Shown here: piece after piece, positions 1-64,000 of the stretch
How the letters are laid out: the number at the start of each line of letters is the position of its first letter
Numbering within the stretch: position 1 is the first letter of the stretch
DNA from: Aquipuribacter sp. SD81
GTDB taxonomy: Bacteria > Actinomycetota > Actinomycetes > Actinomycetales > JBBAYJ01
DNA: 64,000 nucleotides
Direction: 5' to 3'
Assembly: GCF_037153975.1 (NCBI RefSeq)
Contig: NZ_JBBAYJ010000006.1
Location: 62,001 to 126,000, forward strand
The notes under the pieces: model-generated
The model's database searches: none
Seen by the model: the letters and a program-made list of their open reading frames with translations, nothing else
What the model was told of the DNA's origin: nothing
Position numbers and translations under genes: made by a program

Positions 1-137
1 ACCGCACCGGGGCGCGACGTGTCCCAGGCGTGAGCGTGCGACACGGCCGGCGCCGTACCCGCTCGCCCTGCCGTGCGCGGAACGAGCCGCAGCGCGGACG
101 CGACGGGACAGGACTCGACGACGAGGGGACGACGCAG

Positions 138-3080
138 ATGACGGTACGGAGCAGGACGGGGCGGCTCGCGGCCGCGCTCACGACGACCGTGGCGGTGCTG
201 GCGGCGTCGGCCGTCGGCGCGGCACCCGCGGGCGCGGACGCGGCGCCGGCGTGGGACCCCGACAGCGGGTACACGTCGACGGACGCGGGCGACGGGACCT
301 ACACGGTGCCGCTGCTGCGCTCCGACGTCCCCGACGTGTCGGTCGAGCGGCTGCCGGCGGCCGAGAGCGGCGAGGGCCGCGACGTCTACTACATGATCTC
401 GACGACCATGCACCTGAGCCCGGGTGCGCCGATCATGAAGTCGTACGACCTCGTCAACTGGGAGATCGTCAACTACGTCTTCGACCGGCTCGGCCCGGGC
501 GACGCGTTCTCGCTGCGCAACGGGCAGAACTCCTACGGCCAGGGCCAGTGGGCCTCGTCCCTGCGGTACCACGAGGGCACCTGGTACGTGGCGTTCAACA
601 CCAACAACCTCGGCGGCTCCTACATCTACCGGACCGACGACATCGAGGACGGCACGTGGGAGCGCACCCCGCTCGGTCGTGCCTTCCACGACCCGTCGCT
701 GTTCTTCGACGTCGACGGGACGCCGTACGTGTTCTACGGCTCCGGGTCGACGAGCGCCGTGCGTCTGGACGAGGACCTCACGACGGTCCTCGAGGAGTAC
801 CCGCAGATCATCCGCCCGGCCGACTACCCCGGCAGCGACTTCCTCGGCGGGCTCTTCGAGGGCGCGCAGGTGCAGTACATCGACGGCCACTACTACGTCG
901 TCATCATCACGTGGCCGCCCGGCCAGGGGCGGCAGGTGGTCCTCTTCCGCTCCGAGGAGCTGCTGGGTCGCTACGCCACGGCCGACGGCAGCAACCCCTA
1001 CGAGGCGCGCGGGGTGCTGGACTCCGACGGCTTCGCCCAGGGCAGCCTCGTGCCGGTGGCCGCCGAGGACGGCGGGACCGACTGGTGGGGCATGTTCTTC
1101 CGTGACAGCTTCCCGGTCGGCCGCATCCCGGCGCTCATCCCGGCCACCTGGTCCGACGGCTGGCCGACCTTCGGCGACGACGGCGTGGTCCGGGTCGGCG
1201 ACTCCTTCGACACACCGATCACGCTCGAGCCCGACGAGGTGCGCCGCGAGCGGCTGCACAGCCTCGTCGTGTCCGACGACTTCGCCAACGACGCGCCCCA
1301 CCGCCCGTGGATGGACGAGCAGTGGGAGGTGCCGGAGCCCCCCGAGCTCGACGAGTCGCTGCTCGGCGTCGAGCTCGTGAGCAACGGCGGGTTCGAGGAC
1401 GGCACCACGGGCTGGGTCGTCAACGGGACCGGCGAGCTCACGACGACGACCGAGGCGGCCTCCGGCGAGGCGGCCGCGCTCGTCACCGGGCGCACGACCA
1501 CCGGGGCCGGCCCGCTGCAGGACCTGTCCGGCAGGGTGCAGCACGACGTCACGTACCGCGTCTCCGCGCGCGTCCGCTACGACGACCCGGCGAGCCCCAG
1601 CACCAAGCAGTTCCTCGTCACCGCCCACTACGGCGGCGGCTCCTACACCAACCTCGCGTCGGCCACCGTGCCGCGCGGGCAGTGGGGGACCGTCCGCGGC
1701 ACCTTCACCGTCCCGGCCTCGCAGCCGCTCGACACCGTGCGGCTGTTCGTCGAGACGCCATGGACGGCGGACCCCGGCGCCGACCCGGCCCTGCACCTCA
1801 TGGACCTGCGGGTCGACGACGTCTCGCTCGTCGGTGAGGCCACGGCCACGGACCTGCCGCACCCCGACGAGCTGGCCCCCAACGGCTCCCGCCTGGACGC
1901 CCGCTGGCAGTGGAACCACGCGCCGGACAACCGGTACTGGTCGCTCACCGAGCGCGAGGGCTGGCTGCGGCTGACCAACGGCCGCGTCGTCACCGGCGAC
2001 TACGAGCACACCAAGCTCGGGGACGACCCGGACCTCACGTGGTTCGAGGAGGCCCGCAACACGCTGTCGCAGCGGACGGTCGGCCCGCGCCAGTCCGCGG
2101 AGACGGCCCTCGACGTGTCGGGCATGCGCGACGGCGACGTCGCGGGGCTCGCGGCCTACAACCGTGGCTTCTCCTACGTGGCGGTGAAGCAGGTCGACGG
2201 CGAGCGCGTGCTCGGCGTCGTCAACCGGACCCAGCCCTTCGCGGTCGACGTCGACCACGCCGCGGTCGAGGCGTTCGTGCCCGGCACGACCGTTGCGCTC
2301 GGTGACGCGGACGTCGTCCACCTCAAGGCCGACCTCGACTTCGCGCAGCCGGTCGGGCAGCTGTGGACGACGTTCTCCTACAGCCTCGACGGCCGGCAGT
2401 GGCAGCAGCTCGGCCAGCGGGTGGGCCCGCAGACCCTCGACGGCACGCTCGCCCACTTCATGGGTCACCGGCTCGGGCTGTTCTCCTACGCGACCGAGCA
2501 GACCGGCGGCCACGTGGACTTCGACCACTTCCTGCTGAGCGACGTGCTGGGCACCGACGGGCAGCCGGTCGACACCTCCGACCTCGACGCGGCGATCGCC
2601 CACGCCGAGGGTCTCGTCGCCGCGGAGTACCCGGCCGGGACGTGGGAGGACGTCCAGCAGGCACTGGTCGCGGCGCGGGCCGCCCGGTCGTCGGACCCGG
2701 CGACGCAGAACCAGGCCGACGCCCCCGAACGGGCGCTCAGCGTCGCGCTCGCGGAAGCGGCCCTGGTGCGCGAACCGGTCGCCCCGCCGGCGCTGGACGT
2801 CGACGTGCAGGTGGAGACGCGCTGCGTCGGGCGTCGGGTCGTGCTCGTCGTGCGGGTGACCAACGGCGAGGACGTGCCAGTCACCGTCCGCACGAGCAGC
2901 GAGCACGGCGAGCGGACCCGGCCGGTCCTGGCGCCGGGGCGCGGCAGCAGCTGGGTGCTGCCCGTGCGCGCCGCCGACGTGGCCGCCGGCGAGGTCGACG
3001 TCGTCGCCGAGGCGACGGTCGACGGCGAGCAGGTCACGGCGACGTACGAGGCGGGCTACGAGGCCCGCTCGTGCGCGTGA
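138..3080 (+). CDS. Secreted GH43 beta-xylosidase/arabinofuranosidase with inserted CBM
   Basis: 980 aa if started at the ATG at 138, which follows GAGGGGA and opens a signal peptide (MTVRSRTGRLAAAL... to about residue 35, AGADA). A GH43 five-blade catalytic domain covers about residues 45-375: PDVSV (expected base Asp), FHDPSLFF (pKa-modulating Asp) and LFEGAQVQ (expected acid Glu). After SDDFA (~378) a CBM4/9-like module begins at ELVSNGGFEDG (~411) and ends at VDDVSLVG (~566). The GH43 C-terminal concanavalin-like domain then resumes at RWQWNHAPDNRYWSL (~586-803). A FIVAR-like helical stretch (~813-877) and an Ig-like end follow. An upstream in-frame start at 30 exists but would bury the signal peptide. 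Likely an extracellular enzyme releasing arabinose or xylose from hemicellulose; the exact linkage is inference. Faces the araDA and ABC importer genes downstream. Confidence 0.88.
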   Translation: MTVRSRTGRLAAALTTTVAVLAASAVGAAPAGADAAPAWDPDSGYTSTDAGDGTYTVPLLRSDVPDVSVERLPAAESGEGRDVYYMISTTMHLSPGAPIMKSYDLVNWEIVNYVFDRLGPGDAFSLRNGQNSYGQGQWASSLRYHEGTWYVAFNTNNLGGSYIYRTDDIEDGTWERTPLGRAFHDPSLFFDVDGTPYVFYGSGSTSAVRLDEDLTTVLEEYPQIIRPADYPGSDFLGGLFEGAQVQYIDGHYYVVIITWPPGQGRQVVLFRSEELLGRYATADGSNPYEARGVLDSDGFAQGSLVPVAAEDGGTDWWGMFFRDSFPVGRIPALIPATWSDGWPTFGDDGVVRVGDSFDTPITLEPDEVRRERLHSLVVSDDFANDAPHRPWMDEQWEVPEPPELDESLLGVELVSNGGFEDGTTGWVVNGTGELTTTTEAASGEAAALVTGRTTTGAGPLQDLSGRVQHDVTYRVSARVRYDDPASPSTKQFLVTAHYGGGSYTNLASATVPRGQWGTVRGTFTVPASQPLDTVRLFVETPWTADPGADPALHLMDLRVDDVSLVGEATATDLPHPDELAPNGSRLDARWQWNHAPDNRYWSLTEREGWLRLTNGRVVTGDYEHTKLGDDPDLTWFEEARNTLSQRTVGPRQSAETALDVSGMRDGDVAGLAAYNRGFSYVAVKQVDGERVLGVVNRTQPFAVDVDHAAVEAFVPGTTVALGDADVVHLKADLDFAQPVGQLWTTFSYSLDGRQWQQLGQRVGPQTLDGTLAHFMGHRLGLFSYATEQTGGHVDFDHFLLSDVLGTDGQPVDTSDLDAAIAHAEGLVAAEYPAGTWEDVQQALVAARAARSSDPATQNQADAPERALSVALAEAALVREPVAPPALDVDVQVETRCVGRRVVLVVRVTNGEDVPVTVRTSSEHGERTRPVLAPGRGSSWVLPVRAADVAAGEVDVVAEATVDGEQVTATYEAGYEARSCA

Positions 3081-3162
3081 CCCGGTCCGGGGCGCAGCCC
3101 GCGGACCCAGTGAGTGTCCTGGACGACGCGAGGTCGCCAGGCGGAGCAGAGGAGCGGAACTG

Positions 3163-5847
3163 GTGAACAGGACCCTGGGACCCCCGGTGCGGCGCGCCGG
3201 AGCGGTCACGACCGTGGCGCTCGTCGCCGTGGGCCTGCTCGCGGTGGCACCCGCCACCGCGGCGGCCGACGAGGACGAGCTCATCGTGAACGGCGGCTTC
3301 GAGGACGGCCTCGAACCGTGGTTCGCCAACAACGGCAACCCGACCGACACGGCCGAGCTGTCGCTCACCGACGACGCCTTCTCCGGTAACTCCGCCGTGC
3401 TGGTGGAGGAGCGGGGGACCACCGGCTCCGGGCCCATGCAGGACCTGTCCGGGAAGCTGCAGGCGGGCGAGACGTACGCGCTCAGCGCGCGCATCAAGTA
3501 CGACGACCCCGCGGCGCCGGCCACGAAGCAGTTCTTCATGACCATCCACTACGGCGGCGGCTCGTACACGAACATGGGCTCGGTCGTCGCCCAGCGGGGC
3601 GAGTGGGCCCTCATCGAGGGCACCTTCACCGTGCCCGCGAGCCAGGCGGTCGGCACGACCCGCGTGTTCCTCGAGACCCCGTGGACCGCGGACCCGCAGG
3701 CCGACCCGGACCTGCACCTCATGGACTTCGTCGTCGACGACGTCTCGCTCACGGGCGCCCCGCCGCCCCCGCCCGCGTCGCGGACCGTCGAGGTCGTCGG
3801 CAAGCTGCCCGGTGACAGCAACCCGCTGATCTCCCACAAGTTCGGGGCCGACGGCTTCGGCATGGTGGCCGGCGACCGCGTGTTCATGTACATGACGAAC
3901 GACACGCAGGGCTACGCGCCCGACCCCGAGACGGGGGTGTCGCCCGGCATCAACTACGGCGACATCAACCAGATCACCGTCATCAGCTCCGAGGACCTCG
4001 TCAACTGGACCGACCACGGCGAGATCCCGGTCGCCGGGCCCAACGGCATCGCCCCCTACACGAACAACTCGTGGGCGCCCGGTGCGGTGCAGAAGGAGGT
4101 CGACGGCGAGCTCAAGACCTTCCTCTACTACGCCAACGGCGGCGGCTCGAGCAACGTCATCGTCGGCGACTCCCCGCTCGGGCCGTGGAGCGACCCGCGC
4201 GACGACACCCTCATCGACGGCGGCACCCCCGGCGCGCAGGACGTGGCGTGGAAGTTCGACCCCGCGCCCTTCGTCGACCCGGCCGACGGCCAGCCGTACC
4301 TGTACTTCGGCGGCGGTCCCGCCTCGACGTCGCTGCCGGCGGCCGAGCGGTTCAACAACCCGAAGAACATGCGCGGCATCGAGCTCGCCGACAACATGAT
4401 CGAGACGGAGGGGACGGCCTTCGTGCTCGACACCCCCGTGTCGTTCGAGGCGCCGCACGTGTTCGAGCGCAACGGCCTGTACTACCTCACGTACTCCTCG
4501 CACTTCGGCGGGAACGACTTCGGCGGCAACCAGCAGCCGCTGCCGGGGTACCCGGGCGGCGGGCAGATCCCCTACCTGATCTCCGACGACCCGGCCTCGT
4601 GGCCCAAGGAGGCCTACGGGGGCGTGCTGTTCCCCAACCAGTCGCAGTTCTTCGGCGCGGGCACGGGCGGCAACAACCACCAGTCGGTCTTCGAGCTGGG
4701 CGGTGAGTACTACTTCACCCACCACGCCCCCACGCTCAACAAGCGCATCAACGGAGACCAGACGCAGGGCTACCGCAGCCCCCACATCGAGAAGCTGCAG
4801 TTCAACGACGACGGCACGATCCAGCAGGTCGTCGGGACCTACGAGGGCGTCGACCAGGTCAAGCCGCTCGAGGTCTACGGCGGCGTGCTCGAGGCGGAGA
4901 CGATCGCGTGGCGGCAGGGCCTCACGACCCGCCAGGTCGAGGGCTCCTCGGCGCAGTTCGGCGAGGGCACGCCCAACCTCGTCCTCACCGACATCGACGC
5001 GGGCGACTGGACGTCGCTCGCGCAGGTCGACCTCGGTGAGGGCGCGGAGTCGCTCACGATGCGCGTCATGACGATGGCCGCCGGTGGTGCCGTCGAGGTG
5101 CGCCTCGACGACCGCGAGGGCCCCGTCGTCGCCACCGCGGCGCTCGACGGCCCGGTCGGGGAGTGGTCGGAGGCCACCGCCGACCTCACCGGCGTCCAGG
5201 GCGTCCACGACGTCTACCTCACGTTCACCGGTCCCGAGGGCGAGGACCTAATGGAGGTCGACACCTACACCTTCGCCGCCGCCGAGGAGGAGCCGGAGGA
5301 GCCGGAGTACGGCACCGACACCTCCCTCGGTGACGTGCTGGGTGCGGACACGAGCGGCCCGGAGAACCCGCGGGTCGCCGACGGGTCGGACTTCGACCTG
5401 CTGTCCTTCGCGGTGCAGCGCGTCCTCGAGCAGCGCCCGGACAGCCCGGTCGCGGTGCTCGCCGACGCCGAGCAGCCGCTCACCGCGTTCCTGCCCGACG
5501 ACGACGCGTTCGTCGCCTCCCTCGAGGCCGCCCTACGTGGTCGGGTCCCGAACGAGAAGGCCGCGGCGGGCCGGCTCCGCAGCTCCTTCAGCTCAGCCGA
5601 GCTCGAGCAGGTGCTGCTCGACCACGTGGTCGTGGGCGCGACGCTGACGAGCGAGCAGGTGCTCGCCTCCGACGGCGCCGAGCTGCAGACCGCAGGCGGC
5701 TCGACCCTCACGGTCGAGGTCGACGGCGGGACGGTCCGCCTGCTCGACGCCGACGGCGACACGGTGGCCACGGTGACCGACGTCGACGTCAACCTCGGCC
5801 AGGTCCAGGTCGCCCACGTGATCGACCGGGTGCTCCTGCTCGGCTGA
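3163..5847 (+). CDS. Secreted CBM-GH43-CBM6-fasciclin protein
   Basis: 894 aa, GTG start 7 nt after GGAG. A signal peptide (~1-35, ending PATAAADE) is followed by a CBM4/9-like module (~38-200) nearly copied from the upstream GH43 gene. A GH43 propeller (~207-569) begins NPLISHKFGADG and contains WKFDPAPFVDPADG, SFEAPHVFERNG (acid Glu region) and YYLTYSSHFGG, resembling arabinoxylan arabinofuranohydrolases and endo-arabinanases. A CBM6-like beta-sandwich (~575-710, from GGVLEAETIAW) is linked by an EEEPEEPEYG segment to a fasciclin/FAS1 domain (~725-894, TAFLPDDDAF ... LLDHVVVGATL ... VAHVIDRVLLL). FAS1 domains mediate adhesion, so the enzyme may be tethered to the cell envelope or to polysaccharide; that is inference. 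The 82-nt gap to the previous gene and shared orientation suggest one transcript, ended by the terminator at 5861. Confidence 0.86.
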   Translation: MNRTLGPPVRRAGAVTTVALVAVGLLAVAPATAAADEDELIVNGGFEDGLEPWFANNGNPTDTAELSLTDDAFSGNSAVLVEERGTTGSGPMQDLSGKLQAGETYALSARIKYDDPAAPATKQFFMTIHYGGGSYTNMGSVVAQRGEWALIEGTFTVPASQAVGTTRVFLETPWTADPQADPDLHLMDFVVDDVSLTGAPPPPPASRTVEVVGKLPGDSNPLISHKFGADGFGMVAGDRVFMYMTNDTQGYAPDPETGVSPGINYGDINQITVISSEDLVNWTDHGEIPVAGPNGIAPYTNNSWAPGAVQKEVDGELKTFLYYANGGGSSNVIVGDSPLGPWSDPRDDTLIDGGTPGAQDVAWKFDPAPFVDPADGQPYLYFGGGPASTSLPAAERFNNPKNMRGIELADNMIETEGTAFVLDTPVSFEAPHVFERNGLYYLTYSSHFGGNDFGGNQQPLPGYPGGGQIPYLISDDPASWPKEAYGGVLFPNQSQFFGAGTGGNNHQSVFELGGEYYFTHHAPTLNKRINGDQTQGYRSPHIEKLQFNDDGTIQQVVGTYEGVDQVKPLEVYGGVLEAETIAWRQGLTTRQVEGSSAQFGEGTPNLVLTDIDAGDWTSLAQVDLGEGAESLTMRVMTMAAGGAVEVRLDDREGPVVATAALDGPVGEWSEATADLTGVQGVHDVYLTFTGPEGEDLMEVDTYTFAAAEEEPEEPEYGTDTSLGDVLGADTSGPENPRVADGSDFDLLSFAVQRVLEQRPDSPVAVLADAEQPLTAFLPDDDAFVASLEAALRGRVPNEKAAAGRLRSSFSSAELEQVLLDHVVVGATLTSEQVLASDGAELQTAGGSTLTVEVDGGTVRLLDADGDTVATVTDVDVNLGQVQVAHVIDRVLLLG

Positions 5848-5860
5848 GCACCACCGCACG

Positions 5861-5900
5861 ACGAGAGGGCCACCCCGGTCAGCCGGGGTGGCCCTCTCGT
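5861..5900. terminator. Bidirectional terminator between GH43 gene and araA
   Basis: Perfect 18-bp inverted repeat: ACGAGAGGGCCACCCCGG at 5861-5878, loop TCAG, complementary arm 5883-5900. It lies between the stop of the + strand GH43 gene and the stop of the - strand araA, so it can end transcription from both sides. No long T-tract, as usual in GC-rich actinobacteria. Confidence 0.85.
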
Positions 5901-5948
5901 GTGCGGTGCGTGCGGGGCGCGGCGTGCGTGCGCGCGCTCGTTGCGACC

Positions 5949-7481
5949 TCAGCGCACGAGGCGGTGGTACGCCTCGTTCCAGCGCAGCTCCTGCTCGAAG
6001 CGGTGCGGGCGGGTGTCGGCGTCGATGAGCGCGAGCTCGCAGCGTGCGATCCGCGCGAGGTCCGTGAGCACCTCGGCGTCGAGCTGGGTCGACAGGACGG
6101 TGTGGTGCGAGCCGCCGGCGACGATCCAGCACTCCGCCGACGTCCGCAGGTCCGGCTCCGGGCGCCACACCGCGCGCCCCACCGGCAGGTGCGGCAGCGG
6201 CTCGGGCGGGGCGACGACCTCGACCTCGTTCGCCACGACCCGGAAGCGGTCGCCGAGGTCGACGAGGCTGCTGACGAGAGCACGCCCGGGCGCCGCGTCG
6301 AAGACGAGCCGCACCGGGTCCTCGCGGTCCCCGATGCCGAGCGGGTGGATCTCCACCCGGGGCCGCTCCGCGGCGATCGAAGGGCAGACCTCGAGCATGT
6401 GGGCACCGAGGCTCAGCGGCTCGCCCGGGCCGAAGTGGTACGTGTAGTCCTCCATGAAGGAGGTCCCGCCCGCCAGCCCGGCCCCGGCGACCTTGAGCAT
6501 CCGCAGCAGCGCGGAGGTCTTCCAGTCGCCCTCGCCGCCGAAGCCGTAGCCGTCGGCCATGAGGCGCTGCACCGCGAGGCCCGGCAGCTGCCGCAGGCCG
6601 GCGAGGTCCTCGAAGTTCGTCGTGAACGCGCGCGCGCCGACCTGGTCGAGCAGCCGCCGCAGCGCGAGCTCCTGGCGGGCGGCGTAGCGCAGGGAGTCGT
6701 GCCGGTCGCCGCCCTTGCGGAGCTCGTCGACGACGTCGTAGCAGTCCTCGTACTCCGCGACGAGCGGGTCGACGTCGGCGTCGGACACGTCCGCGACCGC
6801 GCGGACGACGTCGTCGACCGCGTAGGCGTTGACCCGCACGCCCCAGCGCCACTGCGCCTCGGTGCGGTCGCCCTCGGTGACGGCGACGTCCCGCATGGTG
6901 TCGCCGAAGCGCGCGACCGTGAGCGAGCGGGACTCGTGCCAGGCGAGCGCGGCGCGCGCCCAGGCCGACAGCCGGCTCGTGACGTGGGCGTCGGAGGCGT
7001 GCCCCACGACGGTCTTGCGGACCACGCCCATGCGGGTCTGCACGTAGCCGAACTCGCGGTCGCCGTGCGCGGCCTGGTTGAGGTTCATGAAGTCCATGTC
7101 GATGGTCGACCACGGCAGGGACTCGTTGGCCTGCGTGTGCAGGTGCAGCAGCGGCGTCTGCAGGGCGTCGAGCCCGCGGATCCACATGCGGGCAGGGGAG
7201 AACGTGTGCATCCACGCGACGACCCCGACGCACGACGGGTCGGCGTTGGCCTCGAGCGCGAGCCGGTGCACGGCGTCGACGGAGGTGACGACCGGCCGCC
7301 ACGACAGCCCGACGGGCAGGGCCCCGGAGGCCTGGAGCCGCTCGGCCACCTGCCGGCTCTGCTCGGCCACCTGGTCGAGCACGTCCTGGCCGTACAGGCC
7401 CTGGCTGCCGGTGACGAACCAGATCTCACGCGGGCCGGCGGCCTGCTCGGAGCGGCTGCCGCCGCTGGTGGTGGTGCTCAT
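5949..7481 (-). CDS. araA: L-arabinose isomerase
   Basis: 510 aa. Converts L-arabinose to L-ribulose, the first step of bacterial arabinose catabolism. The ATG at 7481 is chosen because it follows GAGGGAGA, overlaps the araD stop as ATGA, and gives the family start ([13 protein letters not shown]) and usual length of about 500 aa. Family motifs are visible: [45 protein letters not shown], and [15 protein letters not shown] with a Mn-binding Glu/His set. The C-terminal KRR-like beta domain ends at AYHRLVR. Transcribed with araD toward the terminator at 5861. The kinase AraB is not encoded beside it. Confidence 0.97.
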
Positions 7482-8242
7482 CGTGGGTCTCCCTCGGTGC
7501 CCTGCCCGGCCGTCTGGCCGTAGACGTTCTGGTAGCGGTCGAACAGCCGTGCGACGTCGTCCTCGGCGATGCGCTCCGGCTCCCCGAGCTGGTGGGCGAG
7601 GTGGACCGAGCGGGCCACGTCCTCGCACATCACCGCCGCCTTGACCGCGTCCCTCGCGTCGCTGCCGATGGTGAAGACGCCGTGCTGGGCCATGAGGACG
7701 GCCCGGGACCGGTGCCCGTCCAGCGTCTCGACGATGCCGCGGCCGATGGAGTCGTCGCCGATCAGGGCGAACGGGCCGACGGGGATGTCGCCGCCGAACT
7801 CGTCGGCCATCGCCGTGAGCACGCACGGGATCGGCCGGCGGACGGCCGCCCACGCGCACGCGTACGTCGAGTGCGTGTGCACCACCCCGCCGACGTGCGG
7901 CATGTGCCGGTACACGTAGGCGTGGGCGGCGGTGTCGCTGGACGGCGAGCGCGCGCCGTCGACGAGCTCGCCGTCGAGGTCGCACACGACCATGGCCTCG
8001 GGGGTGAGCTCGTCGTAGGAGACGCCGCTCGGCTTGATGACGAAGAGGTCGGCGCCCGGCACGCGCCCGGACACGTTGCCCGCGGTCCACGCGACGAGGC
8101 CGTAGCGCACGAGCTCGCCGTGCAGGCGGGCGACGTCGGCGCGGACGGCGGCGACGGCGCGGTCGACGTCGACAGTGCCGCCGTCGTCGATGCCGTCGAC
8201 GGCCGTCTCGGCGGGGACGGAGGGGGCGGGATGGGCGGTCAC
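7478..8242 (-). CDS. araD: L-ribulose-5-phosphate 4-epimerase
   Basis: 254 aa, class II aldolase/adducin fold, GTG start at 8242. Interconverts L-ribulose 5-phosphate and D-xylulose 5-phosphate, linking arabinose to the pentose phosphate pathway. Visible motifs: [11 protein letters not shown] and [12 protein letters not shown] near the N-terminus, the zinc-ligand segment [13 protein letters not shown], and [13 protein letters not shown] further on. It is first in the araD-araA pair and overlaps araA by 4 nt (ATGA), which implies translational coupling. Its promoter region is the LacI-type operator region shared with the divergent ytfQ-like gene. Confidence 0.95.
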
Positions 8243-8429
8243 AGGGCTGTCCTTCCAGACTGCGGTGTCTGCGCAGTGAACGCTAACAGGCAGCGAGTGC
8301 CGGTGTACACGACTCCAACCGTTACCGGGACGTGACCTTGTGAGCGCTTGACAACGTCAGGACTGTGAACGTTAACGTCACGCCAACCCCTCCGGCGACG
8401 CCGCCGGTCACCAGCTCGAGGAGGAGCTC
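8243..8429. promoter_or_regulatory. Divergent araD / ytfQ-like control region with LacI-type operators
   Basis: 187-nt intergenic region. Box 1 is GTGAACGCTAAC at 8276-8287. Box 2 is GTGAACGTTAACGTCAC at 8365-8381, around the palindrome ACGTTAACGT. A third LacI-like sequence, TGTGAGCGCTTGACA, lies at about 8339-8353. A -35 TTGACA sits at 8348-8353, and 17 nt further GTTAAC at 8371-8376 falls in the -10 position for ytfQ, so box 2 would occlude the -10 and the third box the -35. The regulator is probably the LacI gene at 13454. The boxes are seen; the binding is inferred. Confidence 0.7.
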
Positions 8430-9482
8430 ATGAATCTCAGCACGTTGCCGCGGCTGCGTACCGCGGCCGTCGCCATCGCCCTCACCCTCTCGGTCGCCGC
8501 GTGCGGCGGCGGCTCCGGCTCGTCCGAGGCCGCGAGCCCGGCCGCCGGTGGCGGCGACGCCAGCCCGGCCGCGGGCGGCGAGGGCGGGTCCGCCGACGGC
8601 GAGCTCATCAGCGTCGGCTTCTCGCAGGTAGGTGCGGAGAGCGGCTGGCGCGCCGCGAACACGCAGTCCATCCAGGAGACCCTCACCGAGGAGAACGGCT
8701 TCGAGCTGTCCTTCTCCGACGCCCAGCAGCAGCAGCAGAACCAGATCCAGGCGATCCGCACCTACATCGCCCAGGGCGTCGACGTCATCGCCTTCTCCCC
8801 GGTGGTGGAGTCCGGTTGGGACGCCGTCCTCGAGGAGGCGGCCGCCGCCGACATCCCCGTGGTCCTCACCGACCGGGCCGTCGACACGCAGAACGAGGAC
8901 CTCTACGTCTCCTTCATCGGCTCGGACTTCGTCGAGGAGGGCCGCCGCGCCGGGCAGTGGGTGTCCGAGGAGCTCGGCACCGAGCCGATCAACGTCGTCG
9001 AGCTGCAGGGCACCACGGGCAGCGCGCCGGCGAACGACCGGAAGGCCGGCTTCGAGGAGGCCATCGCCGACAACGACAACGTCACCATCACGGCCTCGCA
9101 GACGGGTAACTTCACCCGCGCCGAGGGCCGCCAGGTGATGGAGGGCTTCCTGCAGTCCGAGGGGGCGGAGAACATCGACGTCCTGTACGCCCACAACGAC
9201 GACATGGGCCTCGGGGCCATCGAGGCGATCGAGGCCGCCGGCCTCGTGCCGGGCGAGGACATCAAGATCGTGACGATCGACGCGGTCCGCGACGGCATGC
9301 AGGCGCTCGCCGACGGGAAGATCAACTTCATCGTCGAGTGCAACCCGCTCCTCGGCCCGGACCTCGCCCAGATCATCACCGACGTGGTGAACGGCGTGCC
9401 GGTCGACAAGCGCATCGTCGTGGAGGACGAGTCCTTCACGCAGGAGCAGGCGATCGAGGCGCTGCCCGACCGCCAGTACTGA
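8430..9482 (+). CDS. ytfQ: Sugar ABC transporter substrate-binding lipoprotein (YtfQ type)
   Basis: 350 aa. ATG at 8430 follows GAGGAG. A lipoprotein signal peptide has lipobox SVAAC (Cys ~27), followed by a Gly/Ser/Ala-rich linker to about residue 55. The mature part is a periplasmic-binding-protein type I sugar binder of the ribose/galactofuranose class: ISVGFSQVGAESGWRAANT, IDVLYAHNDDMGLGAI and the subgroup signature NFIVECNPLLGP. In E. coli YtfQ binds galactofuranose. Placed between GH43 arabinofuranosidases and araDA, this one more likely binds arabinose (possibly the furanose form) or arabino-oligosaccharide; that specificity is inference. First gene of the importer operon, separated from the ATPase by two hairpins. 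Confidence 0.92.
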   Translation: MNLSTLPRLRTAAVAIALTLSVAACGGGSGSSEAASPAAGGGDASPAAGGEGGSADGELISVGFSQVGAESGWRAANTQSIQETLTEENGFELSFSDAQQQQQNQIQAIRTYIAQGVDVIAFSPVVESGWDAVLEEAAAADIPVVLTDRAVDTQNEDLYVSFIGSDFVEEGRRAGQWVSEELGTEPINVVELQGTTGSAPANDRKAGFEEAIADNDNVTITASQTGNFTRAEGRQVMEGFLQSEGAENIDVLYAHNDDMGLGAIEAIEAAGLVPGEDIKIVTIDAVRDGMQALADGKINFIVECNPLLGPDLAQIITDVVNGVPVDKRIVVEDESFTQEQAIEALPDRQY

Positions 9483-9489
9483 CGGTCCC

Positions 9490-9517
9490 GCCCGCGGGTG
9501 CTCGACCACCCGCGGGC
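9490..9517 (+). other. Intercistronic stem-loop 1 after ytfQ-like gene
   Basis: Perfect 11-bp stem GCCCGCGGGTG (9490-9500) and CACCCGCGGGC (9507-9517) with a 6-nt loop, starting 8 nt after the binding-protein stop. It could act as a 3' mRNA stabiliser or partial terminator. Confidence 0.7.
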
Positions 9518-9557
9518 CGACCGGCTCGACCCGGGCACGCGTCCGGCAGCACGATCC

Positions 9558-9597
9558 ACCCGTCCGGGACCGGGACCGCACCCGGTCCCGGACGGGT
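9558..9597 (+). other. Intercistronic stem-loop 2 before ytfR-like gene
   Basis: Perfect 17-bp stem ACCCGTCCGGGACCGGG (9558-9574) with complementary arm 9581-9597 and loop ACCGCA. It lies just ahead of the AAAGGAGAGG ribosome-binding site for the ATPase gene. Such a strong hairpin inside an importer operon fits attenuation or transcript processing that keeps binding protein above ATPase/permease; function is inferred. Confidence 0.75.
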
Positions 9598-9618
9598 CAC
9601 CAAAGGAGAGGGTCGACG

Positions 9619-11139
9619 ATGACTGACAGCCCCGCCGCCGTCGTGGAGATGCGCGGCATCGAGGTGGCGTTCCCCGGGGTGAAGGCGCTGGACGGCGTCG
9701 ACCTCGTGCTCCGCCGCGGCGAGGTCCACGCGCTCATGGGCGAGAACGGCGCCGGGAAGTCGACGCTCATCAAGGCGCTGACCGGCGTCAACCGGATCGA
9801 CGCGGGCGAGGTCCGCGTCGACGGTGAGGTCGTGCACCTGGGCGGGCCGGCCGACGCGCAGGCCGCCGGCATCAGCACCGTGTACCAGGAGGTCAACCTC
9901 TGCGAGAACCTGTCGGTCGCGGAGAACGTCATGCTCGGGCACGAGGTGAGCCGCTTCGGCCTCGCCGACTGGCGCTCGACCCGCAAGCAGGCCCGCCGCC
10001 ACCTCTCGTCGCTCGGCCTCGACATCGACCCGGGCTCGCTGCTGGGCGACCACAGCCTCGCGATCCAGCAGCTCGTCGCCATCGCGCGGGCCATGGTCGT
10101 GGACGCGAAGGTCCTCGTCCTGGACGAGCCGACCTCGAGCCTCGACACCGACGAGGTCGCCACCCTGTTCCGCGTCGTGCGCGACCTCCGCGACCGCGGT
10201 GTCGCCATCCTCTTCGTCACGCACTTCCTCGAGCAGGTCTACGAGCTGTGCGACCGCATGACGATCCTGCGGAACGGCGAGCTCGTCGGCGAGCACCTCA
10301 CCAGCGAGCTGGACCGCCGGTCCCTCGTCGCCGCCATGATCGGGGCCTCGCTCGACGAGCTCGAGGCCATGGAGCACACCGCGACCCGCCACCAGGTGAC
10401 GAGCGACGAGCCCCTGCTCGAGGCCGAGGGCCTGGGTCGCAGCAACGCCATCCGCCCGTTCGACCTCGCGATCCGACCCGGCGAGGTCGTCGGCCTGGCC
10501 GGCCTGCTGGGGTCCGGGCGCACCGAGCTCGCGCGCCTGCTCACGGGCGCTGACCGCGCCGACACCGGGACCCTCAAGGTCGACGGGTCCGTCACGCGGC
10601 TCCGCACCCCCCGCGCGGCGCTGGCGCGTGACATCGCCTACTCCTCGGAGAGCCGCAAGACCGAGGGCATCGTCGGGGACCTCACGGTCCGCGACAACAT
10701 CGTGCTCGCCATGCAGGCCGCACGGGGCTGGGCGCGGAAGCTGCCCGCCTCGACGGTCGACGAGATCGTCGAGCGCTACATGAAGGCGCTGGACATCCGA
10801 CCCGCCAACTCGGACGCCCTCATCAAGAACCTGTCCGGCGGCAACCAGCAGAAGGTGCTGCTCGCCCGGTGGCTGGCGACCGAGCCCCGTGTGCTCGTCC
10901 TGGACGAGCCCACCCGAGGCATCGACGTCGGCGCGAAGGCCGAGATCCAGCGCCTGGTCTCGCGGCTGGCCGAGGACGGCCTCGCCGTGCTCTTCATCTC
11001 CGCGGAGCTCGAGGAGGTGCTGCGGCTGAGCCATCGCATCGCCGTGATGCGCGACCGGGAGAAGGTGGCCGAGATCGACAACGACGAGACCGTGACGCTC
11101 GACAGCGTCATCAAGCTGATCGCCGGGAGCGCGGCGTGA
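9619..11139 (+). CDS. ytfR: Sugar ABC transporter ATP-binding protein, two NBDs (YtfR type)
   Basis: 506 aa cytoplasmic ATPase with two fused nucleotide-binding domains, as in RbsA/AraG/YtfR. N-terminal domain: Walker A GENGAGKST (~40), atypical signature HSLAIQQLVAIARA, Walker B VLVLDEPTSSLD. C-terminal domain: degenerate P-loop GLLGSGRTE, signature NLSGGNQQKVLLARWL, Walker B VLVLDEPTRGIDVG. Strong SD AAAGGAGAGG precedes ATG 9619. The stop overlaps the GTG of the first permease by 4 nt (GTGA). Drives import of the pentose bound by the upstream lipoprotein. Confidence 0.94.
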   Translation: MTDSPAAVVEMRGIEVAFPGVKALDGVDLVLRRGEVHALMGENGAGKSTLIKALTGVNRIDAGEVRVDGEVVHLGGPADAQAAGISTVYQEVNLCENLSVAENVMLGHEVSRFGLADWRSTRKQARRHLSSLGLDIDPGSLLGDHSLAIQQLVAIARAMVVDAKVLVLDEPTSSLDTDEVATLFRVVRDLRDRGVAILFVTHFLEQVYELCDRMTILRNGELVGEHLTSELDRRSLVAAMIGASLDELEAMEHTATRHQVTSDEPLLEAEGLGRSNAIRPFDLAIRPGEVVGLAGLLGSGRTELARLLTGADRADTGTLKVDGSVTRLRTPRAALARDIAYSSESRKTEGIVGDLTVRDNIVLAMQAARGWARKLPASTVDEIVERYMKALDIRPANSDALIKNLSGGNQQKVLLARWLATEPRVLVLDEPTRGIDVGAKAEIQRLVSRLAEDGLAVLFISAELEEVLRLSHRIAVMRDREKVAEIDNDETVTLDSVIKLIAGSAA

Positions 11140-12272
11140 GCGCCCCGGCGCAGCAGGACGCGCCACGGCCCGCCGGCGACGCGTCCTCCGGCCCCGGCCT
11201 CCTCGCGCGTGCCACGCGGCACCGCCTCTTCTGGCCGCTGGTGGCCCTCGTGCTGCTGCTGCTCGCGAACACGCTGCGCGCTCCGGACTTCCTCGCCGTC
11301 GAGGTGCGCGACGGCGCGCTCTACGGCGCACCGATCAACATCCTCCGCAACGGCTCCTCGCTGCTCCTGGTCTCCCTCGGCCTCACGCTCGTCATCGCGA
11401 CCCGCGGCATCGACCTCTCGGTCGGGGCGGTCATCGCGATCTCGGGTGCGGTGTCGACGGCCTGGATCGCCGGGTCGCCGGACCCCGGCTCCCCGGCCAC
11501 CGTGCTGGTGGCGGTGCTGCTCGCGATCGTGCTGTGCGGCGTGCTCGGCGCGTGGAACGGCTTCCTCGTCAGCGTGCTCGGGATCCAACCCATCATCGCG
11601 ACGCTGGTCCTCCTCACCGCGGGCCGCGGGGTCGCCATGCTCATCACCGGCGGCATGATCACGACGGTCACGAGCCCTCCCTTCCGGCAGATCGGCGGCG
11701 GTCACCTGCTCGGCGTCCCGGTCCCTGTCGTCATCGCGGCGGTGGTGCTCGTCGTGCTCATCGTGCTGACCCGGCGCACCGCCCTCGGCGTCCTCATCGA
11801 GTCCGTCGGCATCAACCCCTCCTCGAGCCGGCTGGCGGGTGTGCGGGCCCGCGGACTGGTGTGGACCGTCTACGTCATCAGCGCGGTGCTGGCCGGCATA
11901 GCCGGGCTCATCATCGCCTCGACGACGATGGCCGCCGACGCCAACAACGCCGGCCTGTTCATCGAGCTGGACGCCATCCTCGCCGTCGTCATCGGCGGGA
12001 CGCTGCTGTCGGGCGGTCGGTTCTCGCTCATGGGCACGGTCGTCGGTGTCCTCGTCATCCAGACGCTGACCCTCAGCGTCACCGTGCTCGGCATCCCGCC
12101 GTCGGTGACGCCCCTGTTCAAGGCCGTGGTCGTCATCGTCGTCGTCCTCGCGCAGTCGCCGAAGGGACGGACGCTCCTGGCCGCGCGCCGGCGTCGACGG
12201 CCTGCCGCTGCCGCCCCCGCCACGGCCGGCGCCCCCGGCGCCACGACGCAGAAGGAGACGGTGTCGCGATGA
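11136..12272 (+). CDS. ytfT: Sugar ABC transporter permease (YtfT type)
   Basis: 378 aa integral membrane permease of the AraH/RbsC family. The GTG at 11136 is chosen because it overlaps the ATPase stop as GTGA and places a short basic N-terminus before the first hydrophobic helix (LFWPLVALVLLLLANTL). Family segments include SLLLVSLGLTLVIATRGIDLSVGA, ISGAVSTAWIAG and VVIGGTLLSGGRFSL. About 9-10 membrane segments can be traced, ending in an Ala/Arg-rich tail. It forms the heterodimeric channel with the next gene, which it overlaps by ATGA. Confidence 0.92.
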   Translation: MSAPAQQDAPRPAGDASSGPGLLARATRHRLFWPLVALVLLLLANTLRAPDFLAVEVRDGALYGAPINILRNGSSLLLVSLGLTLVIATRGIDLSVGAVIAISGAVSTAWIAGSPDPGSPATVLVAVLLAIVLCGVLGAWNGFLVSVLGIQPIIATLVLLTAGRGVAMLITGGMITTVTSPPFRQIGGGHLLGVPVPVVIAAVVLVVLIVLTRRTALGVLIESVGINPSSSRLAGVRARGLVWTVYVISAVLAGIAGLIIASTTMAADANNAGLFIELDAILAVVIGGTLLSGGRFSLMGTVVGVLVIQTLTLSVTVLGIPPSVTPLFKAVVVIVVVLAQSPKGRTLLAARRRRRPAAAAPATAGAPGATTQKETVSR

Positions 12273-13312
12273 GCGCCCAGGCACCCTCGAAGCCGGCACC
12301 GGTGCCGGACGCACCCCGCGGCGGGGCCGCGGCCCGTCGCACGCGTCGCGGTCGGCTGCCGCGCGTCGACGCCCGCTACCTGCAGCTCGCGGCCACCTTC
12401 GGCGTGCTCATCGCCATGTTCGTGCTCGGCGGGCTGCGCTACGACAACTTCGTCAGCGGCGCGATCATCTCGAACCTCTTCATCAACAACGCCTTCCTCA
12501 TCGTCATCGCCGTCGGCATGACCTTCGTCATCCTCACCGGGGGCATCGACCTGTCCGTCGGCGCGGTGGCAGCACTGTCCGGTGTGCTCGCGGCACGGCT
12601 GTTCGAGGCGGGCTGGCCCTCACCCGTCGTCATCCCGCTCGTCATCCTCGTGGGGACGGTCATCGGCACGGTGTCCGGCCTGATCATCCACTACTTCGAC
12701 GTGCAGCCCTTCGTCGCGACGCTGGCGGCGCTGTTCTTCGCGCGCGGGCTCGCCTTCGTGGTGAGCCTGCAGTCGATCCCGATCTCCAACGAGGTGGTGG
12801 TGGCGCTGTCGGGCACGCGGCTGCCGCTTGTCGGCGGCTTCTCGGTCACGCCGAGCGTCCTCATCGCGGCCCTCGTCGTGCTGCTCGCCTTCGTGGTGCT
12901 GCACTTCACGCGGTTCGGCCGGACCGTCTACGCCATCGGCGGCAGCGAGTCCTCGGCGTCCCTCATGGGTCTGCCGGTCGCGCGCACCAAGGTCCTCGCC
13001 TACACGATCAGCGGCACCTGCGCCGGGCTCGGGGGGTTCCTCTTCGCGGTCTTCTCGCGTTCCGGCTACTCCCTGACCGGCGTCGGCCTGGAGCTCGACG
13101 CCATCGCGGCCGTCGTCATCGGCGGCACCCTGCTGACAGGCGGCAGCGGCTTCGTGCTGGGGTCCGTGATCGGCGTCCTGGAGCTCGGTCTCATCCAGAC
13201 GATCATCACCTTCGAGGGCACGCTGAGCTCCTGGTGGACCCGCATCGTCATCGGCCTGCTGCTCCTCGCCTTCGTCGTCCTGCAGCGGGTGATCACGGCC
13301 AGACGGGGCTGA
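12269..13312 (+). CDS. yjfF: Sugar ABC transporter permease (YjfF type)
   Basis: 347 aa second permease of the YtfQRT-YjfF importer. ATG 12269 overlaps the previous stop (ATGA) and is preceded by AAGGAGACGG. A Pro/Arg-rich cytoplasmic N-terminus of about 30 residues leads to the first helix (FGVLIAMFVLGGLRY). Conserved stretches: FLIVIAVGMTFVILTGGIDLSVGA, GRTVYAIGGSESSASLMG and VVIGGTLLTGGSGFVLG. Last gene of the transporter unit; the repressor gene follows after 141 nt. Confidence 0.92.
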   Translation: MSAQAPSKPAPVPDAPRGGAAARRTRRGRLPRVDARYLQLAATFGVLIAMFVLGGLRYDNFVSGAIISNLFINNAFLIVIAVGMTFVILTGGIDLSVGAVAALSGVLAARLFEAGWPSPVVIPLVILVGTVIGTVSGLIIHYFDVQPFVATLAALFFARGLAFVVSLQSIPISNEVVVALSGTRLPLVGGFSVTPSVLIAALVVLLAFVVLHFTRFGRTVYAIGGSESSASLMGLPVARTKVLAYTISGTCAGLGGFLFAVFSRSGYSLTGVGLELDAIAAVVIGGTLLTGGSGFVLGSVIGVLELGLIQTIITFEGTLSSWWTRIVIGLLLLAFVVLQRVITARRG

Positions 13313-13453
13313 CCCCCGGGGCCGCGCGTCCCGGCCGGCTCGAGACCACGTCCACCCCAGCCCCGCACCGCCGTCGAGAGGGTGGTCCCCGTGAGCACGG
13401 TCCAGCCGTCCCGTCGGCGTCGCGCCGGTAGCCTCCGCAGCACAGGAGGAGCC

Positions 13454-14485
13454 GTGGCCGCGCAGAGACCCGACCGAGCACCGGTCATGCACGACGTGGC
13501 CCGGCTCGCGGGCGTCTCGCACCAGACGGTCTCGCGGGTGCTCAACGACCACCCGCACGTGCGCGAGGAGACCCGGCGCAGGGTCGAGGAGGCCATCGCC
13601 ACCCTCGGCTACCGGCCGAACGCCGCGGCCCGCACGCTCGTGACGAGCCGCACCCGAACGCTCGGGGTGGTGGCGGCGGGCACGACGCTCTTCGGTCCCG
13701 CGAGCACGATGCTCGCGATCGAGCAGGCCGCCCGCTCGCACGGCTACTCCGTCACCGTGGCCTCGCTGCCCGACCTGTCGACGGAGGCCGTCTCGGAGGC
13801 CTTCGGCTACCTCGAGAGCCTGCGGGTGGCCGGCGTCGTCGTCATCGCCCCGCAGCGCACGGCCGCCGACGCGATGCTCGAGCTCCCGGCCGACCTGCCG
13901 GTCGTCGCGGTCGACGGCGGCCTCGACGCGGACCTGCCGATCGTGTGCGTCGACCAGGCCGAGGGCGCCCGGCTCATGACCGAGCACCTCCTCGCCCTCG
14001 GCCACCGCACGGTGCACCACGTGGCGGGTCCGGCGGACTGGCTCGAGGCCGAGGAGCGCGTCGTCGGCTGGCGGCAGATGCTCGAGGCCGCCGGCCGCCC
14101 GGTGCCCGAGGTGGTGCGGGGGGACTGGTCGGCCCGCAGCGGCTACGAGCGCGGCCGCGCGCTCGCCGCCGACCCGGACGTGACCGCCGTGTTCACCGCC
14201 AACGACCAGGTGGCCCTCGGGGTGCTGCGCGCGCTGGAGGAGGCCGGGCGGCGCGTGCCCGGCGACGTGAGCGTCGGCGGCTTCGACGACGTGCCGGAGG
14301 CCGAGTTCTACGGGCCCGGCCTCACGAGCGTGCGGCAGGGCTTCGGCGACGTGGGGGAGCGCAGCATCGCGACGCTGCTGTCCCTGCTCGAGGGGCGTGC
14401 GGTCGAGCTCGGGCGCGTGCCGTCGCGGACCGTGGCGCCGCGGCTCGTGCGTCGCCGGAGCACGGCTCCTCCCCCGCCCCGGTAG
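13454..14485 (+). CDS. LacI-family transcriptional repressor (candidate arabinose regulator)
   Basis: 343 aa. In-frame GTGs at 13382 and 13391 also exist, but the GTG at 13454 follows AGGAGG by 4 nt and is preceded by a TAGCCT -10-like hexamer (13429-13434), so it is preferred. An N-terminal LacI helix-turn-helix (MHDVARLAGVSHQTVSRVLN) and hinge (YRPNAAARTL) precede a periplasmic-binding-like effector domain (RTLGVVAAG ... TAVFTANDQVALGVLRALEE ... VGGFDDVPEA). It sits directly after the importer, and LacI-type boxes occur in the araD/ytfQ intergenic region, so it probably represses both divergent units in the absence of arabinose. The effector is inferred. Confidence 0.9.
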   Translation: MAAQRPDRAPVMHDVARLAGVSHQTVSRVLNDHPHVREETRRRVEEAIATLGYRPNAAARTLVTSRTRTLGVVAAGTTLFGPASTMLAIEQAARSHGYSVTVASLPDLSTEAVSEAFGYLESLRVAGVVVIAPQRTAADAMLELPADLPVVAVDGGLDADLPIVCVDQAEGARLMTEHLLALGHRTVHHVAGPADWLEAEERVVGWRQMLEAAGRPVPEVVRGDWSARSGYERGRALAADPDVTAVFTANDQVALGVLRALEEAGRRVPGDVSVGGFDDVPEAEFYGPGLTSVRQGFGDVGERSIATLLSLLEGRAVELGRVPSRTVAPRLVRRRSTAPPPPR

Positions 14486-14541
14486 GCGGGCACGCGGCCC
14501 CTGCGGTGGCGGCCCGCGTCCGCGCGGGCGACAGTCGGGGC

Positions 14542-14892
14542 ATGTCGGACAGCAGCAGCCAGCCGGACGACCTCGACGAGGTCCGTCGCGACTTCGAGGA
14601 CGCCGTCAACATGACCCCCAAGGAGCTGCGCGAGTGGCTCGACACCGACGAGTCGAAGGAGGTCGGGGACTCCTCCGGCGGCGGCGAGTCGACGGGCCAC
14701 GCGAGCGGGCGCCGCATCGTCGAGATCAAGGAGACGAAGAAGGCGGACCTCACCGACGACGACGTCGCCCACATGAGGAAGGTCGTCGGCTACGTCGCGC
14801 GTCACAGCAAGCAGCGTCCGGAGGGCGACGTCGAGGACACGCGGTGGCGCTACAGCCTCATGAACTGGGGCCACGACCCGCTCAAGAAGTAG
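14542..14892 (+). CDS. DUF3140 family protein
   Basis: 116 aa, acidic and hydrophilic, no signal or membrane segment. It matches the actinobacterial DUF3140 pattern: DEVRRDFEDAVNMTPKELREW near the start, a Gly/Ser linker, then DLTDDDVAHMRKVVGYVARH and DTRWRYSLMNWGHDP at the end. The biochemical role is unknown; the helical C-terminal half resembles DNA-binding or histone-like modules only vaguely. The ATG at 14542 has no clear Shine-Dalgarno but is preceded at 6 nt by a GACAGT -10-like hexamer, so the mRNA may be leaderless. Confidence 0.82.
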   Translation: MSDSSSQPDDLDEVRRDFEDAVNMTPKELREWLDTDESKEVGDSSGGGESTGHASGRRIVEIKETKKADLTDDDVAHMRKVVGYVARHSKQRPEGDVEDTRWRYSLMNWGHDPLKK

Positions 14893-14927
14893 CGCCGGCA
14901 CGCGGCCGCGCTGTCGGTGGCTGACCC

Positions 14928-14933
14928 TACCGT
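14928..14933 (+). promoter_or_regulatory. -10 element TACCGT of a candidate leaderless promoter
   Basis: TACCGT fits the actinobacterial TANNNT -10 and lies 6 nt before the ATG at 14940, which has no Shine-Dalgarno. Transcription would start at or next to the start codon. Confidence 0.5.
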
Positions 14934-14939
14934 GCGGTC

Positions 14940-15386
14940 ATGACTCCGACGGCCTCCGAGCACCAGGTGAGCGCGCGCGTCCAGGTGTCCTTCGACGCCG
15001 CCGACCCGCCGTCGCTCGCCCGGTTCTGGGCGCTGGCGCTCGGCTACGTCGAGCAGCCCCCGCCGCCCGGGTACGACACGTGGGACGCGTGGGCCGACGA
15101 GCAGGGCGTGCCCGCCGAGGAGCGCGACGGCTTCGCCGCGCTCGTCGACCCGGCGGGTCGTGGCCCGCGGCTGCTGTTCCAGCGGGTCCCCGAGGCGAAG
15201 AGCGCCAAGAACCGGGTGCACCTCGACGTGACCGTCAGCGGTCCCGACCACGACCGCGCCCTCGTCGACGCGCGCGTGCGCGAGCTCGAGGCCGCCGGTG
15301 GCCGCGTCCTCGCCGACCGCAGCGAGCGCGGCGAACGCTGGGTCGTCATGGCCGACCCCGAGGGCAACGAGCTCTGCGTGCAGTGA
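14940..15386 (+). CDS. VOC/glyoxalase-like domain protein
   Basis: 148 aa, a Glyoxalase_6-type vicinal-oxygen-chelate protein: VQVSFDAADPPSLARFWALALGY opens the first beta-alpha-beta module and HLDVTVSG ... GGRVLADRSERGERWVVMADPEGNELCV closes the second. Proteins of this type occur widely in actinobacteria, and their substrates are mostly unknown. A glutathione-independent lyase or small-molecule resistance role is possible but unsupported. Monocistronic, probably leaderless (TACCGT 6 nt upstream), converging on the GGDEF gene with a 19-nt gap. Confidence 0.8.
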   Translation: MTPTASEHQVSARVQVSFDAADPPSLARFWALALGYVEQPPPPGYDTWDAWADEQGVPAEERDGFAALVDPAGRGPRLLFQRVPEAKSAKNRVHLDVTVSGPDHDRALVDARVRELEAAGGRVLADRSERGERWVVMADPEGNELCVQ

Positions 15387-15405
15387 GGCGGCCGGCGGGC
15401 CGTCC

Positions 15406-17160
15406 TCAGCGGGGCAGCGCGCTGTGCGAGCGCTTGACCTCGTACATGAGGCGGTCCGCGCGGCGCACGAGGGACGCGGCGTCGTCACCGGCCCCCGACA
15501 GGGCGACCCCGGTGCTGACGGCGAGGCCGAGGTCCCGGCCGTCGACGAGGAGCGACGTCCGGAGCGCGCGCTCGAGGCGCCCCACAACCGCGGTCGCGTC
15601 CTCCGCGGTGGTGACCCCCGGGCAGCAGGCGACGAACTCGTCGCCGCCGAGCCGGCACACCACGTCGTCCGGGCGCAGGGTCGCGCGCAGCGTGTCCGCC
15701 ACCTGCTGCAGCACGCGGTCGCCGGTCTCGTGCCCGTAGCCGTCGTTGACGGCCTTGAAGCGGTCGAGGTCGAGGAAGAGCACCGCCACGCCCGGCACGC
15801 GCGGGTCCGCGAGCAGGCGGTCGACCTCCTCGGTGAGGTGGACCCGGTTCGACAGGCCGGTGAGCGGGTCGTGCAGCGCCAGCCGCGACAGCCGCTCCCG
15901 GGCGGCGCGCTGCTCGTGGACGTCGACGACCTGGGCCACCACCGACGTTCCGCCGTCGGAGTCCGGGAGCAGCGACAGGTGCACCTGCGTCCACAGCAGG
16001 CCCTGGCCCGGGACCCGGTGCCGCACCTCGACCTCTGCCGTCTCCAGACCGTCGTCGGCGAGCCGGTCCAGCACGGCCCGCAGCCGCAGCGAGTCGTCCG
16101 GGTGCAGGAGCTCGCGCCAGCGCACGGCCGAGGGGTCGCGGCGGAGCAGGCGCACGAGCGCCGGGTTGGGCCGCGTGAGCGACCACCCGCCGTCGGGTCC
16201 GCGGACCACGACGGCCTTGCCGATGACCGCGGCGTCGGTCGCCTGGCGCAGCTGCTCCAGGGACCGCGCCAGCTCCGCGGTGAGGGCGAGCGTGGTGGCG
16301 CGTCCGGTCGCGAGCGAGAGCCCGACCACGGTCACGACCACGACGAGGGACTGCACGAGCACCGCGCGCACCTGCACGTCGGCGACCGCGCCGAGGACGC
16401 CGTAGCCCGCGACCGCGGACGCGACGGCGAGAGAGGACCAGAGCAGGCCGAGCACCGCGGTCGTCGCGACGCCGACCCGGCTGCCCGCCCACACCGACAC
16501 CGCCACCGCGAGGAAGAGCAGCGGCAGGTCGACGGGCAGGACGAAGAGCAGCACGTACAGGCCGACGCCGACCGCCCCGATGCCGGCCGCCTCCGCCGCG
16601 GGGCGGGTACCGGGCCAGCGCGGCCGGCCCCGGGCGAGCAGCGCGCACGCGACGGCCGTGACGGCGAGCATCGTGCCGCCGTTGCGCACGACGAACAGCA
16701 GCAGCCCCTCGCCGAGGGGCTCGTCGAGCAGGGACGTGGCCGTCACCGCGGACGCGGTGCCGCTCACCAGGCCGGTGAGGGCGGAGGCGAGCAGGAGGCC
16801 GGTGAGGTCCCGCGGTGACCGCAGGGCCCGGTCGGGCACGAAGCGCACGACGAGGTGGTGACCCAGCGCGGCGTGGCCGCCGTTGACGAGGGCGAACACG
16901 GCGGCGGCGAGCAGCGGCAGGCCGGTGGCGGCGTTGACCGCGAACGAGGCGAGCACGAGGCCGGCGAGGGCGGCGCGTCGGGCGGCGGCGCGCCGCAGGA
17001 GCAGCAGCAGCGACACCCCGACCCCGGCGGCGGGCCAGGCGAGCGCGACCTGGGAGTCCTCGGGCCGCGCCGCGCGGCCGAGGTACGTGGCGGCCGCGTA
17101 CGCCAGGGCCACGGCGAGGGCGACACCCAGGCAGCGCGCGAGGCGCGCGGGTGGGGCCAC
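15406..17160 (-). CDS. Membrane diguanylate cyclase (MASE1-PAS-GGDEF)
   Basis: 584 aa. GTG start at 17160 follows GAGGAGG. Residues ~1-300 form a multi-helix MASE1-like sensor ([35 protein letters not shown] and others). A PAS-like segment (~305-415) contains [19 protein letters not shown]. The GGDEF domain (~425-580) has [31 protein letters not shown] and the intact active site RLGGDEFV (~503-510). An RPDD sequence five residues before GGDEF is a classic RxxD inhibitory site, so feedback inhibition by c-di-GMP is expected. No EAL domain. A cyclase making c-di-GMP in response to an unknown signal; several other c-di-GMP-type proteins are encoded within 15 kb. Confidence 0.92.
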
Positions 17161-17190
17161 GGGGCGCCTCCTCGGTTCGGTCGGGTCGAG

Positions 17191-17208
17191 AGGGGCCGCT
17201 CGGCCCCT
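17191..17208 (-). other. Hairpin in the 5' leader of the GGDEF gene
   Basis: 8-bp perfect stem (AGGGGCCG at 17191-17198, CGGCCCCT at 17201-17208) with a 2-nt loop, about 30 nt upstream of the GGDEF gene start on the minus strand. It may influence translation; no known riboswitch was recognised. Confidence 0.35.
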
Positions 17209-17324
17209 TCCGGCATATCGGTACGCCGGGGACCGGACCTGAGCCGGCAGCCGGCCGTCGCACCCGCGGCGTCGACCCGCGCACCGGAGACGGTGGTGGG
17301 CGGTGCCGGCCCGTCGGGACGGGC

Positions 17325-17330
17325 TACCGT
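17325..17330 (+). promoter_or_regulatory. -10 element TACCGT of the dcd leaderless promoter
   Basis: TACCGT ends 6 nt before the GTG start of dcd at 17337 and no Shine-Dalgarno lies between, as expected for a leaderless transcript. Confidence 0.55.
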
Positions 17331-17336
17331 CGTCCC

Positions 17337-17915
17337 GTGCTCCTCTCCGACACCGACGTCGCCGCCGCGGTGGCGGCGGGCGAGATCGTGCTCGAGCCGT
17401 TCGAGGCGACGATGGTCCAGCCGAGCAGCGTCGACGTCCGCGTCGACAAGTGGTTCCGGCTGTTCGACAACCACCGCTACGGCCTCATCGACCCGGCCGT
17501 CGAGCAGCCCGACCTCACGCGGCTCGTCGAGGTCCCGGCCGGGGAGTCGTTCGTGCTGCACCCGGGCGAGTTCGTGCTGGGCTCGACCTACGAGCAGGTG
17601 ACGCTCGGGCCCGGGCTCGCCGCTCGGCTCGAGGGCAAGTCGAGCCTCGGCCGCCTCGGGCTCCTCACGCACTCCACGGCCGGGTTCATCGACCCCGGCT
17701 TCTCCGGGCACGTCACCCTCGAGCTGTCCAACATGGCGACGCTGCCGATCGCGCTGTGGCCGGGCATGAAGATCGGCCAGCTGTGCTTCTTCCGGCTGTC
17801 GAGCCCCGCGGCGCACCCGTACGGCTCCGGCGACGGGCGGCACAACCGATACCAGGGCCAGCGGGGGCCCACGGCCAGCCGGTCGTGGCAGAACTTCCAC
17901 CGCAGCGAGGTCTGA
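17337..17915 (+). CDS. dcd: dCTP deaminase (dUMP-forming type)
   Basis: 192 aa. Deaminates dCTP, and in the actinobacterial bifunctional form also removes pyrophosphate to give dUMP for thymidylate synthesis. The start at GTG 17337 gives the family N-terminus ([16 protein letters not shown]). Conserved segments: [68 protein letters not shown] (catalytic Glu region) and [15 protein letters not shown]. The C-terminal [15 protein letters not shown] is the lid that closes over nucleotide. The downstream gene begins 5 nt after the stop. Confidence 0.96.
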
Positions 17916-17920
17916 GCGCG

Positions 17921-18820
17921 GTGCCCGGGCTGCGCCGCCGCGCCGTCGCCGACCCCTACGAGCCGCTCCGGCGACGGCACCTGCTGCTCGTGCCGACGGT
18001 CGTGGGCGTCGACCAGGTCGACGCCCTCGTGCGCTGCTGGTACCCCCTCTCGGACCTCGTCGGGACCGGGACGGCGGACCTCGACGGCCGCGCCGCGCTG
18101 CACGGCCCGCACGAGCTCAGCACCGAGGCCGCGGTCTCCGCCGACGTGCCGACCCCCTGGTCGGTCGCCTACGACCTCGAGGTCGAGCGCGGCGCCCGGG
18201 AGCCGTCGCCGCCCGCGCGCCGTCCGGACGGGCTGCACCGGGCCTTCCCGGACGGGCTGCCCACGGGGGCGGAGCTCGCGGGGCTCGAGCTGCTGCTCGC
18301 GCTCGCCCGCCGCCTCGACGGCGCCGTGCGGCCGACGGGCCAGCACGAGGCGCTCGTGCCGGACCACGCGACGGCCCTGGAGACCCGGGTCGTCTCGCCC
18401 ACGTGGGTGCGCCCGGCCGACGTCGCGGCCGTGTGCGCGCAGGAGGGCGAGGGGGTCACGGTCGCGGTCGGCGGGGACGCCTCGCCCGCGGCGCTGGAGC
18501 AGCCGGACGGCACGCCCTTCGTCGTGCACCTGCCGGTCGGCCCGGCCGGGGCCGTCGTCGTGGAGGGGCAGGTCGCGCTGCGTCCCGAGCCCGCCGTCGC
18601 CGGCGAGTCGTTCGGCGCGGGACCCATGGCGGTCTACGACGTGCGCTGGGTGGCGCCCGAGGAGGAGTGGCACCTCGCCGAGCACCTGGAGGGCGTCGCC
18701 CTCGCGTGCCGCGAGCGGGTGCGCGGACCGATCGCGGCGGTCACCCGCACCCTCGCGGAGCTGGGCGGCGGCGTGGTGGTCGACGCCGACGGGTTCCTCG
18801 TCGACCGCTACCAGGTCTGA
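17921..18820 (+). CDS. Hypothetical protein downstream of dcd
   Basis: 299 aa from GTG 17921, 5 nt after the dcd stop and therefore probably cotranscribed. Not recognised. Soluble, no signal peptide or membrane helix. It begins with a basic patch (LRRRAVADPYEPLRRRH) followed by LLLVPTVVGVDQVDALVRCWYPL, and has a central LAGLELLLALARRLDGAVRP segment and a C-terminal part with YDVRWVAPEEEWHLAEHLEGVALACRER. Codon use matches neighbours. The start is chosen for adjacency and because the basic N-terminus precedes the first beta strand. A nucleotide-metabolism role could be guessed only from position. Confidence 0.6.
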   Translation: MPGLRRRAVADPYEPLRRRHLLLVPTVVGVDQVDALVRCWYPLSDLVGTGTADLDGRAALHGPHELSTEAAVSADVPTPWSVAYDLEVERGAREPSPPARRPDGLHRAFPDGLPTGAELAGLELLLALARRLDGAVRPTGQHEALVPDHATALETRVVSPTWVRPADVAAVCAQEGEGVTVAVGGDASPAALEQPDGTPFVVHLPVGPAGAVVVEGQVALRPEPAVAGESFGAGPMAVYDVRWVAPEEEWHLAEHLEGVALACRERVRGPIAAVTRTLAELGGGVVVDADGFLVDRYQV

Positions 18821-18873
18821 GGTCGTCGGCGCGGGTTCTGCCGGAGGCCTCCCCCCCGGAGGCGTGACGGCCC

Positions 18874-18879
18874 CATACT
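18874..18879 (+). promoter_or_regulatory. -10-like element CATACT upstream of the EAL-like gene
   Basis: CATACT (close to TANNNT) lies 6 nt before ATG 18886 with no Shine-Dalgarno, so a leaderless mRNA is likely. Confidence 0.45.
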
Positions 18880-18885
18880 CCGGTC

Positions 18886-19494
18886 ATGTCGTCGGAGCCC
18901 GCCGTGGGTCCGGGCGTCGCCTCCCAGGCCATCGTCGACGCCACGGGCACCCCGGTGGGCGTCGAGCTGCTGTACCGCGAGCCGCCCTCCGACGTGGCGC
19001 CGGTGCTCACCTCCGAGGCCGACCACGAGCAGGCGACCGGCACCGTCGTCGACCTGCTGCACCGGGAGATGGACGTCGACGACCCGGGGCTGCTGTTCCT
19101 CAACACCCCGCGCGCCTACCTCGTCGGCGCCCACGCGCTGCCCGCCGCCAACGGGCGCATCGTCGTGGAGGTGCTCGAGGGCGTCACCGCGGACGACGAG
19201 GTGGTCGCGGGCGTGCGCGACCTCCTCGCGCGCGGGTACCGCATCGCCCTCGACGACTGGGCGGGTCCGGGGGACCGGGACGCGCTGCTGCCGCTCGCGG
19301 ACTACGTCAAGGTCGACCTAGAGGCGGTGACGCGGGCCGGCCTCGCCGCCGTCGTCGCGCAGGCGCGGGAGGTCTGCCCGGACGTCGTCGTGGTCGTCGA
19401 GCGGATCGAGACCCTCGACGACCTGCAGGAGGCCCTCGCCGCGGGTGCGGACCTCTTCCAGGGCTACCTGCTCGCCGCGCCCGACCTCGTCTGA
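18886..19494 (+). CDS. Stand-alone EAL-like domain protein (paralogue of the EAL-HDOD protein)
   Basis: 202 aa. Its whole length aligns with the EAL part of the EAL-HDOD protein encoded at 29725: GVELLYRE (EAL motif variant), LFLNTPRAYLVG, IVVEVLEGV, YRIALDDWAG (the DDFG position reads DDWA), [35 protein letters not shown]. It ends where the HDOD domain would begin. Most metal and base residues of a c-di-GMP phosphodiesterase appear retained in altered form, so it may be a weak enzyme or a c-di-GMP-binding effector; activity cannot be decided here. Probably monocistronic, upstream of a secreted protease gene. Confidence 0.78.
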   Translation: MSSEPAVGPGVASQAIVDATGTPVGVELLYREPPSDVAPVLTSEADHEQATGTVVDLLHREMDVDDPGLLFLNTPRAYLVGAHALPAANGRIVVEVLEGVTADDEVVAGVRDLLARGYRIALDDWAGPGDRDALLPLADYVKVDLEAVTRAGLAAVVAQAREVCPDVVVVVERIETLDDLQEALAAGADLFQGYLLAAPDLV

Positions 19495-19665
19495 CGCCTT
19501 CGGCCGGGGTCCCGCCGGGCCGTCCGGGCGCCGTCGCAGGGCCGAGCGGGTGGCCGTGCTGCCGCGGCTGCGCCGAGCGGGTGGCTCGCCCCTGTCGGGG
19601 ATGGGCGGAGCCGTGCAAGCCTCACGTACAGGCTTCAACCAACCACCGAGAGTGAGGACCCACGG

Positions 19666-21318
19666 ATGGGTCGATTCCATGGCCGGCTCGTCGCCGCGAC
19701 CCTGACGACGTGCGTCGTCGCGGGCGCGGTGACGGGCGCGGTGACCACGCCCGCGACGGCGGCGACGACACCGCCTCCGCCTCCTGGGACGGAGTGGGGC
19801 GACGCCAAGGCCGACAGGTCGTCGATCGACCAGTGGACCGGCGACAACGACGCGAAGAAGGACCCCGGCAGCCTCTACACGATCACCGACGCCATCGGCG
19901 CGCGGAAGGTGTGGGACCGGACCGACGCCTCGGGGCACGCCGTCACGGGCAGGGGCGTGACCGTCGCCGTCGTGGACTCGGGGGTGTCCGCCGTCCGCGG
20001 TCTCGACGCCCCCGGCAAGGTCGTGCAGGGGCCCGACCTGTCGTTCGAGGCGAACGCCGAGCCCGCGGTGACCGACGCGGACACGTACGGCCACGGCACC
20101 CACATGGCGGGGATCATTGCGGCGAGGGACGGCGTGAAGGTCGACCCGAGGACGGGCGAGCCGAAGCCCGACAAGCCCTACCAGCAGCTCGGCGTCGCCC
20201 CCGACGCGCAGCTCCTCGCGCTCAAGCTCGCGAGCACCGACGGCAGCACCGACGTCAGCCAGGTCATCGCGGCCCTGGACTGGGTCGTGCAGCACCAGGA
20301 CGACGCCGGCATGGACGTGCGGGTGGTCAACCTGTCCTTCGGGACGACCGCGCTGCAGGCCGCGGACGTCGACCCCCTGGCGGCGGCCGCGCAGAACGCC
20401 TGGCGCGCGGGTCTGGTCGTCGTGGTGTCGGCGGGCAACGACGGGGAGCGCGACGGGCGGCTCACGAACCCGGCCATCGACCCCTACGTCATCGCCGTCG
20501 GGTCCAGCGACCCCAACGGCAAGGTGGACGGCTGGCAGAAGAAGCCGCGCGTCGCCGACTTCTCCTCGCGCGGCAGCGCCGAGCGCCCCGTCGACCTGCT
20601 CGCACCCGGCCGCTCGGTCGCGTCGCTGCGGGACCCCGGCTCCTTCGTCGACACCGAGCACCCCGAGGGCCGGGTCTCCGGCGACGACACCGGCCGGCTG
20701 TTCCGCGGCAGCGGCACCTCGCAGGCGGCGGCCGTGGTGAGCGGTGCGGCCGCGCTGCTGCTGCAGGCGCACCCGGACCTGACCCCCGACGAGGTCAAGG
20801 CCGTGCTGCTGGCCACGGCCTCCGAGGTCAAGCACGCCGACCGCCGGGCGGCCGGTGCCGGGCAGGTCGACGTCGAGGCCGCCCTCGAGCTGCTCGACGA
20901 GGCGGGCCGGGGCAGGCCCGAGGCGGTGGCCGTCCTGCGCGCGGCGCCCCAGACCCACGCGCAGGCGACGGCGACGGGCTCCCTGCAGCTCGCGCGGGGC
21001 GGGTCGGTGCTCGTGCACCAGGCCTCGGGCATCGCCCTCGAGGGCGAGATGGACGTGAACGGGCAGCCGTGGGACGGGCCGTCCTGGTTCGCGCAGGCAC
21101 AGGCGGGCACGACCTGGAAGCAGGGCACGTGGACCGACGACGGGTGGTCCCGTGCACGCTGGCTGGGTGACGGCTGGGCCCGGGCGCGGTGGCTCGACGA
21201 CGGCTGGTCCCGCGCGCGCTGGCTCGACGACGGCTGGTCCCGCGCGCGCTGGCTGGACGGCGGGTGGTCACGGGCCCGCTGGCTCGGTGGCACGTGGACA
21301 GGGGGCGGCTGGTCCTGA
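19666..21318 (+). CDS. Secreted S8 subtilisin-like protease with Trp/Arg repeat tail
   Basis: 550 aa. ATG follows GAGGACCCACGG. Signal peptide ~1-33 (ends ATAATT), then a Pro-rich segment and a short pro-region. The S8 peptidase domain has its triad at D104 (VAVVDSGV), H143 (YGHGTHMAG) and S352 (GSGTSQAAA), with the oxyanion Asn in SAGNDG. After the catalytic domain (~to 400) and a linker, the C-terminus (~485-550) is a tandem decapeptide repeat with five copies of RARWL in the pattern DGWSRARWLD. Two 30-nt units (21191-21220 and 21221-21250) are identical in DNA. The tail is likely a surface or polysaccharide-binding or secretion segment; that is inference. The gene ends ahead of a hairpin at 21352. 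Confidence 0.9.
   Translation: MGRFHGRLVAATLTTCVVAGAVTGAVTTPATAATTPPPPPGTEWGDAKADRSSIDQWTGDNDAKKDPGSLYTITDAIGARKVWDRTDASGHAVTGRGVTVAVVDSGVSAVRGLDAPGKVVQGPDLSFEANAEPAVTDADTYGHGTHMAGIIAARDGVKVDPRTGEPKPDKPYQQLGVAPDAQLLALKLASTDGSTDVSQVIAALDWVVQHQDDAGMDVRVVNLSFGTTALQAADVDPLAAAAQNAWRAGLVVVVSAGNDGERDGRLTNPAIDPYVIAVGSSDPNGKVDGWQKKPRVADFSSRGSAERPVDLLAPGRSVASLRDPGSFVDTEHPEGRVSGDDTGRLFRGSGTSQAAAVVSGAAALLLQAHPDLTPDEVKAVLLATASEVKHADRRAAGAGQVDVEAALELLDEAGRGRPEAVAVLRAAPQTHAQATATGSLQLARGGSVLVHQASGIALEGEMDVNGQPWDGPSWFAQAQAGTTWKQGTWTDDGWSRARWLGDGWARARWLDDGWSRARWLDDGWSRARWLDGGWSRARWLGGTWTGGGWS
21136..21290 (+). repeat. 30-nt tandem repeats encoding the DGWSRARWLD tail
   Basis: Five imperfect 30-nt units in frame within the subtilase gene; the units at 21191-21220 and 21221-21250 are identical. 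They encode Trp- and Arg-rich decapeptides at the C-terminus. Confidence 0.85.
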
Positions 21319-21351
21319 ACCCGGCCGTCCTCACCCGCTCGCAGCAGACAG

Positions 21352-21389
21352 GCGACCCCCGGAGACGTCGATACGTCATCGGGGGTCGC
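21352..21389 (+). terminator. Probable terminator after the protease gene
   Basis: GCGACCCCCG (21352-21361) pairs with CGGGGGTCGC (21380-21389); the loop contains a second small stem (GACG/CGTC). It lies 33 nt after the protease stop and 30 nt before the next start, so it could instead serve as a leader structure of the GGDEF-EAL gene. Confidence 0.55.
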
Positions 21390-21418
21390 TTCGTCCCCCC
21401 GGAGCCACGAGGAGCCGC

Positions 21419-24010
21419 ATGCACCCGCTGGCACGCGCACTGGCGCGGGTCGTCGTCGCCGCACGCACCCCGGCGGCGGCCACGGCCGCGCTGTCGGCAG
21501 GGCTCCTCTGCCTCGGGTGCTGGCTGCTGGTCGTCCTGCCCGTCGGCGACAGCACGCTCCTGCCCGGACCTGCCGGCGCCGCGCTGCCGGTGGCGCTGCT
21601 GGCGATGCTCGCCGTCCTGCTGCTCAGCGAGCTCGGGCAGGCGGCTGTCGAGCTCCGTCAGCAGTCCTACGGCTTCTCCCTCACCGGCTCCGCCCTGCTC
21701 GTCGGGATGCTGTTCCTGCCCCCGCACTGGGTCGTCGCCCTGCGGGTCGCGTCGGCCGTCGTCGCCTTCGCCCTCCAGCGCAGCTCGGCCCTCAAGGCCT
21801 CGTACAACGCCGCGGCCTACCTGCTCGACGCGGTGCTCGTCGCCGTCCTGCTGCACGGCCTCCTGGAGCCGGCCCGGTCGCTGACGGTCCGCGCCGCGAC
21901 CGTCACCTACCTGTCGCTGGCCGTCGTCGACGTCCTCATGACGGCCCTCGTCCTCCTCGTCATCCGCATCAACGTCGGGCCGCTGGAGTGGTCCGACCTC
22001 ACCGAGGCCTTCGTCCCCGGGGCCGTCGCCGTGGCCGTCGCGAGCGCCCTCGGCCTCGTCTGCGTCGTCCTGCTCCTGGCCGGCCCCGTCGGGTGGGTGC
22101 TGCTGGTGCTGCTGGCGGCCGGGAGCGCGGCCGCGTACCGCCTGTACCTCACGCTGCGGCGTCGCCACGCGGACCTGCAGCTCGTGCAGGGCTTCATCGA
22201 CGCGAGCGTCGGTGGGGGCGAGGCGCTGGCCGGTGACCTGCTCGAGCGGGTCCGCTCGCTGCTGCGCGCGGGGACCGCCCAGCTCGTGTGGCGCGGCGGC
22301 GCGGGGGAGGTGCGGCTGCACGCCGAGGACGGCACCGCGGTCGGGGCCGCGACCGGCACCGGCACCCGTCCGGTCGTGGTCCCCCCGGAGCGCACGGACG
22401 GTCTCGTCCACGCCGGCCTCCCGGACGGGCCGCAGGCACGCTGGCTGACCGAGGCCGGTCACCGCGACGCCCTCGTCGTCGACCTCGGCGCCATGGGTGG
22501 CGACGGGGTCCTCGTCCTCGCCGACCGGCTCGGCGGGGAGGTGAGCCGGTTCGGGCAGGAGGACCTGAGCCTCGCGCGGGCCCTGGCTGGCCACCTGGTC
22601 GTGGCGCTGCAGAACACCGAGCTCGTCGACCGGCTGCGGTGGGACGCGACCCACGACGCGCTCACGGGCCTGCCCAACCGGCGCTCGCTCGCGGGTGCGC
22701 TCGAGCTGCAGCTCGGTGGGCCGCCCGGGGCGGTCCGGCGGCCCGTCGTGCTCACGGTCGGTGTCGACCGGTTCGACGAGGTGCACGACGTGCTCGGCCA
22801 GCAGACCGCCGACGCCGTGGTGGTGGAGCTGGCCCGGCGGGTCCGCGCCCTGCCCCTGCCGGGGGCGAGCGTCGCGCGCTCGGGCCCGAGCGAGCTCGCC
22901 GTCCTGCTGCAGGCGCCGTCGCAGCCGCCCGTCGAGCTCGCCGAGGTCCTCGCGCAGGTCAGCCACGACCCGGTCCCGGTAGGTGAGGTCCTGCTCAGCG
23001 TCGGTGTGAGCGTCGGGGCGGTGGAGGTCGCGGACGACGGCGCCGGCGCGGAGGAGGTGCTGCGGCGCGCGGACACCGCGCTGTTCGCCGCCCGTGCGAC
23101 CGGCAGCCGGTTCGTGCTCCACTCCCGCTCGCTGGACAGCGGGCGGGTCGAGCGCCTCGCGCTGCTGGGCGACCTGCACCGCGCCCTGGACGAGGGGGCG
23201 CTGACGGTGCACTACCAGCCGAAGCTCCACCTCGGGACCGGGACGGTGACGGGGGTCGAGGCGCTGGTGCGGTGGGAGCACCCGGTGCTGGGCGCCGTCG
23301 GGCCGGCCGTCTTCGTCCCGCTGGCGGAGTCCGCGGGACTGGTCGACCGACTCACCGACCACGTCCTCGCGACCGCGGTCGCCCAGGCACGGCGCTGGGC
23401 GGACGACGGCCTGCCGCTGAGCGTCGCGGTCAACCTGTCCGCGCGGTGCCTCGACGACGACACGCTCCCGCAGCGGGTCGCCGGGGCGCTGGCCGGTGCG
23501 GGGCTCGACCCGGCACGGCTCGTGCTGGAGGTGACCGAGACGAGCCTCATGGGCGACCCGGCGCGGACGCTGCCCGTGCTCCGCGCCGTCGCGGCCCTCG
23601 GCGTGCAGCTGTCCCTCGACGACTTCGGCACCGGCTACTCCAGCCTCGCCTACCTCCAGCGCCTCCCGGTCCACGAGCTCAAGGTCGACCGGAGCTTCGT
23701 GCAGGCGCTCGAGCAGGAGGAGGCCGGGACCGCGACCGCCCTCGTCCGGACCGTCCTCGGCCTCGCGACGAGCCTGGGCCTGCGCGTCGTCGCGGAGGGG
23801 GTCGAGTCCGCGCGCGCCCTCGCCGCCCTGCGGGACCTCGGCTGCCACCTCGTGCAGGGCTACCTCGTCTCCCGACCGGTCCCTCCGGACGCGGTGCCGG
23901 ACGTGGTGCGCGCGGTCGCGGCCGACCCCGCGTTCGCGGGCGGTCAGAGGGGCGGTGCTCTGCCGGCGCCGCGGGCGCCGTCCGCGGGCGCCGTGGTGGC
24001 GGCCGGGTAG
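21419..24010 (+). CDS. Membrane c-di-GMP phosphodiesterase (degenerate GGDEF-EAL)
   Basis: 863 aa from ATG 21419 (GAGGAG just upstream). Residues ~1-240 contain 6-7 hydrophobic helices including ALPVALLAMLAVLLLSEL and LLLAGPVGWVLLVLLAAG. A GAF-like or unassigned segment (~250-400) follows. The GGDEF domain (~405-570) keeps WDATHDALTGLPNRRSL but its active site reads SGPSE in place of GGDEF, so cyclase activity is not expected. The EAL domain (~585-845) is intact: VEALVRWEHP (~613), VAVNLSARCLD, LEVTETSLM, LDDFGTGYSSLAYLQ, HELKVDRSFV, VVAEGVES and LVQGYLVSRP. Predicted to hydrolyse c-di-GMP, opposing the cyclase at 15406. Converges on the EtfD-like gene with only 9 nt between stops. Confidence 0.91.
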   Translation: MHPLARALARVVVAARTPAAATAALSAGLLCLGCWLLVVLPVGDSTLLPGPAGAALPVALLAMLAVLLLSELGQAAVELRQQSYGFSLTGSALLVGMLFLPPHWVVALRVASAVVAFALQRSSALKASYNAAAYLLDAVLVAVLLHGLLEPARSLTVRAATVTYLSLAVVDVLMTALVLLVIRINVGPLEWSDLTEAFVPGAVAVAVASALGLVCVVLLLAGPVGWVLLVLLAAGSAAAYRLYLTLRRRHADLQLVQGFIDASVGGGEALAGDLLERVRSLLRAGTAQLVWRGGAGEVRLHAEDGTAVGAATGTGTRPVVVPPERTDGLVHAGLPDGPQARWLTEAGHRDALVVDLGAMGGDGVLVLADRLGGEVSRFGQEDLSLARALAGHLVVALQNTELVDRLRWDATHDALTGLPNRRSLAGALELQLGGPPGAVRRPVVLTVGVDRFDEVHDVLGQQTADAVVVELARRVRALPLPGASVARSGPSELAVLLQAPSQPPVELAEVLAQVSHDPVPVGEVLLSVGVSVGAVEVADDGAGAEEVLRRADTALFAARATGSRFVLHSRSLDSGRVERLALLGDLHRALDEGALTVHYQPKLHLGTGTVTGVEALVRWEHPVLGAVGPAVFVPLAESAGLVDRLTDHVLATAVAQARRWADDGLPLSVAVNLSARCLDDDTLPQRVAGALAGAGLDPARLVLEVTETSLMGDPARTLPVLRAVAALGVQLSLDDFGTGYSSLAYLQRLPVHELKVDRSFVQALEQEEAGTATALVRTVLGLATSLGLRVVAEGVESARALAALRDLGCHLVQGYLVSRPVPPDAVPDVVRAVAADPAFAGGQRGGALPAPRAPSAGAVVAAG

Positions 24011-24019
24011 GACGACGGT

Positions 24020-26374
24020 TCAGGCCTGGCCGGCCTCCGCGGGCGCCGCCGTGCCGGTCGTGTGCCGGTCCCGTCCCGCCGGGGCGCGCCGGACCGCCTC
24101 GAGCAGCAGCTGGGCGACGTCGAGCACCTCGGTGGCCTCCGGCGCGCGCTGCTCGCCCTGCAGGCTCGTGAGGCCGTCGGACAGCATGACGCGGCAGAAC
24201 GGGCAGCCGACGGCGATGGCGCCGGCGCCGGTGGCGACCGCCTCCTCGGTGCGGTTGGTGTTGATGCGCGTGCCCAGCCTCTCCTCCATCCACATGCGCG
24301 CCCCGCCGGCACCGCAGCAGAACGAGGTGCTGCCGCTGCGCGGCATCTCCGTCAGCCGCGTGCCGGAGGCCTCGATGAGCTCGCGCGGCGGGGAGTAGAC
24401 GCCGTTGTGGCGGCCGAGGTAGCAGGGGTCGTGGTAGGTCACCTCGCGTCGGTCGGCGTCGGCGGCGGCGACCGGCGTGAGCCGGCCCTCGCGCACGAGC
24501 CGGTTGAGCAGCTGCGTGTGGTGGACGACGTCGAGGTCGGCGCCGACCTGGGGGTACTCGTTGCCGAGGGTGTTGAAGCAGTGCGGGCACGTGACGACGA
24601 CCTTCGTGCGCGTCGCGGGGCCCGGACCCTCGGCGTCGTCCTCGCCCGGCACCGCGCCGGCCTCGCGCAGCGTCTCGACGTTCTGCGCCGCGAGCATCTG
24701 GAAGAGGAACTCGTTGCCCGCCCTGCGCGCCGGGTCGCCCGTGCACGCCTCGGCCGGGCCCAGAACGGCGAAGCTGACGCCCGCGGTGTGCAGCAGCTCG
24801 GCCACCGCGCGCGTCGTCTTCTTCGCCCGGTCCTCGAACGCGCCCGCGCAGCCGACCCAGAACAGGTAGTCGACGCCACCGAGGTCCTCGACGTCGTCCG
24901 GTCCGCCCCCGCCGACGACCGGGACGGGGAACGGCAGGTCCCTCGCCCACTCCATGCGCTGCTTCGCGCCGACGCCCCACGGGTTCTGCCGCTTCTCGAG
25001 GTTGCCGAACAGCGAGCCGAGCTCGGCGGGGAACGCGTCGGCCAGCAGGACCTGGTGCCGGCGCATGTCGACGACGTGGTCGACGTGCTCGATGTCGACC
25101 GGGCACTGCTCGACGCAGGCCCCGCACGTCGTGCACGACCACAGCACGTCCTCGCTCATCGCGGCCCCGTCCGCGGAGGCCCCGGCCGCCACGAGCGAGC
25201 CGAGGACGTCGGCGTGGGGGTCGCGCTCGGCGCCCGCGGGCACGCCCGCGTAGTCGCCGCCGCCGGCCACCTCGCCCACCAGCGGCCGCTCGGGGCGCTC
25301 GCGGCCGTCGAGCAGGTGGCTCGCGTCGTCGTACGCGCGGGCGCGCAGGGACGTGATGAGCAGCTTGGGGCTGAGCGGCTTCTCGGTCTGCCACGCCGGG
25401 CACTGGTCCTGGCAGCGACCGCACTCGGTGCACGTCGTGACGTCGAGGAGGCCCTTCCACGTGAGGTCGGTGCTCGCCCCGACTCCCAGGGCGGCGTCCT
25501 CGGGCAGGTCCTCGGCGGCCTCGAGGTCGACGACCTCCCCGCCGACGCGGATCGGCTGGACGGCCCCCAGGCTCGTGCGCCCCCCGGCGTGCCGCTTGAG
25601 GAGGATGTTGAACGGCGCGGTGAAGCGGTGCCACGCGACGCCCATCGTGGGCTGCAGCCCGACGACGACGAACCACGCCATCGACACGACGATCTTGACC
25701 GCGGCGACGACCGTGATCGCGACGGCCAGCGTCCCGGTCGAGGCGCCGGTGAGCGCCTCGCCGAGCCACGCGGTCAGCGGGTAGTGCAGGGCCGTCGCGG
25801 TCCCCGTCCCCTCGGCGGCCTCCCACGCGTACTCCAGCGCCCGCAGCGCGAGCACGCACACGACGATGGCGAGGATCGTCGCCTCGACGTAGTACGCCTG
25901 CCACGTCGTCGAGCGGTAGAAGCGGGAGCGGCGCGGCTCGTCGGCCGCGCGCGGGCCCTGCACCTGCCGGACGACCACGAGCGTCACGATGCCGAGGCCC
26001 GTGAGCCAGGCGATGCCCTCGACGAGCCACTCGTACGGCGGGAGGTGGCCGACGACCGGCAGCACGAAGCCGGGGTCCGTGAGCTGCCCGTAGGCGGTCG
26101 CGAGCGTCCCGACGAGCGCCACGAAGCCCACCATGACCAGCCAGTGCGCGGCACCGACCCAGCGGCGCCGCAGCATCCGGGTGTGGCCGACGACCTCCCG
26201 CACGGTCGTGACGAGCCTGGTGCCCACCGCGTCGGTGCGCGTGGGGTCGGGCTGCCCGAGCCGCAGCACCTGCACCGTGCGCGCGAGGGTGGCGGCGAAG
26301 AGCGCGACCCCGGCGGCGGTGACGGCGAGCGCGACGACGAGGGCGACGGTCTGCAGCACCTGCAGAGAGTCCAC
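24020..26374 (-). CDS. etfD: Membrane Fe-S oxidoreductase, EtfD/Rv0338c-like
   Basis: 784 aa. GTG start with AAGGAG upstream. The N-terminal ~270 residues hold five or six membrane helices like the NarI-type heme b domain. Two ferredoxin-type 4Fe-4S motifs follow, CTECGRCQDQCP (~316) and CTTCGACVEQCP (~415), then two CCG (heterodisulfide-reductase-like) domains: WVGCAG/CPHCFN and HDPCYLGRH/CCGAGG/GCPFC (~508-725). This architecture matches the mycobacterial protein that accepts electrons from electron-transfer flavoprotein during fatty-acid beta-oxidation and passes them to the membrane quinone pool. No etfAB in the window. A perfect palindrome (26409-26424) lies 35 nt upstream of the start. 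Confidence 0.85.
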   Translation of the reverse strand: MDSLQVLQTVALVVALAVTAAGVALFAATLARTVQVLRLGQPDPTRTDAVGTRLVTTVREVVGHTRMLRRRWVGAAHWLVMVGFVALVGTLATAYGQLTDPGFVLPVVGHLPPYEWLVEGIAWLTGLGIVTLVVVRQVQGPRAADEPRRSRFYRSTTWQAYYVEATILAIVVCVLALRALEYAWEAAEGTGTATALHYPLTAWLGEALTGASTGTLAVAITVVAAVKIVVSMAWFVVVGLQPTMGVAWHRFTAPFNILLKRHAGGRTSLGAVQPIRVGGEVVDLEAAEDLPEDAALGVGASTDLTWKGLLDVTTCTECGRCQDQCPAWQTEKPLSPKLLITSLRARAYDDASHLLDGRERPERPLVGEVAGGGDYAGVPAGAERDPHADVLGSLVAAGASADGAAMSEDVLWSCTTCGACVEQCPVDIEHVDHVVDMRRHQVLLADAFPAELGSLFGNLEKRQNPWGVGAKQRMEWARDLPFPVPVVGGGGPDDVEDLGGVDYLFWVGCAGAFEDRAKKTTRAVAELLHTAGVSFAVLGPAEACTGDPARRAGNEFLFQMLAAQNVETLREAGAVPGEDDAEGPGPATRTKVVVTCPHCFNTLGNEYPQVGADLDVVHHTQLLNRLVREGRLTPVAAADADRREVTYHDPCYLGRHNGVYSPPRELIEASGTRLTEMPRSGSTSFCCGAGGARMWMEERLGTRINTNRTEEAVATGAGAIAVGCPFCRVMLSDGLTSLQGEQRAPEATEVLDVAQLLLEAVRRAPAGRDRHTTGTAAPAEAGQA

Positions 26375-26408
26375 GCTGAGCTCCTTCCGGCTGCGCCCAG
26401 CCTCGCAT

Positions 26409-26424
26409 GTTACCCGTGGGTAAC
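26409..26424. promoter_or_regulatory. Perfect palindromic operator upstream of the EtfD-like gene
   Basis: GTTACCCGTGGGTAAC, a perfect 16-bp palindrome between the divergently placed EtfD start (35 nt away) and the small-ORF stop. The form TTACC-N-GGTAA is typical of TetR-family operators on fatty-acid oxidation genes in actinobacteria; the regulator is not in the window. Confidence 0.6.
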
Positions 26425-26465
26425 CGAGCGGGGCCGAGTCGGGGCCGGGTCGGGGCCGCCGTGGC

Positions 26466-26612
26466 CTACAGCAGCGATGCGACCCAGGCGAGCCCGCGGA
26501 ACAGCACGGGCGCGGCGACGGCGAGCATGCCGACGACGACGAGCAGCGCGACGAGCTTGGCGGCGGGAGCGACGTCGCCGTCCGCGGTCCGGCCGCGCAG
26601 GAACCTCAGCAC
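26466..26612 (-). CDS. Small single-pass membrane protein
   Basis: 48 aa from GTG 26612: a short basic N-terminus ([12 protein letters not shown]), one long hydrophobic helix ([22 protein letters not shown]) and a short Trp-containing tail. A longer in-frame ORF extends to 26798 but lies across the neighbouring DUF4235 gene and is very Arg/Ser/Pro-rich, so the short form is preferred. The function is unknown. It follows the DUF4235 gene on the same strand, 49 nt after its stop, and may be cotranscribed. Confidence 0.5.
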
Positions 26613-26661
26613 GCCACCAGGGTACGTGCGCCGCGCGCGGGACCGCTGGCGCGGCGGAGGG

Positions 26662-26973
26662 TCAGCGGCGGCGGCGCGGGGCGGTGGCGTCGCCGGTGTA
26701 GGGGGTCTGCATGTCCTCCGGCAGCCCCTTGCCCTTGCGCTGGGCCCGGGCGGCGACCTGGCGGACGGCGAGCGTGCGGACCGCCGTGACGAGCGCACCG
26801 CTGAGGGCGGCGAAGACGATGGCGTCGACCGCGCGCACCTCCGGGCTCTCCGGCTCCTCCGGCGCCTCGCGCCCCGTCACGGCCTTCCAGCCGCTGAGCA
26901 GGACCTTGTTGACGACCGCCAGCGCCGCGAAGCGGAACGCGATGGACATCAGCTTCCAGGCGAAGGTCGGCAT
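26662..26973 (-). CDS. DUF4235 family membrane protein
   Basis: 103 aa. N-terminal hydrophobic segment [22 protein letters not shown] followed by [19 protein letters not shown], then a second membrane helix ([21 protein letters not shown]) and a basic tail ([13 protein letters not shown]). This is the actinobacterial DUF4235 pattern; the biochemical role is unknown. ATG at 26973. Divergent from dnaK, so the 180-nt region between carries the dnaK HAIR sites and possibly its own promoter. Confidence 0.8.
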
Positions 26974-27042
26974 GTCCCGACCCTGCCGCGCACCGGCAGC
27001 GGCGGCAACACGGTCCACCGCCGACCCACCGCCGGGGCAGAG

Positions 27043-27063
27043 GCTGAGTCGAGCGGGCTCAAG
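27043..27063. promoter_or_regulatory. HAIR-like HspR operator 1 upstream of dnaK
   Basis: GCTGAGT-N7-GCTCAAG. Compared with the HspR-associated inverted repeat CTTGAGT-N7-ACTCAAG it matches 5/7 and 6/7 bases with the correct spacing. Confidence 0.6.
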
Positions 27064-27078
27064 TTCGGACCCTTCCAA

Positions 27079-27099
27079 CTTGACACCGGAGCGCTCAAG
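27079..27099. promoter_or_regulatory. HAIR-like HspR operator 2 / dnaK promoter
   Basis: CTTGACA-N7-GCTCAAG, 5/7 and 6/7 matches to the HAIR half-sites. The TTGACA at 27080-27085 can serve as -35, with GAACCT at 27103-27108 as a weak -10 at 17-nt spacing, so HspR binding would block the dnaK promoter. Confidence 0.68.
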
Positions 27100-27153
27100 G
27101 CAGAACCTCGACCGCAGGAACGCACCACCACCAGCCACGAAGGAGCACTCCGC

Positions 27154-29031
27154 ATGGGCCGTGCAGTCGGCATCGACCTGGGCACCACCAACTCCGTCGT
27201 CGCCGTCCTCGACGGCGGCGAGCCGAGCGTCATCGCGAACGCCGAGGGCGGGCGCACCACGCCGTCCGTCGTCGCCTTCGCCAAGAACGGCGAGGTGCTC
27301 GTCGGCGAGATCGCCAAGCGCCAGGCCGTCACGAACGTCGAGCGCACCATCCGGTCCGTCAAGCGCCACATGGGCACCGACTGGGCGCAGACCGTCGACG
27401 ACAAGAAGTACACGCCGCAGGAGATCAGCGCGCGCGTGCTGCAGAAGCTCAAGCGCGACGCCGAGTCCTACCTCGGCGAGCCGGTGACCGACGCCGTCAT
27501 CACGGTGCCGGCGTACTTCAACGACGCCGAGCGCCAGGCCACCAAGGAGGCCGGCGAGGTCGCGGGCCTCACGGTGCTCCGCATCATCAACGAGCCCACC
27601 GCGGCCGCGCTCGCCTACGGCCTCGACAAGGGCAAGGAGGACGAGAACATCCTCGTCTTCGACCTGGGCGGCGGCACCTTCGACGTGTCCCTCCTCGAGG
27701 TCGGCAAGGACGAGGACGGCTTCTCGACGATCCAGGTCCGCGCCACCTCGGGCGACAACCGCCTCGGCGGCGACGACTGGGACTCCGCGATCGTCGACCA
27801 CCTGCTGAGCAAGGTGAAGATGTCGACCGGCGTGGACCTGTCCAAGGACAAGATCGCCATGCAGCGGCTGTCCGAGGCCGCCGAGCAGGCGAAGAAGGAG
27901 CTGTCGAGCTCCACGAGCACGAGCATCTCGCTGCAGTACCTGTCGATGACGGAGAACGGTCCCGTCCACCTCGACGAGCAGCTCACGCGCGCGCAGTTCG
28001 AGCAGATGACCTCCCACCTGCTCGACCGCACCAAGGCGCCGTTCCAGTCCGTCATCAAGGACGCGGGCGTGTCGGTGTCCGAGATCGCCCACGTCGTCCT
28101 CGTCGGCGGCTCGACCCGCATGCCCGCGGTCACCGAGCTCGTCAAGCAGCTCACCGGCGGCAAGGAGCCCAACAAGGGCGTCAACCCGGACGAGGTCGTC
28201 GCGCTCGGCGCCGCCCTGCAGGCCGGCGTGCTCAAGGGCGACCGCAAGGACGTCCTCCTCATCGACGTCACGCCCCTGTCGCTCGGCATCGAGACCAAGG
28301 GCGGGCTCATGACGAAGCTCATCGAGCGCAACACCGCGATCCCGACCAAGCGCAGCGAGGTCTTCACGACCGCGGACGACAACCAGCCGTCGGTGCTCAT
28401 CCAGGTGTTCCAGGGCGAGCGCGAGCTCGCGCAGCACAACAAGCCGCTCGGCACCTTCGAGCTCACCGGCATCGCGCCGGCCCCGCGCGGCGTGCCGCAG
28501 ATCGAGGTCACCTTCGACATCGACGCGAACGGCATCGTCCACGTCAACGCGAAGGACCGCGGCACGGGCAAGGAGCAGTCCATGACGATCTCCGGCGGCT
28601 CCGCGCTGCCGAAGGACGAGATCGACCGCATGGTGCGCGAGGCCGAGGAGCACGCGGAGGAGGACCGCACCCGCCGCGAGGAGGCCGAGACCCGCAACCA
28701 GGCCGAGGCGCTCGTCTTCCAGACCGAGAAGTTCCTCGCCGACAACTCCGACAAGCTGCCGGAGTCCGAGCGCGGCGAGGTCGACACCGCGCTCGCGGAC
28801 CTCAAGAAGGCGCTGGAGGACCCCGCGACGCCGGCCGACGACCTCAAGGCCAAGGTAGAGCGCGTCTCGACGACCAGCCAGGCGCTCGGTGCGGCCATGT
28901 ACGCCGCGAGCGGCGACGCGGCGGGTGCCGGCGCGGGTGCGGGCGACGCCGGTGACCCCGGTGCCGACGGCGCCGGCTCCGACGACGACGTGGTGGACGC
29001 CGAGGTCGTCGACGAGGACGAGCGCCGGTGA
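27154..29031 (+). CDS. dnaK: Chaperone DnaK (Hsp70)
   Basis: 625 aa ATP-dependent chaperone. ATG 27154 has AAGGAG 8 nt upstream. Nucleotide-binding domain ~1-360 with [66 protein letters not shown] and [12 protein letters not shown]. The substrate-binding domain begins around [14 protein letters not shown] and the helical lid follows; a Gly/Ala/Asp-rich tail ends [10 protein letters not shown]. First gene of the heat-shock operon, overlapping grpE by 4 nt (GTGA). Controlled by two HAIR-like sites, hence by HspR encoded downstream. Confidence 0.99.
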
Positions 29032-29687
29032 GCTCGCAGCCCGGCAGCGACGTCCCCGCCCCGGAGCCCGACGACCTCGCGGAGGCGGCGGACGCCGTCA
29101 CCGACCCGGCCGTCGACGGGCCCCGGGGGGAGGGGGCCCACCCCGGCACCGACGAGCTGGTGGCCTCGGCCGACGAGCAGGCGGCGCGCGCGGAGCAGGG
29201 GCTGCCCGACGGCGGGTCCGACGGCGCGGACCCCTCCGGCGCGGGCGCCGCGCCGGACCCCCTCGCCGACGCCCTCGCGCTCGCCGACTCGCGGCTGTCG
29301 GAGCTGCAGCGGGAGCGGGCGGACTTCGTCAACTACCGCCGGCGCGTGGAGCGGGACCGGCAGGTCGCGGGGCAGGAGGGCCGCGAGGCGGTCCTGCTCG
29401 CGCTGCTGCCCGTGCTCGACGACGTGGAGGGCGCCCGCCAGCACGGCGACCTCACCGGGCCCTTCGCCTCGGTGGCGGAGAAGCTCGCGGCCACCCTGCA
29501 GCGGCTCGGGCTGGAGTCCTTCGGCGAGCCCGGCGAGCCGTTCGACCCCGCGCAGCACGAGGCGCTGCTGCACGACTCGCAGACCGAGGTCGACGAGCCG
29601 ACGTGCACCCAGGTGCTCCAGAAGGGGTACCGAACGGGTGAACGGGTGCTCCGTCCGGCTCGGGTGGCGGTGGCGAGCCCCCGGTGA
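29028..29687 (+). CDS. grpE: Nucleotide exchange factor GrpE
   Basis: 219 aa. Releases ADP from DnaK. GTG at 29028 overlaps the dnaK stop. A long acidic, Gly/Ala-rich disordered N-terminus (~1-85) is followed by a coiled-coil ([24 protein letters not shown]) and the C-terminal beta domain ([20 protein letters not shown] ... [23 protein letters not shown]). The HEAL-type loop that contacts DnaK is present. The next gene is an EAL-HDOD protein rather than dnaJ, which is unusual. Confidence 0.96.
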
Positions 29688-29724
29688 GGTAAAGACACGC
29701 CCGGTTCTGCCGAACGAGGACCGT

Positions 29725-30954
29725 GTGACGGTGAGCACCAGCAGCCTGAGCACGGTCCTCGTCGGCCGTCAGGGCATCCACGAGATCGAGCGCGGCGGGG
29801 TCGGTGGCCTCGTCGGCTACGAGCTGCTGTTCCGGCAGCTCCCGATCGACTCCCTGCGCGACGAGCACGACCACGAGGCCGCGACCGCGCAGGTCCTCAG
29901 CGCCGTCTTCGGCGACTTCGGCGTCGACGACATCTCCGGCCGCCTGCCGCTCTTCGTCAACGCCCCCCGCGCCTACCTCGTGGGCGACCTGCCGCTGCCC
30001 GACGTGCCCGAGCGGGTGGTCGTCGAGGTGCTCGAGCACGTCGGCGTCGACGACGAGGTGCTCGCGGGCGTCGAGCGGCTGCGCGCCCAGGGCTACCGCA
30101 TCGCCGCCGACGACTGGGACGGCGACCCGGCCCGGGAGCCCCTGCTGCCGCTGTGCGACGTCGTGAAGATCGACATGTCGCTGCTCGCGCCCGGCCGGCT
30201 GCTGCAGGTCGTCGAGCGCGCCCGTGCCGTCGTGCCCACGGCGCAGGTCCTCGTCGAGCGTGTGGAGAGCGAGCTCGACCTCGAGCTCGCGCTCGCGGCC
30301 GGCGCCGACCTCGTCCAGGGGTTCCTCCTCGACCGCCCGCGGACCGTGAGCACCTCGACGCTCACGCCGTCGGAGGTCGCGTGCGTCCGGCTGCTGGCCG
30401 CGCTCGCCGCCGAGGCCGAGGCCGAGGAGGTCGAGCGGCTCGTCGCCTCCGACCCCGGTCTCGCGCTGCGCGTCCTGCGCACCGCGAGCAGCCCCGCAGG
30501 CGTGGGGCGGCCCGTCCGCTCGGTCCTGCAGGCCGTCGTGCTGCTCGGGCCGCGCATCCTCAGCGCCTGGGTCGTGCTCATGGTCATGGGCGGCTCGCGG
30601 CGGGTGCCGCGCGAGAACGTCGTCACGATGCTCGCGCGCGCCGGGGCCTGCGCGGCGCTCGAGCCGGGCCACCGCGACATCGCCTACACCGCCGGCCTGC
30701 TGTCGGCCGTCGCCGAGGTGCTCGGGGCCGACCCGGCCGACACCTTGCGCTCCAGCGGCGTCGACGCCGCCGTCGCCGAGGCCGTCCTGGAGGGCGCGGG
30801 CCAGGTGGGGTCCGCCCTGCGCGCCGTCGTCGCGCACGAGCGGGGCGCGCCGCAGGTCGTCATGTCGAACGGCTACACCCCGTTCGAGGTGTCGCTGGCC
30901 TACCTCGGCGCCCTCAAGGAGGCCGTCCGCACCTCGTCCGCCCTCGACGGCTGA
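29725..30954 (+). CDS. EAL-HDOD signalling protein between grpE and dnaJ
   Basis: 409 aa from GTG 29725 (GTG at 29731 is an alternative; GAGGA lies at 29716). N-terminal EAL domain (~10-205): [71 protein letters not shown]-terminal HDOD domain (~210-400) lacks metal-binding HD residues, as usual: [57 protein letters not shown]. Such EAL-HDOD (CdgJ-type) proteins act in c-di-GMP-linked or protein-interaction signalling. It starts 37 nt after grpE and ends 62 nt before dnaJ, in the same orientation, so readthrough from the heat-shock promoter is plausible. It is a paralogue of the EAL-only protein at 18886. Confidence 0.88.
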
Positions 30955-30976
30955 GCCGGCGGCCGCGCCCGCCAAA

Positions 30977-30997
30977 CTTGACACGACCCGACTCAGG
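30977..30997. promoter_or_regulatory. HAIR-like HspR operator / dnaJ promoter
   Basis: CTTGACA-N7-ACTCAGG, 5/7 and 6/7 matches to HAIR half-sites. TTGACA at 30978-30983 is a good -35, with CACCCT (31002-31007) as a weak -10. The predicted start site falls next to ATG 31017, which has no Shine-Dalgarno, so a leaderless dnaJ transcript is likely. Confidence 0.65.
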
Positions 30998-31016
30998 GTC
31001 GCACCCTGTCCGCACC

Positions 31017-32072
31017 ATGACTGGACAGGACTGGCTCGAGAAGGACTTCTACGCCGTCCTCGGCGTGCCCAAGGACGCGGACGCCGCCGCGGTGAAGAAG
31101 GCGTACCGCAGGCTCGCGCGCACGCACCACCCCGACGCCAACGCCGGCGACCCGGCCGCGGAGCGACGGTTCAAGGACGTCGGCGAGGCGTACTCGGTGC
31201 TGTCGGACCCCGAGAAGCGCCGGCAGTACGACGCTGTCCGCGCCATGCGCTCCGGAGCCCGCTTCACCGCGGGTGGTCCCGGCGGGGCAGGCGGGGCCGG
31301 CTTCGAGGACCTCTTCGGCGGCATGTTCGGCGGGGCGGGCGCCCCGCGCGGCGGCACCCGCTACGGCTCGCGCCGCTCGGGGCAGGGCGCGCAGGAGTTC
31401 GACGACCTGCTCGCGGACCTGCTCGGCCAGCAGGGCTTCGGCGGCACGCCCGCCGGTGGCCCGGGCGGCGGCTTCCCCGGTGCGACGCGCGGCCCGGTCC
31501 GCGGCGACGACCTCACCGCGACCGCGCGCGTCACGCTCGCGCAGGCCCTTCGGGGCACCGAGGTCGAGGTCGCGGTGGGCGACCCCGCCGCGGGCTCGCG
31601 GCAGGTGCGGGCGCGGCTGCCGCAGGGGGTGCGCGACGGGCAGAAGGTCCGGGTGCGCGGCAAGGGCGCACGCGGCTCCGGCGGTGCGGGCGACCTCATC
31701 GTGACCGTCCGGGTGGCCGCGGACGAGGCCTTCTCGTGGGACGGCGCGGCGCTGCGCGTCACCGTGCCGGTCACCTTCGCCGAGGCCGCGCTCGGCGACA
31801 CCGTGCACGTGCCGACGCTCGAGGGCGTCGCACGGCTCAAGGTCCCCGCCGGCACGCCGTCCGGGCGGACTTTCCGGCTCAAGGGCCGCGGCCCCGTGGT
31901 CAAGGGCACCGCGACCGACCTGCTCGCCACCGTGCAGGTCGTCGTGCCGCAGAAGCTGTCGGCCGAGGCGCGCGCCGCCGTCGAGACCCTCCGGGCCTCC
32001 GAGGCGGGCTCCGACCCGCGCGCCGACCTCCTCGCCGCGGCGGAGGCGAGCCGGCAGGCGGTGGCCTCGTGA
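31017..32072 (+). CDS. dnaJ: Co-chaperone DnaJ (Hsp40), zinc-finger-less type
   Basis: 351 aa. J domain ~8-75 with [20 protein letters not shown] and the catalytic HPD in [11 protein letters not shown], followed by a Gly/Phe-rich linker ([29 protein letters not shown]). The two C-terminal beta domains (~165-330) contain [19 protein letters not shown] and [21 protein letters not shown]. The four CxxCxGxG zinc repeats of classical DnaJ are absent, so it is the CbpA/DnaJ1-like type commonly linked to dnaK-grpE-hspR in actinobacteria. Preceded by its own HAIR site; overlaps hspR by 4 nt (GTGA). Confidence 0.95.
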
Positions 32073-32500
32073 GCGGGACCGCGCGCGTGCGTCGCGCGTA
32101 CGTCATCTCGGTGGCGGCCGAGCTCGCCGGCATGCACCCGCAGACCCTGCGGCAGTACGACCGGGAGGGCCTCGTCACGCCCACCCGCACCCGCGGCGGC
32201 GGACGGCGCTACACCGACGACGACGTCGAGCGCCTGCGCGAGGTGCAGCGGCTCTCGCAGCAGGAGGGCGTCAACCTCGCGGGCATCCGCCGCATCATGG
32301 CGCTGGAGGTGGAGGTCGAGCGGCTTCGCGACGAGCTCGCCGCGACCCGCGAGGAGCTGCGCCGCACCCGCGAGGCCGCCGACCGCGTCTTCGCCGCCGG
32401 CGCGGCCGGCGACATCGTCGCCATGCCGCCCGGCCGTCGTCCCCGTCGGCGCGAGGTGTCGACCGCGCTCGTCGTCTGGCGTCCCCAGCACCGCTCCTGA
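32069..32500 (+). CDS. hspR: Heat-shock repressor HspR (MerR family)
   Basis: 143 aa. MerR-type winged helix at the N-terminus ([29 protein letters not shown], then [14 protein letters not shown]), followed by a coiled coil ([24 protein letters not shown]) and a basic tail. In actinobacteria HspR binds HAIR sites with DnaK as co-repressor and releases them on heat shock. The GTG at 32069 overlaps the dnaJ stop. Sites in this window predict control of dnaK-grpE, dnaJ-hspR (autoregulation) and clpB. Confidence 0.96.
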
Positions 32501-32517
32501 CCCGCCGCGCGTACCGG

Positions 32518-32641
32518 GCGTAGGTCTGCGTTCGTGTCGACGTGCGCGGCGTAGGTCTGCGTTCGTGTCGACGTGCGCGGCGTGAGTCTGCGTTCGTGTC
32601 GACGTGCGCGGCGTAGGTCTGCGTTCGTGTCGACGTGCGCG
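32518..32641. repeat. Four-copy 31-bp tandem repeat
   Basis: Units start at 32518, 32549, 32580 and 32611, each running GCGTAGGTCTGCGTTCGTGT then CGACGTGCGCG. The third unit reads GCGTGAGTC in place of GCGTAGGTC; the others are identical. It lies between the convergent hspR and AGCS symporter genes and holds no convincing gene. Each unit carries GTCGAC. It could be a variable-number repeat, a protein-binding array or a transcription stop region; the function is unknown. Confidence 0.95.
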
Positions 32642-32649
32642 CGCAGGCC

Positions 32650-34194
32650 TCAGAGCATCGGCTGCCGGTCCTTGACCGGCACGACCTCGCCGCTGCGGCG
32701 GGCGGCCACGTAGTCCCTCAGCATCCGGTTCACCTCGGGGGCGAGGAGGTAGAGCCCGAGGATGTTGACCAGCGCGCAGACGAACAGCATCGAGTCGGCG
32801 AAGTTCAGCACGTCGGAGAACGTGAGCACGGCGCCGAGCACGATGAAGACGCAGTACAGGACCTTGAACACGAGCTCGCTGAGCCGGCTGCGGCCGAAGA
32901 GCGTCGTCCAGGCCTTGAGCGTGTAGTACGACCACGTGATGAGAGTCGAGAACGCGAACAGCGCCACGGCGACCGCGAGCACGGCCGGGAACCACGGGAT
33001 GACGGTCGCGAACGCGTCGGAGGTGAGGACCACCCCGTCGGGGCTCGGGTCCTCGCCCGCCGCGTAGGCGGCGCGGGCGTCGAGCCACGACTGCGGCGAG
33101 GCGACGACGATGGTGACGGCCGTCATCGTGCAGATGATGACGGTGTCGATGAAGGGCTCGAGCAGGGCGACGTAGCCCTCGGTCACCGGCCGCTTCGTCT
33201 TCACGGCGGAGTGCGCGATGGCCGCGGAGCCCAGGCCCGCCTCGTTGGAGAACGCCGCGCGCTGGAAGCCGACCACGAGCACGCCGAGCACGCCGCCGGC
33301 GACGCCCTCGGGGTCGAACGCCCCGGTGACGATCGAGGCGAGCGCGTCCGGCACGGCGCCGGCGTTGAACGCGATGACGGTGAGGCACGCGAGCACGTAG
33401 ACGATCGCCATCGCGGGCACGAGCCGGCTCGTCACCTTCGCGATCGACCTGATCCCGCCGATGATGACGAGACCCACGAGGCCCGCGAGCACGAGGCCGA
33501 ACACGAGCGAGGCGCCGCCGGAGCCGAGCGGGCCGTCGGCGCCGCCGGTGACGTTCTCGGCCTGGGCGAAGGTCTGGTTCGCCTGGAACATGTTCCCGCC
33601 GGCCATGCCGAAGGCGAGGATCGCGATCGCGTACACGCCGACGAGCACCTGCGGCAGGACGGGCACCTTGAGCTTGGCGAAGGCGACGCGCAGGTAGCGG
33701 AAGGGCCCGCCGGTGACGGTCCCGTCCGCGTGCTCCTCGCGGAACGCGACGCCGAGCGTGCACTCGACGAACTTCGTCGCCATGCCGAGCAGGCCGGCGA
33801 CGATCATCCAGAACGTCGCGCCCGGACCGCCGATCGACACCGCGACCGCGACGCCGGCGATGTTGCCGAGGCCGACCGTGCCGGAGACCGCCGCGGTGAG
33901 GGCCTGGAAGTGCGTGACCTCGCCCGGGTCGTCCGGGTCGTCGTAGGTGCCGCGGGCGAGCGCGACGGCGTGCCCGAAGCCACGGATCTGGATGAAGCGG
34001 TACCCGATCGTGAAGACGACGGCGCCGATGATGAGCCACGCGACGATCCACGGGAACTCGGCGCCGCCCAGGCTGACGGGGTAGAAGATCACCGTGCTGA
34101 CGGCGTCCGACACGGGTGCGAACGCGCCGTCGATGGCGTCCTCGACCCGCTCGATGGGGCCCGGCGTGGCGCTGGCGGGCAGGGCAGCGATCAT
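32650..34194 (-). CDS. Sodium:alanine/glycine symporter (AGCS family)
   Basis: 514 aa membrane protein with about 10-11 helices. ATG 34194 follows GGAGGAG. AGCS signatures: TAAVSGTVGLGNIAGVAVAV, GGPGATFWMIVAGLLGMATKF, FGMAGGNMFQANQTFAQ, VGFQRAAFSNEAGLGSAAIAH and AFSTLITWSYYTLKAW. Takes up small neutral amino acids, probably alanine or glycine, with sodium. Monocistronic as far as can be seen, downstream of the HAD gene on the same strand with a 108-nt gap. It converges on hspR across the 31-bp repeats. Confidence 0.92.
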   Translation of the reverse strand: MIAALPASATPGPIERVEDAIDGAFAPVSDAVSTVIFYPVSLGGAEFPWIVAWLIIGAVVFTIGYRFIQIRGFGHAVALARGTYDDPDDPGEVTHFQALTAAVSGTVGLGNIAGVAVAVSIGGPGATFWMIVAGLLGMATKFVECTLGVAFREEHADGTVTGGPFRYLRVAFAKLKVPVLPQVLVGVYAIAILAFGMAGGNMFQANQTFAQAENVTGGADGPLGSGGASLVFGLVLAGLVGLVIIGGIRSIAKVTSRLVPAMAIVYVLACLTVIAFNAGAVPDALASIVTGAFDPEGVAGGVLGVLVVGFQRAAFSNEAGLGSAAIAHSAVKTKRPVTEGYVALLEPFIDTVIICTMTAVTIVVASPQSWLDARAAYAAGEDPSPDGVVLTSDAFATVIPWFPAVLAVAVALFAFSTLITWSYYTLKAWTTLFGRSRLSELVFKVLYCVFIVLGAVLTFSDVLNFADSMLFVCALVNILGLYLLAPEVNRMLRDYVAARRSGEVVPVKDRQPML

Positions 34195-34302
34195 GCGGGG
34201 CTCCTCCGGTTCGGGTACCGGGCCGCGCTGCCCGGCGCTGCAGGGGACTGACCGACCGTAGTGACCTCGACACGCGGCGGCCACCCCGCCGCGCGGCGCG
34301 GG

Positions 34303-35154
34303 CTACACGAGGTCGACGAGGTCGGCGACGGACTCGCGGACGAGGGTCGGCCGGTAGGGGTAGCGGTCGATGTCCCGCTCCTGCGTGGAGCCGCTGAGGA
34401 CCAGGACGGTGCGCAGCCCGGCCTCCATGCCCGCGACGACGTCGGTGTCCATGCGGTCGCCCACCATCGTCGTGCTCTCCGAGTGTGCGCCGATGAGGTT
34501 CATCGCGTACCGGAACATGACGGGGTTCGGCTTGCCGATCACGTACGGGCGGCGCTCCGTCGCCGCGGCGATGAGCTCCATGACGGCACCGCACGCCGGC
34601 AGCGGCCCCTCCGGCGACGGGCCGGTGGGGTCGGGGTTCGTCGCGATGAAGCGGGCGCCCTGCCCGATGTGCCGGATGGCCCTGGTGATGGCCTCGAAGG
34701 AGTAGGTGCGCGTCTCGCCGAGGACCACGTAGTCCGGCTTGGTGTCGGTGATGACGAAGCCGCTGTCGTGCAGCGCGGAGGTGAGCCCCGCCTCGCCCAC
34801 GACGTACACCGAGGCGCCGTCGGCCTGGTCCTTGAGGAACGTCGCCGTGGCGAGGGCGGAGGTCCAGATCTCCTCCTCGCGCACGTCGATGCCGGTGTGC
34901 TGCAGCCGGTTGGCCAGGTCGCGCGCGGTCCAGATGGAGTTGTTCGTCAGCACGAGGAACGGTCGTCCCGCCGCCCGCAGCGCCGCGAGGAAGCGGTCCG
35001 CGCCGGGGACCATCTCGCCCTCCCGGGCCAGGACGCCGTCCATGTCGGTGAGCCAGGCGCGGGAGTCGAACTCCTCGGGGTCGTGCGCCCCCCGTCCCCC
35101 GTCGCCCGCCCGCTCGGGGCTCTCGGACTCGCGCGTGCCGCGCCGCTCGGCCAT
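34303..35154 (-). CDS. HAD superfamily phosphatase, subfamily IIA (NagD-like)
   Basis: 283 aa. A disordered acidic N-terminus (~1-30) precedes the HAD core: LTDMDGVLA (nucleophile and acid Asp, ~36-38), VLTNNS (motif II), the C2 cap, IGKPNPVMF (motif III Lys) and [11 protein letters not shown] (motif IV metal Asp residues). NagD-like enzymes remove phosphate from nucleotides or sugar phosphates; the substrate here is not known. ATG at 35154. Divergent from clpB across a 111-nt region with two HAIR sites. Confidence 0.88.
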
Positions 35155-35198
35155 GCCAGGAGCCTAGGGGCACGTGCGGTGCCCCGACCGGGTCCGAA

Positions 35199-35219
35199 GT
35201 TGACCCGACTCGGCTCAAC
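35199..35219. promoter_or_regulatory. HAIR-like HspR operator 1 / clpB -35
   Basis: GTTGACC-N7-GCTCAAC, close to a perfect inverted repeat. TTGACC (35200-35205) and CATACT (35223-35228) are 17 nt apart and form a plausible clpB promoter overlapped by both HAIR sites. Confidence 0.65.
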
Positions 35220-35226
35220 CCACATA

Positions 35227-35247
35227 CTTGAGCCCGACCGGCTCAAT
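35227..35247. promoter_or_regulatory. HAIR HspR operator 2 upstream of clpB
   Basis: CTTGAGC-N7-GCTCAAT, the best HAIR match in the window (6/7 and 5/7 to CTTGAGT-N7-ACTCAAG), starting 18 nt before the clpB Shine-Dalgarno segment. Confidence 0.75.
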
Positions 35248-35265
35248 GTCTTGCAGGAGGACACG

Positions 35266-37872
35266 TTGGACGCGAAGCTCACCACCCGTAGCCAGGAGGC
35301 GCTGTCCTCCGCCGTCCACCGGGCGACCACCGGCGGCAACCCCTTCGTCGAGCCGGCGCACCTGCTGCAGGCCCTCCTCGCCGACAGCGCGGGCGTGCCC
35401 GGGGCGCTGCTCGCGGCCACGGGGGCGGACCCGGTCGCGCTGCGGCGCCGGGCCGAGGCGCTCGTGGACGCGCTGCCGAGCGCGACGGGCTCGTCGGTGA
35501 CCGAGCCGCGCGTGTCGCGCGGGGTGCACACGGTCCTCAACGCCGCCGGCGACGAGATGCGCGCGCTCGACGACACCTTCGTGTCCACCGAGCACCTGCT
35601 CCTCGGGGTGGCCGCCGACACCGGCGCCGCCGGTGAGGCGCTGCGCGCCGCGGGCGCCACCCGCGACGGCCTGCTCGCCGCGCTGCCGCAGGTGCGCGGC
35701 GCCGCCAAGGTCACGAGCCCCGACCCGGAGGGCACGTTCGACGCGCTGCAGAAGTACGGCCGCGACCTCACCGCCGACGCCCGCGAGGGCCGGCTGGACC
35801 CCGTCATCGGCCGCGACGCGGAGATCCGCCGGGTCGTGCAGGTGCTGAGCCGCCGCACGAAGAACAACCCCGTCCTCATCGGCGAGCCCGGCGTCGGCAA
35901 GACCGCCGTCGTCGAGGGGCTCGCGCAGCGCATCGTGGACGGCGACGTGCCGGAGTCGCTGCGCGACAAGCGCCTCGTCGCCCTCGACCTCGGCGCGATG
36001 GTCGCCGGCGCGAAGTACCGCGGCGAGTTCGAGGAGCGGCTCAAGGCCGTCCTCGCCGAGATCGAGGCCTCCGACGGCCAGGTCGTCACCTTCATCGACG
36101 AGCTCCACACCGTGGTCGGGGCAGGCGCCGCCGAGGGCGCGATGGACGCGGGCAACATGCTCAAGCCGCTGCTCGCCCGCGGCGCGCTGCGCCTCGTGGG
36201 CGCGACCACGCTCGACGAGTACCGCGAGCGCATCGAGAAGGACGCGGCGCTGGAGCGCCGGTTCCAGCAGGTCGTCGTCGGCGAGCCGTCGCCGGAGGAC
36301 ACCGTCGCGATCCTCCGCGGCCTCAAGGAGCGCTACGAGGCGCACCACCGCGTGCAGATCGAGGACTCCGCGCTCGTGGCGGCGGCCGTGCTGAGCCACC
36401 GCTACATCCCCGCTCGCAAGCTGCCGGACAAGGCGATCGACCTCGTCGACGAGGCGGCGAGCCGGCTGCGGATGGAGATGGACTCCAGCCCCGTGGAGAT
36501 CGACGAGCTGCGGCGGGCCGTCGACCGGCTGCGCATGGAGGAGCTCGCGCTCGCCCGTGAGGACGACCCCGCCTCGACCGAGCGGCTCGAGCGGCTGCGC
36601 GCCGACCTCGCCGACCGCTCGGAGCGGCTGGCCGGGCTGACCGCCCGCTGGGAGTCCGAGCGCGCCGGCCTCAACCGGGTCGGCGAGCTCACGCAGCGCA
36701 TCGAGGAGATGCGGGTGCAGGCCGAGCGCGCCCAGCGCGACGGCGACCTCGAGACGGCCTCGCGCCTGCTCTACGGCGAGATCCCGGCCGCGCACAAGGA
36801 GCTCGAGGCGGCCGGGTCGGCCGGTGCGGCCGCGGAGGCCGCCGACCGCATGGTCAACGAGAAGGTGACCGCCGAGGACGTGGCCGAGGTCGTGGCCGCG
36901 TGGACGGGCATCCCGACCGGGCGCCTGCTCGAGGGCGAGACCGAGAAGCTGCTGCACATGGAGGAGGTGCTCGGCCGCCGCCTCGTCGGCCAGGCCGAGG
37001 CCGTCCGGGCCGTCTCCGACGCCGTGCGCCGCTCGCGCGCCGGCATCTCCGACCCCGACCGGCCGACGGGTTCCTTCCTGTTCCTCGGCCCGACGGGCGT
37101 CGGCAAGACCGAGCTCGCCAAGGCGCTCGCGGACTTCCTCTTCGACGACGAGCGGGCGATGGTCCGCATCGACATGAGCGAGTACGGCGAGAAGCACTCC
37201 GTCGCCCGGCTCGTCGGTGCGCCCCCCGGGTACGTCGGCTACGAGTCCGGCGGCCAGCTCACCGAGGCCGTGCGCCGCCGGCCGTACTCCGTCGTCCTGC
37301 TCGACGAGGTCGAGAAGGCCCACCCCGAGGTCTTCGACGTCCTCCTGCAGGTGCTCGACGACGGCCGGCTGACGGACGGGCAGGGCCGGACGGTCGACTT
37401 CCGCAACGTCATCCTCGTGCTCACGAGCAACCTCGGGTCGACCGCCCTCATGGACACGTCGCTGTCGCGCGAGGACCGACGCGGCGCGGTCATGGACGCG
37501 GTGCGGATGGCGTTCAAGCCGGAGTTCGTCAACCGGCTCGACGAGGTCGTCGTCTTCGACCCGCTCAGCCTGGAGGAGCTCGGCCACGTCGTCGACCTGC
37601 ACGTCGACCTGCTCGCCGCCCGGCTCGCCGAGCGCCGGCTGCAGCTGGACGTGACGCCGGCCGCCCGGGAGTGGCTCGCGCTCACCGGCTACGACCCGGC
37701 CTACGGCGCCCGGCCGCTGCGCCGGCTCGTGCAGCGTGAGATCGGCGACCGGCTCGCGCGCGCCCTCCTCGCGGGCGAGGTGGTGGACGGCGACACCGTC
37801 GTGGTCGACACGACCGGCGACGACGGTGCCCCCGGGCTCAGCGTCCTGCCGGTCGCCCGCACGACGGTGTGA
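35266..37872 (+). CDS. clpB: Disaggregase ClpB (Hsp100)
   Basis: 868 aa. The start is TTG 35266, 5 nt after AGGAGG, giving the family N-terminus [20 protein letters not shown]; no ATG is available in frame. Clp_N domain ~1-145, AAA+ module 1 with [10 protein letters not shown] and [21 protein letters not shown], coiled-coil middle domain (~400-520, [21 protein letters not shown] region), then AAA+ module 2 with [40 protein letters not shown] and VLTSNLGS. It works with DnaK-DnaJ-GrpE to resolve aggregates and shares their HspR control through two HAIR sites. Ends at a hairpin terminator. Confidence 0.98.
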
Positions 37873-37881
37873 GCTCCCCCT

Positions 37882-37919
37882 CCTGCCCCGGGGCGCCCGT
37901 GCGGGTGGCCCGGGGCAGG
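37882..37919 (+). terminator. clpB terminator
   Basis: 11-bp perfect stem CCTGCCCCGGG (37882-37892) and CCCGGGGCAGG (37909-37919), 9 nt after the clpB stop. The loop can pair further. Confidence 0.75.
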
Positions 37920-38042
37920 GCGGGACCGCACCCGGGGCCCGGCGGGCCGGTTTCGCGCGCGAGCGCCGGGGGTACCCGACGCTCACAGCACCCCCGGCGC
38001 AGCGGAGCGGCGGCGCGGTGCCCCGAGCAGGGGGAGACGGTC

Positions 38043-39506
38043 ATGGCGACATCCCAGGGGCGGACCTCGACGGTCGCGGCGGAGGACGGCAGCCACCACA
38101 CCGCCAACGCCGTCCTCATCTCGGTGGTCGCGGCGATCGGCGGCTTCCTGTTCGGCTTCGACACCGCCGTCATCAACGGCGCGGTCGACGCGCTCAGCGG
38201 CGCCTTCGATCTCTCGCCGGGCCTGACGGGCTTCGCCGTCTCCAGCGCGCTCCTCGGCTGCGCGCTCGGGGCGTGGTTCGCCGGCAGCCTCGCCGACCGC
38301 TTCGGTCGCAAGGTCGTCATGATCATCGCGGCCGTGCTGTTCCTCGCCAGCGCGATCGGCTCCGGGCTCGCCTTCGGCGTCGCCGACCTCATCGTGTGGC
38401 GCGTGGTCGGCGGCCTCGGGGTCGGCACGGCGTCGGTCATCGCGCCCGCCTACATCGCCGAGATCTCGCCGGCGAGCATCCGCGGGCGCCTCGGCTCGCT
38501 GCAGCAGCTCGCGATCGTCACGGGCATCTTCGTCGCCCTGCTGTCCGACGCCTTCCTCGCCGGCGCGGCCGGCGGCGCCGCCGAGGACCTGTGGGCCGGT
38601 CTGGCCGCCTGGCGCTGAATGTTCCTCGCCGAGGCCGTCCCGGCCATCGCCTACGGCGTCCTCGCCCTCACCATCCCCGAGTCGCCGCGCTACCTCGTGG
38701 CGCAGGGCGAGGACACGCGCGCCCGCGACGTGCTCGTGCGGCTCATGAGCCGTGAGAGCGCGCGCGAGCGGATCGAGGCCATCAAGAACTCCCTCAAGGG
38801 GGAGAAGCTCGTCGGGCTGCGCAACCTCGTCGGCGACGCCGCGGGGCTGAAGCCCATCGTGTGGGTCGGCATCGCCCTGTCGCTGTTCCAGCAGCTCGTG
38901 GGCATCAACGTGATCTTCTACTACTCCACGACGCTGTGGCGCTCCGTCGGCTTCGAGGAGTCCGACGCCCTCACCGTCACCGTCATCACGTCCGTCACCA
39001 ACGTGCTCGTGACGGTCGTCGCGATCCTGCTGGTCGACCGCATCGGCCGGCGCCCGCTGCTGCTCATCGGCTCGACCGCCATGACCCTCGCCCTCGCGAC
39101 CATGGCCATCTGCTTCTCGCAGTCGACCGGAAGCGGCGAGGACGTCTCCCTGCCCGACCCCTACTCGACCGTGGCGCTCGTGGCCGCCAACGTGTTCGTC
39201 GTCGGGTTCGGCGTGTCGTGGGGTCCCGTCGTGTGGGTGCTCCTCGGCGAGATGTTCCCCAACCGGCTGCGGGCACCGGCCCTCGCCGTGGCGGCGGCCG
39301 CACAGTGGCTGGCGAACTTCGCCGTCAGCACGACCTTCCCGTGGCTGTCGGAGAACGCGGGCCTCGCTCTCACCTACGGCGGCTACGCGGCCTTCGCGCT
39401 GCTGTCCGGCCTGTTCGTCCTCGGCTTCGTGCGCGAGACGAAGGGCCAGGAGCTCGAGGACATGACGGGTGGCACACGACGGGCCAGGGAGCCCGCGCGG
39501 GTGTGA
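38043..39506 (+). pseudogene. MFS sugar porter interrupted by an in-frame TGA
   Basis: Reading through, the frame encodes about 486 aa of an SP-family sugar/H+ symporter (XylE/GalP-like): GFLFGFDTAVINGAVDAL, GSLADRFGRKVVM, RVVGGLGVGTASVIAPAYIAEISPASIRGRL, PESPRYLVAQGEDTRARDVL, FQQLVGINVIFYYSTTLWRSVGF, DRIGRRPLLLIG, FGVSWGPVVWVLLGEMFPNRLRA and FVRETKGQELEDM. Codon 192 is TGA at 38616-38618, in AWR*MFLAEAVPA, where relatives usually have WRWMF; one G-to-A change (TGG to TGA) explains it. An ATG follows the stop directly, so reinitiation could make the C-terminal half (38619-39506). Pseudogene, readthrough or a base-call error are all possible. Start ATG 38043 follows GGGGGAGA. Confidence 0.8.
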
Positions 39507-39555
39507 CCATGCGTCAGGGCGCATGTCGCACAGGTAACGGACGGTCGCAAAGCCT

Positions 39556-39583
39556 TCACCTCTCGCCCGTCCTCGACTACGTT
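39556..39583 (+). promoter_or_regulatory. Candidate promoter of the M28 peptidase gene
   Basis: Approximate span. TTCACC (about 39555-39560) and TACGTT (39578-39583) are 17 nt apart, and the peptidase ATG is 37 nt downstream with a GAGAGGGAT ribosome-binding segment. Confidence 0.4.
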
Positions 39584-39619
39584 TCGCCGGTCGGGGGACA
39601 TCGAAACGAGAGGGATCTC

Positions 39620-41218
39620 ATGCGTCCACGTACTACTGCCCTGCGCGCCGGCACCGTCGCCGCCGCCGCGGGGTCGCTGGTCGCCGCGACCGTCGCGGTG
39701 CTGCCGGCGCAGGCCGCTCCTGCCCAGCAGGCCTGCGACACGCGCACGAACAACACGTACTCCAAGCTGCTGGAGTGCGTCCGCGTCGAGGGCGTCGTCG
39801 AGCACCTGGAGGCGCTGCAGGCCATCGCCGACGCCAACGACGACAACCGCGCGTCGGAGACGCCCGGCTACGACGCGAGCGTCGACTACGTCGTCGAGAC
39901 GCTGGAGGACGCCGGCTGGACCGCCGAGGTCGTGCCGTTCACCTACGCCGCCGCCGAGGTGTCGCTGGACCAGCTGAGCCCGGTGACGGCCGGCTACCCG
40001 GCGAACGACGCGACCGGCACCGGCGAGGGCGACGTCACCGCCGACGTCGTGCCGGTCGACATCAACCTCACGCCGCCGCGGGCCAACTCCAGCGGCTGCG
40101 AGGCGTCCGACTTCGCGGGCTTCCCCGTCGGCTCGATCGCGCTCGTGCAGCGCGGGTCGTGCTCGTTCGCGATCAAGGCGCTCAACGCCGAGGCCGCGGG
40201 TGCCGCCGGCGTCATCATCTTCAACCAGGGCGACACCGACGCCGTCGACCGCAACAACGCGATCAACCCGACGCTGGGCGGCGACGACATCGTCGACATC
40301 CCCGTCGTCGGCACGACCTTCGCCGCCGGCGAGGCGCTCGCCCAGGCGGGCTCGACCGCGCGCCTCGTCGTCGACTTCTACGACGCCGAGTCCTACAACG
40401 TCATCGGCGAGCTCGCCGGCAAGACGGACGACAACGTCGTCATGGCCGGCGCGCACCTCGACTCCGTCCCGGCCGGCCCGGGCATCAACGACAACGGCAG
40501 CGGCTCCGCGGCGCTGCTGGAGCTCGCGCAGCAGCTGTCGAAGTCCAAGCCGAACAACACCATCCGCTTCGCGTGGTGGGGTGCGGAGGAGCTCGGTCTC
40601 ATCGGCTCCACCGAGTGGGTCGAGCAGCGCAGCGAGGAGGAGCTCGACGACATCGCGCTCTACCTCAACTTCGACATGATCGGCTCGCCGAACTACTACC
40701 TCGGCGTCTACGACGCCAACGAGTCGAGCTTCGAGGCGCCGGTCGTCGTGCCCGAGGGCTCCGAGGACATCGAGCAGACCCTCGAGGAGTACTTCACGCT
40801 GGCCGGGGCGCCGTACGACGACTCCGAGTTCAGCGGTCGCAGCGACTACCAGGCCTTCATCGAGAACGGCATCCCCTCCGGTGGTCTGTTCACCGGCGCC
40901 GAGGTCATCAAGACCGAGGAGCAGGAGGACATCTGGGGCGGCACCGCGGGTGAGCAGTTCGACCCGTGCTACCACCTCGCCTGCGACACGATCGACAACG
41001 TGTCCCTCGAGGCGCTCGAGGTCAACACCGGCGCGATCGCGTACGCGGTCCTCACGTACGCGGCCTCCACGGAGGGCGTCAACGGCGTGAGCGGCGTCAA
41101 GATCCCCGGCAAGTTCTCGGTGCCGACCGAGGTCGACGGCCCGCAGTTCTCGTTCGTCGAGGGCTCCGGTGGCGGCGGCCACGACCACAGCCACGACCAC
41201 GAGGGCGACGCCTCCTGA
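39620..41218 (+). CDS. Secreted M28 family aminopeptidase with PA domain
   Basis: 532 aa. Signal peptide ~1-33 (AVLPAQAAPAQQ). N-terminal part with CDTRTNNTYSKLLECV, a protease-associated domain insert (~125-250, VGSIALVQRGSCSFAIKALNAEAAGAAGVIIFNQG), then an M28 co-catalytic zinc domain: MAGAHLDSV (His/Asp ligands), GINDNGSGSAALLELA (bridging Asp), WWGAEELGLIGS (catalytic and ligand Glu), NFDMIGSPNYY (Asp) and the final His near HLACDTIDNV. It resembles the Streptomyces griseus aminopeptidase. The tail (GHDHSHDHEGD) is His/Asp-rich and may gather metal. Likely scavenges amino acids from extracellular peptides. Confidence 0.93.
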   Translation: MRPRTTALRAGTVAAAAGSLVAATVAVLPAQAAPAQQACDTRTNNTYSKLLECVRVEGVVEHLEALQAIADANDDNRASETPGYDASVDYVVETLEDAGWTAEVVPFTYAAAEVSLDQLSPVTAGYPANDATGTGEGDVTADVVPVDINLTPPRANSSGCEASDFAGFPVGSIALVQRGSCSFAIKALNAEAAGAAGVIIFNQGDTDAVDRNNAINPTLGGDDIVDIPVVGTTFAAGEALAQAGSTARLVVDFYDAESYNVIGELAGKTDDNVVMAGAHLDSVPAGPGINDNGSGSAALLELAQQLSKSKPNNTIRFAWWGAEELGLIGSTEWVEQRSEEELDDIALYLNFDMIGSPNYYLGVYDANESSFEAPVVVPEGSEDIEQTLEEYFTLAGAPYDDSEFSGRSDYQAFIENGIPSGGLFTGAEVIKTEEQEDIWGGTAGEQFDPCYHLACDTIDNVSLEALEVNTGAIAYAVLTYAASTEGVNGVSGVKIPGKFSVPTEVDGPQFSFVEGSGGGGHDHSHDHEGDAS

Positions 41219-41245
41219 GGCGTCACCCGATGTGAGCACCACCCG

Positions 41246-41278
41246 GCAGGGCCCGCGAGCACAGCTCGCGGGCCCTGC
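41246..41278. terminator. Bidirectional terminator between M28 peptidase and DUF368 genes
   Basis: Perfect 15-bp stem GCAGGGCCCGCGAGC (41246-41260) with its complement at 41264-41278 and a 3-nt loop ACA, 27 nt after the M28 stop. It lies between convergent genes. The remaining stretch to 41475 holds only a GTGACCGGTCAC palindrome (41346-41357) and an 11-bp direct repeat (41385-41406). Confidence 0.85.
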
Positions 41279-41475
41279 TGCGTCGTCCGGCTCGTTCGGA
41301 CGGGCTCCGGTGGTCACCGGACGGCGGACCGATCACCAGCTCCGCGTGACCGGTCACCCCCGGGTCGGCACCCCCTGCGCTGCGGTGGGGGCACAGTGGG
41401 GGCACACCCGTCGCGCGGGCAGCTCGATCGCGCCGGCGTCGCCGAGCACGTCCGGTCGCCGACGCCCGGTCGGTC

Positions 41476-42450
41476 CTACCGCACGGGGTCGTCGAGCGCC
41501 GCGCGGTCGGCCTGACGGCTCAGCCGGGCGTCGAGGGCGGTGAGCGCGAGAACGACGACAGCGCCCCCGACCGCGATGGCGACGACCCCCAGCACGCCGC
41601 CGGCCCCGTCGGCGGGACCGAGCAGGCCGCGGTCCTCGGTCTGCCACGGCCACAGCGCGCGCAACGAGCCGACCATGAGCCCGGCCATCGCGAGCAGCGT
41701 GACGTGCCGGTGCCGGGCGAGCAGCCAGCGCACGACGCGCACGAAGCTCGCGAGGCCGAGCATGGCGCCGAGGGCGAAGACACCGAGGTACGCGACGTCG
41801 CGGTCGTTGACCGCCGAGATCGTGCGGTCGTACAGCCCCACGCTCAGCAGGAAGAACGAGCCGCTGACCCCGGGCAGCACGAGCGCGCACACCGCGACGG
41901 CCGCGGCGAGCGCCACCAGCGGCAGGAACGGGTCGCTCACCCCCGAGGGGGGGAGCCCGGTCAGGAGCGCCGCGGCGATCGCGGCGGCGACGAGGACCGC
42001 CCAGTCGCGCACGCCACGGGCCCCGCCCGCCATGCGCAGCGGCACGAGGACGGACGCGGCGATGAAGCCGAAGAACAGCGCCCGCATGCCGACGGGGTAC
42101 TCCTCGAGCAGCGGCTCGATGACCGCGGCGCCGAGCACGACCGCGGCCACCATGCCGACGCCGACCGGCAGGAGCACCGACCAGTGCACCTGCCGGAGCT
42201 CCTCGCGCGCCTGCGTCGTGCGCCCGCGGACGAGCGCGAGGACGGCGCGGACCACGTGGTCGGCGCCGGTGATGAGCCGGTCGTACAGCCCCACGACGAG
42301 CGCCAGCGTCCCGCCGGAGACACCCGGCACCACCTCGGCCGCCCCGACGAGCCCGCCGCCGAGCAGGTACCCCGGCAGCCGCGCCGGGTACGACAGGTCG
42401 GTCCGGCCGCCGCGCGCGGCGGGGTCGGGACGCGTCCGCGGCTCAGACAT
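41476..42450 (-). CDS. DUF368 membrane protein (polyprenyl-phosphate translocase family)
   Basis: 324 aa with about 8-9 helices in two inverted halves. Each half carries the DUF368 re-entrant motif: AAEVVPGVSGGTLALVVGLYDRLI (~35-58) and LVLPGVSGSFFLLSVGLYDRTI (~195-216). DUF368 proteins (PopT) recycle undecaprenyl phosphate to the inner leaflet for cell-wall synthesis; that activity is known for the family and inferred here. ATG 42450. The first 8 nt overlap the end of the xthA gene, so the two are one transcript. Confidence 0.88.
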   Translation of the reverse strand: MSEPRTRPDPAARGGRTDLSYPARLPGYLLGGGLVGAAEVVPGVSGGTLALVVGLYDRLITGADHVVRAVLALVRGRTTQAREELRQVHWSVLLPVGVGMVAAVVLGAAVIEPLLEEYPVGMRALFFGFIAASVLVPLRMAGGARGVRDWAVLVAAAIAAALLTGLPPSGVSDPFLPLVALAAAVAVCALVLPGVSGSFFLLSVGLYDRTISAVNDRDVAYLGVFALGAMLGLASFVRVVRWLLARHRHVTLLAMAGLMVGSLRALWPWQTEDRGLLGPADGAGGVLGVVAIAVGGAVVVLALTALDARLSRQADRAALDDPVR

Positions 42451-43249
42451 CGAGGTCCACCACCACGGGGGCGTGGTCGCTCGGGCCCTGCCCGGTCGTC
42501 GACCCCTTGGGTTTGCGCTGCTCCCGGTCGACGCGGGCGTCGGTGACCCGGGAGGCGAAGGCGTCGTTGCCGAGCACGAGGTCGATCCGCATGCCGCGCT
42601 TCTTGGGGAACGCGAGCTGCTGGTAGTCCCAGTACGAGAACACGCCGGGGCCCGTCCGCGGCAGGACGACGTCGGTGAAGCCGTCGTCGGTGAAGGCCCG
42701 CAGGGCGGCGCGCTCCGGCTCCGTGACGTGCGTCGAGCCGACGAAGACGGCCGGGTCCCACACGTCGTCGTCGGTCGGCGCGATGTTCCAGTCGCCGACG
42801 AGGGCGAGGGGCCGGTCCGGGTGGGCGGCGAGCTCGTCGGTCGCGGCCGCCCGCAGCGCGCGCAGCCACTCGAGCTTGTACGCGTAGTGCGGGTCGTCGA
42901 CGGACCGCCCGTTCGGCACGTACAGGCTCCACAGCCGCACCCCGCCGCACGTCGCGCCGAGGGCACGCGCCTCCGCGGCGGTCGGGTCGCCGAAGCCCGG
43001 CACGCCGGGGAACCCGACCGACACGTCGGCGAGCCCGACCCGGGAGGCGATCGCCACGCCGTTCCACTGGTTGAGCCCGTGGAAGGCGACCTCGTACCCG
43101 GCGGCCTCGAAGGCCATGACGGGGAACTTGTCGTCGGCGACCTTGGTCTCCTGCAGCGCGCACACGTCGGTGCCGGACGTCTGCAGCCACTCGATCACCC
43201 GCTCGAGCCGGGACCGGAGGGAGTTGACGTTCCACGTGGCGACCCGCAC
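42443..43249 (-). CDS. xthA: Exodeoxyribonuclease III / AP endonuclease
   Basis: 268 aa EEP-family nuclease for base-excision repair. Active-site motifs: VATWNVNSLRSR (Asn), CALQETKVAD (metal Glu), LWSLYVPNG (Tyr), LVGDWNIAPTDDD (Asp/Asn), SYWDYQ, GMRIDLVLG and GPSDHAPVVVDLDV (catalytic Asp-His). GTG 43249 is chosen because a TACCGT -10 ends 6 nt upstream with no Shine-Dalgarno, indicating a leaderless mRNA. Cotranscribed with the overlapping DUF368 gene; divergent from the SDR gene. Confidence 0.95.
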   Translation of the reverse strand: MRVATWNVNSLRSRLERVIEWLQTSGTDVCALQETKVADDKFPVMAFEAAGYEVAFHGLNQWNGVAIASRVGLADVSVGFPGVPGFGDPTAAEARALGATCGGVRLWSLYVPNGRSVDDPHYAYKLEWLRALRAAATDELAAHPDRPLALVGDWNIAPTDDDVWDPAVFVGSTHVTEPERAALRAFTDDGFTDVVLPRTGPGVFSYWDYQQLAFPKKRGMRIDLVLGNDAFASRVTDARVDREQRKPKGSTTGQGPSDHAPVVVDLDV

Positions 43250-43255
43250 GGCGCC

Positions 43256-43261
43256 ACGGTA
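43256..43261 (-). promoter_or_regulatory. -10 element TACCGT of the xthA leaderless promoter
   Basis: On the minus strand TACCGT ends 6 nt before GTG 43249. It fixes the xthA start choice. Confidence 0.55.
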
Positions 43262-43281
43262 GGCCACGCCGGGGACGGCGA

Positions 43282-43287
43282 TACGCT
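43282..43287 (+). promoter_or_regulatory. -10 element TACGCT of the SDR gene promoter
   Basis: TACGCT lies 7 nt before GTG 43295 and 21 nt from the opposing xthA -10. Two back-to-back leaderless promoters share about 45 nt. Confidence 0.5.
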
Positions 43288-43294
43288 GCCCGTC

Positions 43295-44098
43295 GTGCCT
43301 GCACCCGACCGACGGCCCGTGGCCCTGGTGACGGGGCCCACCTCCGGCATCGGCGAGTCCTTCGCGCGGCGGCTCGCCGCCGAGGGGCACGACCTCGTGC
43401 TCGTCTCCCGCGACCGGGGCCGTCTCGACGCGCTCGCCGCCTCGCTCGCCGCCCGCCACGAGGTCGCGTGCGAGGTGCTGCCCGCGGACCTGTCCCGGCG
43501 CGAGGACGTGCTCCGCGTGGCGGAGCGGCTGCGCGACGACGAGCGGCCCGTCGACCTCCTCGTCAACAACGCGGGGCTGGGGGTCAACCAGCGCTTCGTG
43601 GGCGGCGACCTCGACGCCGAGCTCCGGCAGCTCGACGTGCTCGCGACCGCGGTCCTCGTGCTGTGCCACGCCGCGGCGCCGGGGATGGTCGCACGCGGCC
43701 GCGGCGCCGTCGTCAACGTGAGCTCGGTCGCCGGCTTCGGGCCGATGGGCAGCTACTCCGCCGCCAAGGCGTGGTGCACGTCGTTCACCGAGCACCTCGC
43801 CGCGACCCTGCGCGGCACGGGCGTCACGGCGACCGCGCTGTGCCCCGGCTTCGTGCGCACCGAGTTCCACAGCCGCGCGGGGATGGACGTCGGCGCCCGC
43901 ACCTCCGGCTGGTGGCTCGACAGCGACGACCTCGTCGAGGACTGCCTCGCCGACGTCCGGCGCGGGCGGGTGCTCAGCGTGCCGAGCCGACGCTACACAG
44001 CGCTCGTCGCCCTGCTCGCCCTGCTCCCGCCGGGCGGCTACCGTGCGCGCCTGCTCTCGGCGGGGCGCAGGCGCACCGGCACGAGCCGGCACGACTGA
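43295..44098 (+). CDS. Short-chain dehydrogenase/reductase
   Basis: 267 aa classical SDR. Nucleotide-binding motif VTGPTSGIGESFARRLA (~12-28), NNAGLG, active-site Ser in VVNVSSVAGF and Tyr-Lys in SYSAAKAW, then CPGFVRTEFH. The C-terminal YTALVALLALLPPGGYRARLL segment is hydrophobic and may touch the membrane, as in SDRs acting on lipids. Substrate unknown. GTG 43295 with a leaderless -10. The pyrE gene follows after 50 nt. Confidence 0.9.
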   Translation: MPAPDRRPVALVTGPTSGIGESFARRLAAEGHDLVLVSRDRGRLDALAASLAARHEVACEVLPADLSRREDVLRVAERLRDDERPVDLLVNNAGLGVNQRFVGGDLDAELRQLDVLATAVLVLCHAAAPGMVARGRGAVVNVSSVAGFGPMGSYSAAKAWCTSFTEHLAATLRGTGVTATALCPGFVRTEFHSRAGMDVGARTSGWWLDSDDLVEDCLADVRRGRVLSVPSRRYTALVALLALLPPGGYRARLLSAGRRRTGTSRHD

Positions 44099-44148
44099 GC
44101 ACCGGCCGGCTCACCCACCGCCCGCCCGCCCCGGACCCAGGAGGACCC

Positions 44149-44721
44149 ATGCCGGCTCCCGCAGCCGCCGCCGGTGACGGCGACGCCCGCGCGCGCCTCG
44201 CCGCGCTCGTCGTCGAGCGGGCCGTCGTGCACGGCGAGGTGACGCTCGCCTCGGGCAGGGTCGCGCCGTACTACGTCGACCTGCGCCGGGTCACCCTCGA
44301 CGGGGAGGTGGCCCCGCTCGTCGGCGAGGTCATGCTCGACCTCGTCGCCGACCTCGACGTCGACGCGGTCGGTGGCCTCACGCTCGGCGCGGACCCGGTC
44401 GCGACGGCCATGCTGCACGCGGCCGCGGCCCGGGGCCGGCGTCTCGACGCCTTCGTCGTGCGCAAGGCGGGCAAGGCGCACGGGCTGCAGCGGCGCATCG
44501 AGGGCCCGGACGTCGCCGGTCGGCGGGTGCTCGCGGTGGAGGACACCTCGACGACGGGGGAGTCGGTCCTCACCGCCGTCGAGGCGCTGCGCGAGGCGGG
44601 GGCCGACGTCGTCGCCGTGGCCACGATCGTCGACCGCGGCACGGGTGCCGCCGACCGGGTCGCGGCCGCCGGCCTGCTCTACCGTTCCGCGCTCGACCTC
44701 GGGGACCTCGGGCTGACGTGA
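44149..44721 (+). CDS. pyrE: Orotate phosphoribosyltransferase
   Basis: 190 aa. Makes OMP from orotate and PRPP in pyrimidine synthesis. Type I PRTase fold: GEVTLASGRVAPYYVDLRRV near the N-terminus, the flexible loop with VRKAGKAHGLQRRIEGP, and the PRPP loop VLAVEDTSTTGESVLTAVEAL. ATG 44149 follows GGAGGA. The stop overlaps the GTG of the trmH-like gene by 4 nt, a gene order common in actinobacteria. Confidence 0.94.
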   Translation: MPAPAAAAGDGDARARLAALVVERAVVHGEVTLASGRVAPYYVDLRRVTLDGEVAPLVGEVMLDLVADLDVDAVGGLTLGADPVATAMLHAAAARGRRLDAFVVRKAGKAHGLQRRIEGPDVAGRRVLAVEDTSTTGESVLTAVEALREAGADVVAVATIVDRGTGAADRVAAAGLLYRSALDLGDLGLT

Positions 44722-45338
44722 GCGAGGGCCCGGAGCCGTCCGACGACTCCGTCGCCCCCGACCCGGCCACCGACCGGCGCAACGTCGTCGACCGGTACCG
44801 CGGCTGGAGCGTCGAGGCGATCCGCGCGGACCTCGCCGCACGGTCGCACCCGTTCCACGTCGCCGTGGAGAACCTCGCGCACGACTTCAACATCGGCTCG
44901 GTCGTCCGCAGCGCCAACGCCTTCGGCGCCAGGGCCGTGCACGTCGTCGGCCGGCGGCGCTGGAACCGGCGCGGGGCGATGGTCACCGACCGCTACCTCG
45001 ACGTGCGCCACCAGCCCGACGCCGCCGCGCTGCACGGGTGGGCGCGCGCGCACGGCCTGCCCGTCGTCGGCGTCGACAACGTCCCCGGCGCTGTGCCGCT
45101 GGAGACCGATGAGCTACCGCGGGAGTGCGTCCTGCTGTTCGGCGCGGAGGGCCCGGGCCTGTCCGCGGAGGCGCTGGCCGGCTGCGACCGCGTCGTCGAG
45201 GTGAGCCAGTTCGGCTCCACGCGCTCGGTCAACGTCGGCGCGGCCGCAGCCGTCGTCATGCACGCCTGGGTCCGCCGCTGGGTCTTCGACCAGCAGGTGC
45301 AGGGCCCGTCGCTGCGCCGTGACCCGGATGAGGCCTAG
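44718..45338 (+). CDS. TrmH/SpoU family RNA 2'-O-methyltransferase
   Basis: 206 aa SPOUT methyltransferase. Motif 1 ENLAHDFNIGSVVRSANAFGA, motif 2 VLLFGAEGPGLSAEAL, motif 3 QFGSTRSVNVGAAAAVVMHAWV, which together form the trefoil-knot SAM site. Targets tRNA or rRNA ribose; the exact nucleotide cannot be told from sequence. GTG start overlaps pyrE (GTGA). Its stop overlaps that of the convergent lipoprotein gene by 4 nt. Confidence 0.92.
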   Translation: MSEGPEPSDDSVAPDPATDRRNVVDRYRGWSVEAIRADLAARSHPFHVAVENLAHDFNIGSVVRSANAFGARAVHVVGRRRWNRRGAMVTDRYLDVRHQPDAAALHGWARAHGLPVVGVDNVPGAVPLETDELPRECVLLFGAEGPGLSAEALAGCDRVVEVSQFGSTRSVNVGAAAAVVMHAWVRRWVFDQQVQGPSLRRDPDEA

Positions 45339-45805
45339 GGCGAGCCCACGACGAAGACGCCGTCGACGACCTGCCCCTCGACGGAGGTCGGCTCCTCGGA
45401 CCACTGCACCTCCCCCTCCTGCTGCAGGCCGTCCGGCGCGGCCGCGCCCCGCAGGTCGAGCGGCACCGAGGCGCCCCCGCACTGCGGCGGGAAGGACTCC
45501 GCGAGCGCCTCGCACAGCCGGGGACCGGTGCCGTCGTCGAGCCAGAAGCCGCTCATGACGAAGGGCCCGTCGATCGGCGTCGCGGCCACGTCGGCGACGG
45601 CGACGCTGCCGTCGGGCAGCGACTCGACGCCGCCGGTGCCGGTGGGGATGTCGGCGCACACGGTCGCGCCCGACAGGCACGCGCCGCCGGCGCCGCCGGT
45701 CGCGGGGACCTCGTCCTCAGCCGTGCCGCACGCCGTGAGGAGCAGCGGGACCAGGAGCAGGGGAGCGCCCAGGCGCGCGCGGCCGGGCGGGCGGGTCGGT
45801 GTCAT
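45335..45805 (-). CDS. Hypothetical lipoprotein
   Basis: 156 aa. Lipoprotein signal (LGAPLLLVPLLLTAC, Cys ~25). The mature part has four further cysteines (GGACLSGATVCADI, RLCEALAESFPPQC) that may form two disulfides, and a beta-rich C-terminus ending VEGQVVDGVFVVGSP. The family is not recognised; the layout resembles small actinobacterial exported OB-fold-like lipoproteins. ATG 45805 lies inside the 3' end of the Blh-type gene (89-nt same-strand overlap), so one of the two ends may be mis-set or the genes are tightly coupled. Confidence 0.72.
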   Translation of the reverse strand: MTPTRPPGRARLGAPLLLVPLLLTACGTAEDEVPATGGAGGACLSGATVCADIPTGTGGVESLPDGSVAVADVAATPIDGPFVMSGFWLDDGTGPRLCEALAESFPPQCGGASVPLDLRGAAAPDGLQQEGEVQWSEEPTSVEGQVVDGVFVVGSP

Positions 45806-46880
45806 GGCCGTTGGACGCGCCGGACGGGCCCGACGGTTCCCTCGCCGTCGCACGGCGGCCGGCGTGCGCCTCGAGCCACGCCACGGCGACCGCGTGCGGC
45901 ACCGTGAGGGCCCACACGACCGCGAGCAGCCCGCCGAGCGCGCTCGCGCCGGTGGACCGCAGCAGCACGGCGACGGCCAGCACGCCGGCGGTGGCGGGCA
46001 GCCCGAGCCGGGCCGAGACGAGCACCTCGCGCACCGGCCGGCCCTCGCAGCCGGGCCGGGGCGCGCCCGTCGGCCCGCGGAGCAGCTGCGCGAGGCGGGC
46101 CTGGTGGCGCAGCGAGTGCCAGGCCGCGAAGAACGCCCCGAAGGCGAGCAGCGGGTGCGCGAGCACGGCGAGGGCGAGGAGCGCGGCCACCTCCGCGCCG
46201 ACGACACCCGCGGCCCGGTCGCCGCGCAGGCGGGCCACCGCGCACGCCGCCAGCGCCGCCACCGCGACGGCGGTGAGGCCGAGGGCCAGTGCCGGCAGCG
46301 GCCGCAGCACGGGGTCGAGGCGCCCGTCCACCGCGCCGAGGGCCGCGCCCGCCTCGGGCGAGGCCAGCGGCAGGACGACGACGACCGACCCGCCGACCGA
46401 CGCGGCCCACGCGCGCGGGTCGCGCCACGACCGCGCGAGCCCCCGCTCGACCGCGACACCCGCCTCGCCGGCCGCGAAGTGCACGACGCTCAGGGCGAGG
46501 AAGAGCGCGAAGCCGACCCGGGGCGCGGCGAGGTATCCCGCCAGCGCCACGAGGGCGAGCGCGACGTAGGGCACGACGAAGGAGGCCCGCGGGCCCGCCA
46601 GCGGCCCCCGCCGCCGCGTGCCACCCGGCCTCGTGCCGAGCAGCACGAGGTGGTCCAGCGCCCCGTGGGGCACGCCGGCCGCGAGCAGCACGAGCGTGAC
46701 CATCGCCGCGAGCGTCGTCCTCGCCGGTTCCCCGAGCGGGGCGGTCGCGAGCGACAGCAGCACCGCCGCCGCCGCGGCGACGAGGCCGACCCTCGTCACC
46801 CGGGAGTCGGCGACGAGCGGCGGTCCGGGTCCCACCCGGCCAGCCTCCGGCGGCGGGCCGGACGGGTCAAAACCCCGCAT
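45717..46880 (-). CDS. blh: Brp/Blh family beta-carotene 15,15'-dioxygenase
   Basis: 387 aa membrane protein with 8-9 helices. Histidines expected to bind catalytic iron lie in AAGVPHGALDHLVLLG, SVVHFAAGE, FFAAWHSLRHQARL and ALTVPHAVAVAWLE, matching the bacterial Brp/Blh enzymes that cleave beta-carotene to retinal. Retinal usually serves a microbial rhodopsin; neither a rhodopsin nor carotenoid genes occur in the window. ATG 46880, 19 nt downstream of manA on the same strand. The C-terminal ~30 residues overlap the lipoprotein start and are Pro/Arg-rich, not conserved-looking. Confidence 0.82.
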   Translation of the reverse strand: MRGFDPSGPPPEAGRVGPGPPLVADSRVTRVGLVAAAAAVLLSLATAPLGEPARTTLAAMVTLVLLAAGVPHGALDHLVLLGTRPGGTRRRGPLAGPRASFVVPYVALALVALAGYLAAPRVGFALFLALSVVHFAAGEAGVAVERGLARSWRDPRAWAASVGGSVVVVLPLASPEAGAALGAVDGRLDPVLRPLPALALGLTAVAVAALAACAVARLRGDRAAGVVGAEVAALLALAVLAHPLLAFGAFFAAWHSLRHQARLAQLLRGPTGAPRPGCEGRPVREVLVSARLGLPATAGVLAVAVLLRSTGASALGGLLAVVWALTVPHAVAVAWLEAHAGRRATAREPSGPSGASNGHDTDPPARPRAPGRSPAPGPAAPHGVRHG

Positions 46881-46898
46881 TCCCCGCCCGGAGGCGCG

Positions 46899-47879
46899 TC
46901 AGAGGACGTCGACCTCGAGGTAGGTCGTGCCGCGCGCGGCGTCGAGGGTGCCGCCCCACGCCGCGGGCAGCAGCACGACCCCGCCCGGCCCGAGCGGTGC
47001 CGGCAGCAGCCCGTGGCCCAGGGCGCCGGTGACGACGACGACGACCCGCGGGTGCAGCCGCTGCGGCTGGTGCACGCGACCGCCGAGGGGGGCGGTGTGC
47101 CGCGCGATGCGGTAGGCGTCGGTGTCCACCAGCAGCCCGTCACCGGCCGGCGCCGCGGCGGGCGGGTCGAGGTTGAGGTCCCACGCGGCGCGCAGGCACG
47201 TCATGGCCTCGTGCACGTGGGTCTCGCGCGGGGCGCGTCCCAGCTCCTCGGTCCAGTCGTACAGCCGGTACGTCGTGTCGCTCGGGGTCTGCGGCTCGGC
47301 GACGACCACGCCCCCGCCGAGGGCGTGCACGAGGCCGGCCGGCACGTGGTGGACGGCGCCGACCCGTGCGGGGACGCGGCGCAGCAGCGGCGGCAGGGCC
47401 GGGGTCCCGAGCGCGGCCTCGACCTGCTCCGGCGTGGTCCCGGGCACGAGGCCGAGCATGAGCTCCGCGCCCGGGTCCGCGGCCACGACGACCCACGACT
47501 CCGTCTTGAGCCGGGCGCCCGGCAGGTCGGCGAGGACGGACGGCGTCGGGTGCACCTGCACCGACAGCGGCTCGCGGGCGTCGAGGTGCTTGAACAGCAG
47601 CGGGAACCGGTCGTCCTCGGTCGCGCGGGTGCGGCCCAGGACCGCCTCACGGTGCTCCCGGACGAGCTCGGTGAGCGTGAGGTCCTCGTAGGGCCCGTGC
47701 GCGACGCGGCTGACCGGCGACGGCTGCGACGTCGCGGACCCGTCGAGGTCGACGACGTCCCACGACTCGCCCACGGCCGCGTCCGGCGGCAGGTCACGAC
47801 CGAGGTCACCGAGCCGCCGGCCGCCCCACGGCTTCTCGACGAGCACGGGGGTCAGCAGCAGGGGTGCGAGGTGCTCCAC
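46899..47879 (-). CDS. manA: Mannose-6-phosphate isomerase, class I
   Basis: 326 aa cupin metalloenzyme interconverting mannose 6-phosphate and fructose 6-phosphate. VEKPWGGRRLGDLG and GESWDVVDLDGS near the N-terminus; zinc ligands in LSVQVHPTP (Gln/His), LKTESWVVVAA (Glu) and AVHHVPAGLVHALGGG (His); then QTPSDTTYRLYDW. The C-terminal cupin strand contains LLPAAWGG. GTG 47879. Shorter than E. coli ManA but typical for actinobacterial forms. May lead to GDP-mannose for glycans. Cotranscription with the Blh-type gene is probable (18-nt gap). Confidence 0.92.
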   Translation of the reverse strand: MEHLAPLLLTPVLVEKPWGGRRLGDLGRDLPPDAAVGESWDVVDLDGSATSQPSPVSRVAHGPYEDLTLTELVREHREAVLGRTRATEDDRFPLLFKHLDAREPLSVQVHPTPSVLADLPGARLKTESWVVVAADPGAELMLGLVPGTTPEQVEAALGTPALPPLLRRVPARVGAVHHVPAGLVHALGGGVVVAEPQTPSDTTYRLYDWTEELGRAPRETHVHEAMTCLRAAWDLNLDPPAAAPAGDGLLVDTDAYRIARHTAPLGGRVHQPQRLHPRVVVVVTGALGHGLLPAPLGPGGVVLLPAAWGGTLDAARGTTYLEVDVL

Positions 47880-47908
47880 GGGGCCAGCCTGTCAGCCGGC
47901 GGGCCGGC

Positions 47909-48853
47909 TCAGCGCCACACGGTGCGACGGCCGCGCTGCGCCGGTGGCCGGCTGGTGGCCCACACCCGGCGCCAGCGGGCGACGTCGGGCCCGCTCGTGG
48001 GCGCGGAGCCGCCGGTGGCCGCCCGTCGCCTGGCGTCGAACCACGACGCGGAGTCCTCGTCGACGAGCGCGGCCATCGCCGCCTCGATCCGCTTCGCGAG
48101 CTCGCGCGGTCCCTCGCCCTCGCGCGGCAGCAGCGGCTCGCCGTAGCGGATGCTCACGGGCGGGCGGCCCGGGCTCGGCCAGCCCTGCTCGTGCGGCATG
48201 GCGTTGAACGTGCCGCGCAGCGCGAGCGGCACGACGGGCACCTGCGCGCTGGAGGCCATGAAGGCCGCGCCGAGCTTGAACGGCTGCGTCCACCCGTCGC
48301 GGGAGCGGGTGCCCTCGGGGTACACGACGACCGACCAGCCGTCGCGCAGCAGGTAGCCCGGCGTGTTCGACAGCGAGCCACCGCGGCGCTCGATCGGGAA
48401 CGTGTTGAACAGCAGGGCGGAGCCGGCCGCGCGCCACCACGTGTCGAAGAAGTAGTCGGCGGCCGCGGCGACCGCGGTGCGCCGGCGCCAGCGCGGGGGC
48501 AGCGTGTTGAGGATGAGGGGCGTGTCGACGTGGCTGGAGTGGTTCGCCACGAACACGACCGGCCCCTCGACGCGGTCGAGCACGTCGAGGCCGTGGGCAC
48601 GGACGCTCACCTGCGAGCGGAGCAGGCCGTTCATGCCGACGCCGAGCGCGACCTCGCGGACCGCGCGCGCGAGCGGCCCGCGCGCCCAGCGTGTCGGGAA
48701 CACGCGTGTGGAGCGCGCGGGCACGTACGGCTCGGCCGAGCGCGGCACGAGGGCCCGGCGGCCGACGCCCCAGCGCCAGCCGCGCGCGACGGTGCGGACG
48801 TCGTGGTAGCCGTCGCGAACGAAGCGCCACGGCGTCATGGCCGGACGGCTCAC
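47909..48853 (-). CDS. plsC: 1-acyl-glycerol-3-phosphate acyltransferase (PlsC family)
   Basis: About 314 aa from GTG 48853, which overlaps the LarA-like stop as GTGA; ATG 48838 is an alternative. Acyltransferase motif I VANHSSHVDTPLI (HX4D), motif II around NTFPIERRGG, motif III VVVYPEGTRSRDGW and motif IV PVVPLALRGT. An Arg/Trp-rich N-terminus (GWRWGVGRRAL) suggests membrane-surface contact. Acylates lysophosphatidate or a related acceptor. Paired with the LarA-like gene, which has no obvious functional link. Confidence 0.88.
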   Translation of the reverse strand: MSRPAMTPWRFVRDGYHDVRTVARGWRWGVGRRALVPRSAEPYVPARSTRVFPTRWARGPLARAVREVALGVGMNGLLRSQVSVRAHGLDVLDRVEGPVVFVANHSSHVDTPLILNTLPPRWRRRTAVAAAADYFFDTWWRAAGSALLFNTFPIERRGGSLSNTPGYLLRDGWSVVVYPEGTRSRDGWTQPFKLGAAFMASSAQVPVVPLALRGTFNAMPHEQGWPSPGRPPVSIRYGEPLLPREGEGPRELAKRIEAAMAALVDEDSASWFDARRRAATGGSAPTSGPDVARWRRVWATSRPPAQRGRRTVWR

Positions 48854-50520
48854 GCCGACGCGCCCGAGGCGCCGCCCGCCGTGCCACCCACCGTGGAGCC
48901 CACCGTGCCGCCCGCCGCCGCGAGGTCGGGGACGCTCACGTCGGCGACGAGGTGCGGCGGGTTGTGCAGGTACGTGATCGACGGGTCGGGCCCGACCGTG
49001 TCGGACACCATCTCGAGGGCGTCCTGCAGCGTGGAGGCGGCGCGGAAGCCCATGCGCGCGCACGCCTTCCGGTCGCCGCCGACCCACACGACGTTGCGGC
49101 CGCCGCCGAGGTGGTCGAGCGCGTGGGCGATCCAGTACCACATGTAGAACGGGTGGACGCCGTGGTAGGCGTGGCTCGTCCGGTACAGGTGCACGTACCA
49201 GGGGTCGGTGGCGTACCGCTCCTCGAACTGCTTCTCGATGACGGCCGGCTCCGTGGAGGTCGAGAGGACCTCCTCGAAGAAGTCGACGTAGCTCGGGTGG
49301 TGCAGCTGGTGGAACTCCGGCTCGACCGGGTGGTAGAGGATCACCGCTCCGCCGGGACGGACCACGGGCGCGCCCCGGTAGGAGTTGAAGTAGTAGCCGA
49401 GCCCCATGCACGCGGCGAGGACCGGGTTCATCACGGAGTCGACGTTGTAGGGCCCGACGAACGGCACCCCGAGGACCATGACGTCGCTCTGCCCCTGCAC
49501 CGGGACGAGCTGCTGGCGGTGCACGGCGGCGATCGTCGCCTCGTGGACGGCCTCGACCTCGCCCGCGCGCACGCCCGTGAGGCCGTACTCGGAGCGGATG
49601 CCGTGGAACGCGCGGTGGCGCAGCCGCTTCGGCGCGACGGCGAGCCCGCGCCGGACCCCGACGAAGCGGGCCTGGTCGGCGATGTTCCACTCCCACTCGC
49701 GCTTCTGCAGGAACGAGTACGCGTCGGGGAAGATCGTGTTGTTGAGAGTCGTCTCGATCTGGAACACCTTGACGTGCTCCGCGACGACCGTGCCCATGCG
49801 CCACGCGCTCGAGTGCAGGGCCGACTTCTTGTGGTCCATGAACGAGCGGCTCTGGACCATGGTGTGGCTGTTGTGGTGGTGCCGCAGGCTCGAGTACGGC
49901 GCGAGCCCGATGGCGACGGACTTGTGCCCGCCGTCCATCGCCACGAGGTTGACGTTGACGTAGACGAGCAGGTCGGACTCCGCCGACCGCTTGTGGAGGT
50001 CGACGGACTCCCCGTGCCGGGTCTCCCCGAGGTGGGTGATGTTGTCCTTGTCCTCGGCGTCGAAGTTGTACAGCGCCCCCTGCGGGAAGAAGCTGCGGAA
50101 CACCCGCTCGCCCACGATGTGCTTGAGCTCGTCGGCGGTCAGCCGGCGGTGCAGGGCGTTGGCGCTCACCAGCTCGACGTCGTCGACACCGGCCTGCGCG
50201 GCGAGCTCGAGGACGGCCTCGATGATCCGCTGGCGGATGTCGGGGGAGCGCATCGGCGGCAGCGGGATGGAGATGTCGTCGAAGGCGATCGTCAGCCGCA
50301 TGCCCGCCCGGAGCAGGGCCGGCAGCGGCTCGCTCTCGAGGGGGTGGTGCAGGGCCTCCTGGATGGCGGCGTCGACGTCCGGGACCGCGGGCAGGCTCTC
50401 CGGCGGGTACACGACGCGCGTACCGCGCGGGAAGCGCTCGAGCCGGAACCCCTCGCCCTCGTGGACCACGAGCGGCGGGGTCCGGTCGTCGACCTCGAGC
50501 ACGAATCCGGGACGGGTCAT
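48850..50520 (-). CDS. LarA-like (nickel-pincer racemase family, DUF2088) protein
   Basis: 556 aa, longer than the ~425 aa of LarA lactate racemase. The N-terminal domain carries the family pattern IAFDDISIPLPPMRSPDIRQ, ELVSANALHRRLTADELKHIVG and GETRHGESVDLH. The segment VAMDGGHKSVAIG has a Lys where LarA binds the nickel-pincer nucleotide, and HHHNSHTM follows. A His-rich C-terminal half (HQLHHPSYVDFF, HLYRTSHAYHGVHPFYMWYWI) and a Gly/Ala tail are extra. No larB, larC or larE is nearby, so the cofactor would have to be made elsewhere. Likely a hydroxyacid racemase/epimerase; substrate unknown. ATG 50520, possibly leaderless. Confidence 0.75.
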   Translation of the reverse strand: MTRPGFVLEVDDRTPPLVVHEGEGFRLERFPRGTRVVYPPESLPAVPDVDAAIQEALHHPLESEPLPALLRAGMRLTIAFDDISIPLPPMRSPDIRQRIIEAVLELAAQAGVDDVELVSANALHRRLTADELKHIVGERVFRSFFPQGALYNFDAEDKDNITHLGETRHGESVDLHKRSAESDLLVYVNVNLVAMDGGHKSVAIGLAPYSSLRHHHNSHTMVQSRSFMDHKKSALHSSAWRMGTVVAEHVKVFQIETTLNNTIFPDAYSFLQKREWEWNIADQARFVGVRRGLAVAPKRLRHRAFHGIRSEYGLTGVRAGEVEAVHEATIAAVHRQQLVPVQGQSDVMVLGVPFVGPYNVDSVMNPVLAACMGLGYYFNSYRGAPVVRPGGAVILYHPVEPEFHQLHHPSYVDFFEEVLSTSTEPAVIEKQFEERYATDPWYVHLYRTSHAYHGVHPFYMWYWIAHALDHLGGGRNVVWVGGDRKACARMGFRAASTLQDALEMVSDTVGPDPSITYLHNPPHLVADVSVPDLAAAGGTVGSTVGGTAGGASGASA

Positions 50521-50587
50521 GCGGGGTATCCAACCATCGTCCACAGATGTGCCGGCACGCCCCGGGGGCCTGGGCCGTGCACGCACG

Positions 50588-51535
50588 ATGGGGCGCGTGG
50601 AGACCGGGCCCTACGACGACCCAGACGACCGGGACGGCGACCCGGACGACGCGCGGGACGACGACTGGGGCCCGGACGTCGCCGCGCTGCACCGGCTCCG
50701 CCAGCGTGCCGACCGCCTCCTGTCGCGGGTGCCCCGGGCGACGCTCAGCCACTGGACCGCCGCCGCGCTGCACGGGCTGCCGGTGCCGCTCCGGTCGCTC
50801 GACGTCGTCCACGTGACGGTCACGCACGGCAGCAACGCGCCGGCACGACGCGGCGTCGTCGCGCACCGCTCCCGGCTGGTGGAGCGGAGCGACCTCCGTG
50901 CCGCCGCCCCCGGACCGGCCGGCCTCATCGCCCCACCCGTCGTCCTGCCCGTCGCCCTGCCCGTCACCCCGGTCGCGCGCACCTGGCTCGACCTCGCGGG
51001 GGACGGCGCGACCCCTGTGGAGCTGCTCGTCGTGGCGGACGCGGCGTGGCGGGCGGGCCTCGTGGAGCCGGAGCACCTGTCCGACGGGCTCGCCCACCGG
51101 CGACGGGGCCGCGGGGCGGTGGCGGCCCGCTGGGCGCTGGAGCGCGTCGACCGCCGCTCGTGGGGCGTCGACGAGAGCCGCCTGCGCGCCGTCCTGCTGA
51201 GGGCCGGGCTGCGGCCGACCGCCGTCGGCTACGAGGTGGAGCACGACGACGGCACCGTCCTCGCCCGGTTCGGCCTGGCGTGGCCCGCGTGGCGCGTCGG
51301 GGTGCGGCTCGTGCGGTTCCCGCTCGTGCGGCAGTGGGCGCACCAGGTGCTGCACGACAACGTGCTCCGCTTCGGCGGCCTCGCCGGCTGGCAGATCGTC
51401 GACGTCCCCGACGTCGTGCTCAACCGGCGCGGCGACATCGTCCGCAGCGTCGGCGCGGCGGTCCGGCGTGGGCGGGCGCTCACGGCGCTGGAGCAGGGGG
51501 AGGGGGTCCGGGCGCTCTGGACGCGGGCTGGCTGA
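50588..51535 (+). CDS. Hypothetical AbiEi-like/DUF559-like protein
   Basis: 315 aa from ATG 50588, divergent from the LarA-like gene. An acidic N-terminus (DDPDDRDGDPDDARDDD) is followed by a winged-helix-like RVPRATLSHWTAAALHGLPVP segment as in AbiEi-type antitoxin-like proteins. The C-terminal half (VGYEVEHDDGTVLARFGLAWPAWRVGV ... QIVDVPDVVLNRRGDIVRSV) resembles the Vsr/DUF559 nuclease fold, but the usual catalytic Asp-Glu pattern is not clearly kept. Such solitary proteins are common in actinobacteria; a toxin partner is not present. The last ~13 codons lie in the left arm of a long palindrome. Confidence 0.65.
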   Translation: MGRVETGPYDDPDDRDGDPDDARDDDWGPDVAALHRLRQRADRLLSRVPRATLSHWTAAALHGLPVPLRSLDVVHVTVTHGSNAPARRGVVAHRSRLVERSDLRAAAPGPAGLIAPPVVLPVALPVTPVARTWLDLAGDGATPVELLVVADAAWRAGLVEPEHLSDGLAHRRRGRGAVAARWALERVDRRSWGVDESRLRAVLLRAGLRPTAVGYEVEHDDGTVLARFGLAWPAWRVGVRLVRFPLVRQWAHQVLHDNVLRFGGLAGWQIVDVPDVVLNRRGDIVRSVGAAVRRGRALTALEQGEGVRALWTRAG

Positions 51536-51673
51536 GCGGGTGCGACACGCCGGTCGGGGCCGCGGGGAGCCAGCACTCGTCGCGACCGGACGAGAGCTGG
51601 CTCCTGGGCGGTCTCGTCGGCGTGTCGACGGGCGGGACCCAGCCCGCGTCATGAGCGCGCGCACCCCCCTCCC
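51498..51673. repeat. Long imperfect inverted repeat (~175 bp hairpin)
   Basis: Left arm 51498-51584, right arm 51586-51673. Paired blocks include GACGCGGGCTGG with CCAGCCCGCGTC, CGACACGCCG with CGGCGTGTCG, and GAGCCAGCACTCGTC with GACGAGAGCTGGCTC (14/15), plus GGGAGGGGGT with ACCCCCCTCCC at the outer ends. It spans the end of the hypothetical gene and most of the 294-nt gap before mobA. The rest of the gap holds two copies of GGCGCGGTCGCCGAC and a purine-rich run. It could be a MITE-like element, a strong terminator or a structured RNA. Confidence 0.75.
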
Positions 51674-51829
51674 GGTTCCTCCGGGCGCGGGGGCGCGGTC
51701 GCCGACGGTGCGGCCGGTCCGTGGGCGCGGTCGCCGACCGTGCGGAGGGAGGGGGCGGGAGGGAGGGGACGGGAGGCAGGGGGAAGCGAGGGCGCACGAC
51801 GGTGGGCGGACTGCGGACAGACTGAGGAC

Positions 51830-52780
51830 GTGGACGGCATCGTGCTCGCGGGCGGCGCGTCGCGCCGGATGGGCGGCGCCGACAAGACAGCGCTCCGGGT
51901 CGGGGGTCGCGCCCTGCTCGACCGGGCCGTCGCCGCACTGGCCGCGGGTGGCGCCGACCGCGTGGTGGTGGTCGGGCCGCGACCGCCCGCCACGGCACCG
52001 CCGGGGGTCGAGGTCGTGCTCACGAGGGAGGACCCGGCCGGCAGCGGCCCGGTGGCCGGGCTGGCCGCGGGCCTGGCGCTCACGACCGCCCCCGAGGTCG
52101 TCGTGCTGGCCGCGGACCTGCCGCGGGTCGACGGGGCGGCGGTGCGCGCGCTGCACGCCCAGCTCGTGGCCGCAGCGGCCGACGCCGAGGCGGTGGGCCG
52201 CCCTGCCGGACCGGCGCGCGCGTGGGACGCCGTGGTCCCGGTCGACGGCGACGGGCGGGCGCAGTGGCTGCTCGCCGCCTACCGCGCGGGTGCGCTGCGC
52301 GCGGCTGTGGCCGCGGCGCTCCGCGAGCGGCCCGTCGTGCGCGGGGCGCGCGGGGCGGCGCCGCGGGGCCCGGGCCTGAAGGCCGTGGCGGCCCGGCTGA
52401 CGTGGACGGCCGCGACGGGCGCCGCGCTGTCGGGCAGGCTGGCGGACGTGGACACCCCCGAACAGCTGAGCCGCGCGCACCTCGACGCCTGGACGGTCGG
52501 CCTCGCCGCGCGGTGGGGCCTGGAGCCCCAGCTCACCGACCTGCTCGACGACCCGGAGCGGCTCGTGGCCGAGGTGCTCGACGTCGCCAAGGACGCCGCG
52601 CACACCGTCGCGCGGCCGGCGGCGCCGCTCACGACGTTCCTGCTCGGGGTCGCGCTCGCGGCCCGCGGCGCCGGGAGCGACGCGCCCCGTTCCGGCGACC
52701 TCGCGGCGCTGCGCGCGGAGCTGGAGGAGGCCCTCGGCGAGCACCGCGACGCCCGGGGTGACGCCGACCCCGGTCGGTGA
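51830..52780 (+). CDS. mobA: MobA nucleotidyltransferase fused to a C-terminal DUF6457-like domain
   Basis: 316 aa. N-terminal nucleotidyltransferase (~1-195): IVLAGGASRRMGGADKTAL (GTP site), VVVVGPRPP, EDPAGSGPVAGLAAGL and VVLAADLPRVDG, as in MobA, which attaches GMP to molybdopterin. The C-terminal ~100 residues (LDAWTVGLAARWGLEPQLTD ... FLLGVALAARG) look like the small helical DUF6457 domain found in actinobacterial proteins of this type. GTG 51830 with GAGGA just upstream. Stop overlaps moeA by GTGA. Molybdenum cofactor is needed by the nitrate reductase at the right edge. Confidence 0.85.
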   Translation: MDGIVLAGGASRRMGGADKTALRVGGRALLDRAVAALAAGGADRVVVVGPRPPATAPPGVEVVLTREDPAGSGPVAGLAAGLALTTAPEVVVLAADLPRVDGAAVRALHAQLVAAAADAEAVGRPAGPARAWDAVVPVDGDGRAQWLLAAYRAGALRAAVAAALRERPVVRGARGAAPRGPGLKAVAARLTWTAATGAALSGRLADVDTPEQLSRAHLDAWTVGLAARWGLEPQLTDLLDDPERLVAEVLDVAKDAAHTVARPAAPLTTFLLGVALAARGAGSDAPRSGDLAALRAELEEALGEHRDARGDADPGR

Positions 52781-53955
52781 CCGGTCCCGTCGGGCTCGAC
52801 GACGCGCGCGAGGCGGCGCGGGCGCTCGGCACGGCCCGTGTGCCGCGGCACGTGCCCGTCGCGCTCGAGCGGGCCCACGGGCGCGTGCTCGCCGTCGAGG
52901 TGCGGGCCGCCGGGGCCGTCCCGCCCGTCGACGTGGCCGCGGTCGACGGCTGGGCCGTAGCGGGTGCCGGCCCGTGGCGGGTGCTCGGGGCGGCCGAGGT
53001 CGTCGGCGACGTGCTCCCGCCGGGAGCCGCGACCGTCGTCGTGACGGGCGCCCCCCTGCCGCGCGGTGCGGACCGGGTCGTCCGCGACGTCGACGGCTCG
53101 GTGTCGCGCGAGGCGAGCGACGTCCCCGTGCTCACGCTCGGGCGCTCGACGGGGCGCGACCACGTCCGGCCGCGTGGTCAGGAGATGGCGGCCGGCGAGG
53201 TCGTGCTGCCGCGCGGCACGGTGCTGCGCCCGCTGGCGCTGGGGCTCGCCGCGGCCGCCGGCGTCGACGCCGTCCACGTCGTCGTGCCGCCGAGGACGGC
53301 GCTGCTCGTCACCGGTGAGGGCCTGGTCGGGACCGGTCCGTCGCGCCCGGCGCGCACCCGCGACTCGCTCACGCACGTTCTGCCGGACCTCCTGGTCGCG
53401 CTCGGCGCCGACCTCGGGCACGACCTCGCGCGCACGAGCCGCCTCGGCGACGACCCGGACGCGCTCGCGGACGTCCTGTCGGGTCCGTACCGCTCGACCG
53501 TCGACGTCGTCGTCGTGTCCGGCGGCACGGGCCGCGGCCGCGGGGACCACCTGCGGCGCGTGCTCGGGCAGGTCGGGGCGCACGTGGTCGTCGACGGGCT
53601 CGACGTGCGGCCCGGTGGCAGCGCGCTGCTCGCGGCCGTGCCGGACGGTCCCGTCGTGGTGGGCCTGCCGGGGGAGCCCGCGGGGGCCGTCCTCGCGACG
53701 GTGCTGCTCGCCGGACCGCTGCTGGCCGGCTGGCTCGGAGCGCCCGTGGCCGACCTCTCGCCCGTGCGCCTCGCGGGCGAGGTCCCGGCCGGCCCGTGGC
53801 CGTGCGCGCTGCCCGCCGCGCTCGACCTCGCGACGGGAGCGGCGCGACCCCTCGCGCACGCGAGGGCCGGCATGCTGCGGGGGCTCGCCGCGTGCGACGG
53901 CCTCGTCGTCGTCGGCGCAGGCGGGGCCGCGCGGTGGCTGCCGCTGCCGGTGTGA
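52777..53955 (+). CDS. moeA: Molybdopterin molybdenumtransferase
   Basis: 392 aa. Inserts molybdate into adenylylated molybdopterin. Visible: ALERAHGRVLAVEVRA, VPPVDVAAVDGWAVAG (MoeA signature region), VVVTGAPLPRGADRVV, HVRPRGQEMAAGEVVLPRG, the MoCF-fold site VVVVSGGTGRGRGDHLRRVL (usual GGTSxGxxD slightly altered) and VVGLPGEPAGAVLATVLL, then a beta-barrel end. GTG 52777 overlaps mobA. Some divergence from canonical motifs lowers certainty of activity but not of family. Confidence 0.88.
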   Translation: MTGPVGLDDAREAARALGTARVPRHVPVALERAHGRVLAVEVRAAGAVPPVDVAAVDGWAVAGAGPWRVLGAAEVVGDVLPPGAATVVVTGAPLPRGADRVVRDVDGSVSREASDVPVLTLGRSTGRDHVRPRGQEMAAGEVVLPRGTVLRPLALGLAAAAGVDAVHVVVPPRTALLVTGEGLVGTGPSRPARTRDSLTHVLPDLLVALGADLGHDLARTSRLGDDPDALADVLSGPYRSTVDVVVVSGGTGRGRGDHLRRVLGQVGAHVVVDGLDVRPGGSALLAAVPDGPVVVGLPGEPAGAVLATVLLAGPLLAGWLGAPVADLSPVRLAGEVPAGPWPCALPAALDLATGAARPLAHARAGMLRGLAACDGLVVVGAGGAARWLPLPV

Positions 53956-53977
53956 GGGCCCCGGCCGACCCCCGGGC

Positions 53978-55201
53978 TCAGCGCTGGCGCGGGTCGAAGG
54001 CCACCTTGACCGTGCCGAGGCGACCGGCGCTCGAGGCGTGGTCCAGCGCCTCGCGCCAGCGGTGCAGCGGGTAGACGGCGCCGAGCACGTCGCCCTCGCC
54101 ACCGACCCCGTCCCCGAGCGGAGCGGTGGCCGCGAGGCGCAGCGCGGTGGGGAAGGCGTCCCCGGCGGAGGCGTACGTGCCGACGACCTCGAGCTCGCGG
54201 AACCACGCGGGGCTGAGGTCGGCGCCGCGCCCCGGCATGCCCGACACGACGACCCGGCCGCCCGCCCGGGTGGCCCGCAGCGCGAGGTCGAGCGACGCGG
54301 CGGAGCCCACGGCGTCCACGGCCACGTCCACGCCACCGAGGAGGAACTCCTGGTCCTGGCGCGCCGCCAGGCCCGGCAGGGACGTGCGGACCGTCAGCGC
54401 CTGCGTGAGCCGCCGGACGCCGCGCAGCGCCTCGCCGGGCTCGACGACGTCGGTCGCACCGAGGCGTCGGGCCAGGGCGGCCTGCGCACCGTGCTTCGCG
54501 ACCACGACGATGCGCCCCGCCGGGGTCAGCTCGCGCAGCGCGAGCGTCGCGAAGAGCCCGACGGCCCCCGCACCGGAGACGAGGACCGTCTGGCCCTCGC
54601 GCACCGCGGCACGCTCGGCGAGGCGCACCGCGCACGCGAGCGGCTCGACGAGCACCGCCCGCTCGTCGGGCAGGTCGTCCGGGACGGCGTGCAGCTGCGA
54701 GCGGTGCGCGACGAGGCGCTCGCCCCAGCCGCCGCCCGTGGAGCGGCAGTAGCCGGTCTGCAGCCCGGGCTTCAGGTGCCCGACCGTCACGCGGTCGCAG
54801 CGGTTGGTGTGCCCGGCCGCGCACTGCTCGCACGGCTCGAGCCCGCGGGCGGCGCACGCGAGCACGGGGTCGACGACCACGCGCGTGCCGGCGGGCAGGT
54901 CCTCGCAGTCCTCGGTGAGGGTGCCGACGAGCTCGTGGCCCGGCACGCACGGCATCGACGACACCGCCGCGAAGTACAGCGAGGTGGAGCCCGTCACGGC
55001 GCCGAGGTCGGACCCGCAGATGCCGCTGAGGTGCACCTTCACCTGGGCCCAGCCGTCGTGGCGCACCTCCGGCTCGCTGGTCGTCACGAGCCGCACCGGG
55101 GCCATCGGGCCGATGAGGAGCCCCGGGACGCTGCCGACCGCGCTCACGGCCCGGGCCGCGGCGTAGCGGGGGACCGAGCGGAACAGCTCCAGCGCCAGCA
55201 T
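53978..55201 (-). CDS. Zinc-dependent alcohol dehydrogenase family protein
   Basis: 407 aa medium-chain dehydrogenase. Catalytic zinc segment GICGSDLGAVTG and PGHELVGTL; a structural-zinc-like cysteine cluster CAARGLEPCEQCAAGHTNRC; Rossmann motif VSGAGAVGLFATLALREL; DVAVDAVGSAASLDLALRAT. Start set at ATG 55201 (GTG 55204 and a TTG further upstream are possible). The substrate is unknown; an N-terminal ~30-residue extension (FRSVPRYAAARAVSAVG) is unusual. Downstream of the TetR gene on the same strand (28-nt gap), so it may be its target. Confidence 0.88.
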   Translation of the reverse strand: MLALELFRSVPRYAAARAVSAVGSVPGLLIGPMAPVRLVTTSEPEVRHDGWAQVKVHLSGICGSDLGAVTGSTSLYFAAVSSMPCVPGHELVGTLTEDCEDLPAGTRVVVDPVLACAARGLEPCEQCAAGHTNRCDRVTVGHLKPGLQTGYCRSTGGGWGERLVAHRSQLHAVPDDLPDERAVLVEPLACAVRLAERAAVREGQTVLVSGAGAVGLFATLALRELTPAGRIVVVAKHGAQAALARRLGATDVVEPGEALRGVRRLTQALTVRTSLPGLAARQDQEFLLGGVDVAVDAVGSAASLDLALRATRAGGRVVVSGMPGRGADLSPAWFRELEVVGTYASAGDAFPTALRLAATAPLGDGVGGEGDVLGAVYPLHRWREALDHASSAGRLGTVKVAFDPRQR

Positions 55202-55229
55202 CACGGCGCCATCCAACCAGCCCTGCCGC

Positions 55230-55967
55230 TCAGCCCGTCACGAGCACCTGGCGGGCCAGCCGGCGTGCCTCCGCCTCGAACACCGCCTCCCGGCCGTCCG
55301 GCTCCACGACGTTGTGCAGCTGGCCGAAGAGCTCGAACGACACGAGACCGAACACGGCCGTCCACGCCAGCAGGCCTCGCAGCGCGAGGTCCGCGGGCAC
55401 CTGCTCGCCGAGGAAGGCGCGCATAGGGGCGACGGCGGCGACCGCGTCCGCCGGGGGCTCGGTGCCGGCTCCCGCGGCGGGACCGCCGGCGGCGTCGGCG
55501 CCGTCGTCGCCGCCGGCGATGTCGCGCAGCAGCCCCGCGAGCAGGGCGGCCACACGGGTCGCCGGCCCGATGGTGTCCTGCGGCGCGCGGTAGCCCGGGA
55601 CCGGCGAGCCGTAGACGAGCGCGTACTGGTGCGGGTGCGCGAGCGCCCAGCCGCGCACCGTCGTCGCGACCGCCAGCCACCGCCCCTCCAGGTCGTCGCG
55701 GTCGACGCGGGCCTCGGCCCGCTCGGCGGCCTCCCCGAGCGAGTCGTAGGCCTCGATGATGAGCGCGGTCAGCAGCGCGTCCCGGTTCTCGAAGTAGCGG
55801 TACAGCGCCGAGGACACCATGCCGACGTCGCGCGCGACCGCCCGCAGCGACAACCCCGTCGCCCCCTGCTCGACCAGGTGCGCCCGCGCGGTGTCGAGGA
55901 TCGCCTGGCGCATCTCCGTGCGGGCCCGGGCCCGCACCCCCTCGGCGGTCGTCGTCGGCGGCGTCAT
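55230..55967 (-). CDS. TetR-family transcriptional regulator
   Basis: 245 aa. N-terminal TetR helix-turn-helix: AILDTARAHLVEQGATGLSLRAVARDVGMVSSALYRYFENRDALLTAL (~22-70). The ligand domain has a DUF1707/WHG-like TetR_C pattern (WALAHPHQYALVYGSPVPGY) and a Gly/Ala/Pro-rich loop. ATG 55967 chosen; ATG 55976 is in frame just upstream. It faces the epimerase gene across a 121-nt region with palindromes and likely controls that gene, itself, or the following alcohol dehydrogenase. Confidence 0.9.
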   Translation of the reverse strand: MTPPTTTAEGVRARARTEMRQAILDTARAHLVEQGATGLSLRAVARDVGMVSSALYRYFENRDALLTALIIEAYDSLGEAAERAEARVDRDDLEGRWLAVATTVRGWALAHPHQYALVYGSPVPGYRAPQDTIGPATRVAALLAGLLRDIAGGDDGADAAGGPAAGAGTEPPADAVAAVAPMRAFLGEQVPADLALRGLLAWTAVFGLVSFELFGQLHNVVEPDGREAVFEAEARRLARQVLVTG

Positions 55968-56088
55968 GCGGCCCATCGAACCACACGTGCGAGCGCTGCA
56001 CACGAATGTGAGCACTGCTCTTGCCTGAACGCGCATGCCAGGTGTTCACTGCTCCCTGTAGAGAGCACCGCTCACACAGGAGACCACC
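55968..56088. promoter_or_regulatory. Divergent TetR/epimerase control region
   Basis: Contains the 11-bp palindrome GAGCACTGCTC (56010-56020), a related GTTCACTGCTCC further downstream and GAGCACCGCTC near the epimerase ribosome-binding site CAGGAG. Repeated GAGC/GCTC half-sites fit a TetR operator; binding is inferred. Confidence 0.45.
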
Positions 56089-57108
56089 ATGACAACCCCG
56101 GCCCCGTTCCCCTCGCCCCACCTCTCCCCGCGCCCCGCGGGCGCCCGGCACGTCGTCGTCGGCGCCGGCACCGTCGGCACGGCTGTCGCCCGCCTGCTCG
56201 CCGGCCGCGGCGACCGCGTCACCGTCGTCACCCGCTCCGGCACCGGCCCGGAGCACCCCGCCGTCGAGCGCGTCGCCCTCGACGCGGGCGACGCCGCCGC
56301 CCTCGCCGACGTCGTCGCCGGGAGCGGGCACCCCGACGACCGCGCCGTCGCCGTCCACAACTGCGTGAACCCCGCGTACCACCGCTGGAGCACCGACTGG
56401 CCGCCCGTCGCGGCGTCGCTGCTCGGGGCGGCCGAGGCCGTCGGCGCCGTCCTCGCGACGGTCAGCAACCTCTACCCCTACGGCCCGGTCGACGTGCCGA
56501 TGACCCCGGACCTGCCCGTCGGGGCGACCGACAGCAAGGGCCTCGTCCGGGCGCGGATGTGGGCCGGGGCGAAGGCGGCGCACGACGCCGGCCGGGTCCG
56601 CGTCGTCGAGGTCCGCGCGAGCGACTACCTCGACGCCCACGACCAGTCCGCGGTGCACCGGCTGCTGCCGGACCTGCTGCGCGGCCGGACGCTGCGGGTG
56701 ATCGGCGATCCCGACCAGCCGCACTCCTGGACGACCACCGGCGACACCGCGCGCACCCTCGTCGCCGTCGCCGACGACCCGGGCACGCACGGGAGGGTCT
56801 GGCACGTGCCGAGCAACCCGCCGCGCACGCAGCGCGAGGTGCTCGCCGACCTCGCCGCCGCGGCCGGCGTCCCCCTGCCGCGCGTCGTCGGGACCGGCCC
56901 GACGGCCCTGCGCGTCGCCGGCTGGTTCTCGCCGGTGCTGCGGGAGCTGCGCGGCACGCTCTACCAGTTCACGGCCCCGTTCGTCCTCGACGACCGGGCC
57001 ACCCGCGACGCGCTCGGCCTGACGCCCGAGCCCTCGGACGCGGCCGTCGCCCGCATGGTCGCCGCGGCGCGCGTCCCGGCCACGAGCACGGACGAGGTGG
57101 CGGCGTGA
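56089..57108 (+). CDS. NAD-dependent epimerase/dehydratase-like protein
   Basis: 339 aa atypical SDR. The N-terminal Rossmann motif is HVVVGAGTVGTAVARLLAGRG (GxGxxG form). SNLYPYGPVD carries the Tyr region and GATDSKGLVRARMWAGAK the Lys region typical of extended-SDR epimerase-like proteins; then VEVRASDYLDA and HSWTTTGDTARTLVAVADD. Substrate unknown. ATG 56089 follows ACAGGAG. The stop overlaps the next gene as GTGA. Confidence 0.85.
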   Translation: MTTPAPFPSPHLSPRPAGARHVVVGAGTVGTAVARLLAGRGDRVTVVTRSGTGPEHPAVERVALDAGDAAALADVVAGSGHPDDRAVAVHNCVNPAYHRWSTDWPPVAASLLGAAEAVGAVLATVSNLYPYGPVDVPMTPDLPVGATDSKGLVRARMWAGAKAAHDAGRVRVVEVRASDYLDAHDQSAVHRLLPDLLRGRTLRVIGDPDQPHSWTTTGDTARTLVAVADDPGTHGRVWHVPSNPPRTQREVLADLAAAAGVPLPRVVGTGPTALRVAGWFSPVLRELRGTLYQFTAPFVLDDRATRDALGLTPEPSDAAVARMVAAARVPATSTDEVAA

Positions 57109-57887
57109 GCGGCCCGGTCACCCGGCACCTGCCCGCCGCCCGGCGCCTGCCCGTCACCGGCGGTCTCCTCGCCGCCTCGGGCGTGCTGTCGCTGGTCGGC
57201 TACGCGATCCTCGGCACGCAGTTCGGCTGGCCCGCGGTGCTCGACGAGCCCGGCACGAGCGCCCTCGACGCCTTCGTCGAGGCCGAGCAGTGGGTCCGCG
57301 CCGGCTTCTACGTGTTCCTCCTCTCGAGCCTCGTCCTCATCCCCGCCGCGGTCGGTGTCCAGGACGGCCTGACCCGCGGCCAGACGGCGGCCCGTGCCAT
57401 CACGGCCTTCGGCGTGCTCGGTGCCTTCGCCCAGATGCTCGGCTGGGTCCGCTGGCCCATCACCGTCCCGGGTCTGGCCGACCGGTGGACCGACCCCGCG
57501 GCCGGCGAGGCCGACCTGGCGGCCACCGCGGCGGTGTACGACCTCGTCAACGGCTACGCCGGCGGCGCCCTGGGCGAGCACCTGGGCTGGCTGCTGCAGG
57601 GCATCTGGGCCGTCGGGGTGTCGCTGTTCGTGCTGCGCGCCCGCGGCCTGCCGCGGTGGTTCGCCGTCGTCGGTGTCGCGCTGTCGGTCGCCTGGGCGGT
57701 CCTCGTCCCGGTCGCGACCGCGTTCGGTCAGCCCACGCTCGAGTTCTGGAGCCTCAACGTCTACACGGCCTGGTACCTGTGGCTGCTCGCGCTCGGGGTG
57801 CTGCTCGCGCTGCGCCGCGTCGGGCCACCGGCGGAGGCTCCTAGTACGACGCGCTCGGGTCGTAGGCCAGCCGGTACCCCCGCTTGA
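57105..57887 (+). CDS. Multi-spanning membrane protein (DUF4386-like)
   Basis: 260 aa with about six hydrophobic helices (LLAASGVLSLVGYAILG, VFLLSSLVLIPAAVGV, ITAFGVLGAFAQMLGWV, GWLLQGIWAVGVSLFVL, WFAVVGVALSVAWAVLVPV, WYLWLLALGVLLAL). The pattern resembles DUF4386 proteins of unknown function. GTG 57105 overlaps the epimerase stop by 4 nt. The C-terminal ~15 codons overlap the 3' end of the convergent nnaR gene by 47 nt. Confidence 0.75.
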   Translation: MSGPVTRHLPAARRLPVTGGLLAASGVLSLVGYAILGTQFGWPAVLDEPGTSALDAFVEAEQWVRAGFYVFLLSSLVLIPAAVGVQDGLTRGQTAARAITAFGVLGAFAQMLGWVRWPITVPGLADRWTDPAAGEADLAATAAVYDLVNGYAGGALGEHLGWLLQGIWAVGVSLFVLRARGLPRWFAVVGVALSVAWAVLVPVATAFGQPTLEFWSLNVYTAWYLWLLALGVLLALRRVGPPAEAPSTTRSGRRPAGTPA

Positions 57888-59022
57888 CCACGGTCTGGAC
57901 CATGCGCGAGTCCCCGAGGGAGCCCCGGAGCCGCGCCACCGCCATCTCGACCGCGTGCTCGTCGCCGCACCCGGGCAGCGCCTCGGCGAGCTGGGCGCGC
58001 GACAGCACGTGGCCCGGGCGCTGGCACAGCGCACGCAGCACGGCGAGCTGGGTGGGGCGGACGTCGCGCCAGCGGCCGTCGAGCCGCACCCCGGTGCCGA
58101 GCACGACGAGCCTGTGCCCGCCGACGAACAGCGGGTGGCTGTCCCGCTCCGGGAGGGCCTCGCCGAGGTGGCGGACCATCGCGCCGAGGCGGGAGCGGGG
58201 CGGCTGCACGGTGGGGACGTCGCGGTCCACGAGAGGCCCGGCGGTGACGGGCCCGACGCAGCACGCGAGCACGGACCGGCTCCGCAGGCGCGCCAGCACA
58301 CGGTCGCCGACGTCGAGGGCGGTGGCCCGTTCGAGCGTCGCGAGGACGGCGGGGGCGGAGGTGAAGGTGATGGCGTCCACGTTGCCGGCCGCAGCGGCCT
58401 GGACGAGGGCGTCCAGCCCCGCTACGTCCTCCGGCAGCGTCCAGCGGTACACCGGCACCTCGACGACCTGCGCCCCGGCGGCGCGGAGCGCCTGCGTGAG
58501 GAAGGGCAGCGGCTCGCCGTGCAGCTGAACGGCCACCCGGGCCCGGGTGAGGTCCTCCTGCAGCAGCCGCTCGAGGACCTCCCCGGAGGACTCCGAGACG
58601 GCCGACCACTCCTCGCGCAGGTCGTTGGCACGGATCGCGCCGGTCGACTTGGGTCCGCGCGCGAGGATGCGCGCCCGCGACAGCGTCTCGCGCAGCCGGT
58701 CCCCGAGGCCCCAGCCGTCGGCCGCCTCGGTCCAGCCCCGGAAGCCGATCCCCGTCGTGACGACGACGTGGGTCGGTGCGTCCGCGACGAGCGCCTGCGT
58801 GGCCTGCAGCAGGTCGCGGTCGTCGGCCAGCGGGACCAGGCGGATCGCGGTGCCGGTCATGGTCCGCGCGCCCTTGCGCTCCAGCAGCGTGGCGAGCTCG
58901 GCCCGACGACGGTCCGCCGTGATGCCCACCACGTAGCCCTCGAGCGGCCGGACGGCCCCGGAGCCCTCGCCACCGAACGGTGGCGGCTCGGAGTACGTCG
59001 CAGGACCTGCGTCGGCGCTCAT
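57841..59022 (-). CDS. nnaR: NnaR-type regulator: HemD-like domain plus winged helix
   Basis: 393 aa. The N-terminal ~270 residues are a uroporphyrinogen-III-synthase-like fold (YVVGITADRRRAELATLLERKGA, VVTTGIGFRGWTEAADGWG, AGAQVVEVPVYRW, ITFTSAPAVLATLERA, VLACCVGPVTAGPL). The C-terminal ~100 residues are an OmpR-type winged helix (DVRPTQLAVLRALCQRPGHVLSRAQLAEAL, HAVEMAVARLRGSLGD, VKRGYRLAYD). This architecture is that of NnaR, a co-activator of nitrate/nitrite assimilation genes in Streptomyces and mycobacteria. Last gene of the nas/nir operon; ATG 59022 overlaps nirD by 4 nt. True HemD activity is unlikely but not excluded. Confidence 0.87.
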   Translation of the reverse strand: MSADAGPATYSEPPPFGGEGSGAVRPLEGYVVGITADRRRAELATLLERKGARTMTGTAIRLVPLADDRDLLQATQALVADAPTHVVVTTGIGFRGWTEAADGWGLGDRLRETLSRARILARGPKSTGAIRANDLREEWSAVSESSGEVLERLLQEDLTRARVAVQLHGEPLPFLTQALRAAGAQVVEVPVYRWTLPEDVAGLDALVQAAAAGNVDAITFTSAPAVLATLERATALDVGDRVLARLRSRSVLACCVGPVTAGPLVDRDVPTVQPPRSRLGAMVRHLGEALPERDSHPLFVGGHRLVVLGTGVRLDGRWRDVRPTQLAVLRALCQRPGHVLSRAQLAEALPGCGDEHAVEMAVARLRGSLGDSRMVQTVVKRGYRLAYDPSASY

Positions 59023-59417
59023 GCGGGAAGCGCTCCCGGTCGGGTGTCGGGCGCGAGCCGCACGAGGACGCGGCCGTCGACGACACGCACCTCGTGGACG
59101 GGGATCCTCGCGTCGGCGTCCTCCTGGCACACCCCGGTCCACAGGTCGAAGTGCTGCTTGTACAGCGGAGAGGCGACGACGTCGGTCCCATCGCGCGTTC
59201 CGACGATGCCCCGCGCCAGGACGTTGGCCCCGGAGAACGGGTCGCGGTTGCCGACGGCGCGCACGGTCCCGTCGTGCAGCCGGAAGAGCGCGACCTGCAC
59301 GCCGCCGACGAGGGCGGCGTCGCCGCGCTCGGGCAGCAGCCGCCTGAGCGGGCACACGTCTACCCAGCCGTCCTCCTCGGTCGCCATCGTGACGTGGTGC
59401 TCGATCGTGGTGCTCAT
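59019..59417 (-). CDS. nirD: Nitrite reductase (NAD(P)H) small subunit
   Basis: 132 aa Rieske-fold protein of the NirD class: WVDVCPLRRLLPERGDAALVGG, VALFRLHDGTVRAVGNRDPFSGANVLARG, SPLYKQHFDLWTGVC. Like other NirD proteins it lacks the full CxH/CxxH cluster-ligand set. Partner of NirB in reducing nitrite to ammonium. ATG 59417 follows GGAGGTGA and overlaps nirB by 4 nt. Confidence 0.94.
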   Translation of the reverse strand: MSTTIEHHVTMATEEDGWVDVCPLRRLLPERGDAALVGGVQVALFRLHDGTVRAVGNRDPFSGANVLARGIVGTRDGTDVVASPLYKQHFDLWTGVCQEDADARIPVHEVRVVDGRVLVRLAPDTRPGALPA

Positions 59418-62092
59418 CGGCTCATCACCTCCGGGATGCCGAGCGACACGCGTCGGGCGCCGCGCGGGGGGAGGGCGGTCCCGGCCGCGACCTCCGCCTC
59501 CGTCGCGGGACGGATCTGGCCCCGTTCCATCGTGAAGCGGATCGAGTCGTCGGTGGTTTCGGGGGCGTTAACGAACGACAGGAACCTCGACAGCCGGTCC
59601 GGGTCCGCCAGCGTCGCGGCCCACTCGTCGGCGTAGCCGTCGACGTGGCGGGCCATGTCCGCCTCCAGCTCGGCGCCGAGTCCCAGGGCGTCGTCGACGA
59701 CGACGTGACGCAGGTACGCCACGCCCGACAGCCCGCTGTCGGGGTCGTCGAGGGAGTCCAGCCACGTGCTCGTGCGCTGCAGCCGGTCGGCGGTGCGGAC
59801 GTAGAACATGAGGTACCGGTCGACGTAGCGGATGAGGTCCTCGGTCGAGACGTCCTTGACGAGCACGTCCCCGTGGCGCGGTCGCATGCCGCCGTTGCCG
59901 CCGACGTACAGGTTCCAGCCGGCCTCGGTGGCGATGACCCCGAAGTCCTTGCTCTGCGCCTCGGCGCACTCCCGCGCGCAGCCGGAGACCGCCGACTTGA
60001 GCTTGTGCGGGCTGCGCAGGCCGCGGTACCGCAGCTCGAGGGCGACCGCGAGGCCGGTGGAGTCCTGCACGCCGTACCGGCACCAGTCCGAGCCCACGCA
60101 CGACTTCACGGTCCGGAGGCTCTTGCCGTAGGCGTGCCCGGACTCGAAGCCCGCGTCGACGAGGCGGCGCCAGATCGCGGGCAGCTCCTCCAGCCGCGCG
60201 CCGAACATGTCGATGCGCTGCCCGCCCGTGAGCTTGGTGTAGAGGCCGAAGTCGCGCGCCACCTCACCGATGACGATGAGGCCCGCGGGCGTGACCTCAC
60301 CGCCGGGCATGCGCGGCACGACGGAGTACGTGCCGTTCTTCTGCATGTTCGCCATCACGTGGTCGTTGGTGTCCTGCAGGGCCGCGTTCTCGCCGTCGAG
60401 CACGTGCGCAGGCGCCAGGGTGGCGAGGACCGAGGCGACGACGGGCTTGCAGATGTCGCAGCCGCGCCCGGTGCCGACGCCCGTGACGGTCTCGGTGAAC
60501 GTCGTGTAGGCGCGCGCGCGGATGACGTCGTACAGCTCGCGCCGCGTGAGGGCGAAGTGCTCGCACAGCGAACGGTCGACCTGGACGCCCAGCTTCCCGA
60601 GCTCGGCGTCGACGAGCTGCGCGAGCATCGGCACGCACGAGCCGCAGCCGGTCCCGGCCTTCGTGCAGCCCTTGACCGCGGGCACGTCGTGCGCGCCGGA
60701 GTGGACCGCGTCGCAGATGGAGCGCTTCGTCACGTCGTGGCACGAGCAGACGACGGTCGCGTCCGGCAGCCCCGCGGGTCCGGCGACCGCGGGCCCGTCA
60801 CCGGCGCCCGGGAAGAGCACGGACTCCGGTGGGCCCGGCAGCGGCGCACCCGCCGAGGCGAGCGACTTCAGCAGCGGGTAGGCCTCGGCGTCGCCGACGA
60901 GCACGGCGCCGAGCACCTCGCCCGTGGACTCGCGCAGGAGGAGCTTCTTGTAGACCTTGCGCGACGGGTCGTTCCACACGAGCTCGAGGACGTCGGGGTC
61001 GTCGAGGGTGTGCCGCCCGACGCTCGCGACGTCGACCCCCGTGCACTTGAGCGCCGTCGACATGTCCGCGCCGAGGAAGGCCACCTCGGGCGCCGGGTCG
61101 CCCACGAGCGCCGCGACGAGGTGCGCGACGGCGACCTTGGCCATGGCGTAGCCCGGTGCGACCAGGCCCCAGACGGCGTCCCGCGCGAGCGCGCACTCCC
61201 CGACGGCGAACACCGCGGGGTCGGCGGTCCGGCAGTGCTCGTCGACCACGACCCCGCCGCGGGGTCCGACGACGAGGCCGCAGGCACGGGCGAGCTCGTC
61301 ACGTGGGCGGATGCCGGGGGAGAACACGACGACGTCGGTGTCGATGCGTGTGCCGTCCGCGAGCTCGACCGCGGCCACGGCGCCGTCCGCGCCCGTGCGG
61401 ATCCGCGTGGTGTCGGCGTCGAGGTGCACGTGCATGCCGAGGCCCTCGACGTGCCGGCGCAGCATGGAGCCGCCGCCGACGTCGAGCTGGGCGGGCATGA
61501 GGCGCGGGCCCTTCTGGAGCACGTGCACCTCGAGGCCCAGGTGCTGCAGCGCCTGCGCGGCCTCGAGCCCGAGCAGGCCGCCGCCGAGCACGACGCCCGT
61601 GCCCCTGCCGTCGGCCCACGCCTGCATGCGCTCGAGGTCGTCGATCGTGCGGTAGCCGAAGGCCCCCGGGGCGTCGTGACCGGGTACGGGCGGCACGACG
61701 CAGCTCGACCCGGTCGCGAGCACGAGCGTGTCGTAGGGCACGACGTGCCTCGCGGCGGTCGTGACCGTGCGCGCGTCACGGTCGATCGTCGTGACGGGGT
61801 CGGCGAGGCGCACGTCGACCTCGCTCGCCTCGACCCAGCCGGCCTCGACGAGGCTCATCTGCTCGGCGGTCCTGCCGTCGAAGAACGACGACATGCCGAC
61901 GCGGTCGTAGGCCGCCTGCCGCTCCTCGCCGCAGACCGTGATGCTCACGCGCGCTCTCAGCCCGGCGGAGCGCAGGGCCTCGTCGAGCTCGACGGCGTAC
62001 CTGTGGCCCACCATGCCGTGGCCGACGACGACCACGCGGTGCGTGCTGCCGTCCAGCGTGCCAGGGGTGTCCGGGTGCCGGGTGTCGCTCAT
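59414..62092 (-). CDS. nirB: Nitrite reductase (NAD(P)H) large subunit
   Basis: 892 aa. FAD/NAD-binding module ~15-330 (VVVVGHGMVGHRYAVEL, VVLGGGLLGLEAAQAL, VFAVGECALARD). A BFD-like [2Fe-2S] region begins near 447 (CSCHDVTKRS ... GCTKAGTGCGSC), with a second CDICKP segment. Then the sulfite/nitrite-reductase ferredoxin-like and siroheme-4Fe-4S domains with cysteines in VKSCVGSDWCRYG (~664) and SGCARECAEAQSK (~706). Reduces nitrite to ammonium in the cytoplasm. ATG 62092 follows GAGAGGAG. Overlaps both neighbours by ATGA. Confidence 0.96.
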   Translation of the reverse strand: MSDTRHPDTPGTLDGSTHRVVVVGHGMVGHRYAVELDEALRSAGLRARVSITVCGEERQAAYDRVGMSSFFDGRTAEQMSLVEAGWVEASEVDVRLADPVTTIDRDARTVTTAARHVVPYDTLVLATGSSCVVPPVPGHDAPGAFGYRTIDDLERMQAWADGRGTGVVLGGGLLGLEAAQALQHLGLEVHVLQKGPRLMPAQLDVGGGSMLRRHVEGLGMHVHLDADTTRIRTGADGAVAAVELADGTRIDTDVVVFSPGIRPRDELARACGLVVGPRGGVVVDEHCRTADPAVFAVGECALARDAVWGLVAPGYAMAKVAVAHLVAALVGDPAPEVAFLGADMSTALKCTGVDVASVGRHTLDDPDVLELVWNDPSRKVYKKLLLRESTGEVLGAVLVGDAEAYPLLKSLASAGAPLPGPPESVLFPGAGDGPAVAGPAGLPDATVVCSCHDVTKRSICDAVHSGAHDVPAVKGCTKAGTGCGSCVPMLAQLVDAELGKLGVQVDRSLCEHFALTRRELYDVIRARAYTTFTETVTGVGTGRGCDICKPVVASVLATLAPAHVLDGENAALQDTNDHVMANMQKNGTYSVVPRMPGGEVTPAGLIVIGEVARDFGLYTKLTGGQRIDMFGARLEELPAIWRRLVDAGFESGHAYGKSLRTVKSCVGSDWCRYGVQDSTGLAVALELRYRGLRSPHKLKSAVSGCARECAEAQSKDFGVIATEAGWNLYVGGNGGMRPRHGDVLVKDVSTEDLIRYVDRYLMFYVRTADRLQRTSTWLDSLDDPDSGLSGVAYLRHVVVDDALGLGAELEADMARHVDGYADEWAATLADPDRLSRFLSFVNAPETTDDSIRFTMERGQIRPATEAEVAAGTALPPRGARRVSLGIPEVMSR

Positions 62093-63660
62093 GCCGGGCT
62101 CCTCTCGGTGTCGGGTGCTGCCTCGACGTCGTCGAGCAGGGACGCGATGAGGGCGCGGACGTCGCCCGCGCACGAACCGCACCCCGTGCTGGCCCGGGTG
62201 CACGCGGCGACGGCCGCCACGTCGTGCGCGCCGCAGCGGACCGCGTCGCGGATGCGACCGGCCGGTACCTGGTTGCAGTGGCAGACGGTCGCGTCGTCGG
62301 CGAGCTCGGCGACGGGGGCCGCGGCGGCGCTCGCGTAGCGCGGGGTGAAGAGCAGAAACCGGCGGTCGGGCGGGACGGGGCTGCCGCGGTCGAACGCCGT
62401 CGTCAGCGCGCCGACGCTCGAGGTGTCGCCGAGCAGGATGCCGCCGGCGACCCGGCCGCCGCGCAGCACGATCTTGGTGTAGACGCCGCGTGCCCAGTCG
62501 CTGAACACGAGCACCTCGGTGTCGCCGTCGGAGTCGGCGGGCGCGGCCTGCACCTCCCCCATGGCCGCGAGGTCGACGCCGCTGGCCTTGAGCCGCGTGA
62601 CGACCCGGCCCGCGCGCCACCGAGCCGGGACCGCGCTGCCGTCCGGCGCGGTCAGGGTCCGGGCAAGGGTGTCCGCCTGCTCCCACGCCGGCGCGACGAG
62701 GCCGGAGACGACGTGCGTGCCGTCGGGCCGGACGACCTCGGCGCAGTCGCCGACGGCGTGCACGCGCGGGTCGTCGGGGCTGGTGAGCGTCTCGTCGACG
62801 AGGACGCCGCGGGCCGTGGCGAGCCGGGCCTCCCGGGCCAGGCGCTGGTTGGCGCGCACCCCGGCGGCGAACACGATGAGGTCGCAGTCGAGCACGTGGC
62901 CGTCGGCGAGCCGGACGCCCCGCAGCCGGCCGGTGCGCCGGTCGCTCACGAGCTGCGTGGCGCGCGTGCCGAGGTAGGTCGTGATGCCCCGCCGGGCGAG
63001 GGTGCGCCGGAGCACCTCGCCCGCGTCAGGGTCGAGCTGGCCGTTCATGAGCCACCCGGCCATCTGGACGACCTCGACGGCCACGCCGCGCTCGGTGAGC
63101 CCGCGCGCGGCCTCGAGCCCCAGCAGGCCGCCCCCGACGACGACCGCGCGTCGCGCGGTGCTCGCCGCGTCGAGCAGCCCCTCGCAGTCGGCCAGGGTCC
63201 GGAAGGCGAAGGCCTGCGGGTGCAGCCCGGGCAGCCCCTCGGGACGCTCCGGGTCGACGCGCAGCAGGCCGGGGATCGGCGGCAGGACCGGGGCGCTGCC
63301 GGTCGCCAGGACGAGGCGGTCGTAAGCCAGCGTGCTGCCGTCGGACAGGTGGACCGTCCGGGTGCTGCGGTGCACGCGCGAGACCAGCAGCCCGGTCAGC
63401 ACGTCGGCGCCGGCCTCGGCGAGCGCGCCGACGGGAGCCAGGGTGAGGTCGGCGACGTCGTGGTGGCCCGCGAGCACGGCGGACAGCTGGATGCGGTTGT
63501 ACGCCTCGACCGGCTCGTCGCCGACGACCGTGACGTGCCAGCGGCCTGCGGTGTCGCGGGCCAGCACCTCCTCGGCCAGGCGGGACCCGGCCATGCCGTT
63601 GCCGATCACGACGAGCCGCTCGCGGCGGCCGGGCCGTGCGGTCTGGACGGGCACGCTCAC
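62089..63660 (-). CDS. FAD-dependent oxidoreductase, nitrate reductase electron-transfer subunit (NasC-like)
   Basis: 523 aa. Pyridine-nucleotide-disulfide oxidoreductase fold homologous to the NirB N-terminus: LVVIGNGMAGSRLAEEVL, AYNRIQLSAVLAG, LVLATGSAPVLPPIPG, AVVVGGGLLGLEAARGL, VHAVGDCAEV. A C-terminal [2Fe-2S] BFD-like module has TVCHCNQVPAGRI and ACTRASTGCGSC. Located between nasA and nirB it probably feeds NAD(P)H electrons to the assimilatory nitrate reductase. GTG 63660 follows AGGAGG and overlaps the nasA stop (GTGA). Confidence 0.87.
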   Translation of the reverse strand: MSVPVQTARPGRRERLVVIGNGMAGSRLAEEVLARDTAGRWHVTVVGDEPVEAYNRIQLSAVLAGHHDVADLTLAPVGALAEAGADVLTGLLVSRVHRSTRTVHLSDGSTLAYDRLVLATGSAPVLPPIPGLLRVDPERPEGLPGLHPQAFAFRTLADCEGLLDAASTARRAVVVGGGLLGLEAARGLTERGVAVEVVQMAGWLMNGQLDPDAGEVLRRTLARRGITTYLGTRATQLVSDRRTGRLRGVRLADGHVLDCDLIVFAAGVRANQRLAREARLATARGVLVDETLTSPDDPRVHAVGDCAEVVRPDGTHVVSGLVAPAWEQADTLARTLTAPDGSAVPARWRAGRVVTRLKASGVDLAAMGEVQAAPADSDGDTEVLVFSDWARGVYTKIVLRGGRVAGGILLGDTSSVGALTTAFDRGSPVPPDRRFLLFTPRYASAAAAPVAELADDATVCHCNQVPAGRIRDAVRCGAHDVAAVAACTRASTGCGSCAGDVRALIASLLDDVEAAPDTERSPA

Positions 63661-64000
63661 GGTGCGACCTCCTGGGAGCGGGTGAGCCGGACGGCGCACG
63701 CCTTGAACTCGGGCATGCGGCTGGTCGGGTCCAGCGCCGGGGACGTGAGCGAGTTCGCGCGCTCGGTCCCGGCGTAGTGGAAGGGCATGAAGACGGTGTC
63801 GGGCCGGATGTCGACGGACAGCCGCGCGGGCGCCGTCGCCGTGCCGTGGCGGCTGGTGAGCGTGACGAGGTCGCCGTCGCCGATGCCGTGGGCCTCGGCG
63901 AGCACGGGGTGGACCTCGACGAATGCGCGCGGGGCGGCGTCGTGCAGCGCGCGTGTCCGCCGGGTCTGCGTGCCCGACTGGTACTGGGCGAGCACCCGCC
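63657..64000 (-). CDS. nasA: Assimilatory nitrate reductase catalytic subunit, C-terminal part (cut by window edge)
   Basis: Only the C-terminal ~114 residues are inside the window; the gene continues beyond 64000. The segment is the molybdopterin-dinucleotide-binding beta domain: LAQYQSGTQTRRTRALHDAAP, FVEVHPVLAEAHGIGDGDLV, VTLTSRHGTATAPARLS, FMPFHYAGTERANSLTSPALDP and FKACAVRLTRS. This order is typical of NasA/NarB. It heads the visible part of the nas-nir operon and needs bis-MGD cofactor, for which mobA-moeA lie 10 kb away. Confidence 0.88.
   Translation of the reverse strand, partial: RVLAQYQSGTQTRRTRALHDAAPRAFVEVHPVLAEAHGIGDGDLVTLTSRHGTATAPARLSVDIRPDTVFMPFHYAGTERANSLTSPALDPTSRMPEFKACAVRLTRSQEVAP

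Follow-up and report, generated by a model that had tools for sequence, protein, structure and literature searches.

The window analysed here (the whole stretch of DNA, 64,000 nt) comes from a genome of 3.86 Mb (G000) that is actinobacterial by gene content and named relatives and that contains 29 EAL matches. Its + strand carries, in this order, dnaK, grpE, a gene for an EAL-HDOD protein, dnaJ and hspR, and the coordinates of these genes and of the associated features are collected in Table 1. The original prediction had placed an EAL-HDOD gene between grpE and dnaJ, on one strand with them and 37 nt after grpE, and this is what we found: the gene is intact and its end lies 62 nt upstream of dnaJ-hspR. 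The missing zinc finger of DnaJ was considered as a novelty and rejected, since none of 42 DnaJs from such operons, partial sequences included, has the CxxCxGxG motif. Directly 3' of hspR there is a tandem repeat (32517-32641; 31-nt unit, 4.0 copies, 95% matches). Two further genes with domains of this signalling type, MASE1-GGDEF (15406-17112) and GGDEF-EAL (21419-24010), lie within 12 kb upstream of dnaK. At about 21120-21315 there is a subtilase (Pfam Peptidase_S8) whose C-terminus carries a repeat of the DDGWSRARWL type.

Table 1. Genes and predicted regulatory features in the window.
Feature	Position	Strand	Details
dcd (dCTP deaminase)	17337-17915		Pfam
EAL-only sister gene	18886-19494	+	202 aa, no HDOD; 52% identity; Pfam EAL 42.5 bits; tree
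Distal HAIR-like operator before dnaK	27043-27063		3/14 mismatches; 21.5 bits
Proximal HAIR-like operator before dnaK	27079-27099		15.6 bits; TTGACA in left arm
dnaK	27154-29031	+	Pfam HSP70, 793.7 bits
grpE	29028-29687	+	Pfam GrpE, 93.4 bits
Shine-Dalgarno-like AGGA before EAL-HDOD gene	29717-29720	+	Motif scan
EAL-HDOD gene, predicted c-di-GMP phosphodiesterase of YuxH/ZpdA type	29725-30954	+	GTG start, 409 aa; Pfam EAL and HDOD
HAIR-like operator before dnaJ	30977-30997		3/14 mismatches, 10.3 bits; overlaps TTGACA (30978-30983)
-10-like hexamer CACCCT	31002-31007	+	By eye; 18 nt after TTGACA, 9 nt before dnaJ ATG
dnaJ, type without zinc finger	31017-32072	+	Pfam DnaJ and DnaJ_C; no zinc-finger match
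hspR	32069-32500	+	MerR type; NCBIfam HspR NF047375, 136.6 bits (cut-off 105)
Two HAIR-like operators before clpB	35199-35247 (starts 35199, 35227)		19.6 and 23.2 bits (better strand); exact pattern matches
clpB	35251-37872		Named by sequence alone, without family search

The genus was represented by the three genomes compared (G000, G001 and G002). Among relatives outside it, 54 had an HspR match; the stretch upstream of hspR was taken from 40 of these (14 were dropped), and two operons were cut by contig ends (L072, L089), which left 38 complete operons from 15 families. In every one of them dnaJ is the next gene after grpE, 8-310 nt away, and the expectation that the two genes are normally contiguous in actinobacteria was thereby confirmed. 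Neither G000 nor its congener G001 has such a contiguous dnaK-grpE-dnaJ-hspR operon free of a foreign gene: in G001 the EAL-HDOD gene is inserted at the same place (84% identity), and a misassembly is thought unlikely because the junctions are shared by these two different species. At the corresponding position of G002 there is an assembly gap, where one contig stops inside grpE and another begins inside dnaJ, with no GrpE match there, and a full-length EAL-HDOD copy (61% identity) is located on another contig. On the gene orders compared, the insertion is a derived arrangement within one genus, seen in two of its three genomes, the third having the assembly gap there. The six-row alignment A2 supplied a search pattern, the 16-row alignment A1 having yielded no usable one. 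Homologues at E 1e-40 or better were present in 44 of the 248 genomes of the order. Among 37 order-level homologue loci (a set outside which the locus of G000 itself falls), only that of G001 had heat-shock genes within 1.5 kb, and no heat-shock gene was found in the flanks (up to 5 kb) of 80 named homologue loci, the best 80 of at least 533.

The neighbourhood of these homologues points to a probable source of the gene. In family f15, dcd is near the best-matching homologue locus in all 12 genomes that have a homologue, a count of one locus per genome, three of these genomes having further copies. The same linkage was observed at two of the 80 named loci (best 80 of at least 533), both from Kineococcus, and dcd was absent within 1.5 kb at the 25 remaining order-level loci (37 in all), so the link to dcd is a family trait and not a general one. 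In the window, an EAL-only sister of the inserted gene is located two genes downstream of dcd; it has the same position in G002 and is absent from G001. Directly after dcd (17921-18820), a 299-aa protein with no Pfam match is conserved in both congeners, G001 and G002. A tree built on the EAL portion placed all five copies of the genus in one clade (98/96), with the dcd-linked EAL-only pair (100/99) as sister to the full-length copies (98/90); the copies in the heat-shock operon grouped together (98/97), and deeper forks were weak. The simplest history that we infer from these sequences is a duplication within the lineage, followed by loss of HDOD from the copy that stayed and movement of the full-length copy. 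Comparison of G000 with G001 gave a dN/dS of 0.23 for the EAL-HDOD gene (0.26 for the EAL half and 0.20 for the HDOD half), next to 0.26 for dnaJ, 0.41 for grpE and 0.16 for hspR. The gene is maintained by purifying selection, and its decay was rejected on this ratio and on the lack of internal stops. The comparison of synteny that had been proposed as a check thus came out in favour of the original prediction, with the insertion conserved, and under selection, in a second species. Simple orthology of the full-length G002 copy is doubtful, given that its dS to the window gene is 0.97, while four other gene pairs from these genomes have values of 0.45-0.60. This copy may be a further paralogue, and no colinear block around it was found in the match lists of G000 or G001.

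Sites for HspR were scanned for with the HAIR consensus. On the + strand of the window, five sites with up to three mismatches were recovered, compared with 0.45 on average in 20 simulated sequences; two are before dnaK and one each before dnaJ and clpB, and the fifth, at 57738, is unexplained. Over both strands of the whole G000 genome, the exact pattern gave eight matches and a reversed control pattern three, and the matches lay before dnaK, dnaJ, clpB and an hsp20 gene (Pfam HSP20), plus one unexplained site. The corresponding numbers in G001 were nine and one, with matches before dnaK, dnaJ, clpB and the hsp20 counterpart. The unexplained exact match of G000 (C14:733, L222) lies some 90 nt upstream of an apparently mraZ-like gene; it may be due to chance and is not in the G001 list. 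A HAIR-like site was thus predicted in front of dnaJ, in agreement with the earlier claim that this gene has one of its own. Scored with a position matrix derived from the dnaK-upstream sites of 36 relatives (69 sites), it is the weakest of the predicted operators, and its score equals the 99th percentile of the best scores that 2000 random 200-nt pieces of the window reached. The site is identical in G000 and G001, where it falls inside a 29-nt identical non-coding run (30971-30999); the chance that a given stretch of this length stays unchanged is about 4e-6 to 3e-5, assuming 65-70% identity at unconstrained positions and independence between them. Within the coding parts of the operon, identical runs of at least 29 nt occur often (dnaK-hspR has 29 of them, two junction runs included), so it is only the non-coding setting that makes this one stand out. 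No site with up to four mismatches was found in the 200 nt before dnaJ in 36 of the 38 relatives. The remaining two, L087 with a 4-mismatch site and L097 (genome G056) with a strong one (25.1 bits), do not have the insertion, and a HAIR site before dnaJ is therefore not in itself unique to this genus. In L097, which belongs to another family, the site is 117 nt before dnaJ in a contiguous operon that has kept its Shine-Dalgarno sequence, and it is perhaps an independent dnaJ-proximal HspR operator. Upstream of the EAL-HDOD homologues, no site with up to three mismatches was found within 330 nt at 95 loci (80 named, best of at least 533, and 15 from relatives).

The start of dnaJ also looks rebuilt. 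In all 38 intact relatives dnaJ is preceded by a Shine-Dalgarno match of at least four bases, which both G000 and G001 lack; 26% of random 14-mers from the window carry such a match, and several other window genes are without one. The TTGACA in the left arm of the dnaJ HAIR site is followed at 18 nt by the hexamer CACCCT, and the last spacer, up to the ATG, is 10 nt in G001 instead of the 9 nt of the window. With this spacing, transcription would begin no more than a few bases away from the dnaJ ATG. More than 20% of actinobacterial genes are leaderless and carry a TA-like signal some 10 bp ahead of their start, according to the available part of one survey (PMC3160421). CACCCT is a poor signal of this kind and was not picked up by a sigma-70 consensus scan. 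The placement of TTGACA within a HAIR site is a design common to the dnaK upstream regions of all three congeners. What is new here, as far as can be read from the sequence, is a dnaJ that combines the missing Shine-Dalgarno sequence with a HAIR site overlapping TTGACA and a -10-like hexamer directly before the ATG. The HAIR site looks derived, together with the loss of the Shine-Dalgarno sequence, a point missed by the original prediction. The operon seems to be split into two units, dnaK-grpE-EAL-HDOD with two HAIR-like operators upstream and dnaJ-hspR with one, each of them predicted to be repressed by HspR.

No HAIR site was found directly before the EAL-HDOD gene, and its membership of the first unit would come from dnaK read-through. 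Simple scans of the 37-nt gap between grpE and this gene revealed no sigma-70-like site and no + strand terminator-like site; a 7-pair hairpin in the gap is terminator-like on the - strand only, with no T run on the + strand. Since the sigma-70 consensus scan found no promoter anywhere in the region in either species, that of dnaK included, it says little either way. With no promoter or + strand terminator recognised by these scans, and with two HAIR sites before dnaK, heat-shock read-through remains the simplest prediction for the gene, as originally proposed; as a general system it does not stand, because the insertion was seen in one genus only. The gene might instead be a tolerated insertion with a weak constitutive promoter of its own at the end of grpE, in which case the promoter before dnaJ would cure the polar effect on dnaJ-hspR and there would be no link between heat and c-di-GMP. 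The restriction to one genus and the full-length copy elsewhere in G002 favour this explanation, and the dnaJ promoter alone would restore normal control of dnaJ-hspR. Besides the hairpin, a 40-nt block identical in G000 and G001 (29708-29747), which covers the AGGA and the start codon of the EAL-HDOD gene, could hide a signal belonging to the gene. However, purifying selection has kept the gene between species that differ at about one third of synonymous sites, the spacer is short and free of promoter-like and + strand terminator-like sites in the scans, and read-through from the heat-shock promoter would reach the gene even if it had another one. We consider a tolerated insertion rather unlikely.

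The product has an N-terminal EAL domain followed by a C-terminal HDOD domain. Both Pfam matches were above the cut-off, with 36 bits for EAL (residues 94-205, covering just the second half of the model) and 41 bits for HDOD (residues 229-334). The AlphaFold2 model (mean pLDDT 89, pTM 0.71) has an EAL fold over approximately residues 7-210, the best hit in VIA-align being PaMucR (5m1t; Z 19.9, 2.6 A over 194 residues, 23% identity). The fold comparison listed EAL structures only, and for the HDOD half the evidence is a profile of 48 homologues, which matches solved HDOD chains across the second half of the protein. The family profile also aligns with a crystallised EAL protein of Vibrio cholerae through the DD, K, E and Q motifs. 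Ten residues (E33, R37, N79, E101, D129, D130, K148, E178, E181 and Q198), which we take to be those that bind metal and substrate in EAL enzymes, are invariant or at least 90% kept among the 48 homologues. Also present is the ELL motif, which is the active-site motif of ZpdA, an EAL-HDOD protein of V. cholerae; in the accessible part of its description, ZpdA lowers c-di-GMP and an ELL to AAA mutant does not, and the same domain order is given for CdgJ, VC1851 and enzymes from Geobacter and Bacillus (PMC12607878). By fold, motifs and analogy, the EAL-HDOD protein probably acts as a c-di-GMP phosphodiesterase whose activity the HDOD domain would tune. The Bacillus member is presumably YuxH/PdeH, and the family COG3434.

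Enzyme activity is the point on which a second alternative differs, namely that the protein is a non-enzyme adaptor, binding c-di-GMP or another protein, in which the EAL half senses c-di-GMP, or neither domain performs turnover, and HDOD relays the signal. HDOD domains are known chiefly as non-enzymatic signalling modules, the Pfam match to EAL is weak and partial, and the stretch after DD departs from the DFGTGYSS form usual in EAL domains. In addition, the available part of a study of B. velezensis LQ-3 reports that a pdeH mutant was unlike a loss of phosphodiesterase and that an in vivo block of the activity was suspected (PMC11357230). These points are countered by the retained EAL motif residues, by the alignment with the crystallised protein through all four motifs, and by ZpdA and its AAA mutant, where the same domain order and ELL go with a measured effect on c-di-GMP, and we judge an adaptor improbable. 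A direct coupling, in which the c-di-GMP-bound protein acts on DnaK or DnaJ or is itself a dedicated chaperone client reporting stress, is very hard to credit, since it is favoured only by the position in the operon and by the link of c-di-GMP, heat and DnaK-type proteins described, in the part of the source available, for the PilZ-DnaK chaperones CsdK1 and CsdK2 of Myxococcus (PMC10313047), whereas Pfam revealed no chaperone domain in the EAL-HDOD protein and no heat-shock gene was near homologues elsewhere (80 named loci, best of at least 533). Evidence for the second idea of the original prediction, a direct action of chaperone status on the protein, did not emerge from these comparisons.

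The best explanation, to which we give a probability of about 0.47, is that a YuxH/ZpdA-type phosphodiesterase gene was captured into the HspR regulon, giving two HspR units and a heat shock that lowers c-di-GMP. An EAL-HDOD copy, with its original place probably near dcd, would have been inserted between grpE and dnaJ in the ancestor of the two species and retained by selection. It would be transcribed with dnaK-grpE from the HspR-repressed dnaK promoter, and dnaJ-hspR would have acquired a promoter of its own, repressed by HspR and giving a transcript that is leaderless or almost so. At HAIR sites, HspR represses together with DnaK as its co-repressor, and heat shock releases the complex, as stated in the available part of PMC8223512. 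Heat or unfolded protein would accordingly draw DnaK off HspR and turn both units on; on this basis, heat shock is expected to raise the dnaK-grpE-EAL unit and to reduce c-di-GMP, and the phosphodiesterase would favour a motile or dispersed state under proteotoxic stress. On the other hand, the copy in G002 is located elsewhere, which means that linkage to heat shock is not needed for the gene to persist, and a genome with 29 EAL matches can easily buffer an additional phosphodiesterase. Also against capture are the low score of the operator at dnaJ, the HAIR site before dnaJ in G056 without an insertion, and the lack of heat-shock genes near the named homologue loci (0 of 80, best of at least 533).

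As for the output, an FlhA-like gene is beside the homologue at eight of the 80 named loci (best 80 of at least 533), seven from Dactylosporangium and one from Virgisporangium (L129, L132, L134, L135, L137, L139, L142 and L148), with Pfam FHIPEP in the three of the eight that were tested. This suggests a flagellar role. FlhA is present in G000 and G001 and was not found in G002, a pattern that fits a motility output in a set of three genomes too small for a conclusion. More tentatively than the capture itself, we propose that the HspR-DnaK thermostat sets the level of the second messenger as a switch for motility or dispersal, and that the leaderless dnaJ-hspR unit would spare the feedback loop from the added gene. 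If true, a c-di-GMP enzyme has been wired into the HspR chaperone feedback loop, and a textbook operon has taken in a signalling gene and split in two through the gain of a second operator and the loss of a ribosome-binding site. The arrangement suggests that heat stress and second-messenger signalling are wired together in a small actinobacterial group, and whether heat shock lowers c-di-GMP in actinobacteria becomes directly testable.

In the open-licence full-text literature, a scope that takes in few subscription journals, we found no paper that joins the EAL-HDOD family to a chaperone operon or to HspR, and none on an internal promoter of dnaK-grpE-dnaJ-hspR; novelty in print is probable. 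Among known systems, the phosphodiesterases ZpdA and CdgJ of V. cholerae share the N-terminal EAL and C-terminal HDOD of the window protein, and ZpdA also its ELL motif; in the available text, ZpdA is under the control of Zur and zinc, unlike the window gene with its chaperone-operon setting (PMC12607878). The CdbA/CdbS/CsdK1/CsdK2 system of Myxococcus xanthus likewise links heat stress, DnaK-type chaperones and c-di-GMP proteins, but it does so with PilZ and PilZ-DnaK proteins, and the part of its description available names neither an EAL-HDOD protein nor HspR (PMC10313047). A third related system is the actinobacterial HspR/HAIR operon dnaK-grpE-dnaJ-hspR, which, in the portion of the source at hand, has the same genes and HspR, with HAIR before dnaK, clpB and an hsp20 gene (PMC8223512). 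The window differs from this operon in the signalling gene that separates grpE from dnaJ, in a second HAIR promoter-like element and in a leaderless-type start of dnaJ-hspR.
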